A stretch of 64,000 nucleotides of DNA, from assembly GCF_024169245.1 (NCBI RefSeq), contig NZ_JALJWP010000001.1, forward strand, positions 3,287,501 through 3,351,500, read 5' to 3'. The position numbers were made by a program, and so were the translations under genes. Source of the stretch: Pseudomonas koreensis (GTDB lineage Bacteria; Pseudomonadota; Gammaproteobacteria; Pseudomonadales; Pseudomonadaceae). The notes under the pieces are model-generated. The model worked only from the letters and a program-made list of their open reading frames with translations, made no database searches and was not told the origin of the DNA. Positions 1 through 64,000 of this stretch are shown here, in pieces (the first letter of the stretch is position 1; the number at the start of each line of letters is the position of its first letter).

Positions 1-2322
1 GCGCCGCTCGGCGTCTTCGAGCACGTTCTTCTTGATGTGCTCCATGCCGACCCGTTGCAGGTAGTGCACGGTGCGTTCGAGGTAGAAAGCTTCTTCGCGA
101 TACAGCTGCAAAAAGGCACCGTTGTATTCGCGAACTTCTTCGGCGGTTTTCAGTTTGACGAAGAACTCGGCGACTTCGGTCTTGATCCCGCCGTTGCCAC
201 CGATGTACATCTCCCAGCCGGAGTCGACGCCGATAATTCCTACGTCCTTGATGCCCGCTTCCGAGCAGTTGCGTGGGCAACCGGATACCGCCAGCTTGAC
301 CTTGTGCGGCGACCACATGTTGAACAGGTCGTGCTCGAGCTCGATGCCCAGTTGCGTCGAGTTCTGCGTGCCGAAACGGCAGAACTCGCTGCCAACGCAG
401 GTTTTCACCGTGCGGATGGATTTGCCGTAGGCGTGGCCGGACGGCATGTCGAGGTCTTTCCACACGCCGGGCAGATCCTGTTTCTTGATCCCCAGCAGGT
501 CGATGCGCTGACCGCCGGTGACCTTGACCATCGGCACGTTGTACTTGTCGGCCACATCGGCGATCCGGCGCAGCTCCGACGGGTTGGTCACGCCGCCCCA
601 CATGCGTGGCACCACCGAATAGGTGCCGTCCTTCTGGATGTTGGCGTGGGCACGTTCGTTGATCAGGCGCGATTGCGGATCGTCTTTGGCTTCGCCCGGC
701 CAGGTGGAAATCAGGTAATAGTTGAGCGCCGGACGACAGGTCGCGCAGCCATTGGGCGTGCGCCAGTTCAGGTAACTCATGGTCTCGGCGATGGTTAGCA
801 GGTGTTCCTGACGGATCGCCTGGCGAATCTGCCCGTGGTTGAGGTCGCTGCAACCGCAGATGGCTTTTTCGCTCTTCGGTTTGACGTCCGCTGCGCCACC
901 GACGGTATTGATGAGGATCTGCTCGACCAGACCGGCGCAGGAGCCGCAGGAGCTGGCAGCCTTGGTGTGTTTCTTCACTTCATCGACGCTGAACAGGCCG
1001 TGTTCCTGGATCGCCTTGACGATGGTGCCCTTGCACACACCGTTGCAGCCGCACACTTCGGCGCTGTCGGCCATGACCATGGCTTTGTCCTGGCCCTGAT
1101 GTCCTACGTCGCCTAAAGCGTTTTCGCCGAACATCAAGTGATCGCGGATCTCACCGATGGCGTGATTCTCACGAATCTGCCGGAAATACCAACCGCCATC
1201 TGCCGTATCGCCATACAGACAGGCGCCGACCAGCACGTCATCCTTGATCACCAGTTTTTTGTACACGCCGCCGATCGGGTCGGAGAGGGTGATGGTCTCG
1301 GTGCCTTCGCCGCCCATGAAATCGCCGGCGGAAAACAGGTCGATGCCGGTGACTTTCAATTTGGTCGAAGTCACCGAGCCCTGATAGCGAGCGAAACCCA
1401 GTTGCGCGAGGTGGTTGGCGCAAACCTTGGCCTGTTCGAACAGCGGCGCAACCAGGCCGTAGGCGATGCCGCGATGACTGGCGCATTCGCCGATCGCGTA
1501 GATGCGCGGATCGTAGGTTTGCAGGGTGTCGTTGACCAGAATCCCGCGATTGCACGGGATGCCGGCCTTTTCCGCCAGTTCGGTGTTAGGACGAATGCCG
1601 GCGGCCATCACCACCAGGTCGGCAGGGATGATGTCGCCGTTCTTGAACTGCACCGAGCCGACCCGGCCATTGCCGGCGTCGTGCAGGGCCTGGGTCAGTT
1701 CGCACAGGCGGAAATGCAGGCCCCGGGATTCCAGCGCTGATTGCAGCAACTGGCCGCTGGTCTTGTCCAGTTGCCGCTCCAGCAGCCATTCGCCGAGGTG
1801 CACCACGGTGACGTGCATGCCACGCAGCATCAGGCCGTTGGCCGCTTCGAGGCCGAGCAGACCGCCGCCGATGACCACGGCGTGTTTGTGGGTCCTGGCG
1901 GTGTCGATCATGGCTTGGGTGTCGGCGATGTCGCGATAACCGATCACGCCCTGCAAAGTGTTGCCGGGGATTGGCAGGATAAATGGGGTCGAGCCGGTGG
2001 CGATCAGCAGACGGTCGTACTCGGCTTCGGTGCCGTCCTCGGCGATCACCCGGCGTTTGCCCCGGTCGATCTCCACGACTTTGCGGTTGAGCAGCAACTT
2101 GATGTTGTTTTCCAGGTACCAGTCGAGGTCGTTGAGGACGATCTCTTCGAAGGTCTGCTCACCGGCCAGCACCGGCGACAGCAGGATGCGGTTGTAGTTG
2201 GTGTGCGGTTCGGCGCCGAAGACGGTGATGTCGTAGAGCTCGTCGCTCAGCTTGAGCAGTTCTTCCAGGGTACGCACCCCGGCCATGCCGTTGCCGATCA
2301 TCACCAGTTTGAGTTTTTTCAT
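1..2322 (-). CDS. nirB: Assimilatory nitrite reductase, large subunit (partial, 3' end outside window)
   Basis: Reduces nitrite to ammonium in the cytoplasm using NAD(P)H. Translating the minus strand from the ATG at 2322 gives 774 open codons to the window edge. The order seen is an FAD/NAD(P)-binding pyridine nucleotide-disulphide reductase part starting MKKLKLVMIGNGMAG, two BFD-type [2Fe-2S] clusters (CGCNGVCKG with CGSCAG, then CGCSDLNHG with CATCRP), and the sirohaem/[4Fe-4S] reductase part with CVGSEFCRFG and CPRNCSEAG. The usual length is a little over 800 residues, so only a short C-terminus is missing; nirD probably follows outside the window. It is preceded by a long leader carrying ANTAR-type hairpins and a terminator. 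The start is supported by GGAG just upstream. Confidence 0.96.
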   Translation of the reverse strand, partial: MKKLKLVMIGNGMAGVRTLEELLKLSDELYDITVFGAEPHTNYNRILLSPVLAGEQTFEEIVLNDLDWYLENNIKLLLNRKVVEIDRGKRRVIAEDGTEAEYDRLLIATGSTPFILPIPGNTLQGVIGYRDIADTQAMIDTARTHKHAVVIGGGLLGLEAANGLMLRGMHVTVVHLGEWLLERQLDKTSGQLLQSALESRGLHFRLCELTQALHDAGNGRVGSVQFKNGDIIPADLVVMAAGIRPNTELAEKAGIPCNRGILVNDTLQTYDPRIYAIGECASHRGIAYGLVAPLFEQAKVCANHLAQLGFARYQGSVTSTKLKVTGIDLFSAGDFMGGEGTETITLSDPIGGVYKKLVIKDDVLVGACLYGDTADGGWYFRQIRENHAIGEIRDHLMFGENALGDVGHQGQDKAMVMADSAEVCGCNGVCKGTIVKAIQEHGLFSVDEVKKHTKAASSCGSCAGLVEQILINTVGGAADVKPKSEKAICGCSDLNHGQIRQAIRQEHLLTIAETMSYLNWRTPNGCATCRPALNYYLISTWPGEAKDDPQSRLINERAHANIQKDGTYSVVPRMWGGVTNPSELRRIADVADKYNVPMVKVTGGQRIDLLGIKKQDLPGVWKDLDMPSGHAYGKSIRTVKTCVGSEFCRFGTQNSTQLGIELEHDLFNMWSPHKVKLAVSGCPRNCSEAGIKDVGIIGVDSGWEMYIGGNGGIKTEVAEFFVKLKTAEEVREYNGAFLQLYREEAFYLERTVHYLQRVGMEHIKKNVLEDAERR

Positions 2323-2392
2323 CAGGTTCTCCGGGAGCTGCGGCTGGCCTCTGGTGGGCCGTCGGGCCTTGCTCGACAAATTTTGCGCAAAC

Positions 2393-2480
2393 AAAAAAAG
2401 GCGTCCCGCTAGTTGCCTAGCGAGGACGCCTTTGTCCTGGTCCCGTTCTCTCGGGAAGCGCAGCCTTCGTCGTTGAAGGT
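2393..2480 (-). promoter_or_regulatory. nirB leader: ANTAR-type hairpins and intrinsic terminator
   Basis: Read on the minus strand, the leader holds an upstream hairpin with hexaloop AACGAC (2464-2479), a second with stem UCCCG and loop AGAGAA (2441-2456), and a third with stem AGGAC and loop AAAGGC (2423-2438). All three loops have A at position 1 and G at position 4, the known signature of ANTAR-protein targets. The third hairpin overlaps the 5' arm of a strong terminator (2400-2430) followed by seven U (2393-2399). Binding of NasT to the hairpins should block the terminator. This is inferred from the known NasST/NasR mechanism. Confidence 0.82.
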
Positions 2481-2508
2481 TGGGCTTTATGTGTGGTGAG
2501 AAGGGTAA

Positions 2509-2524
2509 TGCAGTGGTTGTGCCA
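2509..2524 (-). promoter_or_regulatory. Candidate sigma-54 promoter of nirB
   Basis: On the minus strand the sequence reads TGGCACAACCACTGCA, with GG and GC exactly 10 bases apart as in the -24/-12 class (consensus TGGCAC-N5-TTGC). It lies about 30 bases upstream of the first leader hairpin, which is the right distance for transcription to start just before the ANTAR motif. Nitrogen control through NtrC/RpoN is therefore likely. Confidence 0.65.
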
Positions 2525-2645
2525 ACTACGGGACGCGCGGTTTTATTGGGTTTCGTTAGCGCTCCCAAAGGTTTTTCTGCACCGTATCGAAGCAGGCTGA
2601 TCGTTCGTGGAGCATTCAGGCAGATGGATTTGTAGCGACTGGAAG

Positions 2646-2722
2646 GGCGTCATCGCGAGCAGGCTCACTCCTACAATTTGAAATGCATTCCCCCTGTAGG
2701 AGTGAGCCTGCTCGCGATGGCC
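2646..2722. repeat. REP-like inverted repeat, 'GTAGGAGTGAGCCTGCTCGCGA' family
   Basis: Two inverted arms sharing TAGGAGTGAGCCTGCTCGCG are separated by a short spacer. The same arms occur at 18281-18377 and 37956-38052. The element lies at the 3' end of the phosphatase-kinase gene and upstream of the nirB promoter. The rest of 2525-2733 shows no gene. Confidence 0.85.
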
Positions 2723-2733
2723 GCGACGCGGTG

Positions 2734-4404
2734 TCAGTGATGAAACAACAAAACCAGCAGCACCACATTCCCGAGCAATGCCAGAAGCGCCATCGTCCTC
2801 CAGACCTTCAAGGGCTCTCGCTCCAACAAGGGCCGAGGCCGCACACTCAAACTACGTCGCTCACCCTGTTCCAGCACCAGCAACCACTCTTCAGCCGTTT
2901 CAAAGCGTTGCTGCGGATCGGCTGCGACGCCGCGTTCCAGACTCTGCGCCAGCCATTCCGGCAAGTCCGGGCGATAGCGACTGGCACTGACCGGCACGCC
3001 AAACCGGGGCCGCTGGAACGCTTCGATCTCGCCGTAGGGAAAATGCCCGGTGAGCAGGTAATAAAGGGTGACGCCAACTGAATACAAATCCTGCTGTGCA
3101 TTCGGTGGTTCGCCGCGAAACGCTTCCGGAGCAATGAAGCTTGGCGTTCCCGGCAATGTCGCCGGCGCGTCTTCCGACAAGCCCGGGCAATAAGCCAGCC
3201 CGAAATCCAGCAAGCGCAGCTCGCCATCATCACCCAGCAGGAGGTTTTCCGGTTTGATATCGCGGTGCAGAATCTGCCGCCGATGCAACAGCCCCACCGC
3301 GCGCAACAGGCGCTCGGCAATGTCCTGCCATTGCGCCAATGGCAGCGGGCCGCGGTGTTGAAACACTTCGGCCAGTGTCGTCCCGGCATATTCGCGCATG
3401 ACGTAATACAAATGCTGACGCTGGGTGCAGGCATGGATTTCCGGAAAATGCCGTCCGGCCACGCGCTTGAGGAACCATTCCTCGGACAGCAGCGCTTGCC
3501 CGGCCTGTGGATCGTCGGCCAAGCGCGTCGGCAAGGTCTTCAACAGCCACGGCTGGCCGTGGCCATCGAGCACGCGATACAGCAGCGATTGCTGGCTCTG
3601 GCCGATGATGCCTTGCACCTGCCAGCCTTCAAACGCTTGCCCGGGTTTCAGCGCTGGCGGCAGCGGCCATTGCTGCAGCTGCACCAGCGCATCGCCGATG
3701 TTCGATTCGCCCAGCGCATCGACGCGCACCAGCAGGGCACTGGCATTGTCCTGACTGCCGGCCAGATGCGCGGCGTTGACCAGGGTTTGCGCCGCGCTGT
3801 GCAGATCCGGTTGATCACGCAGAATTGCCGCGATCGCGGTATCGCCTAAGGTCGACCCGACGCCGTCGCTGAGCAGGACGAAGCTTTCGCCCTCTCGCAA
3901 TTCACCGTCGAGGAAGTCCAGCACCAGATGCTGATCGAGCCCGAGCGCACGTTTGAGCACATGCTGCATGCCCGGTTGCTCCCAGACGTGATCCTCGCTG
4001 ATGCGCTGCAACCGGTCGGCATGCCAGCGATAGACCCGGCAATCGCCGACATGGGCGAGGGTGAAGCGCCGACCGCGCATCACCAGCGCGCTGACCGTGG
4101 TCAGCAGCGGTTGCCCGCCGCCGTTGGCCTGCAGCCAGCGATTTTGCGCGAGCAGCAGGCGATCCAGCGCCTGGGCCACACTCCAGGTTTCCGGCGTGGC
4201 GTAGTAGTCCAGCGCCAGCGCCTGCAAGGTTGAACGCGCGGCGAGGCCGCCGTCGGCGCATTGACTGACGCCGTCGGCGATGGCGAACAGAAAACCCTTG
4301 CTTACCGCCAATGCCGGCGCGGGTGTCACCGAACGCAGGGCGTCCTGATTCTCCGCGCGTGGGCCGGTGGCGCTGGCTTCGGCGAAACTCAGTTGCAGGG
4401 CCAT
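2734..4404 (-). CDS. Bifunctional PP2C protein phosphatase / Ser-Thr kinase, membrane anchored
   Basis: A 556-residue fusion. Residues about 1-235 form a PP2C phosphatase (RAENQDALR, FAIADGVSQC, VGDCRVYR, LLSDGVGSTL, GSQDNASALLV). Residues about 265-515 form a Hanks-type kinase with the lysine in WLLKTLP, HRDIKPENLLL, DFGLAY and GTPSFIAPEAF. A C-terminal hydrophobic segment (about 533-552) anchors it, leaving the catalytic parts in the cytoplasm. It starts 7 bases after the nasA stop, so it is co-transcribed with the nitrate transporter. A homologue sits at the same place in P. aeruginosa, as I recall. Its substrate is unknown; a role in tuning nitrate uptake or nitrite reduction is inference from position only. 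Confidence 0.9.
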   Translation of the reverse strand: MALQLSFAEASATGPRAENQDALRSVTPAPALAVSKGFLFAIADGVSQCADGGLAARSTLQALALDYYATPETWSVAQALDRLLLAQNRWLQANGGGQPLLTTVSALVMRGRRFTLAHVGDCRVYRWHADRLQRISEDHVWEQPGMQHVLKRALGLDQHLVLDFLDGELREGESFVLLSDGVGSTLGDTAIAAILRDQPDLHSAAQTLVNAAHLAGSQDNASALLVRVDALGESNIGDALVQLQQWPLPPALKPGQAFEGWQVQGIIGQSQQSLLYRVLDGHGQPWLLKTLPTRLADDPQAGQALLSEEWFLKRVAGRHFPEIHACTQRQHLYYVMREYAGTTLAEVFQHRGPLPLAQWQDIAERLLRAVGLLHRRQILHRDIKPENLLLGDDGELRLLDFGLAYCPGLSEDAPATLPGTPSFIAPEAFRGEPPNAQQDLYSVGVTLYYLLTGHFPYGEIEAFQRPRFGVPVSASRYRPDLPEWLAQSLERGVAADPQQRFETAEEWLLVLEQGERRSLSVRPRPLLEREPLKVWRTMALLALLGNVVLLVLLFHH

Positions 4405-4411
4405 TGAAGCC

Positions 4412-5623
4412 TCAGACCCGCGCCGCCGTTACTGCCGCCGAACCCCAGGTGGTTCTCCAGCGACGCTTGACGCCGTGCAGGCCAAACCACGCCAATACAC
4501 CGAGGCTGGCGAACAACCACAGCGCCAGTTGATAGCTGCCGGTGCTTTGCTTGATCGCGCCCATACCGGCCGCGAGGGCGAAGCCGCCGATACCGCCGGC
4601 CATGCCGATCAGCCCGGTCATAACGCCGATCTCCAGACGAAAGCGCTGCGGCACCAGTTGGAAAACAGCACCGTTGCCCGCGCCCAGGCCAAGCATGGTG
4701 CAGACGAAAAGCGCCAGCGCCGCGTAGGAACTTGGCAGGTTGAAGCCGACGGCGGCGATGCAGGTGGCGGCAACGGTATACATCGCCAGCAAGGTGCGGA
4801 TGCCACCGAAGCGATCGGCCAGCGCACCACCCAGCGGCCGCATCAGGCTGCCGCCGAACACGCAGGCCGCGGTGTAGTAGCCGGCGGTCACCGGGCTCAG
4901 ACCGTATTGATCGTTGAAATAACCTGGCAGGGCGCTGGCAAGGCCGATGAAGCCGCCGAAGGTGACGCTGTAGAAAAACATGAACCACCAGCTGTCGCGG
5001 TCACCGAGGGCCTTGAAGTAATCGGCCATGGCTTTCGGTTTTGGCCGCTGGGGAGCGTTTTTTGCCAGCAAGGCGAACAGCACCAAGGTCAGGATCAACG
5101 GGATCAGGGCGAAACCGAAGACATTGCTCCAGCCGAACGCTGCGGCAATCACTGGCGCGAGCAGTGCGGCGAACACAGTGCCGGAGTTGCCGGCGCCGGC
5201 GATGCCCATGGCTTTGCCCTGATGTTCTGGCGGGTACCATTGCGAGGCCAGGGGCAGGGCGACGGCGAACGACGCGCCGGCCATGCCGAGGAACAGGCCG
5301 AGGATCAGCGCCTGTTCATAACTGTGGATACCCAGTTTCCACGCGCCGAACAGTGCGCAGATGACGATGACCTGGCCGATCAGCCCGGCGGTCTTCGGCG
5401 ACAGGCGATCGGCGAGCATGCCCATGGCAAAGCGCAACACCGCACCGGCCAGAATCGGCGTGGCGACGACGAGGCCGCGTTGCTGGGTGGTCAGGTGCAG
5501 GTCGGCGGCAATCTGCACCGCCAGCGGGCCGAGCAGGTACCAGACCATGAAGCTCAGGTCGAAATACAGGAAGGCCGCGAACAGGGTCGGGGTATGGCCG
5601 GATTTCCAGAAGCTTGAATTCAT
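4412..5623 (-). CDS. nasA: Nitrate/nitrite transporter, MFS (NNP family)
   Basis: An inner-membrane carrier of 403 residues with about 12 hydrophobic segments. It imports nitrate (and possibly nitrite) for assimilation. Family marks include FLYFDLSFMVWYLLGPLAV at the N-terminus and the glycine-rich nitrate-signature-like stretches GMAGASFAVALPLASQWYPP and GAGNSGTVFAALLAP. The ATG at 5623 is preferred over the GTG at 5665 because GAGG lies 6 bases upstream and homologues start with the short hydrophilic MNSSFWKSGH. It is followed directly by the phosphatase-kinase gene and preceded by an ANTAR-type leader with a sigma-54 promoter, so it should be induced by nitrate under ammonium limitation. 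Confidence 0.93.
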   Translation of the reverse strand: MNSSFWKSGHTPTLFAAFLYFDLSFMVWYLLGPLAVQIAADLHLTTQQRGLVVATPILAGAVLRFAMGMLADRLSPKTAGLIGQVIVICALFGAWKLGIHSYEQALILGLFLGMAGASFAVALPLASQWYPPEHQGKAMGIAGAGNSGTVFAALLAPVIAAAFGWSNVFGFALIPLILTLVLFALLAKNAPQRPKPKAMADYFKALGDRDSWWFMFFYSVTFGGFIGLASALPGYFNDQYGLSPVTAGYYTAACVFGGSLMRPLGGALADRFGGIRTLLAMYTVAATCIAAVGFNLPSSYAALALFVCTMLGLGAGNGAVFQLVPQRFRLEIGVMTGLIGMAGGIGGFALAAGMGAIKQSTGSYQLALWLFASLGVLAWFGLHGVKRRWRTTWGSAAVTAARV

Positions 5624-5721
5624 CGCGCACCTCGGCTGAAAAGAGTCTCGAAAGGAGTCATGCACAGCAGGTGGAGCGCCTCACGGCCGCACCACCGGCC
5701 CCGTTCTCTGGGGCCAAAACG

Positions 5722-5805
5722 CAAAAACGCCGCTACCTGATTCGCCGGAGGCGAACGGGGTGAGCGACGTCTTTGTCGTAGGTGGGGCAACCGCCGTTGG
5801 TTACC
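5722..5805 (-). promoter_or_regulatory. nasA leader: two ANTAR-type hairpins overlapping an intrinsic terminator
   Basis: Minus strand: hairpin 1 (5786-5805) has the 7-bp stem GGUAACC/GGUUGCC and loop AACGGC. Hairpin 2 (5765-5778) has stem CGAC/GUCG and loop AAAGAC. Both loops keep A1 and G4. The 3' side of hairpin 2 is also the 5' arm of a terminator (5727-5770) ending in a U tract (5723-5727). The two folds are mutually exclusive, the layout expected for NasT antitermination. Confidence 0.82.
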
Positions 5806-5819
5806 TGTGCGGTTTACTT

Positions 5820-5835
5820 AGCGAGATTTGTGCCA
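5820..5835 (-). promoter_or_regulatory. Candidate sigma-54 promoter of nasA
   Basis: The minus strand reads TGGCACAAATCTCGCT, with the GG-N10-GC spacing of the -24/-12 class and a perfect TGGCAC half. Transcription would start near 5809, immediately before leader hairpin 1. Confidence 0.65.
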
Positions 5836-5842
5836 AGGCTTG

Positions 5843-5940
5843 AAAAGATCGCAGCCTCGTTGCACTCGTCAGCTCCTACAGGCGGGTGCGTTCACTTGTA
5901 GGAGCTGACGAGTGCAACGAGGCTGCGATCTTTTGATCTT
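5843..5940. repeat. REP-like inverted repeat, 'GTAGGAGCTGACGAGTGCAACG' variant
   Basis: Two long complementary arms of about 38 bases (AAGATCGCAGCCTCGTTGCA and its complement) flank a short spacer. The element fills the space between the nasT stop codon and the nasA promoter. As a very stable hairpin it may separate nasST from nasA transcription. Relatives are at 8995, 14776, 16951, 31206, 41521, 43420 and 44719. Confidence 0.88.
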
Positions 5941-5943
5941 CAA

Positions 5944-6519
5944 TCAGCCCAGCAACTCACTCATGGCAATGATCTGCTCCGCCACTTGAATCAGCTTCTG
6001 CTGGCGGCTCATGGCCTGGCGGCGCATCAGGGTGTAGGCCTCCTCTTCGTTGCAATCCTTCATCTTCATCAGCAAACCCTTGGCCAGTTCGATGCGCTTG
6101 CGCTCGGCCAGTTGCTGGTCACGGGCCTGCAATTGCGCGCGCAAGGCCTGGTCGCTCTCGAAGCGCGCCATCGCCACATCGAGAATCGGCTGCAGACGCT
6201 GTGCGTGAATGCCTTCGACGATGTAGGCGCTGACCCCGGACTTGATCGCCTGACGCATCACCCCTGGGTCATGTTCGTCGGTAAACATCACGATCGGCCG
6301 TGGCTGGTCGCGGCTGACCAGCACCACTTGCTCCATGACATCGCGGCTCGGTGACTCGGTATCGATCAGGATCACGTCCGGGCGCACCGTTTCGACGCGC
6401 GCGGGCAAGTCGATAGTCAGGCCGGACTCGTCGATCACTTCGAAACCGGCCTCGGTCAGCGCCGCTTTCAGGCGGCCGACTTTTTTCGCGGTGTCGTTGA
6501 TCAGCAGAATGCGCAACAT
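5944..6519 (-). CDS. nasT: NasT: ANTAR-domain antiterminator of nitrate assimilation
   Basis: 191 residues: a receiver-like domain (MLRILLINDTAKKVGRL, VILIDTESPS) followed by a C-terminal ANTAR RNA-binding domain with ERKRIELAKGLLMKMKDCNE and EEAYTLMRRQAM. In the known two-component system, NasS holds NasT inactive without nitrate. Free NasT then binds leader hairpins and prevents termination. It lies 15 bases downstream of nasS. Its targets are visible in this window upstream of nirB, nasA and nasS, each with A1/G4 hexaloops. Confidence 0.95.
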   Translation of the reverse strand: MLRILLINDTAKKVGRLKAALTEAGFEVIDESGLTIDLPARVETVRPDVILIDTESPSRDVMEQVVLVSRDQPRPIVMFTDEHDPGVMRQAIKSGVSAYIVEGIHAQRLQPILDVAMARFESDQALRAQLQARDQQLAERKRIELAKGLLMKMKDCNEEEAYTLMRRQAMSRQQKLIQVAEQIIAMSELLG

Positions 6520-6534
6520 GTTCGCGGTCTCCTG

Positions 6535-7746
6535 TCAGCGGCGGGCGAGAAGAGGGGCATCGTCGTTCAACGCGTGCAGCTTGAAACTGCGTGCATAGCC
6601 CGCCGGATCGCTGCCGTCCCAGACCTTGCCGTCGAGCAACTGGCTGCTGCGCAGGTCTGCATGGGAAGCCGCAACACCGACAGCGCTGGCGGCCTCGCGG
6701 TACAGATCCAGATGCTGAACCTTCCGGGCGACGGCCAGATAATCCGGATCCTCACGTAACAGACCCCAGCGACGGAACTGGGTCATGAACCACATGCCGT
6801 CGGAGAGGTACGGCAGATTGACCTCGCCTCCGCCATGAAAACGCAGCGCGTGCGGATCCTGCCAGCTATTGCCGAGGCCGTCGGCGTAGTCGCCCATAAA
6901 GCGCGGCTCGATGCACGCGGCCGGGGTGTTGAGATATTCGCCAGCGCTGAGCAGTTGCGCGGTGCTGCGGCGGTTCTCCGGGCTTTCTTCGATGAAGCGA
7001 CTGGCCTCAAGAATGGCCATGACCAGCGCCCGTGCGGTGTTCGGGTATTGCTCGACGAATTCACGGGTGCAGCCGAGGACTTTTTCCGGGTGGTCGGGCC
7101 AGATGCTCTGGCTGGTGGCCAAGGTGAAACCGAGATCCTGCTGCACCGCGCTGGCTGCCCACGGTTCGCCGACGCAAAAACCGTCGATGCGCCCGGCTTG
7201 CAGGTGCGCGACCATTTGCGGCGGCGGCACCACCACACTGTCGACGTCCTGCAACGGATGAATGCCCTGGCTCGCCAGCCAGTAATACAGCCACATCGCG
7301 TGGGTGCCGGTGGGGAAGGTCTGGGCGAAGGTCAGTTTTGCGCGGCTTTGGTGCACGTGCCGATCGAGCGCTTCAGGACTGTTCACGCCAGCCTGTTGCA
7401 AGCCATGGGACAGATTCAGGCTCTGGCCATTCTGGTTCAGGCCCATCAACACCGCCATATCGGTCGGGGCGATCCCGCCGATGCCCAGGTGCACCGCATA
7501 AATCAGGCCGTACAGGCTGTGCGCGGCATCCAGTTCGCCGCTGACCAGTTTGTCGCGCAGGTTGGCCCATGACGCCTGACGCTTGAGGTTCAGCGTCAGC
7601 CCATAGGGCTGGGCGAAGCCCTGGGTGGCGGCGACCACCACCGAGGCGCAATCGCTCAGTGCCATGAAGCCGAGATTGATCGCGCTCTTTTCTGGCGCAT
7701 CGCTGCCATTGACCCAGGCCAGAGGCCCCGAGGACGTTTCGTTCAT
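6535..7746 (-). CDS. nasS: NasS: nitrate-responsive regulator, NrtA/NasS family
   Basis: 403 residues of the NrtA-like solute-binding fold (NLGFMALSDCASVVVAATQG, GELDAAHSLYGLIYA, TGTHAMWLYYWLASQG, GRIDGFCVGEPWAA). No signal peptide is present, which fits a cytoplasmic sensor and not the periplasmic NrtA subunit of an ABC importer; no ABC genes are nearby. It is the first gene of the nasST unit, with GAGG 6 bases before the ATG. Its own leader carries the same hairpin and terminator elements as its target genes, suggesting autoregulation. Confidence 0.93.
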   Translation of the reverse strand: MNETSSGPLAWVNGSDAPEKSAINLGFMALSDCASVVVAATQGFAQPYGLTLNLKRQASWANLRDKLVSGELDAAHSLYGLIYAVHLGIGGIAPTDMAVLMGLNQNGQSLNLSHGLQQAGVNSPEALDRHVHQSRAKLTFAQTFPTGTHAMWLYYWLASQGIHPLQDVDSVVVPPPQMVAHLQAGRIDGFCVGEPWAASAVQQDLGFTLATSQSIWPDHPEKVLGCTREFVEQYPNTARALVMAILEASRFIEESPENRRSTAQLLSAGEYLNTPAACIEPRFMGDYADGLGNSWQDPHALRFHGGGEVNLPYLSDGMWFMTQFRRWGLLREDPDYLAVARKVQHLDLYREAASAVGVAASHADLRSSQLLDGKVWDGSDPAGYARSFKLHALNDDAPLLARR

Positions 7747-7756
7747 ACGCTACCTC

Positions 7757-7839
7757 AAAAAAAACGTCGTCCCGGATTCTGCGCAGGCAAACCCGAGGAC
7801 GACGCCATTGTCCTGGCCTGCGCGCCGTCATTGGTCGGC
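7757..7839 (-). promoter_or_regulatory. nasST leader: ANTAR-like hairpin core and intrinsic terminator
   Basis: Minus strand: a core GACAATGGCGTC (complement of 7801-7812) matches the hairpin-2 core of the nirB (GACAAAGGCGTC) and nasA (GACAAAGACGTC) leaders. It again runs into a terminator (7765-7804) with eight U (7757-7764). An upstream hairpin GCCG/CGGC at 7824-7839 contains AATGAC but its stem is less regular than in the other two leaders. The terminator is very clear; the NasT site is a good but imperfect match. Confidence 0.7.
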
Positions 7840-7858
7840 AGACTGATAGGCAGGCCGG

Positions 7859-7874
7859 TGCAAGGCATATGCCA
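7859..7874 (-). promoter_or_regulatory. Candidate sigma-54 promoter of nasST
   Basis: The minus strand reads TGGCATATGCCTTGCA: GG-N10-GC spacing and a perfect TTGCA half, with one change in TGGCAC. It lies just upstream of the leader hairpins, as in nirB and nasA. Confidence 0.55.
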
Positions 7875-7921
7875 GTCGCCTGATTCGTGCAGGCGCCTCG
7901 CGCCGGGGGGCGATGCCCGGC

Positions 7922-7927
7922 TATAAT
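7922..7927 (+). promoter_or_regulatory. Likely -10 box of pyrD
   Basis: A perfect TATAAT lies 36 bases before the pyrD ATG. No clear -35 is seen at the usual distance, so the promoter call rests on the -10 and on position in the divergent pyrD/nasS gap. Confidence 0.5.
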
Positions 7928-7963
7928 CGCCGCCTCTTTTCGCCGCCCGAGTCATTGCCGCCC

Positions 7964-8986
7964 ATGTACACCCTGGCCCGTCAGCTGTTGTTCAAATTTT
8001 CCCCGGAAACCTCCCACGATCTGTCGCTGGATCTGATCGGCGCGGGTGGGCGTTTGGGCCTCAACGGCTTGCTGTGCAAGGCGCCGGCGAAGATGCCGGT
8101 GACAGTGATGGGGCTGGAGTTCCCGAACCCGGTGGGGCTGGCCGCTGGTCTGGACAAGAACGGCGCGGCCATCGATGGCTTTGCGCAACTGGGTTTCGGT
8201 TTTGTCGAAATCGGCACCGTCACTCCGCGTCCGCAGCCGGGCAATCCGAAACCGCGGATCTTCCGCCTGCCGGAAGCCGAGGCGATCATCAATCGTATGG
8301 GTTTCAACAACCTCGGTGTGGATAACCTGCTGGCGCGGGTCGCTGCGGCGAAATACAAGGGCGTGCTGGGGATCAATATCGGCAAGAACTTCGACACCCC
8401 GGTCGAGCGTGCGGTCGATGATTACCTGATCTGCCTGGACAAGGTCTACGCCCACGCCAGCTACGTCACCGTCAACGTCAGCTCGCCAAACACCCCGGGC
8501 CTGCGCAGCCTGCAGTTCGGTGACTCGCTCAAGCAACTGCTCGCGGATCTGGCGACGCGCCGCGCCGAACTGGCCCTGCGTCACGGCAAGCATGTGCCAC
8601 TGGCGATCAAGATCGCCCCGGACATGACCGACGAAGAAACCGCGCAGGTTGCCCAGGCGCTGATCGAAACCGGGATGGACGCGGTGATCGCCACCAACAC
8701 CACCCTGAGCCGTGTCGGCGTCGAAGGCATGGAACATGGCGACGAGGCGGGCGGTCTGTCGGGGGCGCCGGTGCGTGAGAAGAGCACCAACACCGTGAAA
8801 GTGCTGGCGGGCGAGTTGGCCGGGCGTTTGCCGATCATTGCCGCGGGCGGGATTACCGAAGGCAAGCACGCGGCGGAGAAAATCACTGCCGGCGCGAGCC
8901 TGGTGCAGATCTATTCGGGCTTCATCTATAAAGGCCCGGCGCTGATTCGCGAATCGGTGGATGCGATCGCCGCATTGCGCAAATAA
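7964..8986 (+). CDS. pyrD: Dihydroorotate dehydrogenase (quinone), class 2
   Basis: Membrane-associated FMN enzyme of pyrimidine synthesis oxidising dihydroorotate to orotate with quinone. The 340-residue length is normal for the family. Visible marks are [16 protein letters not shown], the FMN region [20 protein letters not shown], the catalytic-loop [12 protein letters not shown] with the active serine, and the phosphate-binding end [10 protein letters not shown] chose the ATG at 7964 ([20 protein letters not shown]) and not the in-frame ATG 51 bases earlier because the N-terminal helix of class 2 enzymes starts like this and a TATAAT lies between the two. Confidence 0.96.
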
Positions 8987-8994
8987 CACCGGTC

Positions 8995-9089
8995 CCCGTA
9001 GGAGCTGCCGAAGGCTGCGATCTTTTGATCTTGATCTTGATTTGAAAAGACAAGATCAAAAGATCGCAGCCTTCGGCAGCTCCTACGGG
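8995..9089. repeat. REP-like inverted repeat, 'GTAGGAGCTGCCGAAGGCTGCGATC' family
   Basis: Arms with GTAGGAGCTGCCGAAGGC and its complement flank a GATCTT-rich centre directly after the pyrD stop. It lies back to back with the rmf terminator in the convergent gap. Confidence 0.88.
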
Positions 9090-9119
9090 TTATGTGCTCG
9101 GCACAAAAATGCAGGCAAT

Positions 9120-9142
9120 AAAAAGGGCTCCTCAAAGGAGCC
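9120..9142 (-). terminator. rmf terminator
   Basis: On the minus strand GGGCTCC/GGAGCCC forms a 7-bp stem with a 5-base loop, followed by five U. It lies about 90 bases beyond the rmf stop. Confidence 0.85.
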
Positions 9143-9229
9143 CCTGGGCCGTAGCCCGCCGTCCGGGAGGGACGTGCGTGGTTAATTCAATGCAGATTCA
9201 GATTGTCGTGTCGGAATAAATGCCCTGTG

Positions 9230-9445
9230 TCAGCCGACGGCGTGAAGTTCGTTGAGTCTGTGGATTCCCGCAGTGCCGGTCATACCGTCCCAGTTGTCGC
9301 CGCGTCCTTCTCGCCAGCCGTTGATCCAGGCTTGACGTACCGACGGTAGAGTAAATGGGCAAAGCTCACGGGATTTGCCACCAACGCCATATTGATATCC
9401 GCGCAAAAATGCTCTTTCCAACGGATCACGCTTAAGTCTTCTCAT
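9230..9445 (-). CDS. rmf: Ribosome modulation factor
   Basis: A 71-residue basic protein beginning MRRLKRDPLERAFLRGYQYG and containing REGRGDNW, typical of Rmf. It binds 70S ribosomes in stationary phase and promotes 100S dimers that are inactive. Length matches the family (55-72). It is monocistronic, convergent to pyrD and divergent from rlmKL, with its own terminator. Regulation by growth phase is expected from the family; no specific operator was recognised. Confidence 0.95.
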   Translation of the reverse strand: MRRLKRDPLERAFLRGYQYGVGGKSRELCPFTLPSVRQAWINGWREGRGDNWDGMTGTAGIHRLNELHAVG

Positions 9446-9892
9446 AGGGTGTTTCCCTCACTTGTTGACTGTAGTGTCGCGTTGACCTCAATTGAGGTCT
9501 GGCAGAAAAAACCTGCCATTGTGCGGCTCGCTGCCGGCGTGGCGAGCCAAGGTGTTGACGCCGTTGCGACGTCAACCTGTGCTCAGTTCTAACCAATGAG
9601 TCACATCGAGGGAATGATCGTTTTGTCATAAGCACGTAACGGAAAGGATGCTATGGCGATAAGTAACCGCGTATTTATTCAACGATCATTGCGCAAACCC
9701 CGGTATGATCGGCGCCCCGCTGACCCAGCAGGTTAATCCTCAAGTGAGAATGACCCACGTTTGCGCTTGGGTACTATTCGACGAAGGGTCGCTTTGGGTC
9801 TTTTTGTTTCACCAACTTTTTTATCTGTCCCGGCATCTAAGCTCTTTTAACCCGAGCAGCGGGGATGGAACGGCACACCTTCGTGCCACGCG

Positions 9893-9950
9893 GGCGCTCT
9901 TTCAGAAAAGCGCCTGATTGAAAACCGGGTCGGCAATGCGTTGCCGGCCC
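9893..9950 (+). promoter_or_regulatory. Two stem-loops in the 530-base rmf-rlmKL gap, upstream of rlmKL
   Basis: The gap 9446-9975 contains no convincing gene. Its last part holds a 6-bp stem GGCGCT/AGCGCC (9893-9914) and a 10-bp stem with UGCG tetraloop (9927-9950: GGGTCGGCAA/TTGCCGGCCC with one G-U pair) ending 25 bases before the ATG. No U tract follows, so they are not typical terminators. They probably lie in the rlmKL leader. The rest of the gap should hold the two divergent promoters. Confidence 0.5.
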
Positions 9951-9975
9951 ACTAGCCAAAGGCTCTGGAATTACC

Positions 9976-12246
9976 ATGTCCGATCGTTTCGAACTCTTCC
10001 TCACTTGCCCCAAAGGCCTTGAAGGCCTGCTCATCGAGGAAGCCGTCGGGCTTGGCCTTGAAGAAGCGCGCGAGCACACCTCCGCCGTGCGTGGCATGGC
10101 AACCATGGAAACCGCCTACCGCCTGTGCCTCTGGTCGCGCCTGGCCAACCGGGTGTTGCTGGTGCTCAAGCGTTTCCCGATGAAGGACGCTGAAGACCTC
10201 TACCACGGCGTGCTCGACATCGACTGGCAGGATCACATGCTCAGCGACGGCACCCTGGCCGTCGAATTCAGCGGCCACGGCTCGGGCATCGACAACACCC
10301 ACTTCGGCGCGCTGAAAGTCAAAGACGCCATCGTCGACAAACTGCGCACGCCGCAGGGCGACCGGCCATCCATCGACAAGCTCAACCCGGACCTGCGCAT
10401 TCACCTGCGTCTGGACCGCGGCGAAGCGATTCTGTCCCTCGACCTCTCCGGCCACAGCCTGCACCAGCGCGGCTATCGCTTGCAGCAGGGCGCGGCGCCG
10501 CTGAAGGAAAACCTCGCGGCGGCCATCCTGATCCGTTCCGGCTGGCCGCGTATTGCCGCCGAGGGCGGCGCGCTGGCTGACCCGATGTGCGGTGTCGGTA
10601 CGTTCCTCGTTGAAGCGGCGATGATCGCCGCCGACATGGCGCCGAACCTGCGTCGCGAGCAGTGGGGCTTTACCGCGTGGCTCGGTCACGTGCCGGCGCT
10701 GTGGAAAAAACTTCACGAAGAAGCCGTCGAGCGCGCCGCTGCCGGTCTGGCCAAACCCCCGTTGTGGATTCGTGGTTATGAAGCCGATCCGCGCCTGATT
10801 CAGCCGGGTCGCAACAACGTTGAGCGCGCCGGCCTCAGCGAGTGGATCAAGATCTACCAGGGCGAAGTGGCGACCTTCGAGCCGCGCCCGGATCAGAACC
10901 AGAAAGGTCTGGTGATCTGCAACCCGCCGTACGGTGAGCGTCTCGGTGACGAAGCCAGCCTGCTTTATCTCTACCAGAATCTCGGCGAGCGTCTGCGTCA
11001 GGCCTGCCTGAACTGGGAAGCGGCGGTGTTCACCGGCGCGCCGGATCTGGGCAAGCGCATGGGCATTCGCAGCCACAAACAGTATTCGTTCTGGAACGGC
11101 GCGCTGCCGTGCAAGCTGCTGCTGATCAAGGTTTTGCCCGATCAGTTCGTCACTGGCGAGCGGCGCACCCCGGAACAGCGCCAGGCCGAGCGCGAGCAAG
11201 CGGCTTACGACCAGACCCCCGACGAGCCGCAAGAGCGCAAGTTCAACAAGAACGGCAACCCGATCAAGCCGACGCCAGCCCCGGCGCCAGTGATCGAGCA
11301 GCCGCGCCTGAGCGAAGGCGGGCAGATGTTTGCCAATCGTCTGCAAAAGAATCTCAAGGCGATGGGCAAGTGGGTCAAGCGCGAAGGCATCGATTGTTAC
11401 CGCGTTTACGATGCCGATATGCCGGAATACGCAATGGCCATCGACCTGTACCACGACTGGGTGCACGTTCAGGAATACGCCGCGCCGAAATCCATCGACC
11501 CGGAAAAAGCCTCGGCGCGTATGTTCGATGCGCTGGCGGCCATTCCGCAGGCGTTGAACGTCGACAAGAACCGCGTAGTGGTCAAACGCCGTGAGCGCCA
11601 GAGCGGCACCAAGCAGTACGAACGTCAGGCCGCCCAGGGCAAGTTTGTCGAGGTCAATGAGGGCGGCGTGAAGTTGCTGGTCAACCTCACTGACTACCTT
11701 GACACCGGCCTGTTCCTCGATCACCGGCCGATGCGCATGCGCATTCAGAAAGAGGCGGCCGGCAAACGCTTCCTCAATCTGTTCTGCTACACCGCGACCG
11801 CCAGCGTGCATGCAGCCAAGGGCGGCGCGCGCAGCACCACCAGCGTCGATTTGTCGAAGACCTACCTGGATTGGGCGCGGCGCAATCTGTCGCTGAACGG
11901 CTTCTCGGACAAGAACCGTCTGGAGCAGGGCGACGTCATGGCGTGGCTGGAAAGCAGTCGCGACGAGTACGACCTGATCTTCATCGACCCGCCGACGTTC
12001 TCCAACTCCAAGCGCATGGAAGGCATCTTCGACGTGCAACGCGATCAGGTGCAGTTGCTCGACCTGGCGATGGCGCGTCTGGCGCCGGGTGGCGTGCTGT
12101 ATTTCTCCAACAACTTCCGCAAGTTCCAGCTGGAAGAAAACCTCGCCGAGCGCTATGCGGTGGAGGAAATCAGCGCGCAGACCATTGATCCGGATTTCGC
12201 CCGCAATACCAGGATCCATCGCGCCTGGAAAATCACGGCTCGTTGA
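9976..12246 (+). CDS. rlmKL: Bifunctional 23S rRNA methyltransferase RlmK/RlmL (m7G2069 / m2G2445)
   Basis: 756 residues. The N-terminal half is RlmL: a THUMP region at about 45-155, DPMCGVGTFLVEAAM (SAM site) and the catalytic CNPPYGERLGD. The C-terminal half is RlmK, with LDHRPMRMRIQ, LNLFCYTATASVHAA and DPPTFSNSKRM. In gamma-proteobacteria the two activities are fused, as here, and modify helix 74 of 23S rRNA in the cytoplasm. A P-rich linker (KPTPAPAPVIEQP) separates the halves. The ATG at 9976 gives MSDRFELFLTCPKGLEGLL, the normal start. Confidence 0.96.
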   Translation: MSDRFELFLTCPKGLEGLLIEEAVGLGLEEAREHTSAVRGMATMETAYRLCLWSRLANRVLLVLKRFPMKDAEDLYHGVLDIDWQDHMLSDGTLAVEFSGHGSGIDNTHFGALKVKDAIVDKLRTPQGDRPSIDKLNPDLRIHLRLDRGEAILSLDLSGHSLHQRGYRLQQGAAPLKENLAAAILIRSGWPRIAAEGGALADPMCGVGTFLVEAAMIAADMAPNLRREQWGFTAWLGHVPALWKKLHEEAVERAAAGLAKPPLWIRGYEADPRLIQPGRNNVERAGLSEWIKIYQGEVATFEPRPDQNQKGLVICNPPYGERLGDEASLLYLYQNLGERLRQACLNWEAAVFTGAPDLGKRMGIRSHKQYSFWNGALPCKLLLIKVLPDQFVTGERRTPEQRQAEREQAAYDQTPDEPQERKFNKNGNPIKPTPAPAPVIEQPRLSEGGQMFANRLQKNLKAMGKWVKREGIDCYRVYDADMPEYAMAIDLYHDWVHVQEYAAPKSIDPEKASARMFDALAAIPQALNVDKNRVVVKRRERQSGTKQYERQAAQGKFVEVNEGGVKLLVNLTDYLDTGLFLDHRPMRMRIQKEAAGKRFLNLFCYTATASVHAAKGGARSTTSVDLSKTYLDWARRNLSLNGFSDKNRLEQGDVMAWLESSRDEYDLIFIDPPTFSNSKRMEGIFDVQRDQVQLLDLAMARLAPGGVLYFSNNFRKFQLEENLAERYAVEEISAQTIDPDFARNTRIHRAWKITAR

Positions 12247-12260
12247 CAGTCTTGCCGGTT

Positions 12261-12300
12261 GGATCCACAGAGCGTTGATTTTTAACGGCTCGGTGGATCC
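12261..12300. other. Long imperfect stem-loop between rlmKL and the diguanylate cyclase
   Basis: Perfect outer arms GGATCCAC/GTGGATCC and inner arms GAGC/GCTC enclose a T-rich loop. It starts 15 bases after the rlmKL stop. No U tract follows, so a classical terminator is not supported. It could be an RNA 3'-end stabiliser. Confidence 0.5.
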
Positions 12301-12385
12301 AGCGGTGCTGGCTAAATTAGTGGCTAATAGCTATAACTCACACACCGCCAATGGGGTCTTTCCCGGGAATCTGGCGGAGTGAGTC

Positions 12386-14776
12386 GTGCTTATGCCGTTG
12401 CACCCCGTGCGCCCGAAAATCCTCGGTTTCATCAGCGAAGACGTGTCAGCCTGGCTGGTCGTGTTGCTGGTATGGCTTGCCGGTGGAATTCTCACCGGGC
12501 TGCTGGCGTGGGGAACACATAACCAGTTTCAGCAACAATCGCGTCAGCGCTTTCAACTGCTGGCCAACGAACGCTACAGCCGCATCGCCGAACGCTTTCA
12601 GGATCAGGAGCAACGTCTCGACGGTCTGCGCCGGTTCTTCACCAACTCCGAATCGGTGTCGCGCGCCGAATTCGACGGCTACTCCCGACCTTTGTTGTTG
12701 CGCACCCAAGCTTATACCTATGCCCCGAGAGTCAGCGGCGCCGACCGGGCTGCTTTTGAACAACGGGTGCGTGAAGAAGGCCTGAGCACCTTTACCATTC
12801 GCGAGCTGGACGACAAGGGCGAGTTGCGACTGGCCGAGTCACGCGACGAATACGTGCCGGTTCTCTATACCCAGACCCAGAGTCGACTGGCGCCGCCACT
12901 GGGTTATGACTTGCTCGCCCAACCCTTGCGCCGCGAAACCCTGCAACGCGCCGACCGCCTCGGCAGTCTGGTCGTGTCGCAGCCGATGCATCTGGTCGGA
13001 ATCGAGCCGTCCTACGCGCGTGGGGTGTTGTTGCTGGCGCCGGTCAATCGCCAGGGCGAGTCGCAGCCGTTCGGTTATGTCATGGCGGTGATCAGCATGC
13101 GTCAATTGCTCGCCGACGGGTTGCCGGACGCCTTGCACGATTATCTGTCGGTGCGCATTCTCGATCTGTCGGTCCATGACCAGCACGAGGCGCTGTTCGA
13201 ATCGACCAACGAGGCGGTGCCCGGCGATCTGGCGGCGACGCGTTTGCTGCGCATGGCCGATCACGACTATCAGGTCGATATCCTGCCAAGCTACGCGTTC
13301 ATGCAAGCCAATCATTCTTCGGTGGGCAGCGTGATCATTCTGGGCGGTTTGCTCAGCCTGCTGCTCAGCGCATTGCTGTACGTGCTGGTGAGTCAGCGTC
13401 AGCGTGCGGTGCGCCTGGTGGAGGTGCGCACCCAGGAACTGCACGAGCGCGAGCAGGAACTGCGCGGCACTCATGGCCAGTTGCGCGGCGTGTTGAATGC
13501 CGCCACTCAGGTCGCCATCATCGCCACCGATCTGCGCGGTGTGATCAACACCTTCAACCCCGGCGCCGAGCAGATGCTGGGCTACAGCAGCGCCGAGGTC
13601 GTCGGGCGGATGACCCTGGAAAACCTGCATTTGCCTCGGGAACTGGCCGCCCGTGCTGCCGAGTTGGGTGCCCGTTACGGAAAAAGCATCCCGACCTGCC
13701 ACGCCATGCTGGTCGAGGGCGGCGAAGTCGGCGGCCATGAAGCACGCGAGTGGACGCTGGTGCGCAGCGATGGCAGTCATCTGCCAGTGAACATGCTCGC
13801 CACGCCGGTGCTGGATGAGCAGGGTCTATGGGTCGGCCACCTGGCGATCTGCATCGACATCACCGAGCGCAAGCGTGTCCACGAAGTGCTGGCAGCACGC
13901 GACACGTTGCTGAAGAAGCTCAGCGCCCATGTACCCGGTGGCATCTACCAATTCAAGATGGAATTCGACGGGCGCTTCAGCGTGATCTATGCCAGCGATG
14001 GCATTCGCGAGATCTACGAGCTGGAGCCGGATGTCCTGCTGCTCGACTCCGAGGCGATTTTCAGCCGCATTCACCCACAGGACGCGATTCGCGTGCGCTC
14101 ATCAATCCGCGAATCGGCGGAAAACCTCAGCCCGTGGCGTGAGGAGTACCGCGTGCAACTGCCTGAACGCGGCCTGCGCTGGGTGCGCGGCGAGGCAACA
14201 CCGGAGGAGCTGCCGGGTGGCGGGGTGCTGTGGCACGGCTACATCTCGGACATTTCCGACCTCAAGCGCGTGGAAGAAGAATTGCGTGCGTTGTCGATCA
14301 CCGATTCGCTGACCGGCATTCACAACCGCCGCTATTTCCAGGAGCGCCTGACCACCGAAATGGCCCGGGTCGAGCGTGGCGGCGGCGAGTTGTCGGTGAT
14401 CATGCTCGACATCGACCATTTCAAACGCATCAACGATCACTACGGCCACGCCGTCGGCGACCGTGTGCTGCAAGCGGTGTGCGAGCGGATCGGCCATCGC
14501 CTGCGCCGCACCGACGTGTTCTGCCGCTTGGGCGGCGAAGAGTTCATGGTGCTGTGCCCGGACATCGACGGCGAGCACGCGTACATGCTGGCAATGGAAT
14601 TGTGGGAAGGCCTGCGCAGCACGCCGGTGGACGTGGTTGGCGTGGTCACCGCCAGTTTCGGCATCGCCAGCTGGCGCCCGGGGGAGGGCGCGGATGCGTT
14701 GCTGTTGCGCGCGGACTCAGGGGTTTATGCGGCGAAGCAGAATGGCCGGGATCGGGTGGAGCGGGAGTTAGGTTAG
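12386..14776 (+). CDS. Membrane diguanylate cyclase with CHASE and PAS sensor domains
   Basis: 796 residues. An N-terminal transmembrane helix (about 20-42), a periplasmic CHASE-type sensor (about 70-290), a second helix (about 313-335), two PAS regions (about 364-490 and 505-625) and a C-terminal GGDEF domain. The active site is GGEEF at 716-720, intact, with an inhibitory RxxD site (RRTD) five residues before it, so it should make c-di-GMP with product inhibition. The start is GTG at 12386 (GGAG 6 bases upstream) or ATG at 12392. It stands alone between rlmKL and dacB. The ligand is unknown. Confidence 0.92.
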   Translation: MLMPLHPVRPKILGFISEDVSAWLVVLLVWLAGGILTGLLAWGTHNQFQQQSRQRFQLLANERYSRIAERFQDQEQRLDGLRRFFTNSESVSRAEFDGYSRPLLLRTQAYTYAPRVSGADRAAFEQRVREEGLSTFTIRELDDKGELRLAESRDEYVPVLYTQTQSRLAPPLGYDLLAQPLRRETLQRADRLGSLVVSQPMHLVGIEPSYARGVLLLAPVNRQGESQPFGYVMAVISMRQLLADGLPDALHDYLSVRILDLSVHDQHEALFESTNEAVPGDLAATRLLRMADHDYQVDILPSYAFMQANHSSVGSVIILGGLLSLLLSALLYVLVSQRQRAVRLVEVRTQELHEREQELRGTHGQLRGVLNAATQVAIIATDLRGVINTFNPGAEQMLGYSSAEVVGRMTLENLHLPRELAARAAELGARYGKSIPTCHAMLVEGGEVGGHEAREWTLVRSDGSHLPVNMLATPVLDEQGLWVGHLAICIDITERKRVHEVLAARDTLLKKLSAHVPGGIYQFKMEFDGRFSVIYASDGIREIYELEPDVLLLDSEAIFSRIHPQDAIRVRSSIRESAENLSPWREEYRVQLPERGLRWVRGEATPEELPGGGVLWHGYISDISDLKRVEEELRALSITDSLTGIHNRRYFQERLTTEMARVERGGGELSVIMLDIDHFKRINDHYGHAVGDRVLQAVCERIGHRLRRTDVFCRLGGEEFMVLCPDIDGEHAYMLAMELWEGLRSTPVDVVGVVTASFGIASWRPGEGADALLLRADSGVYAAKQNGRDRVERELG

Positions 14777-14861
14777 ATCAAAAGATCGCAGCCTTCGGCA
14801 GCTCCTACAGGGTTATGTGGACACCTGTAGGAGCTGCCGAAGGCTGCGATCTTTTGCTTTT
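14776..14861. repeat. REP-like inverted repeat, 'GTAGGAGCTGCCGAAGG' family
   Basis: Complementary arms AAAGATCGCAGCCTTCGGCA / TGCCGAAGGCTGCGATCTTT in the convergent gap between the cyclase and dacB. It may serve as the 3' end of both transcripts. Confidence 0.88.
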
Positions 14862-14866
14862 GAGGG

Positions 14867-16327
14867 TTACAAGACCGAAGCGGTCTGCGGCAGTTTCGGC
14901 TGTTTGTACAGATCCAGCAGCACCTGATCGAGCACCGACGAGGCGCCGAACGGGGCCTTGTCGTTGAGGATCGCCACCACCGCCCAGGTATTGCCGTTGA
15001 CGTCACGGCTGAAGCCGGCGATTGCGCGCACGGTGTTCAGAGTACCGGTCTTGACGTGGGCTTCGCCGCGCATCGCCGTGGTTTTCAGACGTTTGCGCAT
15101 GGTGCCGTCGGTACCGGCAATCGGCAGTGAGCTGATGTATTCGGCGGCGTACGGGCTGTGCCAGGCGGCCTGCAGCATGTTGGCCATTTCCCGCGCACTG
15201 ACCCGCTCGGCCCGCGACAGACCAGAGCCATTCTCCATCACCAGATGCGGCGCGGTAATGCCTTTCTTCGCCAGCCACTGACGCACTACGCGCTGCGCTG
15301 CCCGGGCGTCATCACCGTCGGCATCGTTGCGAAAACGCTGGCCAAGGCTGAGGAACAGCTGCTGAGCCATGGTGTTGTTACTGTATTTGTTGATGTCGCG
15401 GATGATCTCGGCCAGATCCGGCGAGTACGCGCGCGCGAGCAACTTGGCACTGCTCGGCGTTGGCGCCAGACGATCCTTGCCCTGGATACTGCCACCCAGT
15501 TCCTTCCAGATCGCGCGCACGGCGCCGGCGGTGTAGGTCGCGTGGTCGAGCAGCGACAGGTAAGTCTGCGAGCTGCAGCCTTCGCCCAACTGGCCGCCAA
15601 CGGTCACGGTCACGCTGCCATCGGCCTGCGGCACCGGGTTGTACCGCACGCCGCCGGTGCATTGCTTGGACGGCAGCGCCTTGACGGTGTTCTCGATGCG
15701 GATGCTGGCAATCGGCGGCTCCACCGAAATCAGCACCCGGCCGCCGTCATTGCGCGCAACGAAGCGCAGGGCCTTGAGGTTGACCAGCAGGGAATCGGGT
15801 TTGACCAGGAACGGCTTGTTGTCGTCGTTGCCGTCATCGTTGAATTCCGGCAGTTGCGGCTGCACGAAGAAGTTGCGGTCGAGGATCAGGTCGCCGGTGA
15901 TCTGGGTCACGCCGTTGGCGCGCAGGTCGCGCATCAGCAGCCAGAGTTTCTCCATGTTCAGCTTCGGATCACCGCCACCCTTGAGGTAGAGGTTGCCGTT
16001 GAGAATGCCGCCGCTGAGGTCGCCATCGGTGTAGAACTCGGTTTTCCACTGATGGTTGGGCCCGAGCATTTCCAGTGCAGCGTAAGTGGTGACCAGTTTC
16101 ATCGTCGAGGCCGGGTTGACCGACACATCGGCGTTGTACACGGTCGGCGTGCCCGGACCGTCGAGCGGCACCATCACCAGCGACAGCGCAGTGGGCTGCA
16201 GCTTGCTGGCCTTGAGGGCTTTTTCGACGTTCGGGGTAAGGGAAGTGTTGATGGTGGCAGCGGAGACAGGCAGGGCCAGAGGCAGAAGAAGGCCGGCGAG
16301 AAACAGTGGACGCAACGATTTGATCAT
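14867..16327 (-). CDS. dacB: D-alanyl-D-alanine carboxypeptidase/endopeptidase (PBP4)
   Basis: 486 residues starting at the ATG at 16327 with a signal peptide (MIKSLRPLFLAGLLLPLALPVSA), so the enzyme is periplasmic. The three serine-peptidase motifs are present: S-x-x-K in NPASTMKLVTTYAALEMLG, S-x-N in SNNTMAQQLF and K-T-G in VKTGTLNTVRAIAG. It trims and cleaves peptidoglycan cross-links. In Pseudomonas, loss of dacB induces AmpC, a known family fact. The upstream in-frame extension to 16420 was rejected because it precedes the signal peptide. Confidence 0.95.
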   Translation of the reverse strand: MIKSLRPLFLAGLLLPLALPVSAATINTSLTPNVEKALKASKLQPTALSLVMVPLDGPGTPTVYNADVSVNPASTMKLVTTYAALEMLGPNHQWKTEFYTDGDLSGGILNGNLYLKGGGDPKLNMEKLWLLMRDLRANGVTQITGDLILDRNFFVQPQLPEFNDDGNDDNKPFLVKPDSLLVNLKALRFVARNDGGRVLISVEPPIASIRIENTVKALPSKQCTGGVRYNPVPQADGSVTVTVGGQLGEGCSSQTYLSLLDHATYTAGAVRAIWKELGGSIQGKDRLAPTPSSAKLLARAYSPDLAEIIRDINKYSNNTMAQQLFLSLGQRFRNDADGDDARAAQRVVRQWLAKKGITAPHLVMENGSGLSRAERVSAREMANMLQAAWHSPYAAEYISSLPIAGTDGTMRKRLKTTAMRGEAHVKTGTLNTVRAIAGFSRDVNGNTWAVVAILNDKAPFGASSVLDQVLLDLYKQPKLPQTASVL

Positions 16328-16561
16328 ATGCAATAAAACCCTGCAAAAGAGGGGGAAAAAGACGAGGACATGGATGAAAAGGCCCTCAGTGGTCATGAAA
16401 GTGTCGGCATTATGCCCCAAGCTGTTACGGCTTGTGCCGTATCGAGGACGGCCAATCGGTTATTTTTTTACAGGCGGTCGGCCGCAGCGGCCAGAGAGTC
16501 GGGCAATCGCCGGCTTAAACTGGTAAAGTGCCGGCCGTTATTACTTAAGAGGATTGTTCCA

Positions 16562-16906
16562 ATGGCGACTAACCGTTCCCAGCGTCTGCGCAAAAAACTG
16601 TGCGTTGATGAATTTCAAGAGCTGGGTTTCGAACTGAACCTGGACTTCAAAGAAGACTTGTCCGAAGAAGCCATTGACGCTTTCCTCGAAGCATTCATCA
16701 AAGAAGCCATGGAAGCCAACGGTCTGGGTTATGTTGGCGGCGACGACTTCGGTCTGGTGTGCCTGCAGAAGCGTGGCTCGGTCAACGAAGAGCAGCGCGC
16801 TGCCGTTGAAGCCTGGCTGAAAAACCGCTCCGAGCTGACCAAATACGAAGTCAGCCCGCTGCTGGACGTGTGGTATCCGGAAAAGCCGATCAACGCGGCT
16901 AAGTGA
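16562..16906 (+). CDS. yggL: YggL family 50S ribosome-binding protein (DUF469)
   Basis: 114 residues: MATNRSQRLRKKLCVDEFQE followed by an acidic alpha/beta domain and GYVGGDDFGLVCLQ. The family binds the large ribosomal subunit; its detailed role is unknown. AGAGGA lies 6-11 bases upstream of the ATG. It is divergent from dacB, monocistronic, and followed by a strong terminator. Confidence 0.9.
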   Translation: MATNRSQRLRKKLCVDEFQELGFELNLDFKEDLSEEAIDAFLEAFIKEAMEANGLGYVGGDDFGLVCLQKRGSVNEEQRAAVEAWLKNRSELTKYEVSPLLDVWYPEKPINAAK

Positions 16907-16911
16907 TACTG

Positions 16912-16946
16912 AAAAAAACGGCGACCTTCGGGTCGCCGTTTTTTTT
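16912..16946 (+). terminator. yggL terminator
   Basis: A 9-bp stem ACGGCGACC/GGTCGCCGT with UUCG tetraloop followed by seven or more U. An A tract on the other side lets it work for the opposite strand as well. Confidence 0.93.
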
Positions 16947-16950
16947 CGTC

Positions 16951-17038
16951 GATCAAAAGATCGCAGCCTCGTTGCACTCGTCAGCTCCTACAGGGGAACG
17001 CGGTCTCCTGTAGGAGCTGCCGAAGGCTGCGATCTTTG
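16951..17038. repeat. Hybrid REP-like inverted repeat
   Basis: The left arm is of the 'CCTCGTTGCACTCGTCAGCTC' type and the right arm of the 'GAGCTGCCGAAGGCTGCGATC' type, so the two arms pair fully only in their outer and inner parts. It lies in the convergent yggL-permease gap. Confidence 0.85.
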
Positions 17039-17041
17039 CTT

Positions 17042-18232
17042 CTAGGCTTTACGCCAATTCAAAATCACCAGCGTCACCACCCCCGCAACGATCCCCCAGA
17101 ACGCCGAGCCAATGGAAAACAGCGTCAGCCCCGACGCCGTGACCATAAAGGTGATCAACGCTGCTTCCCGTTCCTTCGCCTCGCTCATGGCGATGCTCAA
17201 ACCATTGATGATCGAGCCGAACAGTGCGAGCGCGGCAATCGACAGCACCAGTTCTTTCGGCAGCGCGGCAAACAGGGCCGCCAACGTCGCGCCGAACACC
17301 CCGGCAATCCCGTAGAACACCCCGCACCACACCGCCGCGGTGTAGCGCTTGTTGCGATCTTCATGGGCATGCGGGCCGGTGCAGATCGCCGCGCTGATCG
17401 CCGCGAGGTTGATGCCGTGGGAGCCGAACGGCGCCAGCAACAGCGAGGCGATGCCGGTGGTGGTGATCAGTGGCGAGGCCGGGACGTTATAGCCATCGGC
17501 ACGCAGCACGGCGATGCCGGGCATGTTCTGCGAGGTCATCGCCACCACGAACAGCGGAATACCGATGCTGATGGTCGCGGCCAGGGAGAAGTGCGGCGTG
17601 GTCCAGACCGGGGTGGCCACCTCCAGGTGAAAACCGCTGAAATCCAGCAACCCCATAAAGCCCGACAGCGCAGTGCCGATCAGCAGCGCCGCGAGCACGG
17701 CATAGCGTGGCGACAGGCGCTTGACCAGCAGATAAGTGAAGAACATCCCCAGCACCAGCCCGGTACGGTGTTGCGCGGCGACGAAGATTTCGCTGCCGAT
17801 CTTGAACAGAATCCCTGCCAGCAGAGCTGCCGCCAAAGATGCCGGGATCTTTTTCACCAGCCGTTCGAAGCTGCCGGTCAGGCCGCAGATCGTCACCAGT
17901 ACCGCGCACGTGATGTAGGCGCCGATCGCCTCGCCGTAACTGACGCCGCCCAGGCTGGTGATCAGCAACGCCGCGCCAGGGGTCGACCAGGCAATGGTGA
18001 TCGGAGTGCGATAGCGCAGCGACAGGCCGATCGAGCACACCGCCATGCCGATCGAGATCGCCCAGATCCACGAGGAAATCTGCCCGCTGCTCAGGCCGGC
18101 CGCTTGCCCGGCCTGGAACATCAGCACCAGCGAACTGGTGTAACCGGTCATCATCGCGATGAAACCGGCGACGATGGCGGAAGGCGAAGTATCGGCCAGA
18201 GGGCGCAGGCGGGCGTGGGTGGCGTCGGTCAT
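17042..18232 (-). CDS. benE: BenE family benzoate/H+ symporter-type permease
   Basis: 396 residues, about 11-12 hydrophobic segments, with family stretches SIVAGFIAMMTGYTSS-like at the N-terminus, TPGAALL and HGINLAAISAAICTG. An inner-membrane carrier for aromatic acids by family. No benzoate catabolic gene is nearby; instead it is divergent from a GntR regulator next to purine genes, so the true substrate may differ. The ATG at 18232 with AAGGAA upstream is preferred over the long in-frame extension, which runs through a REP element. Confidence 0.8.
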   Translation of the reverse strand: MTDATHARLRPLADTSPSAIVAGFIAMMTGYTSSLVLMFQAGQAAGLSSGQISSWIWAISIGMAVCSIGLSLRYRTPITIAWSTPGAALLITSLGGVSYGEAIGAYITCAVLVTICGLTGSFERLVKKIPASLAAALLAGILFKIGSEIFVAAQHRTGLVLGMFFTYLLVKRLSPRYAVLAALLIGTALSGFMGLLDFSGFHLEVATPVWTTPHFSLAATISIGIPLFVVAMTSQNMPGIAVLRADGYNVPASPLITTTGIASLLLAPFGSHGINLAAISAAICTGPHAHEDRNKRYTAAVWCGVFYGIAGVFGATLAALFAALPKELVLSIAALALFGSIINGLSIAMSEAKEREAALITFMVTASGLTLFSIGSAFWGIVAGVVTLVILNWRKA

Positions 18233-18280
18233 GACGGCGGTGTTCCTTATACCAATGGAGATGTCCCCTTTGACGCAATC

Positions 18281-18377
18281 CCCCTGTAGGAGTGAGCCTG
18301 CTCGCGATGGCGGTGTGTCAGTCGAATTATCTCTGAATGACACACCGTCATCGCGAGCAGGCTCACTCCTACAGGGG
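18281..18377. repeat. REP-like inverted repeat, 'GTAGGAGTGAGCCTGCTCGCGA' family
   Basis: Near-perfect arms CCCCTGTAGGAGTGAGCCTG and complement around a short spacer, unusually in a divergent promoter gap (permease/GntR regulator) instead of a 3' end. Confidence 0.9.
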
Positions 18378-18485
18378 ATTGTGCGTAGAAGGCGGATTCT
18401 GCGATCAAGCCTAAACTCAAACCTTACGAATCGTTGCAATACAGCCGAAGGCGCAAACAGCCGTACAGTCGTGTTGCCACCATTC

Positions 18486-18497
18486 ATTGTGTACAAT
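18486..18497. promoter_or_regulatory. Candidate GntR operator
   Basis: ATTGTGTACAAT is a palindrome with TTGT-N2-ACAA form, the shape bound by many FadR-subfamily GntR proteins. It sits 93 bases before the regulator start, in the divergent gap with the BenE-like gene. Confidence 0.5.
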
Positions 18498-18589
18498 CGC
18501 GCTGTTTTTTACGCGATACTTGCCAGCGACCTACTGTGCCGTATTACAGTCACGGTCTATTCGCCGCAGTTTTCCCGACTCGAGTGCCC

Positions 18590-19354
18590 ATGAACGAACA
18601 GTTGCAACCCCTCAAGAAACAACCGCGAGCAGGCAAAGCCGGCCGCAGCGGGACCCAGGACGATATTGTCTACGCGCATATCTTCGAGGCCATCCTCGAA
18701 CAGCGCCTGGCGCCCGGCACCAAATTGAGCGAAGAAGCGCTGGGGGAAATCTTCGGGGTCAGCCGCACCATCATTCGCCGCGCGCTGTCGCGTCTGGCCC
18801 ATGAAGGCGTGGTGCTGTTGCGGCCGAACCGTGGCGCGGTGGTCGCCAGCCCGAGCGTTGAAGAGGCGCGTCAGGTTTTCCTAGCCCGGCGTCTGGTCGA
18901 ACGCGCCATTACCGAATTGGCCGTGCAACACGCCACCGCTGAGCAGATCGCCGAACTGCGGCAGATGGTCAATGATGAACGCGACAGTTTCTCCCGTGGT
19001 GATCGCGGCGCCGGTATTCGTCTGTCGGGCGAGTTCCATCTGAAACTGGCAGAAGCGGCGATGAACGCACCGTTGATCAGCTTCCAGCGCAGCCTGGTTT
19101 CGCAGACTTCGCTGATCATTGCCCAGTATGAAAGCGGCAACCGCTCGCACTGCTCGTACGACGAACACACTCAACTGATCGACGCGATCGAGAAGCGCGA
19201 CGGCGAACTGGCGGTGAGCCTGATGATGCACCACATGGATCACATCGACAGCAAGCTCAACCTCGACGAGGAAGGCGCGTCGGATGACTTGCATGCGGTG
19301 TTCTCGCATTTGTTGCAGACCAAAAAGCCGGGGCGCTCGAGCGCCAAGCTCTGA
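18590..19354 (+). CDS. GntR family regulator, FadR (FCD) subfamily
   Basis: 254 residues: an N-terminal winged helix (EQRLAPGTKLSEEALGEIFG, VSRTIIRRALSRLAHEGVV) and a C-terminal FCD ligand domain with its metal-binding-type histidines (GEFHLKLAEAA, HTQLIDAIEKRD, MMHHMDHI). The ATG at 18590 is chosen because homologues begin near here and the upstream extension crosses the promoter region. It is convergent with guanine deaminase and divergent from the permease. By P. aeruginosa synteny (recalled) it probably controls purine catabolism or the adjacent permease. Confidence 0.87.
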   Translation: MNEQLQPLKKQPRAGKAGRSGTQDDIVYAHIFEAILEQRLAPGTKLSEEALGEIFGVSRTIIRRALSRLAHEGVVLLRPNRGAVVASPSVEEARQVFLARRLVERAITELAVQHATAEQIAELRQMVNDERDSFSRGDRGAGIRLSGEFHLKLAEAAMNAPLISFQRSLVSQTSLIIAQYESGNRSHCSYDEHTQLIDAIEKRDGELAVSLMMHHMDHIDSKLNLDEEGASDDLHAVFSHLLQTKKPGRSSAKL

Positions 19355-19373
19355 TCTGAAACCGAGTCGCGGC

Positions 19374-19441
19374 ATTCGCGAGCAGGCTCGCTCCCACAGG
19401 GGAATGCATTTCAAAGGTGGGAGCGAGCCTGCTCGCGAAGA
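19374..19441. repeat. REP-like inverted repeat, 'GTGGGAGCGAGCCTGCTCGCGAA' family
   Basis: Arms TTCGCGAGCAGGCTCGCTCC and complement; the same family is at 48292-48366. Located in the convergent GntR-guanine deaminase gap. Confidence 0.88.
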
Positions 19442-19457
19442 CAATCTGACCGCCAAC

Positions 19458-19495
19458 AAAAATCCCCCGGGGCGTGCACCACCGGGGGATTTTTT
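19458..19495. terminator. Bidirectional terminator between the GntR gene and guanine deaminase
   Basis: Stem ATCCCCCGG/CCGGGGGAT with A and T tracts on both sides, so it can stop both convergent transcripts. Confidence 0.9.
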
Positions 19496-19511
19496 ATGCC
19501 TTGGAAAAGGC

Positions 19512-20816
19512 TTAGCGCTGATGCACCAACGCCCCCGCCGCATACGTCTGCGCCACGGTGCGGTCATCCCCCAGCGTCATCAGCACGAACAACGTCTCGG
19601 CAATGTTCTTGGACTGCTTCAAGCGATAGCTGAGCAGCGGCGTGGCGTTGTAATCCAGCACCAGGAAGTCGGCGTCACTGCCCGGTTGCAGATTGCCAAT
19701 TTTATCTTCCAGACGCAGCGCCCGCGCACCACCCAGGGTCGCCAGATACAGCGACTTGAATGGGCTCAGCCGCGCGCCCTGCAGTTGCATCACTTTGTAA
19801 GCTTCGTTCAGCGTCTGCAGCAGCGAGAAACTGGTGCCGCCGCCGACGTCGGTACCGAGGCCGACATTGAGCTTGTGCTTCTCGGCCATCGGCAGGTTGA
19901 ACAGGCCGCTGCCGAGGAACAGGTTCGAGGTCGGGCAGAACGAGACCGCCGAGCCGGTTTCCGCCAGCCGTGCGCATTCGTCATCACACAGGTGCACGCC
20001 GTGGGCGAACACCGATCGCTCGCCGAGCAGTTGATAGTGATCGTAAACATCGAGGTAGCCCTTGCGCTCCGGGAACAGTTCCTTGACCCACTCGATTTCC
20101 TTGAGGTTTTCGCTGATGTGGGTCTGCATGTACAGATCCGGGTATTCCGTCAGCAGCTGCCCGGCGAGGGTCAGTTGTTCCGGGCTGCTGGTGGGGGCGA
20201 AGCGCGGCGTCACCGCGTAATGCAAACGGCCCTTGCCGTGCCAGCGTTCGATCAGCGCCTTGCTGTCGACGTAGCTCGATTCGGCGGTATCGACCAGATA
20301 GTCTGGGGCATTGCGGTCCATCATCACCTTGCCGGCGATCATGCGCAGGTCGAGCTTCTCGGCGGCTTCGAAAAACGAATTCACCGATTGCGGATGGACG
20401 CTGCCGAACACTAGCGCGGTGGTGGTGCCGTTGCGCAGCAGTTCCTTGATGAAGATGTCGGCGACTTCGTCGGCGTGGGCCTTGTCGCCAAACTGGCTTT
20501 CGCAGGGGAAGGTGTAGGTGTTCAACCAATCGAGCAATTGCTCGCCGTAGGCGCCGGCCATGCCGGTTTGCGGCAGGTGAATATGTGTGTCGATGAAGCC
20601 CGGGGTAATCAGCGCATCCTGATGGTGATTGATCTCGATATCCGCCGGCAGGGTTGGCAGCAGTTCGCTGGCGTGGCCGACGGCGCTGATCTTGCCGTCA
20701 TCGACCACCAGCAGGCCGTCCTCGAAATATTCGTAGGAGGCTTCGATGCCGACTTCGGCAGGGTCGGCGATGCTGTGCAGGATGGCGGCGCGGTAGGCTT
20801 TGCGAGTCAGAGGCAT
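19512..20816 (-). CDS. guaD: Guanine deaminase
   Basis: 434 residues of the metal-dependent amidohydrolase fold that converts guanine to xanthine and ammonia in the cytoplasm. Metal ligands are visible in TPGFIDTHIHLPQTG, QTHISENLKEIEW, VFAHGVHLCDDE and GLGTDVGGGTSFSLL. It feeds xanthine to the dehydrogenase encoded just upstream (xdhABC); the xdhC stop lies 13 bases before its start, so all four genes are probably one operon transcribed leftward. Confidence 0.95.
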   Translation of the reverse strand: MPLTRKAYRAAILHSIADPAEVGIEASYEYFEDGLLVVDDGKISAVGHASELLPTLPADIEINHHQDALITPGFIDTHIHLPQTGMAGAYGEQLLDWLNTYTFPCESQFGDKAHADEVADIFIKELLRNGTTTALVFGSVHPQSVNSFFEAAEKLDLRMIAGKVMMDRNAPDYLVDTAESSYVDSKALIERWHGKGRLHYAVTPRFAPTSSPEQLTLAGQLLTEYPDLYMQTHISENLKEIEWVKELFPERKGYLDVYDHYQLLGERSVFAHGVHLCDDECARLAETGSAVSFCPTSNLFLGSGLFNLPMAEKHKLNVGLGTDVGGGTSFSLLQTLNEAYKVMQLQGARLSPFKSLYLATLGGARALRLEDKIGNLQPGSDADFLVLDYNATPLLSYRLKQSKNIAETLFVLMTLGDDRTVAQTYAAGALVHQR

Positions 20817-20829
20817 GAGGGTTCTCTAA

Positions 20830-21687
20830 TCAGTTTGAGGCTTTGAGTTTGGCCGCCTGACTGCGGCGCGAGGCGGGCAGCAGTCGGGCAATCGGTTCGG
20901 CGCGGGCACTGTGCTGGCCGAAATTGGCGTTGTAGGTAGCGATGATTTCGCCGGCGATGGAGATGGCGATTTCCACAGGCAATTTGCCTTTGACTTCGCC
21001 GATGCCCATCGGGCAGCGCATGCGTTGCACCACGTTCGGGTCGAAACCACGATCGCGCAGGCGGTGTTCGAATTTAGCGCGTTTGGTTTTTGAGCCGATC
21101 AGGCCGAACCAAGTGAAGTCGTTGCGCTTGAGAATCGCGGCGGTCAGCTCCAGGTCGAGCTGATGGTTGTGGGTCATGACGATGCAGTAGCTGCCGGCGG
21201 GCAGGTCATCGACTTCATCCACCGGTTCTTCGCTGACGATTTTACGCACGCCGTGGGGGATGTGTTCGGGGAACTCGGCCTCGCGCGAATCGATCCAGCG
21301 CACCCGGCAGGGCAGGCTGGCCAGCAGCGGCACGAGGGTGCGACCGACATGGCCGGCACCGAACACGGCAATCTGCGCCTGCACCTGGCCCATCGGTTCG
21401 AACAGCAACACGGTGGCGCCACCGCAGCACTGGCCCAGGCTGGCGCCGAGGCTGAAGCGCTCCAGATGCGTGTCCTGCTTACCGCTGGCGAGCATCTCGC
21501 GGGCGATCTGCATGGCTTTGAATTCCAGATGGCCGCCACCAATGGTGTCGAACAGGCGCTCGGCACTGACGACCATTTTCGAGCCGGCGTTGCGTGGCGT
21601 CGAACCGAGTTCTTCGATGATCGTCACCAGCACACAGGGCTCGCCCTGATTCTGCAGGTCGGCGAGGGCGTCGATCCAGTTGTACAT
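20830..21687 (-). CDS. xdhC: Xanthine dehydrogenase accessory protein XdhC
   Basis: 285 residues; a molybdenum-cofactor chaperone that delivers sulphurated Moco to XdhB. Family marks: LVTIIEELGSTPRNAGSKMVV, GGGHLEFKAMQ, GASLGQCCGGATVLLFEP, and the Rossmann-like C-terminal part with FGAGHVGRTLVPLLA and GLIGSKTKRAKFEHRL. I prefer the ATG at 21687 (AGAGG 5 bases upstream) to the GTG at 21693. Normal XdhC length is about 280 residues. Confidence 0.93.
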   Translation of the reverse strand: MYNWIDALADLQNQGEPCVLVTIIEELGSTPRNAGSKMVVSAERLFDTIGGGHLEFKAMQIAREMLASGKQDTHLERFSLGASLGQCCGGATVLLFEPMGQVQAQIAVFGAGHVGRTLVPLLASLPCRVRWIDSREAEFPEHIPHGVRKIVSEEPVDEVDDLPAGSYCIVMTHNHQLDLELTAAILKRNDFTWFGLIGSKTKRAKFEHRLRDRGFDPNVVQRMRCPMGIGEVKGKLPVEIAISIAGEIIATYNANFGQHSARAEPIARLLPASRRSQAAKLKASN

Positions 21688-21699
21688 ACACACCTCTCA

Positions 21700-21812
21700 G
21701 ATCGTTCCCACGCTCTGCATGGGAATGCATCACTGGACGCTCCGCGTCCGCTGTTCAGGATGCGACGCAGAGCGTCGCGAGCTGCATTCCCACGCAGAGC
21801 GTGGGAACGATC
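21700..21812. repeat. Intra-operon inverted repeat, 'GATCGTTCCCACGCTC' family
   Basis: Outer arms GATCGTTCCCACGCTCTGC and complement enclose nested shorter palindromes. It fills almost the whole xdhB-xdhC gap, so it is transcribed within the operon. A sister copy lies at 33704-33810. Confidence 0.88.
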
Positions 21813-21813
21813 A

Positions 21814-24207
21814 TCAAACAACCGCGGTTTCAGCTTCGACAGCTTTCACCGCTTTGAGCTGACGCATCTGCTCACACCCCCACAACACCCGCTCCGGCGT
21901 GGCCGGTGCGTCGATTTTCGGCTGATGCTGATAATCACCGAGGCTCGCCACCGCGTCCTTGATCGCGCACCACGCGGCGATGCCGAGCATGAACGGCGGT
22001 TCACCGACAGCCTTGGAATGAAACACCGTGTCTTCCGGGTTCTTGCGGTTTTCCACCAGCTTCACCCGCAGATCCAGTGGCATGTCGGCCACCGCCGGGA
22101 TCTTGTAGCTGGCCGGGCCGTTGGTCATCAGCTTGCCTTTGTTGTTCCAGACCAGTTCTTCCATGGTCAGCCAGCCCATGCCCTGAATGAAGCCACCCTC
22201 GACCTGGCCGATGTCGATGGACGGGTTCAGCGAGGCGCCGACGTCGTGAAGAATGTCGGTACGCAGCATCTTGTACTCGCCGGTCAGGGTGTCGACGATC
22301 ACTTCGCAGCAGGCTGCGCCGAAAGCGAAGTAATAGAACGGACGACCCCGAGCCTGACTGCGGTCGTAGTAGATTTTCGGGGTCTTGTAGAACCCGGTGC
22401 TCGACAGCGAGACCTGGTTGAAATACGCCTGTTGGACCAGCGCCTCGAAGGTCAGGATCTGTTCGCGCACACGCACGTGGCCGTTGCGGAATTCGACGTC
22501 TTCTTCGCTGACCTTGTAGTGTCGCGCAGCGAATTCGACCAAGCGTTGCTTGATGGTCTGGGCTGCGTTCTGCGCGGCTTTGCCGTTCAGGTCAGCGCCG
22601 CTGGAGGCCGCGGTCGGCGAGGTGTTTGGCACCTTGTCGGTGTTGGTCGCGGTGATCTGCACGCGATCGATTTCGACCTGGAACACTTCGGCCACGACCT
22701 GGGCAACTTTGGTGTTCAAGCCCTGACCCATTTCCGTGCCGCCGTGGTTCAGGTGGATGCTGCCGTCGGTGTAGATGTGGATCAGCGCACCGGCCTGATT
22801 GAGGAAACTGGCGGTGAAGGAAATACCGAATTTCACCGGGGTCAGCGCCAGGCCTTTTTTCAGAATCGGGCTGTTGGCGTTGTAGCGACGAATCGCTTCA
22901 CGACGTTCGGCGTACTGGCTGCTTTCTTCCAGTTCGGCGGTCATCTCTTCGAGCATGTTGTGCTCGACGGTCTGGTAGTAGTGGGTGACGTTGCGCTCGG
23001 TCTTGCCGTAGTAGTTGGCCTTGCGCACCGCCAGCGGATCGAGCTTCAAGTGACGGGCAATTGCGTCCATCACTTCCTCGATGGCGACCATGCCCTGTGG
23101 GCCGCCGAAGCCACGATAAGCGGTGTTCGACGCGGTGTTGGTCTTGCAACGGTGACCGTTGATGGTCGCATCGCCGAGATAGTAGGAGTTGTCCGAGTGG
23201 AACATCGCCCGGTCAACGATCGAGGCGGACAGGTCCGGCGAGCAGCCGCAGTTGCCGGCCAGCTCCATGTTGATCCCGTGCAGACGGCCGCTGCCGTCGA
23301 AGCCGACGTCGTACTCGACGTAGAACGGGTGACGTTTGCCGGTCATCAGCATGTCTTCGACACGCGGCAGGCGCATCTTGGTCGGCTGGCCGGTGAGGTG
23401 CGCGACCACCGCGCACAGGCACGCCGGGCTCGCGGCCTGGGTTTCCTTGCCGCCGAAACCACCGCCCATGCGGCGCATGTCGACGACAATTTTGTTCATC
23501 GACACGTCGAGCACTTCGGCGACCAGTTTCTGCACTTCGGTCGGGTTCTGCGTCGAGCAATAAACGATCATGCCGCCGTCTTCGGTGGGCATCACCGAGG
23601 AGATTTGTGTCTCCAGATAGAAGTGCTCCTGGCCGCCGATGTGCAGCGTGCCCTGAATGCGGTGTTCAGCCGTGGCCAGTGCAGAGGCCGAGTCGCCGCG
23701 CTGATGGGTGTGGCTGTCGAGCACGAAGTGGCGTTTGCGCAGGGCTTCGACGACGTCGAGCACCGGTTCCAGATCTTCGTATTCGATGATCGCCGCCATC
23801 GCTGCTTTGCGCGCGGTTTCCAGGTCTTTCGCCGCGACCGCCAGCACCGGTTGGCCGACGAACTGCACGTCATCGATCGCCAGCAATGGGTCGCCCGGCA
23901 TCAGTGGGCCGATGTCTTTAAGGCCCGGCACGTCTTCGTGGGTAATGACGATGCGCACGCCTTCGAAGGCGTAGCACGGCGACGTGTCGATGTTGAGGAT
24001 TTTCGCGTGGGCGCGGTCCGACAGGCGCGCATACAGGTGCAACTGGTTGGGGAATTCCAGGCGATCATCGATGTACTGCGCTTCACCGGACACATGCTTG
24101 GCGGCGCTGTCGTGCTTGACGCTGCGGCCGACACCGGTGGTCAGGTCCTGGGCGAACAGTTCGGCCAGCTCAGCCTGAGTTTTCTCTACGGCGTGATGGT
24201 TAGACAT
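21814..24207 (-). CDS. xdhB: Xanthine dehydrogenase, molybdopterin-binding subunit
   Basis: 797 residues, normal for the split bacterial enzyme. Oxidises hypoxanthine and xanthine to uric acid. Moco-domain motifs include GGFGGKETQA, AYRGFGGPQGM, NHGGTEMGQGLNTKVAQV and the C-terminal catalytic glutamate region KAVGEPPFMLG. It overlaps the end of xdhA by 8 bases, showing translational coupling. Confidence 0.96.
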   Translation of the reverse strand: MSNHHAVEKTQAELAELFAQDLTTGVGRSVKHDSAAKHVSGEAQYIDDRLEFPNQLHLYARLSDRAHAKILNIDTSPCYAFEGVRIVITHEDVPGLKDIGPLMPGDPLLAIDDVQFVGQPVLAVAAKDLETARKAAMAAIIEYEDLEPVLDVVEALRKRHFVLDSHTHQRGDSASALATAEHRIQGTLHIGGQEHFYLETQISSVMPTEDGGMIVYCSTQNPTEVQKLVAEVLDVSMNKIVVDMRRMGGGFGGKETQAASPACLCAVVAHLTGQPTKMRLPRVEDMLMTGKRHPFYVEYDVGFDGSGRLHGINMELAGNCGCSPDLSASIVDRAMFHSDNSYYLGDATINGHRCKTNTASNTAYRGFGGPQGMVAIEEVMDAIARHLKLDPLAVRKANYYGKTERNVTHYYQTVEHNMLEEMTAELEESSQYAERREAIRRYNANSPILKKGLALTPVKFGISFTASFLNQAGALIHIYTDGSIHLNHGGTEMGQGLNTKVAQVVAEVFQVEIDRVQITATNTDKVPNTSPTAASSGADLNGKAAQNAAQTIKQRLVEFAARHYKVSEEDVEFRNGHVRVREQILTFEALVQQAYFNQVSLSSTGFYKTPKIYYDRSQARGRPFYYFAFGAACCEVIVDTLTGEYKMLRTDILHDVGASLNPSIDIGQVEGGFIQGMGWLTMEELVWNNKGKLMTNGPASYKIPAVADMPLDLRVKLVENRKNPEDTVFHSKAVGEPPFMLGIAAWCAIKDAVASLGDYQHQPKIDAPATPERVLWGCEQMRQLKAVKAVEAETAVV

Positions 24208-25654
24208 AAGCGGTCACCCGAGTCTCGATGTGCGGTGTTTGCAGTTCGATGAAGTATTTGCGCAGCAGATTCTGCGCGCTGAGCAGGCGATATTCCTTGC
24301 TGGCGCGGAAGTCCGAGAGTGGCGTGAAGTCTTCGGCCAGCGCGGCGCAGGCGCGTTCGATCACGGCGTTATTGAACGGCTGACCAAGCAGCACGGCTTC
24401 GCAATGCGCAGCGCGTTTGGGGATCGCCGCCATGCCGCCGAAGGCTACACGTGCGTCGCTGATCACACCGTTGTCCACGCGCAGGTTGAACGCGGCGCAG
24501 ACGGCGGAGATATCGTCGTCCAGACGTTTCGACACTTTATAGGCGCGGAACAACTGCTCGGCGCTGGCGCGCGGGACGATGATTTTTTCGATGAACTCGC
24601 TTTCCTGCCGCGCGGTGACGCGATAGTCGATGAAGTAATCTTCCAGGTTCAGCGTGCGGCGGGTTTCGCCTTTGCACAGCACGATCTGCGCACCGAGGGC
24701 GATCAGCAGCGGTGGCGAGTCACCGATCGGCGAGGCGTTGCCGATGTTGCCGCCGAGGGTGCCCTGATTGCGGATCTGCAACGAGGCGAAGCGGTGCAGC
24801 AATTCGCCGAAGTCCGGGTACTCGGCGTTCAACGCTTCATAGCAGTCGGAGAGGGCAGTGGCGGCGCCGATCTCGATGCGATCGGCAAAGGTTTCGATGC
24901 GCTTCATTTCTGCGACGTTGCCGACGTAGATCATCACAGGCAGGGTACGGTGGAATTGAGTGACTTCCAGGGCCAGATCGGTGCCGCCAGCGAGCAGCCG
25001 GGCTTGTGGATAAGCGTCATAGAGGTCGGCCAGATCGGCCACGGTCAGCGGCACCAGGCAACGCTTGTCGCCGCTGTTGAGTTCACCGATATCGGTCGGG
25101 GCGATGGCTTTGAGGCGGGCGATGGTTTCGGCTTCGCGGGCGTCGAACTGATCCGCAGGCTTGGCGCAGCAGGATTGTTCGGCGGCGGCGAGAATCGGCC
25201 GGTAGCCGGTGCAGCGGCAGAGGTTGCCGGCCAGCGCTTCGTGGGCCTTGGCCTGATCCGGCGCATCGCTGTTCTTTTGCAGGGCGAACAACGACATGAC
25301 GAAACCGGGGGTGCAGAAGCCGCACTGTGAACCGTGGCACTCGACCATGGCTTTCTGCACGCTGTGCAGTTCGCCCTTGTGCTTGAGGTCTTCGACGCTG
25401 ATCAGTTGTTTGCCGTGCAGGGACGAGACGAAGGTCAGGCAAGAATTGAGGCTGCGATAGCGGATGTGTTCACGCCCGGTATCATCGGTCTGCAACTCGC
25501 CAACCACCACGGTGCAGGCGCCGCAATCGCCGCTGGCGCAACCTTCTTTGGTGCCGGGCTTGCCCACGTGTTCGCGCAGGTAGTTGAGCACGGTCAGATT
25601 CGGGTCCAGGGCATGCTCGCTACGGAGTTCCTGGTTAAGTAAAAACTGGATCAC
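24200..25654 (-). CDS. xdhA: Xanthine dehydrogenase, Fe-S and FAD subunit
   Basis: 484 residues. N-terminal [2Fe-2S] ferredoxin-like cluster (CASGDCGACTVVVGE), a second [2Fe-2S] cluster (HGSQCGFCTPGFVMSLFALQ; NLCRCTGYRPI) and an FAD domain (LLAGGTDLALEVTQ, TLGGNIGNASPIGDSPPLL). Passes electrons from the Moco subunit to NAD+. The start is a GTG (MIQFLLNQELRS) with GAGG 6 bases upstream. First gene of the purine operon, facing a GntR gene across tandem palindromes. Confidence 0.95.
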   Translation of the reverse strand: MIQFLLNQELRSEHALDPNLTVLNYLREHVGKPGTKEGCASGDCGACTVVVGELQTDDTGREHIRYRSLNSCLTFVSSLHGKQLISVEDLKHKGELHSVQKAMVECHGSQCGFCTPGFVMSLFALQKNSDAPDQAKAHEALAGNLCRCTGYRPILAAAEQSCCAKPADQFDAREAETIARLKAIAPTDIGELNSGDKRCLVPLTVADLADLYDAYPQARLLAGGTDLALEVTQFHRTLPVMIYVGNVAEMKRIETFADRIEIGAATALSDCYEALNAEYPDFGELLHRFASLQIRNQGTLGGNIGNASPIGDSPPLLIALGAQIVLCKGETRRTLNLEDYFIDYRVTARQESEFIEKIIVPRASAEQLFRAYKVSKRLDDDISAVCAAFNLRVDNGVISDARVAFGGMAAIPKRAAHCEAVLLGQPFNNAVIERACAALAEDFTPLSDFRASKEYRLLSAQNLLRKYFIELQTPHIETRVTAYV

Positions 25655-25711
25655 GGAAGGCCTCGCAGACTCATTATTGTTGTTAACCGACGTGAACCGA
25701 ATTTAGCAGGT

Positions 25712-25755
25712 CTGACTTTTCGGTCAATGGTTTTCTGACCTAAAGGTCAGGAAAA
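25712..25755. promoter_or_regulatory. Tandem palindromes in the xdhA / GntR divergent gap
   Basis: CTGACCTAAAGGTCAG (25735-25750) is a perfect 6-4-6 palindrome flanked by TTTT and GAAAA. A second, related imperfect copy CTGACTTTTCGGTCA lies at 25712-25726. The two are 23-24 bases apart, about two helix turns. Probable operators for the neighbouring GntR protein acting on xdhABC and on itself. Confidence 0.6.
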
Positions 25756-25922
25756 TCCATTTCGTCGATCAACAGCGTGTCTATTCAGTATTGACCTTCA
25801 TCGGTCACTGCGCTTTTTTGCGGGATTCGTGCCAAAAACCGCTGAGTGGGCACTCCGCCATGACCGTGCATTTGCGCTACACTGCGCCGCTTGTGCAGAT
25901 CGATAGAGTTTGAAGGACAACC

Positions 25923-26582
25923 ATGACGTTCAAGGCGCCGGACAGCCTCGCCGAGCAAATCGCTCACCACCTCGCCGAACGCATCATTCGTGGCGAAATG
26001 AAGCCGGGAGAGCGCATCCAGGAACAGAAGGTCACGCTGGCGCTCAACGTCAGCCGCGGTTCGGTCCGCGAAGCCTTGCTGATCCTCGAGCGCCGTCACC
26101 TGATCGCGATCCTGCCGCGTCGTGGCGCCCACGTGACCGAGCTGACGCCGCACAAGGTGCAGAGCCTGTGCACGCTGATGAGCGAGCTGTACATCCTGCT
26201 CGGCAATTCCGTAGCGAATGGCTGGCAAGTGCAGTCGGACATGGCGCCGTTCGTGCAGATCCAGCAGCGCCTGACCGCCAATTACGAGCGCGGCGATATC
26301 CGCAGCTTCGTCGATGACAGCTTCGCGGTGATGCGCGCCGCCTATCCGTTTGCCAACAATCCGTACCTGCAAGAAACCGTCGAGAACCTCCAGCCGGCGA
26401 TGAGCCGCGCCTATTTTCTCGCCCTCGAACAGCGCAAGGCGGAAATGAGCGAATTCCTCGAACTGTTCGAACGCCTGCTCGCCGCCGTCCTCGCCCGTGA
26501 TTTGCCGCAGATCCGCATCGTGCTCACGGCGTACGCCCAGCGCAGCTGCGATCTGGTGGTGTCTGCGCTGACGGTTGCCTGA
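25923..26582 (+). CDS. GntR family regulator, FCD subfamily
   Basis: 219 residues: N-terminal winged helix (LAERIIRGEMKPGERIQEQK, VSRGSVREALLILERRH) and an FCD-type helical C-terminus. Overlap in layout with smc is close: its stop is 2 bases before the smc GTG, so smc may share its transcript. Divergent from xdhA with paired palindromes between, making it the best candidate regulator of xanthine dehydrogenase. A homologue is at this position in P. aeruginosa as I recall. Confidence 0.88.
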   Translation: MTFKAPDSLAEQIAHHLAERIIRGEMKPGERIQEQKVTLALNVSRGSVREALLILERRHLIAILPRRGAHVTELTPHKVQSLCTLMSELYILLGNSVANGWQVQSDMAPFVQIQQRLTANYERGDIRSFVDDSFAVMRAAYPFANNPYLQETVENLQPAMSRAYFLALEQRKAEMSEFLELFERLLAAVLARDLPQIRIVLTAYAQRSCDLVVSALTVA

Positions 26583-26584
26583 GC

Positions 26585-29500
26585 GTGCGGCTAAAGTGCA
26601 TCAAACTGGCGGGGTTCAAGTCCTTCGTCGACCCGACCACGGTGAACTTCCCCAGTAACATGGCGGCGGTCGTCGGGCCGAACGGTTGCGGCAAGTCGAA
26701 CATCATCGACGCCGTGCGCTGGGTGATGGGCGAAAGTTCGGCGAAGAACCTGCGTGGCGAGTCGATGACCGACGTCATCTTCAACGGCTCGACCAGCCGC
26801 AAACCGGTGAGCCAGGCCAGTATCGAACTGGTGTTCGACAACTCCGACGGCACGCTGCTCGGCGAATACGCCGCCTACGCGGAGATTTCCATCCGCCGCA
26901 AAGTCACCCGCGACAGCCAGACTACTTATTACCTCAACGGCACCAAATGCCGTCGACGCGACATCACCGACATTTTCCTCGGCACCGGCCTCGGCCCGCG
27001 CAGCTACTCGATCATCGAACAGGGGATGATCTCCAAGCTGATCGAATCCAAGCCCGAAGACCTGCGCAATTTCATCGAAGAAGCAGCGGGCATCTCCAAG
27101 TACAAGGAGCGCCGCCGCGAGACTGAAAACCGCATCCGCCGCACCCATGAAAACCTCGCGCGTCTGACCGACCTGCGCGAAGAGCTGGAGCGCCAGCTCG
27201 AACGTCTGCACCGTCAGGCCGAGGCGGCGAAAAAGTATCAGGAACTCAAGGCCGAAGAGCGCCAGCTCAAGGCGCAACTGTCGGCCCTGCGCTGGCAGGA
27301 TCTCAACGAGCAGGTCGGCCAGCGCGAGTCGATCATCGGCAACCAGGAAGTCAGCTTCGAAGCGTTGGTCGCTGAACAGCGTAACGCTGACGCGGCCATT
27401 GAACGCCTGCGCGACGGCCACCACGACCTGTCCGAACGCTTCAATCTGGTGCAGGGCCGCTTCTATTCGGTCGGCGGCGACATTGCCCGGGTCGAGCAGA
27501 GTATTCAGCACGGCCAGCAGCGGCTGCGCCAGTTGCAGGACGATCTGAAAGAAGCCGAACGCGCGCGACTGGAAACCGAATCGCACCTGGGCCACGACCG
27601 CACCCTGCTGCTGACCCTCGGTGAAGAGCTGGACATGCTCACCCCCGAGCAGGGAGTCACCAGCGCCGCCGCCGAAGAAGCCGCCGCTGCGCTTGAAGAA
27701 GCCGAAACCACCATGCACGGCTGGCAGGAGCAGTGGGACGCTTTCAACCTGACCGCTGCCGAACCGCGCCGTCAGGCCGAAGTGCAACAGTCGCGGATCC
27801 AGCAGCTGGAAAGCAGCATGGAGCGCCTGGCCGACCGGCAGAAACGCCTCGGCGAAGAGCGCGCGTTGCTTTCAGCCGATCCGGAAGACGCGGCGATCTT
27901 GGCCCTCAACGAGCAGCTCGCCGAGTCCGAAGCGACCCTGGAAGATCTGCAGACCAGCGAAGAAGCGCAGGTCGAAAAGCTCGAACAACTGCGTCAGGAA
28001 TTGCAGCAGGCGTTGACCGCCCAGCAGCAGGCGCAGGGCGATCTGCAGCGACTCAACGGGCGTTTGGCATCGCTGGAAGCCTTGCAGCAGGCCGCGCTCG
28101 ACCCGGGCACCGGCACCGCCGAATGGTTGAAGGAACACAACCTCGCCGAGCGTCCGCGTCTGGCCGAGGGCCTGAAGGTCGAGGCGGGTTGGGAGTTGGC
28201 GGTGGAAACCGTGCTCGGCGCCGATCTGCAAGCGGTGCTGGTTGACGATTTCAGCGGTTTTGATCTGTCCGGTTTCACTCAAGGCGATTTGCGCCTGCTC
28301 AGCCCGGCCAGTGATGGCGTGCGGGTGGCCGGCAGTCTGCTGGACAAAGTCGAGGCGCAGATCGATCTGTCGCCGTGGCTTGGCCAGGTCAAACCGGTCG
28401 ACAGCCTTGAGCAGGCGCTGGCCTTGCGCGGCCAGTTGAGCGCCGGGCAAAGCCTGATCAGTCGCGATGGCTATTGGGTCGGTCGACACTTTTTACGCGT
28501 ACGTCGCGCGAGCGAAGCGGAAAGCGGCATGCTCGCCCGTGGCCAGGAAATCGAAGCGTTGCAGCTGGAGCGCGAAGAGCGCGAAGCCACGGTCGAGGCC
28601 ATGGAAACCCGTCTGCAAACCTTGCGTGCGCAACAGCGTCAGCAGGAAAACGGCCGCGAACATCTGCGCCGTTTGCTGCAGGACGAAGCGCGCCAGCAAG
28701 GCGAACTGAAAGCGCAGTTGTCCGCCGGCAAAGCCAAGGCCGAACAGCTGACATTGCGCCGCACCCGTCTGGATGAAGAGCTGGTCGAACTTGCCGAACA
28801 GCGTGAGCTTGAGCACGAACAGGTCGGCGAAGCGCGCATGCAATTGCAGGAAGCGCTGGACGCCATGGCCCTGGATACCGAGCAGCGCGAGTTGCTGCTG
28901 GCCCAGCGCGACAGCCTGCGCGAACGCCTCGACCGCGTGCGTCAGGAAGCGCGGCAGCACAAGGATCACGCCCATCAATTGGCCGTGCGTCTCGGCTCGC
29001 TGCGTGCCCAGCACGATTCCACGCGGCAGGCGCTGGAGCGTCTGGAAATGCAGGCCGAGCGTCTGACTGAAAAGCGCGAACAGTTGAGTCTGAATCTGGA
29101 GGAGGGCGAGGCACCGCTGGAAGAGTTGCGCCTCAAGCTCGAGGAGTTGCTCGACAAGCGCATGACCGTCGATGAAGAACTCAAGACTGCGCAGATCGCC
29201 CTGGAAGACGCCGATCGTGAATTGCGCGACGCGGAAAAACGCCGGACCCAGGCCGAACAGCAATCGCAGCTGATTCGCGGTCAGCTCGAACAGCAACGCA
29301 TGGAATGGCAAGCCCTGACCGTACGGCGCAAGGCTTTACAGGATCAACTGCTTGAAGACGGCTACGATCTCAACGGCGTGCTCGCGACATTGACCGCACA
29401 AGCCAGTGAACGCGAAGCCGAAGAAGAACTCGAACGCATCAATGCGCGGATCCAGCGTCTGGGTGCGATCAACCTCGCGGCCATCGATGAATACACGCAA

Positions 29501-30073
29501 CAATCTGAGCGTAAACGTTATCTGGATGCGCAGGACGCCGATCTGGTCGAAGCGCTGGAGACCCTGGAAAACGTCATCCGCAAGATCGACAAGGAAACCC
29601 GTAACCGTTTCAAAGATACCTTTGATCAGATCAACGGCGGTTTACAGGCACTTTTTCCAAAAGTTTTCGGTGGTGGACGGGCGTATTTGGAACTGACGGG
29701 CGAAGATCTACTCGATACAGGGGTGACGATCATGGCGCAGCCGCCCGGGAAGAAGAACAGCACCATCCATTTGCTCTCCGGCGGCGAAAAAGCCCTGACT
29801 GCACTGGCCCTGGTTTTTGCCATCTTCAAGTTGAACCCGGCGCCGTTCTGCATGCTCGATGAGGTTGACGCGCCACTGGATGACGCTAACGTTGGACGCT
29901 ATGCACGCCTGGTCAAAGAGATGTCGCAGACCGTGCAGTTCATCTACATCACCCACAACAAGATCGCCATGGAAATGGCCGAGCAGTTGATGGGCGTGAC
30001 CATGCATGAACCGGGTTGTTCGCGATTGGTGGCGGTGGATGTCGAGGAGGCGATGGCGATGGTGGATGCCTGA
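26585..30073 (+). CDS. smc: Chromosome segregation ATPase SMC
   Basis: 1162 residues. N-terminal ATPase half with Walker A GPNGCGKS (31-38), a long coiled coil (about 165-500), the hinge (about 500-660), a second coiled coil, and the C-terminal half with signature LSGGEK (1064-1069) and Walker B FCMLDEVD. Forms the condensin that compacts and segregates the nucleoid. The start is GTG; MRLKCIKLAGFKSFVDPT is the normal N-terminus. It is immediately downstream of the GntR gene and upstream of zipA. Confidence 0.97.
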   Translation: MRLKCIKLAGFKSFVDPTTVNFPSNMAAVVGPNGCGKSNIIDAVRWVMGESSAKNLRGESMTDVIFNGSTSRKPVSQASIELVFDNSDGTLLGEYAAYAEISIRRKVTRDSQTTYYLNGTKCRRRDITDIFLGTGLGPRSYSIIEQGMISKLIESKPEDLRNFIEEAAGISKYKERRRETENRIRRTHENLARLTDLREELERQLERLHRQAEAAKKYQELKAEERQLKAQLSALRWQDLNEQVGQRESIIGNQEVSFEALVAEQRNADAAIERLRDGHHDLSERFNLVQGRFYSVGGDIARVEQSIQHGQQRLRQLQDDLKEAERARLETESHLGHDRTLLLTLGEELDMLTPEQGVTSAAAEEAAAALEEAETTMHGWQEQWDAFNLTAAEPRRQAEVQQSRIQQLESSMERLADRQKRLGEERALLSADPEDAAILALNEQLAESEATLEDLQTSEEAQVEKLEQLRQELQQALTAQQQAQGDLQRLNGRLASLEALQQAALDPGTGTAEWLKEHNLAERPRLAEGLKVEAGWELAVETVLGADLQAVLVDDFSGFDLSGFTQGDLRLLSPASDGVRVAGSLLDKVEAQIDLSPWLGQVKPVDSLEQALALRGQLSAGQSLISRDGYWVGRHFLRVRRASEAESGMLARGQEIEALQLEREEREATVEAMETRLQTLRAQQRQQENGREHLRRLLQDEARQQGELKAQLSAGKAKAEQLTLRRTRLDEELVELAEQRELEHEQVGEARMQLQEALDAMALDTEQRELLLAQRDSLRERLDRVRQEARQHKDHAHQLAVRLGSLRAQHDSTRQALERLEMQAERLTEKREQLSLNLEEGEAPLEELRLKLEELLDKRMTVDEELKTAQIALEDADRELRDAEKRRTQAEQQSQLIRGQLEQQRMEWQALTVRRKALQDQLLEDGYDLNGVLATLTAQASEREAEEELERINARIQRLGAINLAAIDEYTQQSERKRYLDAQDADLVEALETLENVIRKIDKETRNRFKDTFDQINGGLQALFPKVFGGGRAYLELTGEDLLDTGVTIMAQPPGKKNSTIHLLSGGEKALTALALVFAIFKLNPAPFCMLDEVDAPLDDANVGRYARLVKEMSQTVQFIYITHNKIAMEMAEQLMGVTMHEPGCSRLVAVDVEEAMAMVDA

Positions 30074-30332
30074 GTCGCTGTGGTGTCGGAATGGTTTTGC
30101 AGGTCTGTAGGACTTTTTACTGACGTCGGCTGGATGGCCAATCGACATATTCGCGCAAGCCAAATGAGACAGACGGTGTAAAGTTGTCTTTGGTCGTGCT
30201 AGTTTAATGTCAATTTTTCGTATACGTGGGCAAAACGCCTGTCAGAACATAGAGTTGGCGCCACGTTTTAAAGCGGTTTACGCAGTGTAAACCCCTTATT
30301 TTTCAGCATTTTTTATAGAGGCACGGGATTAC

Positions 30333-31196
30333 ATGGAAATCGGTCTGCGCGAGTGGCTGATCGTCATCGGCATCATTGTGATAGCCGGTATTCTTTTCGA
30401 TGGCTGGCGCCGTATGCGCGGCGGCAAGGGAAAGCTGAAATTCCGTCTCGACCGGAGCCTGTCCAATCTGCCGGACGAGGACACCAGCGCCGAGCTGTTG
30501 GGCCCGGCCCGCGTGCTGGACACGCACAAGGAGCCGCAACTGGACGAGCACGATCTGCCGTCGGTGAGCATGCCCAACCGCGAAGCCCGCGAGCCGCGTG
30601 AATCCGGTTCGAAACGTGGCAAGCGCGGCAGCAATGGCCCGGCGCAGGGCGACTTGAACCTCGACCTGGATCTGGACGGCGGTCCGAGCTTCAGCAGCCG
30701 TGATGACGATTTCGTCGAAGACAGCAAACCTGTACCGGCCGTAGCGGAAAAGGATCAGCCGCAAGCCGAAGAAGTCCTGGTGATCAGCGTGATCTGCCGC
30801 GACCCGGCTGGCTTCAAAGGCCCGGCGCTGCTGCAGAACATTCTCGAAAGCGGCCTGCGTTTTGGCGAGATGGATATTTTCCACCGCCACGAAAGCATGG
30901 CCGGCAACGGCGAAGTGCTGTTCTCCATGGCCAACGCGGTCAAGCCGGGGATTTTCGATCTGGACGACATCGACCATTTCAGCACCCCGGCGGTGAGCTT
31001 CTTCCTCGGCCTGCCCGGCCCGCGTCATCCGAAACAGGCTTTCGATGTGATGGTCGCGGCAGCGCGCAAGCTGTCTCAGGAACTGAACGGCGAATTGAAA
31101 GACGACCAGCGCAGCGTACTGACCGCGCAGACGATCGAGCACTACCGTCAGCGTATCGTCGAATTCGAACGCCGCGCCCTGACCCAGAAGCGCTAA
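30333..31196 (+). CDS. zipA: Cell division protein ZipA
   Basis: 287 residues. A single N-terminal membrane helix ([20 protein letters not shown]), a charged/Pro-Gly-rich linker (about 30-145) and the C-terminal FtsZ-binding ZipA domain (about 150-280, [20 protein letters not shown]). Anchors FtsZ to the inner membrane at the septum. Order smc-zipA-ligA is conserved in pseudomonads. The 259-base gap before it shows no gene. Confidence 0.95.
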
Positions 31197-31205
31197 GGCT
31201 GAAAT

Positions 31206-31267
31206 CAAAAAGATCGCAGCCTTCGGTTCGCAGGAGCTGACGAGTGCAACGAGGCTGCGATCTTTTG
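31206..31267. repeat. REP-like inverted repeat, short hybrid form
   Basis: AAAAGATCGCAGCC and its complement bracket a reduced centre; the left arm is 'CTTCGG'-type and the right arm 'CAACGAGTGCAC'-like, a compact recombinant of two repeat variants after the zipA stop. Confidence 0.8.
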
Positions 31268-31283
31268 GCCCCACCGCCGATAA

Positions 31284-33695
<2,412 letters not shown>

Positions 33696-33703
33696 CCTCG
33701 CAC

Positions 33704-33810
33704 TGATCGTTCCCACGCTCCGCGTGGGAATGCCGCCCGGGACGCTCCGCGTCCGCTGTGACGCAGAGCGTCACGGGATGCGTTACCACGCAGAGCGTGG
33801 GAACGATCAG
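33704..33810. repeat. Inverted repeat, 'GATCGTTCCCACGCTC' family
   Basis: Arms CTGATCGTTCCCACGCTC and complement with nested palindromes (GACGCTCCGCGTC / GACGCAGAGCGTC). It follows the ligA stop by 8 bases; sister of 21700-21812. Confidence 0.9.
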
Positions 33811-33856
33811 TGCGCGGGGATGATCTAGTCTTGGCCAGTCCCAGGGAGAGATCGCC

Positions 33857-35020
33857 ATGCACCGTTTTTTCGAGCAGCTCAGTTCCCGCATCATCGCGCC
33901 GTTCGTGGCCGGATCCTCACGCAACAGCAAAGTCTGGCCGTGCCGTTGTGGCCAGTCGCTGTTCTTTCGCAACAGTCAGTGCCTGGCCTGTAACGCCTTG
34001 CTCGGTTATCAACCCGAGCAAAGTCGCCTGACCTCGCTGCAGCCTGGGCCGGAAGAGGGCACCTGGACACTCGACGTCGATCCCGACGCCGGCCTGTTCC
34101 GCCGCTGCGCCAACCTCGACATGTCCGCCGCGTGCAACTGGCTGCTGCCGGCCAACGATCACGACACCTTGTGCATCGCCTGCAGCCTCAATCGCACCAT
34201 TCCCGATCTGGCTGTCCCTGAGAATCCCGAGCGCTGGCGCAAGGTCGAAATCGCCAAGCGCCGCCTGGTCGCGCAACTGATCACTCTCGGCCTGCCGGTG
34301 ATCCCGAAAACCATGGACGAAGAAACCGGGCTGGCGTTCGATTTCATTGGTGTCGACTTGCAGGGCAATGCGCCGATGACCGGCCACGCCAATGGCCTCA
34401 TTACCCTCGATATCCAAGAAGCCGACGATGCCCATCGCGAGCAGGTCAGGGCGCAGATGCACGAGCCCTATCGCACGCTGCTCGGGCATTTTCGCCATGA
34501 GGTCGGCCACTATTACTGGGATCGCCTGATTGCCAACGGCCCCTGGCTTGGCGCATTCCGCAATCTGTTCGGCGACGAGCGCGCCAGCTACGCCGAGGCG
34601 CTGGACCGCCATTATCAGCAGGGCGCGTCACTGGACTGGCCGCAGCACTACGTCAGCGCCTACGCGACCATGCACCCGTGGGAAGACTGGGCGGAAACCT
34701 GGGCGCATTACCTGCACATGATGGACGCCGTGGACACCGCACTGGGCTTCGGCATGAGCGCACGAGAAATGGATTTCGACTATCAGCCGTTTCCGGCCAG
34801 CACCCTGTACGACCCGGAGCATCCCGGCGGGAGCGCGTTCCTGTCATTCGTCAACGCATGGATCGAACTGGCCGGCATGCTCAACGAACTGTCGCGCAGC
34901 ATGGGCCAGCCGGATTTCTATCCGTTCGTACTGCCGGCAGCGGCGATCGCCAAGCTGCACTTCATTCATCTGGTGATCCAGCAGGCGGGCGGTCGTGCAG
35001 ACGAAGTCCTGGCCCTGTAG
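33857..35020 (+). CDS. Putative zinc-binding metallopeptidase with N-terminal zinc ribbon
   Basis: 387 residues, no signal peptide. An N-terminal zinc ribbon (CRCGQ...CLACN) and later cysteines (CANLD, CIACSLN) precede a predicted zinc peptidase site HEVGHYYWDRL with a downstream acidic helix (DWAETWAHYLHMMD). This matches a conserved uncharacterised family annotated as putative zinc-binding peptidase. Substrate unknown. It stands alone between ligA and the SRP RNA gene. In other bacteria such genes often neighbour transglutaminase-like and alpha-E genes, but none are here. Confidence 0.75.
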   Translation: MHRFFEQLSSRIIAPFVAGSSRNSKVWPCRCGQSLFFRNSQCLACNALLGYQPEQSRLTSLQPGPEEGTWTLDVDPDAGLFRRCANLDMSAACNWLLPANDHDTLCIACSLNRTIPDLAVPENPERWRKVEIAKRRLVAQLITLGLPVIPKTMDEETGLAFDFIGVDLQGNAPMTGHANGLITLDIQEADDAHREQVRAQMHEPYRTLLGHFRHEVGHYYWDRLIANGPWLGAFRNLFGDERASYAEALDRHYQQGASLDWPQHYVSAYATMHPWEDWAETWAHYLHMMDAVDTALGFGMSAREMDFDYQPFPASTLYDPEHPGGSAFLSFVNAWIELAGMLNELSRSMGQPDFYPFVLPAAAIAKLHFIHLVIQQAGGRADEVLAL

Positions 35021-35044
35021 GAGCTGCCGCAGGCTGCGATCTTT
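35018..35044. repeat. Single REP half-unit
   Basis: One arm only, TGTAGGAGCTGCCGCAGGCT..., overlapping the stop codon of the peptidase gene. The partner arm is missing. Confidence 0.7.
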
Positions 35045-35086
35045 ATGTCCTTGAACCCGTTCATGTTTTTTATCTGCAACCAACGG

Positions 35087-35114
35087 TTGTAACTTCATCT
35101 CAGACAGGTACAAT
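35087..35114 (+). promoter_or_regulatory. Sigma-70 promoter of the SRP RNA gene
   Basis: TTGTAA (35087-35092), a 16-base spacer and TACAAT (35109-35114) fit a housekeeping promoter; transcription would start near 35121, leaving a 5' extension that RNase P removes in the known 4.5S pathway. Confidence 0.65.
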
Positions 35115-35146
35115 GGCGCGGCTCGCCGACAGGCAAGCGTCGTTAT

Positions 35147-35259
35147 GGTGACCCCATCGGTCCCCCCGCAACGATTACCCGTGAACCTGGTCAGATCCGG
35201 AAGGAAGCAGCCACAGCGGGAACATTGTGTGCCGGGGTGTGGCTGGTGGGGGCACCACC
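35147..35259 (+). ncRNA. ffs: 4.5S RNA of the signal recognition particle
   Basis: The diagnostic apical loop GATCCGGAAGGAAGCAGCC is present with the matching strand GTGTGCCGGGGTGTGGCTGG, and the 5' GGTGACCCC pairs with the 3' GGGGGCACCACC. Length about 113 bases fits bacterial 4.5S RNA. It binds Ffh and targets nascent membrane proteins. Exact ends are estimated from the closing helix. Confidence 0.95.
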
Positions 35260-35289
35260 TTAACGAACCACCGAAGGCTTCAGACAGAA

Positions 35290-35320
35290 CTGCATGGGTT
35301 TCGCCCACTGCGGTTTTTTT
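35290..35320 (+). terminator. ffs terminator
   Basis: TGCATGGG and CCCACTGCGG form a stem with one bulge and a UUUCG-type loop, followed by seven U. Confidence 0.8.
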
Positions 35321-35456
35321 ATGCCTGTGATTTGGCTTTTGGCGTTGATCCGCTATCAGAAACGCTCAGATGAGCAGCGCAGCGTTTCGTTGCCCGTGCG
35401 GCTGCCGACACCGAACAGTGGCATACTCCCTCGCCTGGCATCGAGAGGTAAGGCAA

Positions 35457-35945
35457 GTGGGTGAAATTGACGATCTGACCCGGGAAAAACTGCGTGAATG
35501 GCAGTTACGTCGTCTGGAAGTCAAAGCGCAGATGCAGGAACAGCCCGAGCGCACGCTGGAGCTGTCGCGAGTGCTCGACCTGATGGATGAAGAGCATGCC
35601 GCGATTCTGGCGGCTTCGACCGTGTTCAACGCGGTTGAAGAAACGGCGCAGCCGGTCGAAGTGGAGGCGCAGCCAGCCATCACCGAGTCGGAGTCCGGCA
35701 AGTACCACGTGCAACTGCACGCCACCGCTCAAAGCCCTGAACACCTGCGCAAACTGCTGGAAATGGCGCTCTACGAAGTGCAGGCACAGATCGATGCGGG
35801 CTCGGTGACTGACGGCTCAGATCGACGCGGCATGTCCGGGACGCTGGGCGACTACTCCTTCGAGCTGCGGATCCACCCCGAGGCCGGCAATGAGGGATGC
35901 TTGCCGCCCACCCATGAACTGCGCGACGAGAATGACCAGGACTGA
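35457..35945 (+). CDS. Hypothetical protein next to SF1 helicase-like gene
   Basis: 162 residues from the GTG at 35457 (GEIDDLTREKLREWQLRRLE), charged and helical at the N-terminus, a variable acidic middle (about 55-85) and a compact C-terminal part (YHVQLHATAQSPEHLRKLLE, GDYSFELRIHP). No family recognised. It is not secreted (no signal). The start is chosen because AGAGG/AAGG lies upstream and the earlier frame is Cys/Arg-rich and unlike a protein. It is 36 bases ahead of the helicase-like gene, so both probably form an operon and may act together. Confidence 0.7.
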   Translation: MGEIDDLTREKLREWQLRRLEVKAQMQEQPERTLELSRVLDLMDEEHAAILAASTVFNAVEETAQPVEVEAQPAITESESGKYHVQLHATAQSPEHLRKLLEMALYEVQAQIDAGSVTDGSDRRGMSGTLGDYSFELRIHPEAGNEGCLPPTHELRDENDQD

Positions 35946-35981
35946 TCTGGTGTTGTGTCAAAGCCCTGGCGGCGAGGTTGT

Positions 35982-37949
35982 ATGCACCCGGAACATTTTG
36001 ATTTGGCCACCCCGGTACTTCTACCGATCAGCCATGATGCATGTATGGCGTTGTTGCAGTCCGAGGGTGAAGCGGCACTGGCCGACCTGTCTGACCCGGA
36101 ACTGGCGGCGGTGCTGGTTATCCAGAACCTCGCCCAGGCAGCGGAACAGGATTTGAGCGCCAGCGCGGCAGAGAAAATTCTCGCCCGACTCATTGACTGG
36201 TCCGTCACCTCCCGGCGCTCTGGATCGACGGGACTGATGTCCGAGGCGCGGCGATTGTTCGATTCGCGCAAGTTGTATTTCGGCCTCAATGCGCTCAAAG
36301 GCCTGAACCTGCGGTTTCTCATGGCTGACGAAGTCACTGCGCAGGAATACCTGTTGCCCGACGGGCAATGGGATGTCGACTACAAGATTCGCCATCAGAA
36401 ACAGAACAACCCGTTCAGTCAGCAAATGGTCACACCGCGCGAGCGTGAGCACTGGTTAAGCGCCGCGCAGGACAAGCTGCTGCGGACCTTTCGCGCCAAT
36501 CTCGACGAAGACCTGCACGTGCAGGGCTATGCGGGCATCGGCAAGAGCTACATGCTCAGCGCGCTGATCGAATGCCTGCGCTCGAAGCGAACCCTGGTGT
36601 TGGCGCGTACCCCGGCAAAACTGGCGACGCTGCGCAAGCACATCATGCAAGTGCACGACACGGAAATTGGCCAGACCTTTTTCGACTTTGCCCAGGCCCA
36701 GTTGCTGGGCCCCCGGTTGCATATGGCCAGGACGCCAGCGCGGATCCCGAGCAAGCAGGCGCTGGCGCAGGAACTGAATATGTTCGGCTTTCGCCACCAC
36801 GACGGGCAGGGCACCCTTGAGGTCTGTCTGCGCGTGCTGGAGCTGTATTGCGCATCAAGAGATCACGCGCTGTCCGCCAGGCATCTGCCACATTTCCAGC
36901 AGCCTTTGACAGCCGCAGACTCGCAAGCGCTGCTGGAGTACTCCAGTCGCCTGTGGGTCTATCTCGAAGCCAACCCGGCCTGGGCCAGCCAGAGCGGATT
37001 TCAGACGTTGTTGATGATCAAGCGCGCCAGTCTGGCCGGTTGCCGCGTCCCGCCGCGCTACACCCATGTGATCATCGACGAAAGCCAGGATGTGCCGGCG
37101 TCGCTGTTGCAGATCATCGAGCGCGGGAAGCAGGTGCTGATCACCCTCGGCGATGAATATCAGCAGGCCAAGGGCGAGCCGCTCAAGCGCAAGCGTGAAG
37201 TGCGCCAGAGCGATATCTGCTATTCGGTGCGCTCGGGGCGCAACGTCGAGCGCCTGGTCAATCCGCTGATCTCGCGCCACACGCAGAAAAGCAAAGTGCC
37301 GTTTGAAGGTGCTCGTCACGCCGACGTCGATATCGAGTACTACCCGCAAGCCTTCGTACCGCCCGAGGGCTGCGTGGTGCTGACCGCGTCCCCGTGGGAC
37401 ACGATGATGTGGGCCATCCACCTGCACGATTGCAATTGCGCCTTCAGCTTTCCCGACCGGGAAGCGCAGGACGACATCAAGCAATTCATGACCACCGCTA
37501 TCGAGCTGTTCCGCCGCGACTTCTACAATGCTGGCTCCAGCGAAAAGGGGCCGCATCCGTATTTCAGCGACATGGCCGATTGGCGGCAGGTGCGTGAGGC
37601 GAACCGCTTCGATGAAGCCTTTGTGTGGATCGAAGCGCAGCTGCAAGAAGGCTTCAGGATTGCCGACCTGACCCGACTGAGCCAGAGGATCATCGAGCCG
37701 GGCAAGGCCTGTCTGTTGATGATGGCCGAGCAGGCCGGCGGCATGGAGTTCAGGCGCGTGCTGTTGACGCGGGCGTTGCTCAGCAATGAGAAATTCAAGG
37801 ACGCCTACGAGTTCGATCAGCGTATCTGCGCCGTTTACATCGCCGTGTCCCGCGCCCGGCAGCAGCTTTATCTGCCTTACGACGTGGTGGAATGGATCGA
37901 TTATCACCACAGCCGTGAGCCGAAATTCCGCGAATCGCACGGTTATTGA
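35982..37949 (+). CDS. UvrD/Rep-like superfamily 1 helicase or ATPase, uncharacterised
   Basis: 655 residues from the ATG at 35982. SF1 motifs are visible: Walker A GYAGIGKSYM, Walker B VIIDESQDVP, motif III-like LITLGDEYQQAKG, motif IV/V area and motif VI-like YIAVSRARQQLYLP. The first 170 residues are an unrecognised helical domain. Domain 2 is short compared with UvrD (about 720 residues), and the Q-motif is not obvious. It may be a DNA helicase or a nucleic-acid-dependent ATPase of repair or defence. Operon with the preceding small gene; a conserved pair in pseudomonads by recalled synteny. Confidence 0.75.
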   Translation: MHPEHFDLATPVLLPISHDACMALLQSEGEAALADLSDPELAAVLVIQNLAQAAEQDLSASAAEKILARLIDWSVTSRRSGSTGLMSEARRLFDSRKLYFGLNALKGLNLRFLMADEVTAQEYLLPDGQWDVDYKIRHQKQNNPFSQQMVTPREREHWLSAAQDKLLRTFRANLDEDLHVQGYAGIGKSYMLSALIECLRSKRTLVLARTPAKLATLRKHIMQVHDTEIGQTFFDFAQAQLLGPRLHMARTPARIPSKQALAQELNMFGFRHHDGQGTLEVCLRVLELYCASRDHALSARHLPHFQQPLTAADSQALLEYSSRLWVYLEANPAWASQSGFQTLLMIKRASLAGCRVPPRYTHVIIDESQDVPASLLQIIERGKQVLITLGDEYQQAKGEPLKRKREVRQSDICYSVRSGRNVERLVNPLISRHTQKSKVPFEGARHADVDIEYYPQAFVPPEGCVVLTASPWDTMMWAIHLHDCNCAFSFPDREAQDDIKQFMTTAIELFRRDFYNAGSSEKGPHPYFSDMADWRQVREANRFDEAFVWIEAQLQEGFRIADLTRLSQRIIEPGKACLLMMAEQAGGMEFRRVLLTRALLSNEKFKDAYEFDQRICAVYIAVSRARQQLYLPYDVVEWIDYHHSREPKFRESHGY

Positions 37950-37955
37950 TTGAGC

Positions 37956-38052
37956 CCCCTGTAGGAGTGAGCCTGCTCGCGATAGCGGTGGGTCAGTTAA
38001 CAATAATGCTGACTGACCCACCGCTATCGCGAGCAGGCTCACTCCTACAGGG
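37956..38052. repeat. REP-like inverted repeat, 'GTAGGAGTGAGCCTGCTCGCGA' family
   Basis: Long arms CCCCTGTAGGAGTGAGCCTG plus CGATAGCGGTGGGTCAGT and their complement; the arms pair over about 43 bases, the longest perfect element in the window. Convergent gap. Confidence 0.92.
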
Positions 38053-38802
38053 TTATGGGGTGTGTTCGGAAGTGCCGGTGTAGAGCCGGATGATGTCGTC
38101 TATCTCGCCGGACATTTTCATCCGCAGCAACGTCCGCAGAATCAGCTGCACCGGCACTTTCGGGTCGTTCCTGACATAGCAGCCGATATGCTGTTCCTGG
38201 AGCACCGCGACCCCTCGCAACTGCTGCTTTGGCAGCAGGCGCTGATTGATCCAGTCCAGCGTCCACTGATTGCTTACTGCGTAGCGATAGCGTCCGGCGA
38301 GGAGCTTTTCCAGCACCTGTTCCTGATTGCGCGCGTCCTCGCGTTGCAACCGGTCGGCGTCGAACAGTGATTGCAGGGTCGGGTAGCTGTAACCGAGGAC
38401 GGTGCCGATGGCCTGTCGCGGCAGATCAGCGGGATTGATCTGCGCCGATTGATCCTCGCGGCTGACCAGCAGGTCACGCTGAAACCACAGCGGCACGCTC
38501 CAGATGTAATCGCCGGACTGATTCGGCAACCACGACTGTGCGGCATAGCAGCGCACATCGATGTCGCCGTGTTCCATGGCGTTCTGGACCCGCGCGCGCG
38601 GCAGGACGATGAATTGCGCCGGTGCGCCAACCTGGGTCGCCAGACTGAGCAGGATGTCGTGCAGGATGCCCTGGGTCGGTCTGCCGCCTTGAAGTTGCAC
38701 CATCGGCATCGCCCAGCTATCCGGCACGGCGAAGCGCAACGGCGCTTGCGCGGCCATCGCGTTGAGGCTGATACCCAGCAATGCCGCCACGGCCCACCGC
38801 AT
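38053..38802 (-). CDS. Periplasmic solute-binding protein (PBPb/family 3 type)
   Basis: 249 residues with a signal peptide (MRWAVAALLGISLNAMAAQA). The fold is that of amino-acid-type binding proteins (PLRFAVPDSWAMPMV, QGILHDILLSLATQVGAP, GDIDVRCYAAQSW, IGTVLGYSYPTLQSLFDAD). No permease or ATPase genes adjoin, so it is an orphan and may act as a sensor or share another transporter. Ligand unknown. Confidence 0.8.
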   Translation of the reverse strand: MRWAVAALLGISLNAMAAQAPLRFAVPDSWAMPMVQLQGGRPTQGILHDILLSLATQVGAPAQFIVLPRARVQNAMEHGDIDVRCYAAQSWLPNQSGDYIWSVPLWFQRDLLVSREDQSAQINPADLPRQAIGTVLGYSYPTLQSLFDADRLQREDARNQEQVLEKLLAGRYRYAVSNQWTLDWINQRLLPKQQLRGVAVLQEQHIGCYVRNDPKVPVQLILRTLLRMKMSGEIDDIIRLYTGTSEHTP

Positions 38803-38947
38803 AGACGCTCCGGTAATTCCCCATCCCGAGCTGATAAAAGCCTCTGCTGATGCAGCTTAGCCATATTAGACGAGGACACCGGATGCAATTTTGCCCTTGC
38901 TCCGCTAGCATTAGCCGCTTCTGCTTCCTTCGCTGCGACGGTTTTCG

Positions 38948-41032
38948 ATGAGTTATCAGGTTCTTGCACGTAAATGGCGTCCACGCTCGTTCCGCGAAAT
39001 GGTCGGCCAGACCCATGTGCTCAAGGCTCTGATCAATGCCTTGGACAGCCAACGGCTGCACCACGCCTACCTTTTCACCGGGACGCGCGGGGTCGGCAAG
39101 ACCACCATCGCGCGGATCATTGCCAAGTGCCTGAACTGCGAGACCGGTATCACCTCCAGCCCCTGCGGCGAATGCTCGGTGTGCCGCGAGATCGATGAGG
39201 GCCGTTTTGTCGATCTGATCGAAATCGACGCCGCCAGCCGCACCAAAGTCGAAGACACCCGCGAACTGCTCGATAACGTGCAGTACGCGCCAAGCCGTGG
39301 GCGCTTCAAGGTCTACCTGATCGACGAAGTGCACATGCTTTCCAGCCATTCCTTCAATGCGCTGCTGAAAACCCTCGAAGAGCCGCCGCCCTACGTCAAG
39401 TTCATCCTGGCGACCACTGATCCGCAGAAACTTCCGGCAACGATTCTTTCTCGCTGTCTGCAGTTCTCCCTGAAGAACATGACGCCCGAGCGTGTGGTCG
39501 AGCATTTGACCCACGTGCTCACGGCGGAAAACGTCCCGTTCGAAGACGATGCACTGTGGCTGCTCGGCCGCGCCGCCGATGGTTCCATGCGCGACGCCAT
39601 GAGCCTGACCGATCAGGCCATCGCCTTTGGTGAAGGCAAGGTGCTCGCTACCGACGTGCGAGCGATGCTCGGCACGCTGGATCACGGCCAGGTCTATGAC
39701 GTGCTGCATGCGCTGATCGAAGGCGACGCCAAGGCGTTGCTCGAAGCCGTGCGACATCTGGCCGAACAAGGCCCGGACTGGAACGGCGTGCTCTCGGAAA
39801 TTCTCAACGTGCTGCACCGCGTGGCCATCGCTCAGGCGCTGCCGGAAGGCGTCGACAATGGCCACGGCGACCGTGATCGCGTATTGGCCTTGGCCCAGGC
39901 GTTGCCGGCCGAAGACGTGCAGTTCTATTACCAGATGGGTCTGATTGGTCGCCGCGATTTGCCGCTGGCGCCGGACCCGCGTGGCGGTTTCGAAATGGTC
40001 TTGCTGCGGATGCTGGCGTTCCGCCCGGCGGATACCGCGGACGCGCCGAGGCAACCGCTAAAGCCAGTGGGGATCAGCCAGGCCACAGTTGATTCCGCAA
40101 ACTCAGTGGCTGCCGCGCCGAAGCCTGCGCCGGTGGTCGCTGCGGCTGTTGCGCCGGCACCTGCGCCCGCACCGGTAGCGGCGCCGACTCCCGAGCCAGA
40201 ACCTGTTGCGCCGGTGGTCGAAGCGCAACCGGAGCCTGAGCCTGTCGCTATCGAAGCTGTGGTCGATTTGCCATGGAACGACCCGGTAGAAGTCGAGCCC
40301 GAACCTGCGCCCGTTCAGCAACCCGCCGTCGAACCTGTGCTGGAAACCGCTGGCGAACAGCCCGAGCTGCCGCCAATGCCGTTGCCAACCCCGGACAGCG
40401 TGGTCCCGGATGCGCCGGAGTGGGCCGCCGCGCCGATTCCCGAGCCGTCCGTCGCTGACGTCGACGCAGCCACCCCGGGCATCGACCTCGACGACGAACC
40501 GCCGCTGGACGAGGACTACATCGAGCCGGACATGGATTCGGCCTATAGCTACCTCGACGAACTGGCCAGCGAACACGCCGCCGATCCTGAACCCGAGCCC
40601 GAGCCGGAACCCGCCGCCGCGCCGGCAACCGGTCTGGCCCTGCAATGGCTGGAGCTGTTCCCAAAACTGCCGATTTCCGGCATGACCGGCAGCATCGCCG
40701 CCAACTGCACGTTGATTGCGGTCGATGGCGATCATTGGCTGATGCACCTTGATCCAGCCCACAGCGCACTGTTCAACGCCACGCAACAACGGCGTCTCAA
40801 CGATGCGTTGAACCAGTTCCACGGGCGCACGCTGACGCTGACCATCGAGCTGATCAAGCCCGAGCAGGAAACCCCGGCCCAGGCCGCCTCCCGCCGCCGC
40901 GCCAATCGCCAGCGCGAGGCGGAGGAATCGATCCACGGTGATCCGTTCATCCAGCAGATGGTTCAGCAGTTCGGCGCGGTGGTGCGAAGCGATACTATTG
41001 AACCTGTCGACGCCTTGGTCACCCAAGGCTAA
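38948..41032 (+). CDS. dnaX: DNA polymerase III subunits tau/gamma
   Basis: 694 residues. AAA+ clamp-loader ATPase with Walker A GTRGVGKTT (45-53), the zinc module C64/C73/C76/C79, DEVHML and the SRC arginine-finger motif in LSRCLQFSL. A Pro/Ala/Glu-rich linker (about 365-555, many PEPEP runs) joins the C-terminal domain that binds the polymerase and DnaB. Loads the beta clamp and dimerises the replicase. First gene of dnaX-ybaB-recR. Confidence 0.97.
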   Translation: MSYQVLARKWRPRSFREMVGQTHVLKALINALDSQRLHHAYLFTGTRGVGKTTIARIIAKCLNCETGITSSPCGECSVCREIDEGRFVDLIEIDAASRTKVEDTRELLDNVQYAPSRGRFKVYLIDEVHMLSSHSFNALLKTLEEPPPYVKFILATTDPQKLPATILSRCLQFSLKNMTPERVVEHLTHVLTAENVPFEDDALWLLGRAADGSMRDAMSLTDQAIAFGEGKVLATDVRAMLGTLDHGQVYDVLHALIEGDAKALLEAVRHLAEQGPDWNGVLSEILNVLHRVAIAQALPEGVDNGHGDRDRVLALAQALPAEDVQFYYQMGLIGRRDLPLAPDPRGGFEMVLLRMLAFRPADTADAPRQPLKPVGISQATVDSANSVAAAPKPAPVVAAAVAPAPAPAPVAAPTPEPEPVAPVVEAQPEPEPVAIEAVVDLPWNDPVEVEPEPAPVQQPAVEPVLETAGEQPELPPMPLPTPDSVVPDAPEWAAAPIPEPSVADVDAATPGIDLDDEPPLDEDYIEPDMDSAYSYLDELASEHAADPEPEPEPEPAAAPATGLALQWLELFPKLPISGMTGSIAANCTLIAVDGDHWLMHLDPAHSALFNATQQRRLNDALNQFHGRTLTLTIELIKPEQETPAQAASRRRANRQREAEESIHGDPFIQQMVQQFGAVVRSDTIEPVDALVTQG

Positions 41033-41098
41033 TAACTGAAGGTGCTCGGCCGCGATGGCCGGGCGCTGTTTTATCCAAGTACGTTTGAGGTGATTCCC

Positions 41099-41437
41099 AT
41101 GATGAAAGGTGGCATGGCCGGCCTGATGAAGCAGGCGCAGCAGATGCAGGAAAAAATGGCCAAGATGCAGGAAGAACTGGCCAACGCCGAAGTCACCGGC
41201 AAGGCCGGCGGCGACATGGTCACCGTGGTGATGACCGGTCGTCACGACGTTAAAAGCGTGAGCATCGACCCGAGCCTGGTCGAAGGCCTGAGCGAAGACG
41301 ACAAGGAAATGCTGGAAGCCGTGATCGCCGCCGCCGTCAACGACGCCGTGCGCAAGATCGAAGCCAACAGCCAGGAAAAAATGGGCAGCATGACCGCCGG
41401 CATGAACCTGCCAGCGGGTATGAAACTGCCGTTCTGA
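41099..41437 (+). CDS. ybaB: Nucleoid-associated protein YbaB/EbfC
   Basis: 112 residues, [20 protein letters not shown] with a coiled N-terminal helix and the typical [20 protein letters not shown] core. Binds DNA as a dimer. Lies between dnaX and recR as in most bacteria, though here a terminator and an oxidoreductase gene are inserted before recR. The ATG at 41099 has GAGG 8 bases upstream. Confidence 0.95.
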
Positions 41438-41466
41438 TTCGCCACTGCGCGGCAGATGAGCTACAC

Positions 41467-41496
41467 AAAATGCCAGGCATCGCGCCTGGCATTTTT
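41467..41496. terminator. ybaB terminator (bidirectional)
   Basis: 8-bp stem TGCCAGGC/GCCTGGCA with a 5-base loop, five U after and four A before. Confidence 0.88.
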
Positions 41497-41520
41497 GTTT
41501 CTGACCCAGTAACACCGCAC

Positions 41521-41616
41521 CCTGTAGGAGCTGTCGAGTGAAACGAGACTGCGATCTTTTGATTCTGTTGTTTTACAAGCAAGATCAACAGATCGCAGCG
41601 TTCCGCAGCTCCTACA
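41521..41616. repeat. Diverged REP-like inverted repeat
   Basis: CCTGTAGGAGCTGTCGAGTG and CGTTCCGCAGCTCCTACA arms share the outer ends with the GTAGGAGCTG family but differ inside, with extra spacer. Lies between ybaB and the MDR gene. Confidence 0.75.
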
Positions 41617-41710
41617 TGGATGGGGTGCAGTGCGAAACATCGAACGCCCAAAAACCTTAACGGTCTGCTCCCTATACTCGCTGAATTCACTATTCACAGG
41701 AGACGCTGAC

Positions 41711-42745
41711 ATGTCCGACCCTCTCACCCTCAACCAACGCTTCGTCCTCGCCTCGCGCCCGACCGGTGCGCCGACCCCGGAAAACTTCCGTCTCGAGCGC
41801 GAGGCTTTGCCGGATCTGCATGACGGCCAGGTGTTGCTGAAAACCCTGTACCTGTCGCTCGACCCCTACATGCGCGGACGCATGAGCGACGCACCGTCCT
41901 ACGCCGCGCCAGTGCAAATCGGCGAAGTGATGACCGGCGGCGCGGTCAGCCGGGTCGAGCAATCCAATCATCCGAAATTCCACACCGGCGATCTGGTGGT
42001 GGGTGCGACTGGCTGGCAAAGCCACAGCATCAGCGACGGCCGCAACATCATGCCGATTCCCGCCGGTCTGCCGAGTCCGTCGATGGCTCTCGGGGTGCTG
42101 GGCATGCCGGGCATGACCGCGTACATGGGGCTGATGGACATCGGTCAGCCGAAAGAAGGCGAAACCCTGGTGGTGGCTGCGGCGTCCGGCGCCGTCGGCT
42201 CGGTGGTCGGGCAAGTGGCGAAGATCAAAGGCCTGCGCGCGGTCGGCGTGGCCGGTGGTGCCGAGAAGTGCAAATACGTGGTCGAGGAATTGGGTTTCGA
42301 TGCCTGCATCGACCACAAGGCCGACGACTTCGCCGAGCAACTGGCCAAGGCCTGCCCCAACGGCATCGACATTTATTATGAGAACGTCGGCGGCCATGTC
42401 TTCGACGCAGTCTTGCCGTTGCTCAACCCCAAGGCGCGCATCCCGTTGTGCGGCCTGATCGCCGGCTACAACGCCGCCGAGGCGCCAACCGGCCCGGATC
42501 GCCTGCCGATGCTGCAACGCACTTTGCTCACCAAGCGTGTGCGTATTCAGGGCTTCATCGTCTTCGACGACTACGGTGATCGTCAGCCGGAATTCATCAG
42601 CCACATGGTGCCGTGGGTTCGCGACGGCAAGGTGAAATTCCGCGAGGACGTGGTCGAAGGCCTGGAGCAGGCGCCCGAAGCGTTTATCGGTCTGCTGGAA
42701 GGGCGCAACTTCGGCAAACTGGTGGTCCGGGTCGCCCAGGACTGA
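41711..42745 (+). CDS. NADP-dependent oxidoreductase, zinc-free MDR (CurA / leukotriene B4 dehydrogenase-like)
   Basis: 344 residues. N-terminal PTPENFRLEREALPDLHDGQ, YLSLDPYMRGRM and the nucleotide-binding AAASGAVGSVVGQVAKIKG with GGAEKCKYVVEELGFDACID. Members reduce alkenals or curcumin-like enones with NADPH in the cytosol. No catalytic zinc ligands are seen. AGGAG stands 8 bases before the ATG. It separates ybaB from recR, interrupting the usual operon, but reads in the same direction. Confidence 0.9.
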   Translation: MSDPLTLNQRFVLASRPTGAPTPENFRLEREALPDLHDGQVLLKTLYLSLDPYMRGRMSDAPSYAAPVQIGEVMTGGAVSRVEQSNHPKFHTGDLVVGATGWQSHSISDGRNIMPIPAGLPSPSMALGVLGMPGMTAYMGLMDIGQPKEGETLVVAAASGAVGSVVGQVAKIKGLRAVGVAGGAEKCKYVVEELGFDACIDHKADDFAEQLAKACPNGIDIYYENVGGHVFDAVLPLLNPKARIPLCGLIAGYNAAEAPTGPDRLPMLQRTLLTKRVRIQGFIVFDDYGDRQPEFISHMVPWVRDGKVKFREDVVEGLEQAPEAFIGLLEGRNFGKLVVRVAQD

Positions 42746-42811
42746 GGATTTGACGCTGGCCAGAGGCGCGGGTATAAACCGCGTCTCGTTGTTTAGTCGG
42801 ACTGTTTACCC

Positions 42812-43414
42812 ATGAGCTTCAGCCCTTTAATTCGCCAACTGATCGACGCCCTGCGCACCTTGCCGGGCGTGGGTCAGAAAACCGCTCAGCGCATGGCGTT
42901 GCAGTTGCTCGAACGTGATCGCAGCGGCGGCACGCGCCTGGCCCAGGCCTTGAGCCAGGCCATGGAAGGCGTCGGCCATTGCCGCCAGTGCCGCACGCTG
43001 ACCGAGGACGACTTGTGTCCGCAATGCGCCGACCCGCGCCGCGATGACACGCTGCTGTGTGTAGTCGAAGGGCCGATGGACGTTTATGCGGTGGAGCAGA
43101 CCGGATTCCGTGGCCGCTATTTTGTGCTCAAGGGGCATTTGTCGCCGCTGGACGGATTGGGGCCCGAAGCAATCGGCATTCCGCAATTGATGGCGCGGAT
43201 TGAAGAGGCGGGGACGTTTACCGAAGTCATTCTCGCCACCAACCCGACGGTCGAAGGCGAAGCGACGGCGCATTACATCGCGCAGTTGCTCAATAACAAA
43301 GGTCTGGTCGCCTCGCGGATTGCCCACGGCGTACCGCTGGGCGGTGAGCTGGAGCTGGTTGACGGCGGTACGCTGGCGCATTCGTTTGCCGGGCGCAAAC
43401 CGATTTCCCTCTGA
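42812..43414 (+). CDS. recR: Recombination mediator RecR
   Basis: 200 residues. Helix-hairpin-helix ([20 protein letters not shown]), four-cysteine zinc finger ([19 protein letters not shown]) and Toprim domain ([18 protein letters not shown]). Works with RecF/RecO to load RecA at gaps. Length and order are typical. Confidence 0.97.
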
Positions 43415-43419
43415 TAAAA

Positions 43420-43506
43420 ATCAAAAGATCGCAGCCTTCGGCAGCTCCTACAAGGGAACGCATTCCAATGTAGGAGCCGCCGAAGGCTGCGATCTTTTGA
43501 TCTTCT
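43420..43506. repeat. REP-like inverted repeat, 'GTAGGAGCTGCCGAAGG' family
   Basis: Arms ATCAAAAGATCGCAGCCTTC and complement directly after the recR stop; may end the recR transcript. Confidence 0.9.
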
Positions 43507-43568
43507 GCATCTTGAATACCAAGCAAGCGCTCGGTTAACGTCGGCGAACCCTTCCGTGGAGCTCGCCC

Positions 43569-44717
43569 ATGCCTGCCTTTCAGGAATACTTCGACCCCAG
43601 CCACCAATTGGTCCGCGACAGTGTCAGACGTTTCGTCGAACGCGAGATCCTGCCGGGCATCGATGAGTGGGAAGAAGCCGAGAGCTTTCCCCGTGAGCTG
43701 TACCTCAAGGCCGGTGCGGCGGGCATTCTCGGCATCGGCTATCCCGAGGCGCTCGGTGGCAGCCATGAAGGCGATCTGTTCGCCAAGGTCGCCGCCAGTG
43801 AAGAGCTAATGCGCTGTGGCTCTGGCGGCCTCGTAGCCGGGCTGGGCTCGCTGGATATCGGTTTGCCGCCGATCGTCAAATGGGCGCGGCCTGAAGTGCG
43901 AGAGCGGGTCGTCCCCCAAGTGCTCAGCGGCGAAAAGATCAGCGCCTTGGCCGTGACCGAGCCCGGCGGCGGTTCCGACGTCGCCAACCTGCAAACCCGC
44001 GCCGTGCGCGACGGCGATTGCTACCGGGTCACTGGCAGCAAAACCTTTATCACCAGCGGCGTGCGCGCGGATTTTTACACCGTCGCGGTGCGTACCGGTG
44101 CGCCGGGGTTCGGCGGCATCAGCCTGTTGCTGATCGAGAAGGGCACGCCAGGTTTCAGCGTCGGTCGGCAGTTGAAGAAAATGGGCTGGTGGGCGTCGGA
44201 TACCGCTGAATTGTTCTTCGACGACTGCCGCGTGCCTGTAGGAAACTTGATCGGCGCAGAGAACATGGGCTTTGCCTGCATCATGGGCGATTTCCAGAGC
44301 GAAAGGCTGGCGCTGGCGCTGATGGCCAACATGACGGCGCAATTGGCGCTGGAGGAGAGCCTGAAATGGGCGCGCGAGCGTGAGGCGTTCGGCAAACCCA
44401 TCGGCAAATTTCAGGTGATCAAACATCGCCTCGCCGAAATGGCCACAGCGCTGGAAGTGTCCCGGGAGTTCACTTATCGGCAAGCGGCGAAAATGGCGGC
44501 GGGGCAGAGCGTGATCAAGGAGATTTCCATGGCGAAGAACTTCGCCACCGACACATCGGACCGGATCACCACCGAAGCCGTGCAGATTCTTGGCGGGCTC
44601 GGTTATATGCGTGAAAGCCTGGTGGAGCGGCTGTATCGGGATAACCGCATTCTGTCGATTGGTGGCGGGACGCGGGAAGTGATGAACGAAATCATCAGCA
44701 AGCAGATGGGGCTCTAA
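43569..44717 (+). CDS. Acyl-CoA dehydrogenase
   Basis: 382 residues, normal for the FAD flavoprotein family. Visible: ALAVTEPGGGSDVANLQTRA (FAD/substrate signature), WWASDTAELFFDDCRVPVGN, FGKPIGKFQVIKHRLAEMA and the C-terminal signature QILGGLGYMRESLVERLYRD with ILSIGGGTREVM. Oxidises an acyl-CoA to the 2-enoyl-CoA; chain specificity not readable. Single gene between recR and apt. Confidence 0.93.
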   Translation: MPAFQEYFDPSHQLVRDSVRRFVEREILPGIDEWEEAESFPRELYLKAGAAGILGIGYPEALGGSHEGDLFAKVAASEELMRCGSGGLVAGLGSLDIGLPPIVKWARPEVRERVVPQVLSGEKISALAVTEPGGGSDVANLQTRAVRDGDCYRVTGSKTFITSGVRADFYTVAVRTGAPGFGGISLLLIEKGTPGFSVGRQLKKMGWWASDTAELFFDDCRVPVGNLIGAENMGFACIMGDFQSERLALALMANMTAQLALEESLKWAREREAFGKPIGKFQVIKHRLAEMATALEVSREFTYRQAAKMAAGQSVIKEISMAKNFATDTSDRITTEAVQILGGLGYMRESLVERLYRDNRILSIGGGTREVMNEIISKQMGL

Positions 44718-44718
44718 A

Positions 44719-44806
44719 AGCAAAAGATCGCAGCCTTCGGCAGCTCCTACAGGGAAATGCGGATCCCTGTGTAGGAGCTGCCGAAGGCTGCGATCTTTTG
44801 ATCTTG
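44719..44806. repeat. REP-like inverted repeat, 'GTAGGAGCTGCCGAAGG' family
   Basis: Arms AAAGATCGCAGCCTTCGGCA and complement exactly between the convergent stops of the dehydrogenase and apt. Confidence 0.92.
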
Positions 44807-44807
44807 A

Positions 44808-45356
44808 TTATTTATCGGTCAACGCAAACTGCGTCAGGCAAAAGGTAGGAATGCCCATATCCTCAAGACGCTGCGAGCCTTGCAGCTCTGGCAGATCAAT
44901 GATCGCCGCCGCTTCATGCACCCGCGCGCCCATGCGGCGAATCAGGTTGGCCGCGGCGATCAGCGTGCCGCCAGTAGCGATCAGGTCATCGAACATCACT
45001 ACCGAATCGCCTTCACACAGGCTGTCGGCGTGCACTTCCAGAAACGCTTCGCCGTATTCGGTTGCGTAACCTTCGGCCAGCACGTCCGCCGGCAGTTTGC
45101 CTTGCTTGCGGAACAGCACCAGCGGCTTGTTCAACTGGTAGGCCAACACCGAACCGATCAGAAAGCCACGGGCATCCATGGCGCCGATGTGGGTAAATTC
45201 GGCTTCGACGTAGCGATGGGCGAAGCTGTCCATCACCAGGCGCAGGGCCGTCGGCGACTGGAACAACGGGGTGATGTCGCGAAAGATCACGCCCGGCTTG
45301 GGGAAGTCGATCACGGGGCGGATCAGGGATTTGATGTCGAAGGAGTCGAAGACCAT
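44808..45356 (-). CDS. apt: Adenine phosphoribosyltransferase
   Basis: 182 residues. Makes AMP from adenine and PRPP. PRPP-binding loop in [35 protein letters not shown] near the N-terminus and [12 protein letters not shown] chose the ATG at 45356 ([19 protein letters not shown]), which gives the normal family length. Followed in the same direction from anr. Confidence 0.96.
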
Positions 45357-45431
45357 CGGGGTGTCCTGGCAGGGCTGCAAACGGCGCAGTATACCCGCGG
45401 CTGAAACGATTCGCTCAACCGCGGGTCGTGA

Positions 45432-46166
45432 TCAGCCTTCGATCGAACCGCCGGCCAGCGCGCACAGCTGGATCGGATCGAGAATGTGGATCTCCTTGCC
45501 CTCGGCAGCAATCAGCTCGTTCTGCTGAAAGCGCGTGAACACCCGCGACACGGTTTCCACCGCCAGGCCCAGGTAATTACCGATTTCATTGCGCGACATG
45601 CTCAGGCGGAACTGGTTGGCCGAGAAGCCGCGAGCGCGGAAGCGTGCCGACAGGTTGACCAGAAAAGTAGCGATGCGCTCGTCAGCGGTCTTCTTCGACA
45701 GCAGCAGCATCATTTGCTGGTCGTCGCGGATCTCGCGGCTCATCACTCGCATCAACTGGCGGCGCAGTTGCGGCAATTGCAGGGCCAGTTCGTCGAGGCG
45801 TTCGAAGGGGATTTCGCAGACCGAAGTAGTCTCCAGCGCCTGGGCCGACACCGGGTGTTTCTCGGTGTCCATGCCCGACAGGCCGACCAGTTCGCTTGGC
45901 AGGTGGAAGCCAGTCAGTTGCTCTTCGCCGGCATCGCTCAGGCTGAAGGTTTTCAGAGCGCCGGAGCGTACTGCATAAACGGAATCGAAGGTGTCGCCCT
46001 GGCGAAAGAGGAATTCACCTTTTTTCAGCGGGCGGCCGCGTTTAACGATTTCGTCCAGCGCATCCATGTCTTCCAGATTCAGCGAAAGTGGCAGGCAGAG
46101 CGGGGCCAGGCTGCAATCCTTGCAGTGGGCCTGGGTGTGAGCGCGCAGTTTGACTGGCTCGGACAT
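45432..46166 (-). CDS. anr: Anr, FNR-type oxygen-sensing transcription factor
   Basis: 244 residues. N-terminal cysteines in [11 protein letters not shown] plus a further cysteine in TTSVCEIPF bind the oxygen-labile [4Fe-4S] cluster; cAMP-binding-like domain; C-terminal HTH with [23 protein letters not shown], including E and SR residues that read TTGAT half sites. Activates low-oxygen genes. The ATG at 46166 with AAGGA upstream is chosen over longer in-frame starts. Its likely targets in this window are hemN and ccoNOQP-2, which carry boxes. Confidence 0.96.
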
Positions 46167-46320
46167 TTCTTCAATCCTTGTGGGAAAACACACATAAGCC
46201 GTAAGGGTAACCCACGCAAGGACATTCAGGCCAGCACGCGGCGGCGTTGTCCCACAGACATAAAGCCGCAGCACCTGCGGCCGATAAACAACTATCTGCA
46301 TTCATCCAGGGAAGGCTCCG

Positions 46321-46803
46321 ATGACCGCCATTGGCACGTTAGGCCCCGGTAGCAGCGGCGTTGCTGCCGCGCCCGAGGTAATCAGTCCCGACGTTGCAAT
46401 CGACCGCGATGACGACTTGTCGCGTACGGCAATCCCGACCTTGGTCGAGGGCGTCAAAGTGTCGCTGTCCGGCGCGGCCATCGCCAAATCCGCTGCTGTC
46501 GGCGGCGAGAACAGCGACATCGACAACAGCGGCTTGCCGGAGAACATCCAGCAGTTGCTGAAGATGATTCGCAAAATACAAAAAGAGATCATCGAGAAGA
46601 AAGCGCGCATGGCAGCGGTCATGTCCGACAGAACCCTGTCCACCGAAGAAAAGATCAACAAGCTCGCCGCACTGCGCGGTGCCATTGCCGCGCTCAACAG
46701 TGGCCTGATCACCGCCAACCTCGCCTTGTCGAAAGTGATGAACCAGTCGGCGTTGAATCCTGATCAGAATCTCAAGGTCGGCTCCTTGCTGACCAAGCCT
46801 TAG
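46321..46803 (+). CDS. Hypothetical coiled-coil protein
   Basis: 160 residues with no signal peptide. Disordered Gly/Ala-rich N-terminus (about 1-65), then a helical heptad-like region (NIQQLLKMIRKIQKEIIEKK, EEKINKLAALRGAIAALNSG) rich in Leu/Lys/Glu. GGAAGG precedes the ATG by 6 bases. Divergent from anr; its stop overlaps the hemN stop by 4 bases tail to tail. Function not recognised. Codon use is like its neighbours. Confidence 0.75.
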   Translation: MTAIGTLGPGSSGVAAAPEVISPDVAIDRDDDLSRTAIPTLVEGVKVSLSGAAIAKSAAVGGENSDIDNSGLPENIQQLLKMIRKIQKEIIEKKARMAAVMSDRTLSTEEKINKLAALRGAIAALNSGLITANLALSKVMNQSALNPDQNLKVGSLLTKP

Positions 46804-48182
46804 ATCACCCGCGAGAAACGCTGGCGGTTCTGCTGCTCCAGGTACGCATCGAAGACCATGCACACCGAGCGCACCAGCAATCGGCCAGCCGGCAATACCT
46901 CGATGCGTTCGCGCTCGAGTCTGAGCAGGCCATCTTCGGCCATGCCTTGCAACTGCGGCCACAGCGCTCCGAAATAGCCCTGAAAATCGATGTTGAACTG
47001 CTGCTCGATTTCAGCGAATTCGAGTTCGAAATTGCAGATCAGCTGCTGAATCACCGCGCGACGCAAGCGATCGTCGGCGTTGCATATCAGGCCGCGACTG
47101 GTCGCCAGTTGCGCGCTGACGAGGCTGTTCTGATAGGCGTTTAGGTCGCTGCTGTTCTGGCAGTACAGATCGCCAATCTGGCTGATCGCCGACACGCCCA
47201 GACCAATCAGATCGCAATGGCCGTGGGTGGTGTAACCCTGGAAATTGCGTTGCAGGGTGTGTTCTTCCTGAGCGATCGCCAACTCGTCATCGGGCAGGGC
47301 GAAGTGGTCCATGCCGATGTAGCGGTAACCGGCGGCGGTCAGTTGCTCGATGGTGCGCTGGAGCATTTCCAGTTTGTGCGCGGGGCTGGGCAGTTCGCTG
47401 CTGTTGATCCGCCGTTGCGGCATGAAGCGCTCCGGCAAATGTGCGTAGTTGAACACCGAGAGGCGATCCGGTTGCAGGCTGATCACTTCGTCGCCGGTGC
47501 GGGCGAAGTTGTCCGGGGTCTGCTTCGGCAGGCCGTAGATCAGATCGATGTTGATCGAGCGAAATTGCAGGGTTCGCGCCGCATCGATCACCGCGCGGGT
47601 TTCTTCCAGGCTTTGCAAGCGATTTACCGCGCGCTGCACCGCCGGGTCAAGGTCTTGCAGGCCAATGCTGACCCGGTTGAAACCCAGTTCACGCAGCAGG
47701 CCCATGGTCGACCAGTCGGCCTCGCGCGGGTCTATTTCGATGCCGTAATCGCCGGAGTCATCATCGAGCAGATTGAAATGCTTGCGCAGGTGCGCCATCA
47801 GTTGGCGCAGTTCGTCGTGGCTGAGAAAGGTCGGCGTGCCGCCACCGAAATGCAGTTGCTCGACTTTTTGCGCCGGGTCGAGGTGGCAGGCGATCAACTG
47901 GATTTCCTGCTCGAGACGTTGCAGGTACGGCTGCGCGCGGCCGCGATCCTTGGTGATGACCTTGTTGCAGGCGCAGTAGTAGCAAATGTTCGCGCAGAAC
48001 GGCACATGCACATACAGCGACAACGGCCGCTGCGCCTTGCGGCTGTCGCGCAGGGCATGGAACAGGTCGAAGGTGCCGACCTGACCGTGAAATTGCACGG
48101 CAGTCGGGTACGAGGTGTAGCGTGGCCCCGCCAGATCGTAGCGGCGGATCAGATCAGAGTCCCAACGAATGGCGTCGAGCAT
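46800..48182 (-). CDS. hemN: Oxygen-independent coproporphyrinogen III oxidase (radical SAM)
   Basis: 460 residues. Radical-SAM cluster C-x3-C-x2-C-x-C in CANICYYCACN, with FGGGTPTFLS and the GIEIDPREA/GLQDLDPAVQRAVNR stretches of HemN. Makes protoporphyrinogen for haem without oxygen, needed for the haem-rich cbb3 oxidases encoded downstream in this block. A perfect ANR box lies 64 bases upstream. Confidence 0.96.
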   Translation of the reverse strand: MLDAIRWDSDLIRRYDLAGPRYTSYPTAVQFHGQVGTFDLFHALRDSRKAQRPLSLYVHVPFCANICYYCACNKVITKDRGRAQPYLQRLEQEIQLIACHLDPAQKVEQLHFGGGTPTFLSHDELRQLMAHLRKHFNLLDDDSGDYGIEIDPREADWSTMGLLRELGFNRVSIGLQDLDPAVQRAVNRLQSLEETRAVIDAARTLQFRSINIDLIYGLPKQTPDNFARTGDEVISLQPDRLSVFNYAHLPERFMPQRRINSSELPSPAHKLEMLQRTIEQLTAAGYRYIGMDHFALPDDELAIAQEEHTLQRNFQGYTTHGHCDLIGLGVSAISQIGDLYCQNSSDLNAYQNSLVSAQLATSRGLICNADDRLRRAVIQQLICNFELEFAEIEQQFNIDFQGYFGALWPQLQGMAEDGLLRLERERIEVLPAGRLLVRSVCMVFDAYLEQQNRQRFSRVI

Positions 48183-48245
48183 GCGGGCATTCCCCCGGAT
48201 AGGCTGGCAGTGTGGCGAGTCTAGGGGAGGGCGTTACAGGGCATC

Positions 48246-48259
48246 TTGATTTGCATCAA
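48246..48259. promoter_or_regulatory. ANR box of hemN
   Basis: TTGATTTGCATCAA is a perfect match to TTGAT-N4-ATCAA, 64 bases before the hemN start; activation by Anr at low oxygen is expected. Confidence 0.88.
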
Positions 48260-48291
48260 CGGCGAGGATTTGTGTTGTTCGTGCGGGCGTC

Positions 48292-48366
48292 TTCGCGAGC
48301 AGGCTCGCTCCCACATTGGATTTGCAGCGTACTCAAGACCTGTGGGAGCGAGCCTGCTCGCGAAGG
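48292..48366. repeat. REP-like inverted repeat, 'GTGGGAGCGAGCCTGCTCGCGAA' family
   Basis: Arms CTTCGCGAGCAGGCTCGCTC and complement between hemN and the SafE-like gene; same family as 19374-19441. Confidence 0.9.
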
Positions 48367-48379
48367 CCGCCCCACCCAT

Positions 48380-49063
48380 CTAATGACCCATAAGCCAATG
48401 CTGATGCGGCCCGGGCAAGGTCCACAAACCAAACAGAATCACCAACAAACCGCCGGCCATGCGCACGCTGCGTTTGCGCAGGATCGCGGTGACCCGTTCA
48501 GCCGCCAGCCCGGTGGCCAGCAGCACCGGCCAGGTGCCGAGGCCAAACGCAAGCATCAGAAGCGCACTGTCCAGCGCATTACCTTGACTCGCCGACCACA
48601 ACAACGTGCTGTAAACCAGTCCGCACGGCAGCCAGCCCCACAGCGCACCGAGCAGCAAGGCACGCGGCAAACTGGACACCGGAAGCAAGCGGTTCGCCAC
48701 CGGTTGAATGAGGCGCCACAAACCACGCCCGAGCGCTTCGATACGGGTCAGCCCGCTCCACCAACCGGCCAGGTACAACCCCATGGCAATCAGCAGCAGC
48801 CCCGCCAGCACGCGCATGAACAGCGCCGCCGGGCTGTTGGCGACTGCCCAACCGGCCAGGCCGATGAGCAATCCCGCCGTGGCGTAACTGAGAATCCGCC
48901 CGAGGTTGTACGCCAGCAACAGGCGAAAGCGCCGGCTGCGTTGTTCCTTGGGGATCGCCAGGGTCAGCGCGCCCATCAGACCGCCGCACATGCCCAGACA
49001 ATGGCCGCCACCGAGCAGGCCGAGGATCAGCGCCGAGACCAGCAGGGGCGCCAGTTCAAGCAT
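48380..49063 (-). CDS. Sulfite exporter TauE/SafE-type membrane protein
   Basis: 227 residues from ATG at 49063, about six or seven hydrophobic segments (LVSALILGLLGGGHCLGMCG, GALWGWLPCGLVYSTLLW). The GGHCLGMCGG and LPCGL motifs belong to the DsbD/SafE-like group that includes cbb3-associated copper-handling proteins (CcoA-unrelated). It overlaps ccoS by 8 bases, so it is the last gene of the cco assembly operon and probably helps oxidase maturation. Exact role is inference. Confidence 0.82.
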   Translation of the reverse strand: MLELAPLLVSALILGLLGGGHCLGMCGGLMGALTLAIPKEQRSRRFRLLLAYNLGRILSYATAGLLIGLAGWAVANSPAALFMRVLAGLLLIAMGLYLAGWWSGLTRIEALGRGLWRLIQPVANRLLPVSSLPRALLLGALWGWLPCGLVYSTLLWSASQGNALDSALLMLAFGLGTWPVLLATGLAAERVTAILRKRSVRMAGGLLVILFGLWTLPGPHQHWLMGH

Positions 49064-49268
49064 GGGGTGGCGCCTTGTCGTCCGGTTTGCCGGCGTTGGC
49101 TTCGTCCACGGCTGCGGTGTGGTTGGGGTCCTGATCGTCAAAGAGGATGCTGTGGGCCGGGCCGTCGAGGTCGTCGTACTGGCCGCTGTCCACCGCCCAG
49201 AAGAAGATGTACACGGCGATGGCGACGATCAGCAAGGCAGCGGGAATCATCACGTAGAGAGCTGGCAT
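49056..49268 (-). CDS. ccoS: cbb3 oxidase maturation protein CcoS
   Basis: 70 residues: one membrane helix (ALYVMIPAALLIVAIAVYIF) followed by FWAVDSGQYDDLDGPAHSIL, the CcoS hallmark. It is required for cofactor (haem b/Cu) insertion into CcoN. Lies 23 bases after ccoI. Confidence 0.93.
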   Translation of the reverse strand: MPALYVMIPAALLIVAIAVYIFFWAVDSGQYDDLDGPAHSILFDDQDPNHTAAVDEANAGKPDDKAPPHA

Positions 49269-49291
49269 CGGTAACTCCAGGCCCGCGCGGC

Positions 49292-51742
49292 TCAGGCCGG
49301 CAGCGGGCGGGTGTGGGTCGGGCTGCCGGCGACCGGCGCGCTCGGCAAGCGAGTCAGGCGCAGGGCGTTGAGCACCACGGTCAGCGAACTGATCGACATG
49401 CCGACCGCCGCCCACACCGGAGTGATCCAGCCGAGGGCGGCGAACGGCAACATGAGGCCATTGTACAGCGCCGCCCACAGCAGGTTTTCGATGATTACCC
49501 TGCGGGTGCGCCGCGCCAGTGTGAAAGCTTGCACCAGGGCGCCGAGACGGTTGGACAGCAACACCGCATCGGCGCTGGTTTTCGCCAGATCGGTGGCCGA
49601 GCCCATCGCCACGCTGATGTCCGCCGCCGCCAGCACCGGCACGTCGTTGACGCCGTCGCCGAGCATCAGCACCTTGCGCCCTTCCTTGTGCAGTTGCTGC
49701 AGCACTTGCAGTTTGTCATCGGGGCGCAAACCGCCACGGGCCTCGTCGATGCCCAGTTCGGCGGCGACACTGGCGACCATCGGCGAACTGTCGCCGGACA
49801 ACAGCAACGTGCGCCAGCCCCGCGCTTTGCAGGCCGCGAGCAGGGCGGGGGCGTCATCACGCAGGCGATCATCGAGGACCAGCCACGCCAGCGGCCCGTG
49901 GGTGTCGGCGAGCAGCAGCCATTGCCCGGCTTCATCGGGCATCGCCGGCAACGCCGCGCCGCTCAGGGCACAGGCGAATGACGCCTGACCGATGCGCAAG
50001 CGGTGTTCACCGACCATGCCTTCAAGGCCCAGGCCCGGGCTGCTGTGCACGTCTTCAGCGGCCAGCGGTGCGCGGCCGAAGGCCCGGGCAATCGGGTGTT
50101 CGGAACGGTTTTCCAGCGCGGCGGCAAGGCTCAGGCATTGCTCGCTGTCGAGCGCGCCGAGCGGGCGAATCGAACGCAGCACCAAGCGACCTTCAGTGAG
50201 CGTACCGGTCTTGTCGAAGATCACCGTGTCGATCTGGTTCAGGCCTTCCAGCACGTGCCCGCGTGTCAACAGCAAGCCGAGTTTGTGCAGCGTGCCGGTG
50301 GCGGCGGTGAGGGCGGTCGGCGTCGCCAGCGACAGTGCGCACGGGCAGGTCGCCACCAGCATGGCGAGAACAATCCAGAACGCCCGCGATGAATCCAGTT
50401 GCCACCACAGCACGCCGATCACTGCTGCGGCGATCAGCGACAGCAGCAGGAACCATTGCGCGGCGCGGTCGGCGATTTCTGCCAGACGCGGTTTTTCCGC
50501 CTGAGCGCGATCAAGCAGGCGCACGATGGCGGACAGACGCGTGTCTTGCCCGAGCGCCTGCACTTCCACGGTCAACGCGCCTTCGACGTTGAGGGTGCCT
50601 GCGGTGACCGCATCACCCGGCGTGCGTGGCTGCGGCAGGTATTCGCCAGTCAGCAGCGATTCATCGATGCTCGACTGGCCGTCGATGATCTTGCCGTCCG
50701 CCGGCAGAATCGAGCCCGGCTGCACCAGAATCCGCTCGCCGAGACGCAGCTCGCTGAGCAGGATGCGCTCGCTCTGACCATTCGCATCGAGGCGCAGGCA
50801 CGAGGCCGGCAACAGGTTGACCAGTTGCGCAGTGGCAGCGGCGGTGCGCTCGCGGGCGCGGCGTTCCAGATAACGTCCGGCAAGCAGAAACAGCGCGAAC
50901 ATGCCGACCGCATCGAAGTACAGCTCGCCGACCCCGGTGATCGATGTCCAGATCCCGGCGATGTAGGCGCTGCCGATTGCCAGCGATACCGAAACGTCCA
51001 TGGTCAGGTGGCGGGTGCGCAGGTCGCGCATCGCGCCTTTGAAGAACGGCGCGCAGCTGTAGAACACGATCGGCGTGGTCAGAAACAGCGCGACCCAGCG
51101 CAGAATCGTGTGTAGCTCAGGGCTGAGGTCGATGTTGAATTCCGGCCAGGTGGCCATGGTCGCCATCATCGCCTGAAACCACAGCAACCCGGCGACGCCG
51201 AGTTGGCGCAGGGCCAGGCGATTCTCGCTGGCCAGTTGTTCGCTGGCGCGGTCGGCCTGGTAGGGGTGAGCGGCGTAACCGATGTGGCGCAGTTCGGCGA
51301 GGATCTGGCTCAGCGGCAAGTGTGCGTCGGCCCAGCGCACATGCAGGCGATGGTTGGACAGGTTCAGCCGCGCCTCGGCGACGGCGGGCAGGGTGCGCAG
51401 GTGTTTCTCGATCAGCCAGCCACAGGCGGCGCAGCTGATGCCTTCCATCAACAAGGTGGTTTCGGCCAGATCGCCTTCATGGCGAACGAAGGGTTGTTGC
51501 ACGTCGGCGCGGTCGTACAGCGCCAGTTCATCGCTCAGTTGCACCGGCAGCGCTTCGGGATTGGCCGAGGCTTCGCTGCGATGCTGGTAATAACTTTCCA
51601 GACCCCCGGCGACGATGGCTTCGGCCACGGCCTGACAGCCCGGGCAGCAGAACTCGCGGGCCTGCCCGAGGACGACGGCGGTGAAGCGGCTGCCGGACGG
51701 GACGGGCAGGGCGCAGTGGTAGCAGGCAAGTGGGGTGGTCAT
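49292..51742 (-). CDS. ccoI: Copper-exporting P1B-type ATPase of cbb3 assembly (CcoI/FixI)
   Basis: 816 residues. N-terminal cysteine cluster (CYHCALPVPSG, FCCPGCQAVAE), a heavy-metal domain (GISCAACGWLIEKHL), eight predicted helices with the transport motif CPC in VATCPCALSLATP, phosphorylation site DKTGTLTEG and hinge MLGDGVNDVPVL. Exports Cu+ to the periplasm side for the CuB centre of the oxidase. Position next to ccoS supports CcoI over a detox pump. Confidence 0.93.
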   Translation of the reverse strand: MTTPLACYHCALPVPSGSRFTAVVLGQAREFCCPGCQAVAEAIVAGGLESYYQHRSEASANPEALPVQLSDELALYDRADVQQPFVRHEGDLAETTLLMEGISCAACGWLIEKHLRTLPAVAEARLNLSNHRLHVRWADAHLPLSQILAELRHIGYAAHPYQADRASEQLASENRLALRQLGVAGLLWFQAMMATMATWPEFNIDLSPELHTILRWVALFLTTPIVFYSCAPFFKGAMRDLRTRHLTMDVSVSLAIGSAYIAGIWTSITGVGELYFDAVGMFALFLLAGRYLERRARERTAAATAQLVNLLPASCLRLDANGQSERILLSELRLGERILVQPGSILPADGKIIDGQSSIDESLLTGEYLPQPRTPGDAVTAGTLNVEGALTVEVQALGQDTRLSAIVRLLDRAQAEKPRLAEIADRAAQWFLLLSLIAAAVIGVLWWQLDSSRAFWIVLAMLVATCPCALSLATPTALTAATGTLHKLGLLLTRGHVLEGLNQIDTVIFDKTGTLTEGRLVLRSIRPLGALDSEQCLSLAAALENRSEHPIARAFGRAPLAAEDVHSSPGLGLEGMVGEHRLRIGQASFACALSGAALPAMPDEAGQWLLLADTHGPLAWLVLDDRLRDDAPALLAACKARGWRTLLLSGDSSPMVASVAAELGIDEARGGLRPDDKLQVLQQLHKEGRKVLMLGDGVNDVPVLAAADISVAMGSATDLAKTSADAVLLSNRLGALVQAFTLARRTRRVIIENLLWAALYNGLMLPFAALGWITPVWAAVGMSISSLTVVLNALRLTRLPSAPVAGSPTHTRPLPA

Positions 51743-51787
51743 GGCATCGTTGAGGGTGTGAGCCCTTGCATTGGGTGTATCCGCTTG

Positions 51788-51941
51788 CCCTCACCCCAGC
51801 CCTCTCCCGGAGGGAGAGGGAGCCGATCGGTGTGAGCCGGAAAAGCGGCTTCAGTCGCCGACATTGTCACTGTCATACGCCACGCTTCCAAGCAGCCGAG
51901 ATCAGTCCCCTCTCCCTCAGGGAGAGGGCTAGGGTGAGGGG
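51788..51941. repeat. Inverted repeat, 'CCCTCACCCCAGCCCTCTCCC' family, inside the cco assembly operon
   Basis: CCCTCACCCCAGCCCTCTCC begins the left arm and GGAGAGGGCTAGGGTGAGG ends the right arm, each arm also containing its own small hairpin (CTCCCGGAGGGAG; CTCCCTCAGGGAG). It lies in the 213-base ccoH-ccoI gap. Confidence 0.9.
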
Positions 51942-51955
51942 CTCTAGACCTTGAT

Positions 51956-52495
51956 TCACTTCTTCAGGTCTTCCGCACCCTGCAATGGCTCATCACCCAG
52001 CAGCAGTTCCTTGTCGTGGCTGACCAGCTCTTCTTCAAACATGCGCCACACGTGCTCATCCTGACTGCCGAGCAACTCGACAAAGCGCCGCCCTTCGACC
52101 TTGTCGCTCAACTGGCCAATGTAGCGCCCGCTCTCGCTGTCACTGCGGGTCAGAACGATCTTGCGATCCTTCTCCGGCTGGGTCGGCGAGATCAGGTTCA
52201 GTTCCAGGGTTTGCGGCTGGCTGTCACCGCTCAAACGCAGGTCGACTTCGCCGGTCACCTCATCCAGATGCACCGCCGCGCGCAGTTTCAAAGTTTGCGC
52301 CAGCAGTTCACGGTCCAGTGAACGGTTGATGCCTTTGCCTGCTTCGTAATAGTTGTCGTTGACCAGATTGTCCGGATTGTTCACCGCGATGGTCACCATG
52401 GACAGGGTCAAGGCCACCGAGCAGGCCAGAATCGCGATGATGATCCACGGCCAGAGGTGCTTGTACCAAGGACTTGCGGCGTTTGCAGCGGGCAT
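51956..52495 (-). CDS. ccoH: cbb3 oxidase assembly protein CcoH/FixH
   Basis: 179 residues from ATG 52495. One N-terminal membrane helix (HLWPWIIIAILACSVALTLS) and a periplasmic FixH domain (VNDNYYEAGKGINRSLDREL). Stabilises the assembling oxidase. It follows ccoG with a 13-base gap. Confidence 0.92.
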   Translation of the reverse strand: MPAANAASPWYKHLWPWIIIAILACSVALTLSMVTIAVNNPDNLVNDNYYEAGKGINRSLDRELLAQTLKLRAAVHLDEVTGEVDLRLSGDSQPQTLELNLISPTQPEKDRKIVLTRSDSESGRYIGQLSDKVEGRRFVELLGSQDEHVWRMFEEELVSHDKELLLGDEPLQGAEDLKK

Positions 52496-52508
52496 GTTCA
52501 AAATTCTC

Positions 52509-53927
52509 TCAACGGATTTGTGGGCCGATGAATCGGCTCTTGGCTTCAACGTGGACGCTGTCGTCATCGGCGTCCTTGAGGATGAATTTCACCTCGTTGG
52601 TGCTCGATGGCAGTTGTTCCGGTGCGCTCGACAACTCGACCGGCATGCTGACGATATCCCCGGCAGCAACCTTGATCTCGCGCTTGCCTTGCAGGCGCAG
52701 GTCCGGCAGGCCCTCGGCTTGCAGCAGGTAGGTGTGGTCGCGCTGATCCTTGTTCATGATCTTCAGGCTGTAGACGTTTTCGATCCGCCCTTCGGCGTTT
52801 TCGCGGTACAGCACGCGGTCCTTGCTGACGTCGAAACCGACCAGCGAGCGCATGAAGAACGCGCCAACCAACAGGCTGATCATCGCCAGCAGCACCACGG
52901 CGTAGCCGATCAGGCGCGGGCGCAGTTTATGGGTTTTCTGCCCGGAGAGGTTGTGTTCGGTGGTGTAGCTGATCAGCCCGCGCGGGTAATCCATCTTGTC
53001 CATGATGCTGTCGCAGGCGTCGATGCACGCGGCGCAGCCGATGCACTCGATCTGCAGCCCATCGCGGATGTCGATGCCGGTGGGGCAGACCTGCACGCAC
53101 ATCGTGCAGTCGATGCAATCGCCCAGCCCCAGGGCCTTGTAGTCGATGCCTTTCTTGCGCGGCCCACGGCTTTCGCCACGGCGCGGGTCGTAGGAAACGA
53201 TCAGCGTGTCCTTGTCGAACATCACGCTCTGGAAGCGCGCATACGGGCACATGTAAATGCACACTTGCTCACGCAGCCAACCGGCATTGCCGTACGTGGC
53301 GAGGGTGAAAAAACCGACCCAGAAATACGACCAGCCATCGGCCTGGCCGGTGAAGAACTCGATGACCAGTTCGCGGATCGGCGAGAAGTAGCCGACAAAG
53401 GTCATGCCGGTGACAAACCCGATCAGCAACCACAGCGAGTGCTTGGCCAGTTTGCGCAGGAATTTGTTGGCGCTCATCGGCGCCTTGTCGAGCTTGATGC
53501 GCTGGTTGCGGTCGCCTTCGGTGACCTTTTCGCACCACATGAAAATCCACGTCCACACGCTCTGCGGGCAGGTATAGCCGCACCAGACCCGGCCGGCATA
53601 AACGGTGATGAAGAACAGGCCGAACGCGGCAATGATCAACAGGCCCGAGAGCAGGATGAAATCCTGCGGCCAGAATGTCGCGCCGAAGATGAAGAACTTG
53701 CGCTCCGGCAGGTTCCACCACACCGCCTGGTGACCGCCCCAGTTCAGCCACACCGTACCGAAATACAGCAGAAACAACGCCGCACCGCCGAGCATCCGCA
53801 GATTGCGGAACAGGCCGGTGAAGGCACGGGTGTAGATTTTTTCTCGTGAGGCATAAAGATCGACGCTGTTGTTCGCGTTCTTGCTCGGCGGCGTGACGTC
53901 GTGTACCGGAATCTGATTGCTCATCAT
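52509..53927 (-). CDS. ccoG: cbb3 oxidase accessory ferredoxin-like protein CcoG/FixG
   Basis: 472 residues. Membrane helices with CGYTCPQSVWTW and CMCPYARFQ-like cysteine pairs, two [4Fe-4S] ferredoxin motifs (CIDCTMCVQVCP, CIGCAACIDACD) and a C-terminal periplasmic domain. Known as a Cu-related redox protein (reduces Cu2+ for oxidase assembly). Start MMSNQIPVHD: first ATG at 53927, second at 53924. Candidate ANR box 165 bases upstream. Confidence 0.94.
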   Translation of the reverse strand: MMSNQIPVHDVTPPSKNANNSVDLYASREKIYTRAFTGLFRNLRMLGGAALFLLYFGTVWLNWGGHQAVWWNLPERKFFIFGATFWPQDFILLSGLLIIAAFGLFFITVYAGRVWCGYTCPQSVWTWIFMWCEKVTEGDRNQRIKLDKAPMSANKFLRKLAKHSLWLLIGFVTGMTFVGYFSPIRELVIEFFTGQADGWSYFWVGFFTLATYGNAGWLREQVCIYMCPYARFQSVMFDKDTLIVSYDPRRGESRGPRKKGIDYKALGLGDCIDCTMCVQVCPTGIDIRDGLQIECIGCAACIDACDSIMDKMDYPRGLISYTTEHNLSGQKTHKLRPRLIGYAVVLLAMISLLVGAFFMRSLVGFDVSKDRVLYRENAEGRIENVYSLKIMNKDQRDHTYLLQAEGLPDLRLQGKREIKVAAGDIVSMPVELSSAPEQLPSSTNEVKFILKDADDDSVHVEAKSRFIGPQIR

Positions 53928-54091
53928 TGCATCCCACGGCAGTGGAAAAATGCCTCGGTCGATACGTGCCAACCAAGGTCAAAAAGGGCTGTTGCAGTAG
54001 CGCGATGATACGCCTGCCGCTCTGCCTCAAGGGTGCGACCTTTGGTCGCGTTGGGTAAAAAATGCAGATGGTGTAGCGATTGCAGAAAAGC

Positions 54092-54105
54092 CTGATGCAG
54101 ATCAA
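54092..54105. promoter_or_regulatory. Candidate ANR box upstream of ccoG
   Basis: On the minus strand TTGATCTGCATCAG matches TTGAT-N4-ATCAA with one mismatch in the last position. It lies 165 bases from ccoG, in the 483-base gap 53928-54410. The right side of that gap (about 54181-54410) is AT-rich compared with the rest of the window and carries no visible gene. Confidence 0.6.
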
Positions 54106-54410
54106 TTGACTTGTTGAGTATGGCCGGTTTTGCCGAGGCGGCTAGTTCCATCGTTCAATTGACTGTGCACGCTACCGTTGTTGATTTCGCAAGTTGAATA
54201 ATAAGCAGTCGGTCATTATTACCGCGGTGCCAGATTCAGCAGTAAGCACCAGGTTTCTACTGAGCTGTATGTTGTGAGCTGCCCGGTCTGAAACATAATC
54301 ATTTGATTGTTGTTCGGGAAGACTTTGAGGTTTTCGCTGTATTCGAATAAGTTCTGTTTTCGCGGAAATAATTTTGCGCATTGAAAATTAATTGAAATGG
54401 AATTTAAAAC

Positions 54411-55412
54411 ATGGTTTTGAATAAACTCGTGAGCATCTTTATGGGTGTTTGTCTGATAGCTTCGGCTATTACTGCTCAGGCTGCTGGCATGCCAAAACAC
54501 ATGGTCTTTGCTTCAGACACTCAATATCCGTGGACAGACAAGACCGATAGTCGCCAACCCGAATCCGACTCCGAATTCAAGGAACGCTCGAGATGGCTGG
54601 TTGACAGCCAACTTGCAAGCATTGCCGAATTCAGGAATCAATACGGCTCGCAAGCGCAGGTGCCGTTGATGATCAATGGCGATATCACCGCTTTCGGGCA
54701 TGGCTGGCAGCGCTCTTTCATGAAGGATCTGCTGGATAAGCACTTCAAAGGCGACTATTTGTACGGACTTGGTAATCACGACTATGAAAACAACGTTGAT
54801 GATTGTTTTACCAATAGCTGTGCGGCAGGAAGTATCGTCGAATTCAAAGGGCATCATGAAAGTAAAGTCGACAACTTCGATCTGAAGATTACCGGCAGCT
54901 TTCTGAGCAAAACGTATTCGGGCAGTCTCGCCTATTCGAAAAATATCGGCGAAGTGCATATGGTGCAGCTCAATAACGAGCCGACCTATACCACCCGTAT
55001 TGCTCATCCATTGAACCCGACGACGTTCGAAATCAACGACGCCCTGGACTGGCTCGAGACCGATCTGAGGCTGGCGCGAGCGTCGGGCTACGCCATTATC
55101 ATCAACATGCACAAACCGTTTAACCACAAGGGGAACCAGGCGCAACAGAAACGCTTCCACGACATGGTCAACAAATATCAAGTGACGGCGATCTTTGCCG
55201 GCCATTTGCATAAAGACGGGGGCGATGCCTATCAGGAGGGTAACGTGCCCATGTACCTGAGCGGCAGTACCTCTCAGCAAACCTATCTGGTTGCCAGTTT
55301 CACTGAGGACCGCAAGCAACTGCAGGTTTATCTGGTGGAAAACAACCAGTGGCGCAATCGAACGTTGATCGACACCACGGCGGTGCATTCAATCTTTGCC
55401 CAACGCCCGTGA
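54411..55412 (+). CDS. Secreted calcineurin-like metallophosphoesterase
   Basis: 333 residues. Signal peptide MVLNKLVSIFMGVCLIASAI ... AQA, then metallophosphoesterase motifs in order: FASDTQYPW (D-x-x replacing D-x-H), NGDITAFGH, GLGNHDYEN (GNHD), IINMHKPFN (H) and AGHLHKDGG (GHxH). Two conserved cysteines (CFTNSC) may form a disulphide. Substrate unknown. It lies between cbb3 assembly and structural operons, where no such gene is known to me in P. aeruginosa. Its 5' region is AT-rich, pointing to acquisition. Confidence 0.85.
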   Translation: MVLNKLVSIFMGVCLIASAITAQAAGMPKHMVFASDTQYPWTDKTDSRQPESDSEFKERSRWLVDSQLASIAEFRNQYGSQAQVPLMINGDITAFGHGWQRSFMKDLLDKHFKGDYLYGLGNHDYENNVDDCFTNSCAAGSIVEFKGHHESKVDNFDLKITGSFLSKTYSGSLAYSKNIGEVHMVQLNNEPTYTTRIAHPLNPTTFEINDALDWLETDLRLARASGYAIIINMHKPFNHKGNQAQQKRFHDMVNKYQVTAIFAGHLHKDGGDAYQEGNVPMYLSGSTSQQTYLVASFTEDRKQLQVYLVENNQWRNRTLIDTTAVHSIFAQRP

Positions 55413-55440
55413 AAAAATCCCCGCCGCTGATAGGGCGGGG
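55412..55440 (-). terminator. Terminator of the toxin-antitoxin operon
   Basis: On the minus strand CCCCGCC/GGCGGGG with an 8-base loop, then six U. It ends the operon reading leftwards and backs onto the phosphoesterase stop. Confidence 0.82.
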
Positions 55441-55450
55441 TATTCATCAA

Positions 55451-55870
55451 TCAGTTATTGGCAGCGATCCATGGGTTGATCAGATTGACGCCGCTGAGTT
55501 GGAAGTCCGCAATGTTGCGAGTTACCAGCGTAAGCCCGTGTACAAGCGCGGTGGCGGCGATCAAGGCGTCGCATTCACTGCTGCGGTCGGGAACATGCAA
55601 TTGTGCGCACCGGGTGGCGACTGTGGTATCGACCGGCAGGATCCTTCCAGAGAACGCTGGCTTGACGCGATGTTCCAGCCAGTTGCGCAGCAGCTGGCCT
55701 TGTGAAGGATCACGACGTTCTATACGTAGAACCCCGGTTTCCAGTTCCAGTACAGTGATTGCGGATAGATACAGGCTGGCCGGTGGAATGCTTTTTGCCC
55801 ATGTCACTACATGCTGGTTGGCTTGGGATTTCCGCAGTTCGGAAACTACATTAGTATCCAGTAGAAACAT
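55451..55870 (-). CDS. PIN-domain ribonuclease toxin (VapC/FitB-like)
   Basis: 139 residues. PIN hallmarks: MFLLDTNVVSELRK (D5), the glutamate in LELETGVLRIERRD, and CDALIAATALVHGLTLVTRN with conserved aspartates. It resembles the FitB branch and would cleave RNA (for example tRNA in known VapC). Start overlaps the antitoxin stop by one base (TGATG), as in many TA pairs. Confidence 0.9.
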   Translation of the reverse strand: MFLLDTNVVSELRKSQANQHVVTWAKSIPPASLYLSAITVLELETGVLRIERRDPSQGQLLRNWLEHRVKPAFSGRILPVDTTVATRCAQLHVPDRSSECDALIAATALVHGLTLVTRNIADFQLSGVNLINPWIAANN

Positions 55871-56127
55871 CAGGAAAGGTCCACGCTGCGAGGAGAGATG
55901 ACGGCGCGCTCGGGTTCGAATTCGATTTCAGCCGCATTCGGCATCGCCAGTAGCTCAACGATGCTGGTCTGGCACCCAGTCAGTTTTTGATACTCCTCGA
56001 TGCTGAGCAATACGTGGGCAGGCCTGCCTCGGTCAGTAATGATAACTGGACCTTGATGTGTGGCTTTTTTGGCTGCACTGGTGTCCTGATTGAACTCGCG
56101 GCTGGAAATGGTGGTGATGGCCATCAT
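55870..56127 (-). CDS. Phd/YefM-family antitoxin
   Basis: 85 residues from ATG 56127 (GGAGG 7 bases upstream). N-terminal Phd/YefM DNA-binding fold (TISSREFNQDTSAAKKATHQ, PVIITDRGRPAHVLLSIEEY) and a toxin-neutralising tail (ELLAMPNAAEIEFEPERAV). Expected to bind its own promoter and inhibit the PIN toxin. The pairing Phd-PIN is known but less common than VapB-PIN. Confidence 0.9.
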   Translation of the reverse strand: MMAITTISSREFNQDTSAAKKATHQGPVIITDRGRPAHVLLSIEEYQKLTGCQTSIVELLAMPNAAEIEFEPERAVISPRSVDLS

Positions 56128-56306
56128 GTTTGGCCTCCAGAAATTCTGATGTAGGAACGTTACTACTTTGAGATTTTCCCCGCAATCGGAAAGGCGGGTC
56201 GGGGACGATCGGTTTGTCACTTTCATAAGGGCACCGGTTAGAGCGCCTCCCGCCGAGGCGCGAGGCGCTGGATATGGACTTGAATTCGGTGTTTTTGCTG
56301 CCCTTG

Positions 56307-56480
56307 TCAGAGCAATCTACCGCCCCCGAGGCCGTCGAGCCCACCACCGTTACCTGGGCTGTTCATGGTTTTGTGCGAAACCTCGAGTAACGGTTTAACA
56401 GATATTCGTTCGAACCTTGCCCAATCGGTTGAGCTGAGTTGAGGCGGATTTTGCAGTTTTATCAGGTCAGCTTTCGACAT
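56307..56480 (-). CDS. Possible small Gly-rich peptide
   Basis: A 57-codon frame from an ATG with a weak AAGGA upstream. The N-terminal part reads MSKADLIKLQNPPQLSSTDW and the C-terminal part MNSPGNGGGLDGLGGGRLL, unusual in its glycine content. No function is recognised, and no modifying enzyme adjoins. It may be chance. The region 56128-56591 otherwise holds only the TA promoter and nothing recognised. Confidence 0.3.
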   Translation of the reverse strand: MSKADLIKLQNPPQLSSTDWARFERISVKPLLEVSHKTMNSPGNGGGLDGLGGGRLL

Positions 56481-56591
56481 TCGAGCTTCGTCCTTGAAGT
56501 GGTCCCGATATGGCTTATCGGGGCGAAAAAAACCTACCGTGCATCTCTGCTCAGGTCCATTGAGTAACCGTTTCGAATCATGAATGCCACC

Positions 56592-56631
56592 AAAAAAAGG
56601 CCCCGCCAATTCTCATTGGCGGGGCCTTTTT
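56592..56631. terminator. ccoNOQP-1 terminator (bidirectional)
   Basis: A perfect 12-bp stem GGCCCCGCCAAT/ATTGGCGGGGCC with TCTC loop, seven A before and five T after, 18 bases beyond the ccoP1 stop. Confidence 0.95.
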
Positions 56632-56649
56632 ATGCTTCAAGCGTTGGAC

Positions 56650-57633
56650 TTATTCAGCCTTTGCTTCCGGTGCTTTTTCCCCATGCGACAAGCTGTAAAC
56701 ATACGCTGCCAGCAAGTGAACCTTGTCGTTGCCCTGCAGTTGTTCCTGCGCAGGCATCTGGCCCTGGCGGCCGTAACGGATGGTCTGTTGCAGTTGCGCG
56801 AAGCTCGAGCCGTAGATGAATGCGCCCGGGTGCGTCAGGTCAGGCGCGCCCATGGCCGGCGTGCCTTTACCGGCAGGGCCGTGGCAGGCCACGCAATTGG
56901 CGGCGAAGAGTTTGCCGCCATTGGCCGGGTCGGCCTTGGTGCCTTCCGGCAGTTTGCGCCCGTCGAGGTTGGTCACCACGAAGGCCGCTACGTCGGCCAC
57001 GCCTTGCTCGCCGATCACTTCCGCCCACGCCGGCATCACCGCGTGGCGGCCGCCCATGATGGTGGTCTTGATGGTTTCTGGCTCACCGCCCCAGCGCCAG
57101 TCGGCGTCGGTCAGGTTGGGGAAGCCATAGGCGCCCTTGGCGTCGGAACCGTGGCACACCGAGCAGTTGGACGCGAACAGACGGCCGCCCATCTTCAGCG
57201 CTTGCGGGTCCTTGGCGACTTCTTCGATCGGCATCGCCGCGAACTTGGCGAAGATCGGACCGAAGCGAGCGTCGGAACGGGCCATTTCCTTTTCCCACTC
57301 GTGGACGCCGGTCCAGCCGGTCTGGCCGTTGGCGAACGCGGTCTGCTTCTCGGTATCGAGATAGTTGTAGCCCGGCAACAGACCTTTCCAGTTGCCCAGA
57401 CCCGGGTACAGCACAAGGTAACCCAAGGCAAAAATGATGGTGCCGACGAACAGCATGAACCACCATTTCGGCAGCGGGTTGTCGTACTCCTCGATCCCGT
57501 CGAAGGAGTGGCCGACCGTCTCGTCCGTCTGTTCGCTGCGCTGGCCCTTGCGGGTCGACAGCAGCAGCCAGGTCAGGGCGAAGATCGTACCGAGACTGAG
57601 GACTGTGACGTACAGACTCCAGAATGTAGTCAT
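56650..57633 (-). CDS. ccoP1: cbb3 oxidase dihaem subunit CcoP (operon 1)
   Basis: 327 residues. Two membrane helices near the N-terminus ([39 protein letters not shown]) and two cytochrome c domains with CSVCH and CVACH haem motifs and axial Met stretches. Carries electrons to CcoO/CcoN in the periplasm. Overlaps ccoQ1 by 4 bases. Compared with CcoP2 it has a longer linker after GLLPGYNYL. Confidence 0.96.
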
Positions 57634-57815
57634 TCTTTGTTACTCCTAGAAGCTTGCTCGACGTGCTTGATGGCTTCGGGATCATCTGCAAAAGGCAACA
57701 TGGTCGCGTCGTCAAACTCCGACTTGCGCTTGGGGCTGAACACCCACAAGGCCAGACCGATGAAGGCCACCATCACGACAACGGTGCCCAGGCCTCGAAT
57801 CATCCCGATATCCAT
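57630..57815 (-). CDS. ccoQ1: cbb3 oxidase subunit CcoQ (operon 1)
   Basis: 61 residues: one helix ([20 protein letters not shown]) and [20 protein letters not shown], the CcoQ hallmark. Stabilises the oxidase complex. ATG at 57815 preferred over the GTG at 57824, which overlaps the ccoO1 stop; either is possible. Confidence 0.9.
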
Positions 57816-57820
57816 CAGAT

Positions 57821-58429
57821 TCACCGTTTGCTTTTGATGATGGTGCCCAGGCCTTGCAGATAGGCCACCAGCGCGTCCATTTCGGTCTTGCCCTTCACGG
57901 CGTCCTGAGCACCGGCGATGTCTTCGTCGGTATAAGGCACGCCGAGGGTGCGCAACACTTCCATTTTCTTTGCGGTTTCCTTGCCGTCGAGCTTGTTTTC
58001 CACGAGGAACGGGTAAGCCGGCATTTTCGACTCGGGGACCACATTGCGCGGGTTGTACAAGTGCGCACGTTGCCAGTCATCGGAGTAACGACCGCCCACA
58101 CGGGCCAGATCCGGACCGGTACGTTTGGAACCCCACAGGAACGGGTGGTCCCAGACGCTTTCACCGGCAACCGAATAGTGGCCATAGCGTTCGGTTTCAG
58201 CGCGGAACGGGCGGATCATCTGCGAGTGGCAGCCGACACAACCGTTGGCGATGTACACGTCGCGGCCTTCCAGTTCCAGCGCCGTGCGAGGCTTCATGCC
58301 CTCGACCGGCTTGTTGGTGACGTCCTGGAAGAACAGCGGAACGATTTGGGTCAGGCCACCGACGCTGACGGCGATGACCATGAAGAAGGCCAGCAGGCCA
58401 ATATTCTTCTCGACAGCTTCATGCTTCAT
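57821..58429 (-). CDS. ccoO1: cbb3 oxidase monohaem subunit CcoO (operon 1)
   Basis: 202 residues. N-terminal anchor helix ([20 protein letters not shown]) and one c-type haem site [20 protein letters not shown]. Transfers electrons from CcoP to the binuclear centre. One-base TGATG overlap with ccoN1. Confidence 0.96.
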
Positions 58430-59871
58430 CAGTGAGCTCCAACGACGGCAATCTTGGCGGCGGCTTCGGCTTCAACCGGATCCGACGCACGGACGGTGCG
58501 GTACACGTTGTAAGCCATCAGCAGCATGCCGCTGGCAAAGAAAGCACCGCCCAGCGCACGGACGATGAAGCCCGGGTGGCTGGCCTGCAGCGCTTCGACG
58601 AACGAGTAGGTGAGGGTGCCGTCATCGTTGATTGCACGCCACATCAGGCCCTGGGTGATGCCGTTGACCCACATCGAGGCGATGTAGAGCACGGTGCCGA
58701 TGGTCGCGAGCCAGAAGTGCGCGTTGATCAGCCCGACGCTGTGCATCTGCGCCCGGCCGAACAATTTCGGGATCATGTGATAGATCGCGCCGATGGAAAT
58801 CATCGCCACCCAGCCGAGCGCGCCGGCGTGTACGTGGCCGATAGTCCAGTCGGTGTAGTGCGAGAGCGAGTTGACGGTCTTGATCGCCATCATCGGCCCT
58901 TCGAAGGTCGACATACCGTAGAACGCCAGCGATACCACGAGGAAGCGCAGGATCGGGTCGGTGCGCAATTTATGCCAGGCGCCCGACAGGGTCATCATGC
59001 CGTTGATCATGCCGCCCCAGCTTGGCGCCAACAGAATGATCGACATCGCCATGCCCAGCGATTGTGCCCAGTCCGGCAGGGCGGTGTAGTGCAGGTGGTG
59101 CGGGCCGGCCCAGATGTACAGAGTGATCAGCGCCCAGAAGTGCACGATCGACAGACGATAGGAATAGATCGGACGTTCGGCCTGTTTCGGCACGAAGTAG
59201 TACATCATCCCGAGGAAACCGGTGGTCAGGAAGAAGCCCACCGCGTTGTGGCCGTACCACCACTGGATCATCGCGTCGGTCGCGCCCGAGTAGGCCGAGT
59301 ACGACTTGAACAGGCTGACCGGCAGCGACATGTGGTTGACGATGTGCAGCATCGCGGTGACGACGATGAACGCGCCGTAGAACCAGTTGCCGACATAGAT
59401 GTGCTTGGTTTTGCGCTTGGTGATGGTGCCGAAGAACACCAGTCCGTAGGAGATCCAGACAATGGCCAGCAAAATGGCGATCGGCCATTCCAGCTCCGCG
59501 TACTCCTTGGTGGTGGTGTAACCCAGCGGCAAGGTAACGATGGCGCCGACGATGACCGCTTGCCAGCCCCAGAAGGTGAAGGCCGCGAGGCTGTCGGAAA
59601 TCAGCCGCGTCTGGCAGGTTCGCTGCACGACATAGTAGGAGGTGGCAAACAGTGCACAACCGCCGAAGGCGAAAATCACCAGGTTTGTGTGCAACGGGCG
59701 CAGGCGTCCAAAGCTCGTCCACGGCAGACCGAAGTTCAATTCCGGCCAGACCAGTTGCGAGGCAATGAAGACACCGAGCCCCATGCCAAGGATCCCCCAG
59801 ACCACCGTCATGATGGCGAACTGGCGGACTACCTTATAGTTATAAGCAGTCGGACTGATTGCTGTGCTCAT
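58429..59871 (-). CDS. ccoN1: cbb3 oxidase catalytic subunit CcoN (operon 1)
   Basis: 480 residues, 12 helices. Histidine ligands for haem b, b3 and CuB are in [45 protein letters not shown] and HVHAGALGW. Reduces oxygen to water and pumps protons at low oxygen. In P. aeruginosa the matching operon is expressed at most oxygen levels, which fits the lack of a perfect ANR box here. Confidence 0.97.
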
Positions 59872-59955
59872 TCTAAGGTTCCACGGTTTGGGTGTTTTAT
59901 TAGGATTGGAATCGGCCGCAAGTATGCAGAGAGCAGGGGGTCATTGCAACGCGCC

Positions 59956-60035
59956 ATGACCCGGGTCAATGCTTTCCAACGCTGATTCTGCGGCCTTTCC
60001 ATGCGCCGCGTAGGGTCAAAAATGACCCCTGTCAA
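59956..60035. promoter_or_regulatory. Tandem TTGAC-N4-GTCAT sites upstream of ccoN1
   Basis: On the minus strand TTGACCCGGGTCAT (59956-59969) and TTGACAGGGGTCAT (60022-60035) lie exactly 66 bases apart. They resemble ANR boxes with C/G for T/A and could be weak or alternative FNR/CRP-family sites. A separate palindrome GGGTCAAAAATGACCC (60013-60028) overlaps the second. The rest of the 481-base gap 59872-60352 shows no gene. Confidence 0.5.
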
Positions 60036-60311
60036 AATGTCGCAGTGAGTGAAAAAAGCGCAGGGTTCGGATCGCCGCCGACGGCGTCTTTTTCAACGTC
60101 GTGATCGGGGGATGGAGGGTGATCGGCGCAACAGCCGTTAACTGCCTGCCCTTGCGGCGAATCCATCAGCCGGTTCATCGGACGCATCGCCCGGGGGTGA
60201 TCTGAAACTGTCACGCGCCAGTCCGCTTTCGAACAAGCGTAGACCCGAATCAGGCGAACCGAAAGGTGAGGTGGGAAGGGGTGCGACAATGCGTCGCAAT
60301 GGGGCGGGAAA

Positions 60312-60340
60312 CTGCCGCAACGAAAAAGTCGCGGCAGTTG
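60312..60340 (-). terminator. ccoNOQP-2 terminator
   Basis: CTGCCGC/GCGGCAG stem with a 12-base T-rich loop followed by UUU on the minus strand, 13 bases past the ccoP2 stop. Weak U tract. Confidence 0.6.
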
Positions 60341-60352
60341 TGTGCGCAGGAT

Positions 60353-61306
60353 TTATTTCTCTATGTCTTCACTTGCCATTCTTTCTGTATTCAATCCGTG
60401 GCTTAGGTTGTACACGTAGGCGGCCAGCAATTGCACTTTATCGTTGCCCAACAACTCATTCTGCGCCGGCATGTGTCCTTGGCGACCATGGCGAATGGTT
60501 TGCTCCAATTGCGTCAGGCTGGTGCCATAGATGAAGCCGGCCGGATGGGTAAGATTCGGTGCGCCCATTGCGGGCGTGCCCTGGCCAGTTGCGCCGTGGC
60601 AAGCCACGCAAGTGGTGCTGAACGCTTGCTGCCCGGCTTGCAGATCCGCTCTGCTGTCGGCGGGTAGCGGCAGGCCGGCCAGTTCGTGGCGCACATAGGC
60701 GGCCACGTTTTTCACCCCGGCTTCGCCGAGCACTTCGCCCCAGGCCGGCATCGCCGCCATGCGGCCGCCCATGATGGTGGTCTTGATCGTCTCGGCATCG
60801 CCGCCCCAGCGCCAGTCGCTGTCGGCGAGGTTGGGGAAACCGAATGCGCCCTTGGCATCCGAACCGTGGCACACCGAGCAGTTGGAGGCAAACAAGCGAC
60901 CGCCCATTTTCAGCGCCTGCGGATCCTTGGCTACTTCTTCCAGCGGCATCGCTGCGAATTTGGCGAAGATCGGGCCGAAACGGGCGTCGGCCTTGTTCAT
61001 TTCCTTTTCCCACTCGTGCACGCCGGTCCAGCCATCCTCGTAACCGGGCAGGATGCCTTTCCAGTTGCCCAGGCCCGGATACAGAATCAGATAGCCCACC
61101 GAGAACACCAGCGTGCCGGCGAACAGCATGAACCACCACTGCGGCAGCGGATTGTCGTATTCCTCGATGCCGTCGAAGCTGTGGCCCATGGTCTGGTCGA
61201 CGCTGCCCTTGGTCTCGCCCCGGCGCGTGCCGATCAACAGCCAGGTCAGGCCGATCAGGCTGCCGAGGGTCAGTACGCAGATCCACGTACTCCAGAAGGT
61301 GGTCAT
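60353..61306 (-). CDS. ccoP2: cbb3 oxidase dihaem subunit CcoP (operon 2)
   Basis: 317 residues, same plan as CcoP1 with CSVCH and CVACH haem sites. After GILPGYED it lacks about 14 residues that CcoP1 has ([18 protein letters not shown] side). Overlaps ccoQ2 by 4 bases. Confidence 0.96.
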
Positions 61307-61500
61307 GGCCGGGTACTCCTTGTTTCAGGGGCTGAATGTGTTTCGGGTAGTGGTTCGTCGGCGAATGGCAGCAGGCGTGCTTCGGCGAACTCGGCGGTGC
61401 GCTTGCGGTTGAACACCCAAAGCGTCAAACCAACGAAGGCGACGAACACCACGACCGTGCCGAGGCCGCGGATCAGGCCTGCACTCATCTCAAAGATCAT
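61303..61500 (-). CDS. ccoQ2: cbb3 oxidase subunit CcoQ (operon 2)
   Basis: 65 residues: helix [20 protein letters not shown] and [24 protein letters not shown] 8 bases before the ATG at 61500. Confidence 0.9.
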
Positions 61501-61505
61501 CGTGC

Positions 61506-62114
61506 TCACCTCTTGCTCTTGATCGCAGTGCCGAGCACTTGCAGATACGAAACGAGGGCGTCCATTTCGGTTTTGCCCTTGAGGCTGGCCACCGCGCCGC
61601 TGATGTCGTCGTCGGTATACGGCACGCCGAGGGTGCGCATGGTTTTCAGCTTGGTTTCGGTGTGACTGCTGTCGACGGCCTGGGTGACCAGCCATGGATA
61701 AGCCGGCATCTTCGATTCCGGCACGACGTTGCGCGGGTTGTACAAGTGCGCGCGGTGCCAGTCATCCGAGTAGCGCGCGCCAACCCGGGCGAGGTCCGGC
61801 CCGGTGCGTTTCGAACCCCACAGGAACGGGTGGTCCCAGACGCTTTCGCCGGCCACTGAGTAGTGCCCGTAGCGTTCGGTTTCGGCGCGGAACGGGCGGA
61901 TCATCTGCGAGTGGCAACCGACGCAGCCTTCGCGGATATAGATGTCGCGGCCTTCCAGTTGCAGCGCGGTGTAGGGCTTCATGCCCTCCACCGGTTTGTT
62001 GGTGACGTCCTGGAAGAACAGCGGGACGATCTGGGTCAGGCCGCCGATGCTCACGGCGAACACCATCAGCAGCATCAGCAGGCCGACGTTCTTTTCAATG
62101 GTTTCGTGTTTCAT
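61506..62114 (-). CDS. ccoO2: cbb3 oxidase monohaem subunit CcoO (operon 2)
   Basis: 202 residues, very similar to CcoO1 except at the C-terminus; haem site [12 protein letters not shown]. Ten bases after the ccoN2 stop. Confidence 0.96.
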
Positions 62115-62124
62115 GGCGGACTCC

Positions 62125-63549
<1,425 letters not shown>

Positions 63550-63639
63550 GGTTCCCCATCCACGGTTCAGCCGAAGTGAGCGCGCAAACGGCGCGAATCC
63601 TTCGCCTGGAGTTATAGGCAGACTAAAAGCGAGGCAAGC

Positions 63640-64000
63640 ATGGACAAACAGCACAAGGCCAGTATTGACGGGGATCAATGGGCGCAGTGTGTGCGTGATC
63701 ATGGGTGGCTGTGGGATGCCGCTGTTGGTGGGGCCTCGGCGACGCTGATTCTGGCGCACGGGGCGGGGGCACCGATGGATAGCGACTGGATGAATGACAT
63801 GGCTGGGCGGCTGGCAGGGCTTGGAGTGAACGTGTTGCGCTTTGAGTTTCCTTACATGGCGCAGCGGCGGGTGGATGGGGTGAAGCGGCCGCCGAATCCT
63901 GCTGGGAAACTGCAGGAGTGTTGGCGGGAGGTGTTTGCGGTGGTGCGGCGTCATGTCGCTGGGCCGTTGGCGATTGGCGGCAAGTCGATGGGCGGGCGGA
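63640..64000 (+). CDS. Alpha/beta hydrolase of the KANL3/Tex30-like family (partial)
   Basis: 120 codons to the window edge. [16 protein letters not shown] (oxyanion region), LRFEFPYM and the nucleophile elbow GGKSMGGR are those of a small bacterial alpha/beta hydrolase family of unknown substrate. ATG at 63640 with GAGG 5 bases upstream. The ANR box of ccoN2 lies inside its first codons (63665-63678). Confidence 0.85.
63665..63678. promoter_or_regulatory. ANR box of ccoNOQP-2
   Basis: TTGACGGGGATCAA matches the TTGAY-N4-ATCAA consensus. It lies 116 bases upstream of ccoN2 and within the 5' coding part of the divergent hydrolase, so Anr binding could also hinder or link hydrolase transcription. 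Confidence 0.8.

Follow-up and report, generated by a model that had tools for sequence, protein, structure and literature searches.

A NasT-type antitermination leader predicted upstream of nasS-nasT, beside those of nirB and nasA, in Pseudomonas koreensis

The nirB, nasA, and nasS-nasT units of Pseudomonas koreensis, all parts of which lie on the minus strand of the 64 kb stretch of DNA analysed here (the window), very probably carry ANTAR-type antitermination switches under NasT control, each preceded by a sigma-54 promoter; the third switch would act on nasS-nasT themselves. The finding is less new because both the nirB leader and the nasA leader belong to existing Rfam families, and antitermination of nirBD by NasT has been published. 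The nasS leader appears to form a conserved feedback loop that has attracted little attention; a description of NasT control of nasST was not found in the open-licence literature and may exist in papers beyond that scope. What we observe is the anatomy of the leader DNA and RNA, their conservation, the covariation of hairpin P1, and a single ANTAR protein in the genome. The features are as follows.

1–2322, minus strand: nirB, cut by the window end (TIGR02374)
2393–2430, minus strand: nirB leader terminator (2400–2430) and U-tract (2393–2399), from folding and the P11 consensus structure
2424–2437, minus strand: nirB leader hairpin P2, GGAC-AAAGGC-GUCC, from core match and folding
2441–2456, minus strand: nirB leader middle hairpin, loop AGAGAA (third A1/G4 hexaloop), from folding
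2464–2479, minus strand: nirB leader hairpin P1, loop AACGAC, from folding
2509–2525, minus strand: nirB sigma-54 -24/-12 element, pattern match TTGGCACAACCACTGCA, within the Rfam P11 match at 2400–2536
4412–5623, minus strand: nasA, NarK-type nitrate/nitrite MFS transporter (TIGR00886, PF07690)
5723–5769, minus strand: nasA leader terminator (5728–5769) and U-tract (5723–5727), from folding
5765–5778, minus strand: nasA leader hairpin P2, CGAC-AAAGAC-GUCG, from folding, core match, and model R1
5786–5805, minus strand: nasA leader hairpin P1, loop AACGGC, from folding and model R1
5820–5836, minus strand: nasA sigma-54 -24/-12 element, pattern match TTGGCACAAATCTCGCT, overlapping the Rfam narK match at 5764–5834
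5944–6519, minus strand: nasT, receiver and ANTAR antiterminator (PF03861, 61.2 bits)
6535–7746, minus strand: nasS, nitrate/nitrite-binding sensor (PF13379, 318.7 bits), named by homology
7757–7804, minus strand: nasS leader terminator (7765–7804) and U-tract (7757–7764), from folding
7801–7812, minus strand: nasS leader hairpin P2, GAC-AAUGGC-GUC, from core match
7816–7843, minus strand: nasS leader hairpin P1, loop AAUGAC, interrupted stem, from folding, R1, and covariation
7859–7875, minus strand: nasS sigma-54 -24/-12 element, pattern match CTGGCATATGCCTTGCA

Outside the window, 3′ of nirB, a Pfam search of locus L252 gives nirD-like, nasC-type nitrate reductase, and cobA-type genes. The nasA product scores 311.5 bits against TIGR00886, marginally below the cut-off of 311.7. 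NasT is the sole ANTAR match in a search of the whole genome, which leaves it as the cognate ANTAR protein for the leaders.

The first-pass annotation had placed GG-N10-GC elements at 2509, 5820, and 7859 and a hairpin core in each leader, and both are borne out. The pattern YTGGCAYNNNNNYNGCW (GG-N10-GC) matches upstream of nirB, nasA, and nasS at 2509–2525, 5820–5836, and 7859–7875, and the 64 kb contain exactly three copies of the core GACAAWGRCGTC (2425–2436, 5766–5777, and 7801–7812), where 0.07 are expected and none of 100 shuffles reached three. The sigma-54 pattern alone is weak evidence, because its four matches in the window (1.24 expected) were equalled by 3 of 100 shuffles. Moreover, over the whole genome the more degenerate core GACAANGRCGYC shows no enrichment (23 + 18 matches vs 17 + 23 for the reversed control), so that the core 12-mer was rejected as stand-alone evidence and core calls need their context. 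Each leader has, besides the one core hairpin originally named (P2), a partner hairpin, P1.

The presence of sigma-54 elements at all three units fits with a strict dual control, in which phosphorylated NtrC would be bound beside the promoter of every unit, a reading that we regard as possible but somewhat doubtful. It draws further on the prediction of sigma-54 promoters for genes of the nasT group (PMC12316311) and on a P. stutzeri ntrC mutant in which nasS, nasT, and nasA drop (PMC8443478). NtrC sites were scored at 12 positions of an NtrC consensus, which divergent sites may escape. An NtrC-like site lies ~53 bp upstream of the nirB promoter of our genome (locus L034; 10/12, shuffle P 0.036), and 26 of 30 nirB loci score at least 10 (mean 9.97 vs 8.13 shuffled). 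At nasA, the mean over 30 loci from several genera, including some of our own genus g1, is 9.17 vs 8.13, with the best match 80–87 bp upstream in 17 of them, whereas 62 close named relatives give 8.05 vs 8.15 and not one score of 10 or more. With the same consensus, no such site was found at our own nasA (best score 9/12, P 0.30) or nasS (8/12, P 0.91). Promoters of nasS show no signal in 82 loci (mean 8.24 vs 8.13; 4/82 at 10 or more), and in 79 named relatives the mean is 8.72 vs 8.11 (11/79 at 10 or more); a recurrent match ~155 bp upstream in these relatives falls, in our genome, within the divergent pyrD frame. Putative NtrC sites are thus conspicuous at nirB and, in other genomes, at many nasA promoters, while neither nasS nor the nasA of the closest relatives shows them. 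Strict dual control is also disfavoured by the position of many nasS promoters in several genera, seen by eye to lie shortly after a hairpin resembling a terminator and a T-run, both belonging to the gene before, and by the 38-nt perfect inverted repeat that occupies the DNA immediately upstream of our nasA promoter. Under nitrogen limitation, P. putida nasA rose 12-fold in an rpoN mutant vs 14.6-fold in the wild type (PMC7801951), which speaks against strict RpoN dependence. Of the dual RpoN/NtrC and NasT control originally put forward, the NasT-type leaders and the sigma-54 elements therefore stand, and direct NtrC control of all three units does not; any identity given to the activator at the nasS promoter is tentative.

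Folding of the leaders agrees with the claim that their U-tract terminators re-use the GUC side of the core hairpin. The energy minimum of each full leader is the terminator, which absorbs that side of P2 (in nirB, the 5′ arm of the terminator overlaps P2), so that P2 and terminator exclude each other. The energies are −46.9 kcal/mol for nirB (z −6.2, 0/200 shuffles as good), −46.3 kcal/mol for nasA (z −5.9, 0/200), and −43.0 kcal/mol for nasS (z −3.1, 1/200). When the leader ends just 3′ of P2, both P1 and P2 fold in nasA and in nirB, the latter with a third hairpin in between. In nasS, the minimum of this shorter RNA is P1 plus a hairpin competing with the 3-bp P2. This counts against the NasT-switch reading of nasS, as do two more observations: the stretch to P2 is only slightly more stable than shuffles (z −1.5, 15/200 as good), and P1 is closed by two uninterrupted pairs only. 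By sequence, two A1/G4 hexaloops are present in all three leaders. A generic terminator scan picked up the nirB terminator and not those of nasA and nasS, and its total for the region (6 vs 5.4 in shuffles) shows no excess. Among 70 nirB leaders, taken as P11 matches at or above the gathering score and exclusive of weaker ones, a mechanical scan found a P1-type A1/G4 hexaloop in 62. The middle hairpin carries one in 46 of the 70; the seven g10 loci and some of g15 have other loops there, and L175 lacks the hairpin altogether, so that this third hexaloop is not upheld as a general ANTAR element.

Comparison with Rfam places the first two leaders in known families. The nirB leader is a P11 RNA (RF00625; 132.9 bits vs a gathering score of 70), and the nasA leader is a narK RNA (RF03032; 80.6 bits vs 43.2); the genome holds one match to each. 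P11 is NalA, the nirBD leader of P. aeruginosa and P. putida with a sigma-54 promoter and NasT antitermination, from which our nirB leader, matching over the full length, differs in nothing essential. The P11 model also covers promoter DNA and draws pairs there; the narK consensus likewise starts at the sigma-54 promoter, and P2 is not drawn in it as a hairpin. The best Rfam match of our nasS leader is narK with 26.2 bits (E 0.0021), which is under the gathering score. When 35 chosen narK matches were set against 77 nasS matches, narK matches lay 73–127 nt upstream of a nasS match in at least 35 of 71 genomes, and at least 25 of these reach the gathering score. The nasS leader, as we read it, works like a narK RNA, yet is not filed as a member.

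A model, R1, made with 43 leader cores taken from other genomes, puts the three leaders ahead of all other matches in the window, 58 in total (nasA 55.7, nasS 23.8, and nirB 17.3 bits; next 12.8). In the whole genome R1 gives 25 matches at E ≤ 10, which include nasA and nasS and lack nirB, so that sites of nirB shape can be missed. No credible fourth NasT target was found among the six best other matches inspected, all of which lie in open frames. The match at G000:C1:1124630 (25.1 bits) was rejected since it is inside a 580-residue open frame, presumably recG, and those at 1614134, 3456030, 495211, 2238230, and 5134457 since they fall in open frames of at least 90 codons, which are weak evidence of coding in such GC-rich DNA. 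The remaining 17 of the 25 have E above 0.2. Across 145 genomes of the order, 17 have R1 matches at E ≤ 0.001; 12 of these genomes are from other families, with a best E of 1.1e-7.

Below the Rfam threshold in our genome, the candidate nasS leader is well supported by comparison. In a mechanical scan of 88 Pseudomonadaceae nasS loci (90 minus the duplicates L148 and L151, lower-scoring nasS-like matches being left out), promoter and leader (P1, P2, and T-run) were found in 56, probably a lower bound, as leaders visible by eye were missed in L020, L110, L112, L120, L126, L134, and L135. Of the 56, 53 have a sigma-54-like match whose distance to the P1 loop downstream is 35–50 nt; the pattern used is lax, and g6 matches more than 200 nt upstream are probably due to chance. 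Among the 80 best of at least 551 named relatives, the sigma-54 element precedes nasS in 79 and the P2 pattern with a T-run in 71. After repeated sequences were dropped, 74 leaders were available; one alignment omitted seven with longer P1–P2 spacing, and one earlier alignment was selected by P1 as well as P2. In 68 leaders chosen by P2 and T-run, with P1 not a criterion, seven of eight P1 pairs show changes on both sides, 87.1% of the P1 cells are paired, and the loop has A1 in 68 and G4 in 67. Covariation over the whole structure is 0.289 vs 0.114 in shuffles (0/500), and the terminator helix pairs in 96.5% of cells. The near-invariance of P2 is partly built in by the selection. The conservation of promoter and leader, together with the covariation of P1, makes it most likely that NasT acts as antiterminator on the operon that encodes it, as far as comparative data can tell. 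This supports the first-pass annotation in assigning NasT-type ANTAR leaders, on sequence grounds, to all three units. Three results point the other way or limit the claim: P2 loop position 1 is G rather than A in nine nasS loci, the mechanical scan found no nasS leader in 11/11 loci of genus g15, and it is clearly absent in 4 of the 80 close relatives, including P. fragi and P. psychrophila. Because of these absences, nasST self-control would be dispensable.

The same absences, the score below the Rfam cut-off, and a P2 that is not the energy minimum could also be accommodated if only nirB and nasA were NasT targets and the nasS leader were a constitutive attenuator or the relic of a duplicated leader keeping NasST low, and an intrinsic terminator by itself would indeed reduce expression. 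We consider this unlikely: P1 covaries and retains its A1 and G4, whereas a plain terminator needs no P1, and nasT RNA is 7.25-fold up under nitrogen limitation in wild-type P. putida, where the operon is therefore inducible (PMC7801951). Far less probable still are riboswitches or leader-peptide attenuators sensing a metabolite without NasT, for although the Rfam narK entry says only cis-regulatory and names no protein, and an overlap between terminator and antiterminator is found in many attenuators, a pair of A1/G4 hexaloops is the hallmark of ANTAR targets (available sections of PMC3369931), nirBD in relatives requires NasT (available sections of PMC12830290), no conserved short frame is seen by eye in nasS leaders, and the ATG of our nasS P1 is missing in the 37 of 68 leaders whose loop begins AACG.

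The NasT-switch reading of the three leaders has precedents in other systems. The dual-hairpin rule for ANTAR targets, two hexaloops with A at position 1 and G at position 4, is set out in the available part of PMC3369931, where such hairpins stand upstream of a terminator in the EutV leaders of Enterococcus and in NasR-nasF of Klebsiella; EutV, unlike NasT, responds to ethanolamine, and NasR is a one-component nitrate sensor. In Pseudomonas, nirBD is under NasT antitermination according to the accessible portions of PMC12830290 and PMC8092218. A further such system is that of Paracoccus denitrificans, with a NasS-NasT pair, a NasT that binds and shifts nasA leader RNA, and a leader hairpin mutant whose growth on nitrate is the same as that of a nasT mutant; there, however, nasTS lies directly upstream of nasA, and the sections available of PMC3795266 and PMC5424462 mention no leader on nasTS.

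In the mechanism that we propose, NasS would hold NasT when nitrate is absent, and RNA polymerase would halt at each leader terminator. Dissociation of NasS and NasT is known in relatives; with nitrate or nitrite present, NasS would let NasT go, and a NasT dimer would grip P1 and P2 through their A1/G4 hexaloops. A bound P2 would keep its GUC side out of the terminator and allow read-through into nirBD-nasC-cobA, into nasA (and probably the kinase/phosphatase gene next to it), and into nasS-nasT. The third of these targets encodes the regulators themselves, so that NasT would amplify itself along with its inhibitor NasS. We infer both the binding of NasT to these three RNAs and its control of nasST.

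For the Pseudomonadaceae as a family, it is on balance probable that nasST is a self-amplifying NasT target, that its sigma-54 promoter is conserved and has no recognisable NtrC site, and that the leader can be lost lineage by lineage while the promoter stays. This offers an explanation of the Rfam narK RNA as a promoter plus a NasT target. The predicted autoregulation would be relevant to models of nitrate induction, to engineered nitrate-blind strains, and to the c-di-GMP control of NasT reported in the available sections of PMC12830290. If true, the NasST regulon would be complete in Pseudomonas, with uptake, reduction, and the regulators under one RNA switch, and through the self-amplifying nasST loop nitrate assimilation could acquire a threshold or retain a memory of earlier exposure to nitrate.

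The units in question are all encoded on the minus strand, within a Pseudomonas chromosome of 5.97 Mb, and the nasS gene of this genome is 94-95% identical to those of its three nearest named relatives among the matches listed, one of which is a P. fluorescens isolate. The genes are as follows.

nirB, minus strand, running off the window end
2734-4404, minus strand, PP2C phosphatase-Ser/Thr kinase fusion
nasA, minus strand
nasT, minus strand
nasS, minus strand

Past the window, Pfam identifies a Rieske-type, nirD-like gene 3' of nirB, and a molybdopterin oxidoreductase of the nasC type and a tetrapyrrole methylase of the cobA type downstream of nirB. The PP2C-kinase fusion probably shares the nasA leader because it starts 7 bases past the end of nasA. 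A whole-genome search returned one ANTAR match.

The first-pass annotation described a GG-N10-GC promoter-like element, a GAC-AAWGRC-GTC hairpin core and a terminator using the GTC side of that core at nirB, nasA and nasS, and this observation is correct. All three promoter elements are present (2509, 5820 and 7859), the core occurs 3 times in 64 kb against 0.07 expected, and folding of the three leaders bears out the terminators. The core alone has no specificity, as its degenerate form is as common genome-wide as a reversed control. In each leader the core hairpin (P2) is preceded by another one (P1) that likewise has an A1/G4 hexaloop, and the pair makes the leader a tandem ANTAR target. 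When folding was cut after P2, the nirB and nasA leaders formed P1 and P2, whereas the nasS leader formed P1 and a competing hairpin. In the nirB leader, P1 and P2 flank a further hairpin of the A1/G4 hexaloop type, its third (2441-2456); this hairpin recurs in 46 of 70 nirB leaders (L032-L061, L152-L191) and is altered or absent in the rest.

In Rfam searches, the nirB leader belongs to P11 (RF00625) and the nasA leader to narK (RF03032), each family having one match in the genome. The nasS leader has narK as its top match, at 26.2 bits, below the cut-off. Alignments showed that each of the two models starts within the sigma-54 promoter, so that promoter DNA is treated as RNA, and that the last part of the narK model is P2, undrawn in its structure line. 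A model, R1, was built from 43 leader cores, all from other genomes; its top three matches in the window are the nasA, nasS and nirB sites, in that order. The cores have 89.9% of cells paired (70.7% shuffled) and a covariation of 0.455 (0.118 shuffled), values that are partly built in because P1 and P2 patterns chose the cores. Across the whole genome, R1 gave 25 matches at E <= 10, including nasA and nasS. The scan is not exhaustive, since nirB, with its differing P1-P2 spacing, is absent from this list. The six best other matches were inspected, and all six sit in open frames. The simplest reading is a NasT regulon of three units in this genome, because it has one ANTAR match.

Conservation of the nasS leader was examined in 88 non-duplicate nasS loci from the family, of which 86 have a nasT match within the fetched stretch. 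Mechanical scans found a sigma-54-like match in 84/88 and P1, P2 and a T-run in 56/88; by labelled genus, the latter were g1 11/13, g4 2/2, g5 4/7, g6 3/12, g9 9/12, g10 5/7, g12 16/17, g15 0/11, g16 2/2, g17 4/4 and g19 0/1. The leader was found in none of the 11 g15 loci scanned, where the promoter is kept. Among 80 named relatives (the best 80 of 551), the promoter occurs in 79 and the P2 pattern together with a T-run in 71, and the leader is clearly missing in four, including P. fragi and P. psychrophila. At least 35 of 71 genomes have a narK hit 73-127 nt ahead of the nasS match, and in at least 25 this hit scores at or above the gathering score. For covariation, 68 leaders (67 relatives and our own) were picked by P2 and T-run, not by P1. 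Of the 8 pairs in P1, 7 show changes in both partners, with 87.1% of cells paired, A1 in 68/68 loops and G4 in 67/68; the terminator helix was paired in 96.5% of cells. The near-invariance of P2 is no proof by itself because P2 set the selection. Nine g12 leaders with intact P1 have G for A at P2 loop position 1 (L092, L100, L101, L103, L105, L107, L113, L121 and L125), all from genomes with two fetched nasS copies.

As for the proposed dual RpoN/NtrC control, sigma-54-type promoters are well supported at the three units, but NtrC sites are not uniform when scored against an NtrC consensus of 12 positions. NtrC-like sites lie mostly 53-85 bp upstream of nirB promoters and 80-87 bp upstream of nasA promoters in 17 of 30 family loci; none was found at the nasA promoters of 62 close relatives, nor at nasS promoters among the scored family loci and named relatives. 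In P. stutzeri A1501, NtrC sites are reported for nasB and nasF, and mutation of ntrC lowers nasS, nasT and nasA (PMC8443478); sigma-54 promoters have been predicted for nasT-group genes (PMC12316311). NtrC may therefore reach nasS indirectly or by way of a distant or weak site, or a different activator may serve this promoter. When nitrogen is limiting, wild-type P. putida induces nirB 13.4-fold and nasA 14.6-fold, and an rpoN mutant 5.2-fold and 12-fold, respectively (PMC7801951); the nasA value in the mutant counts against strict RpoN control. Three perfect, REP-like inverted repeats occur at 2651-2719, 5843-5934 and 8995-9089 (arms of 25, 38 and 39 nt), the second directly upstream of the nasA promoter at the expected enhancer place.

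Sixteen further P11/narK hits, away from nasS and nasA, were examined in relatives. At L194, L199 and L203, a separate frame for a nasC-type nitrate reductase follows a narK-type hit whose P2 ends in GCC; the frame was assigned by Pfam at L199, the one locus of the three on which Pfam was run, and the core finder found no P1 at L199. NasT-type leaders precede an alginate-export-family porin and a PilJ-domain protein at L198 (by Pfam) and L205 (by likeness of the PilJ-type frame), and L197 and L204 have the same leader type, judged by leader sequence. Both kinds of site are leads only, the porin/PilJ leaders suggesting a wider NasT regulon in some relatives.

In Paracoccus, NasT binds the nasA leader and NasS lets go of NasT upon nitrate or nitrite (PMC3795266), and with EutV, A1 and G4 of both hexaloops affect binding and induction (PMC3369931). 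By analogy, we infer that NasT binds the present leaders and allows their read-through. The nirB and nasA units are already known: for Pseudomonas nirBD, antitermination by NasT has been described along with sigma-54 and NtrC (PMC12830290, PMC8092218, citing Romeo 2012 and Nie 2024). Self-control of nasST by the third leader, of which we found no description in the literature searched, is well supported by sequence comparison. NasT freed from NasS would open the nirB, nasA and nasS leaders, and the nasS leader would make the system self-amplifying, with the inhibitor NasS made alongside.
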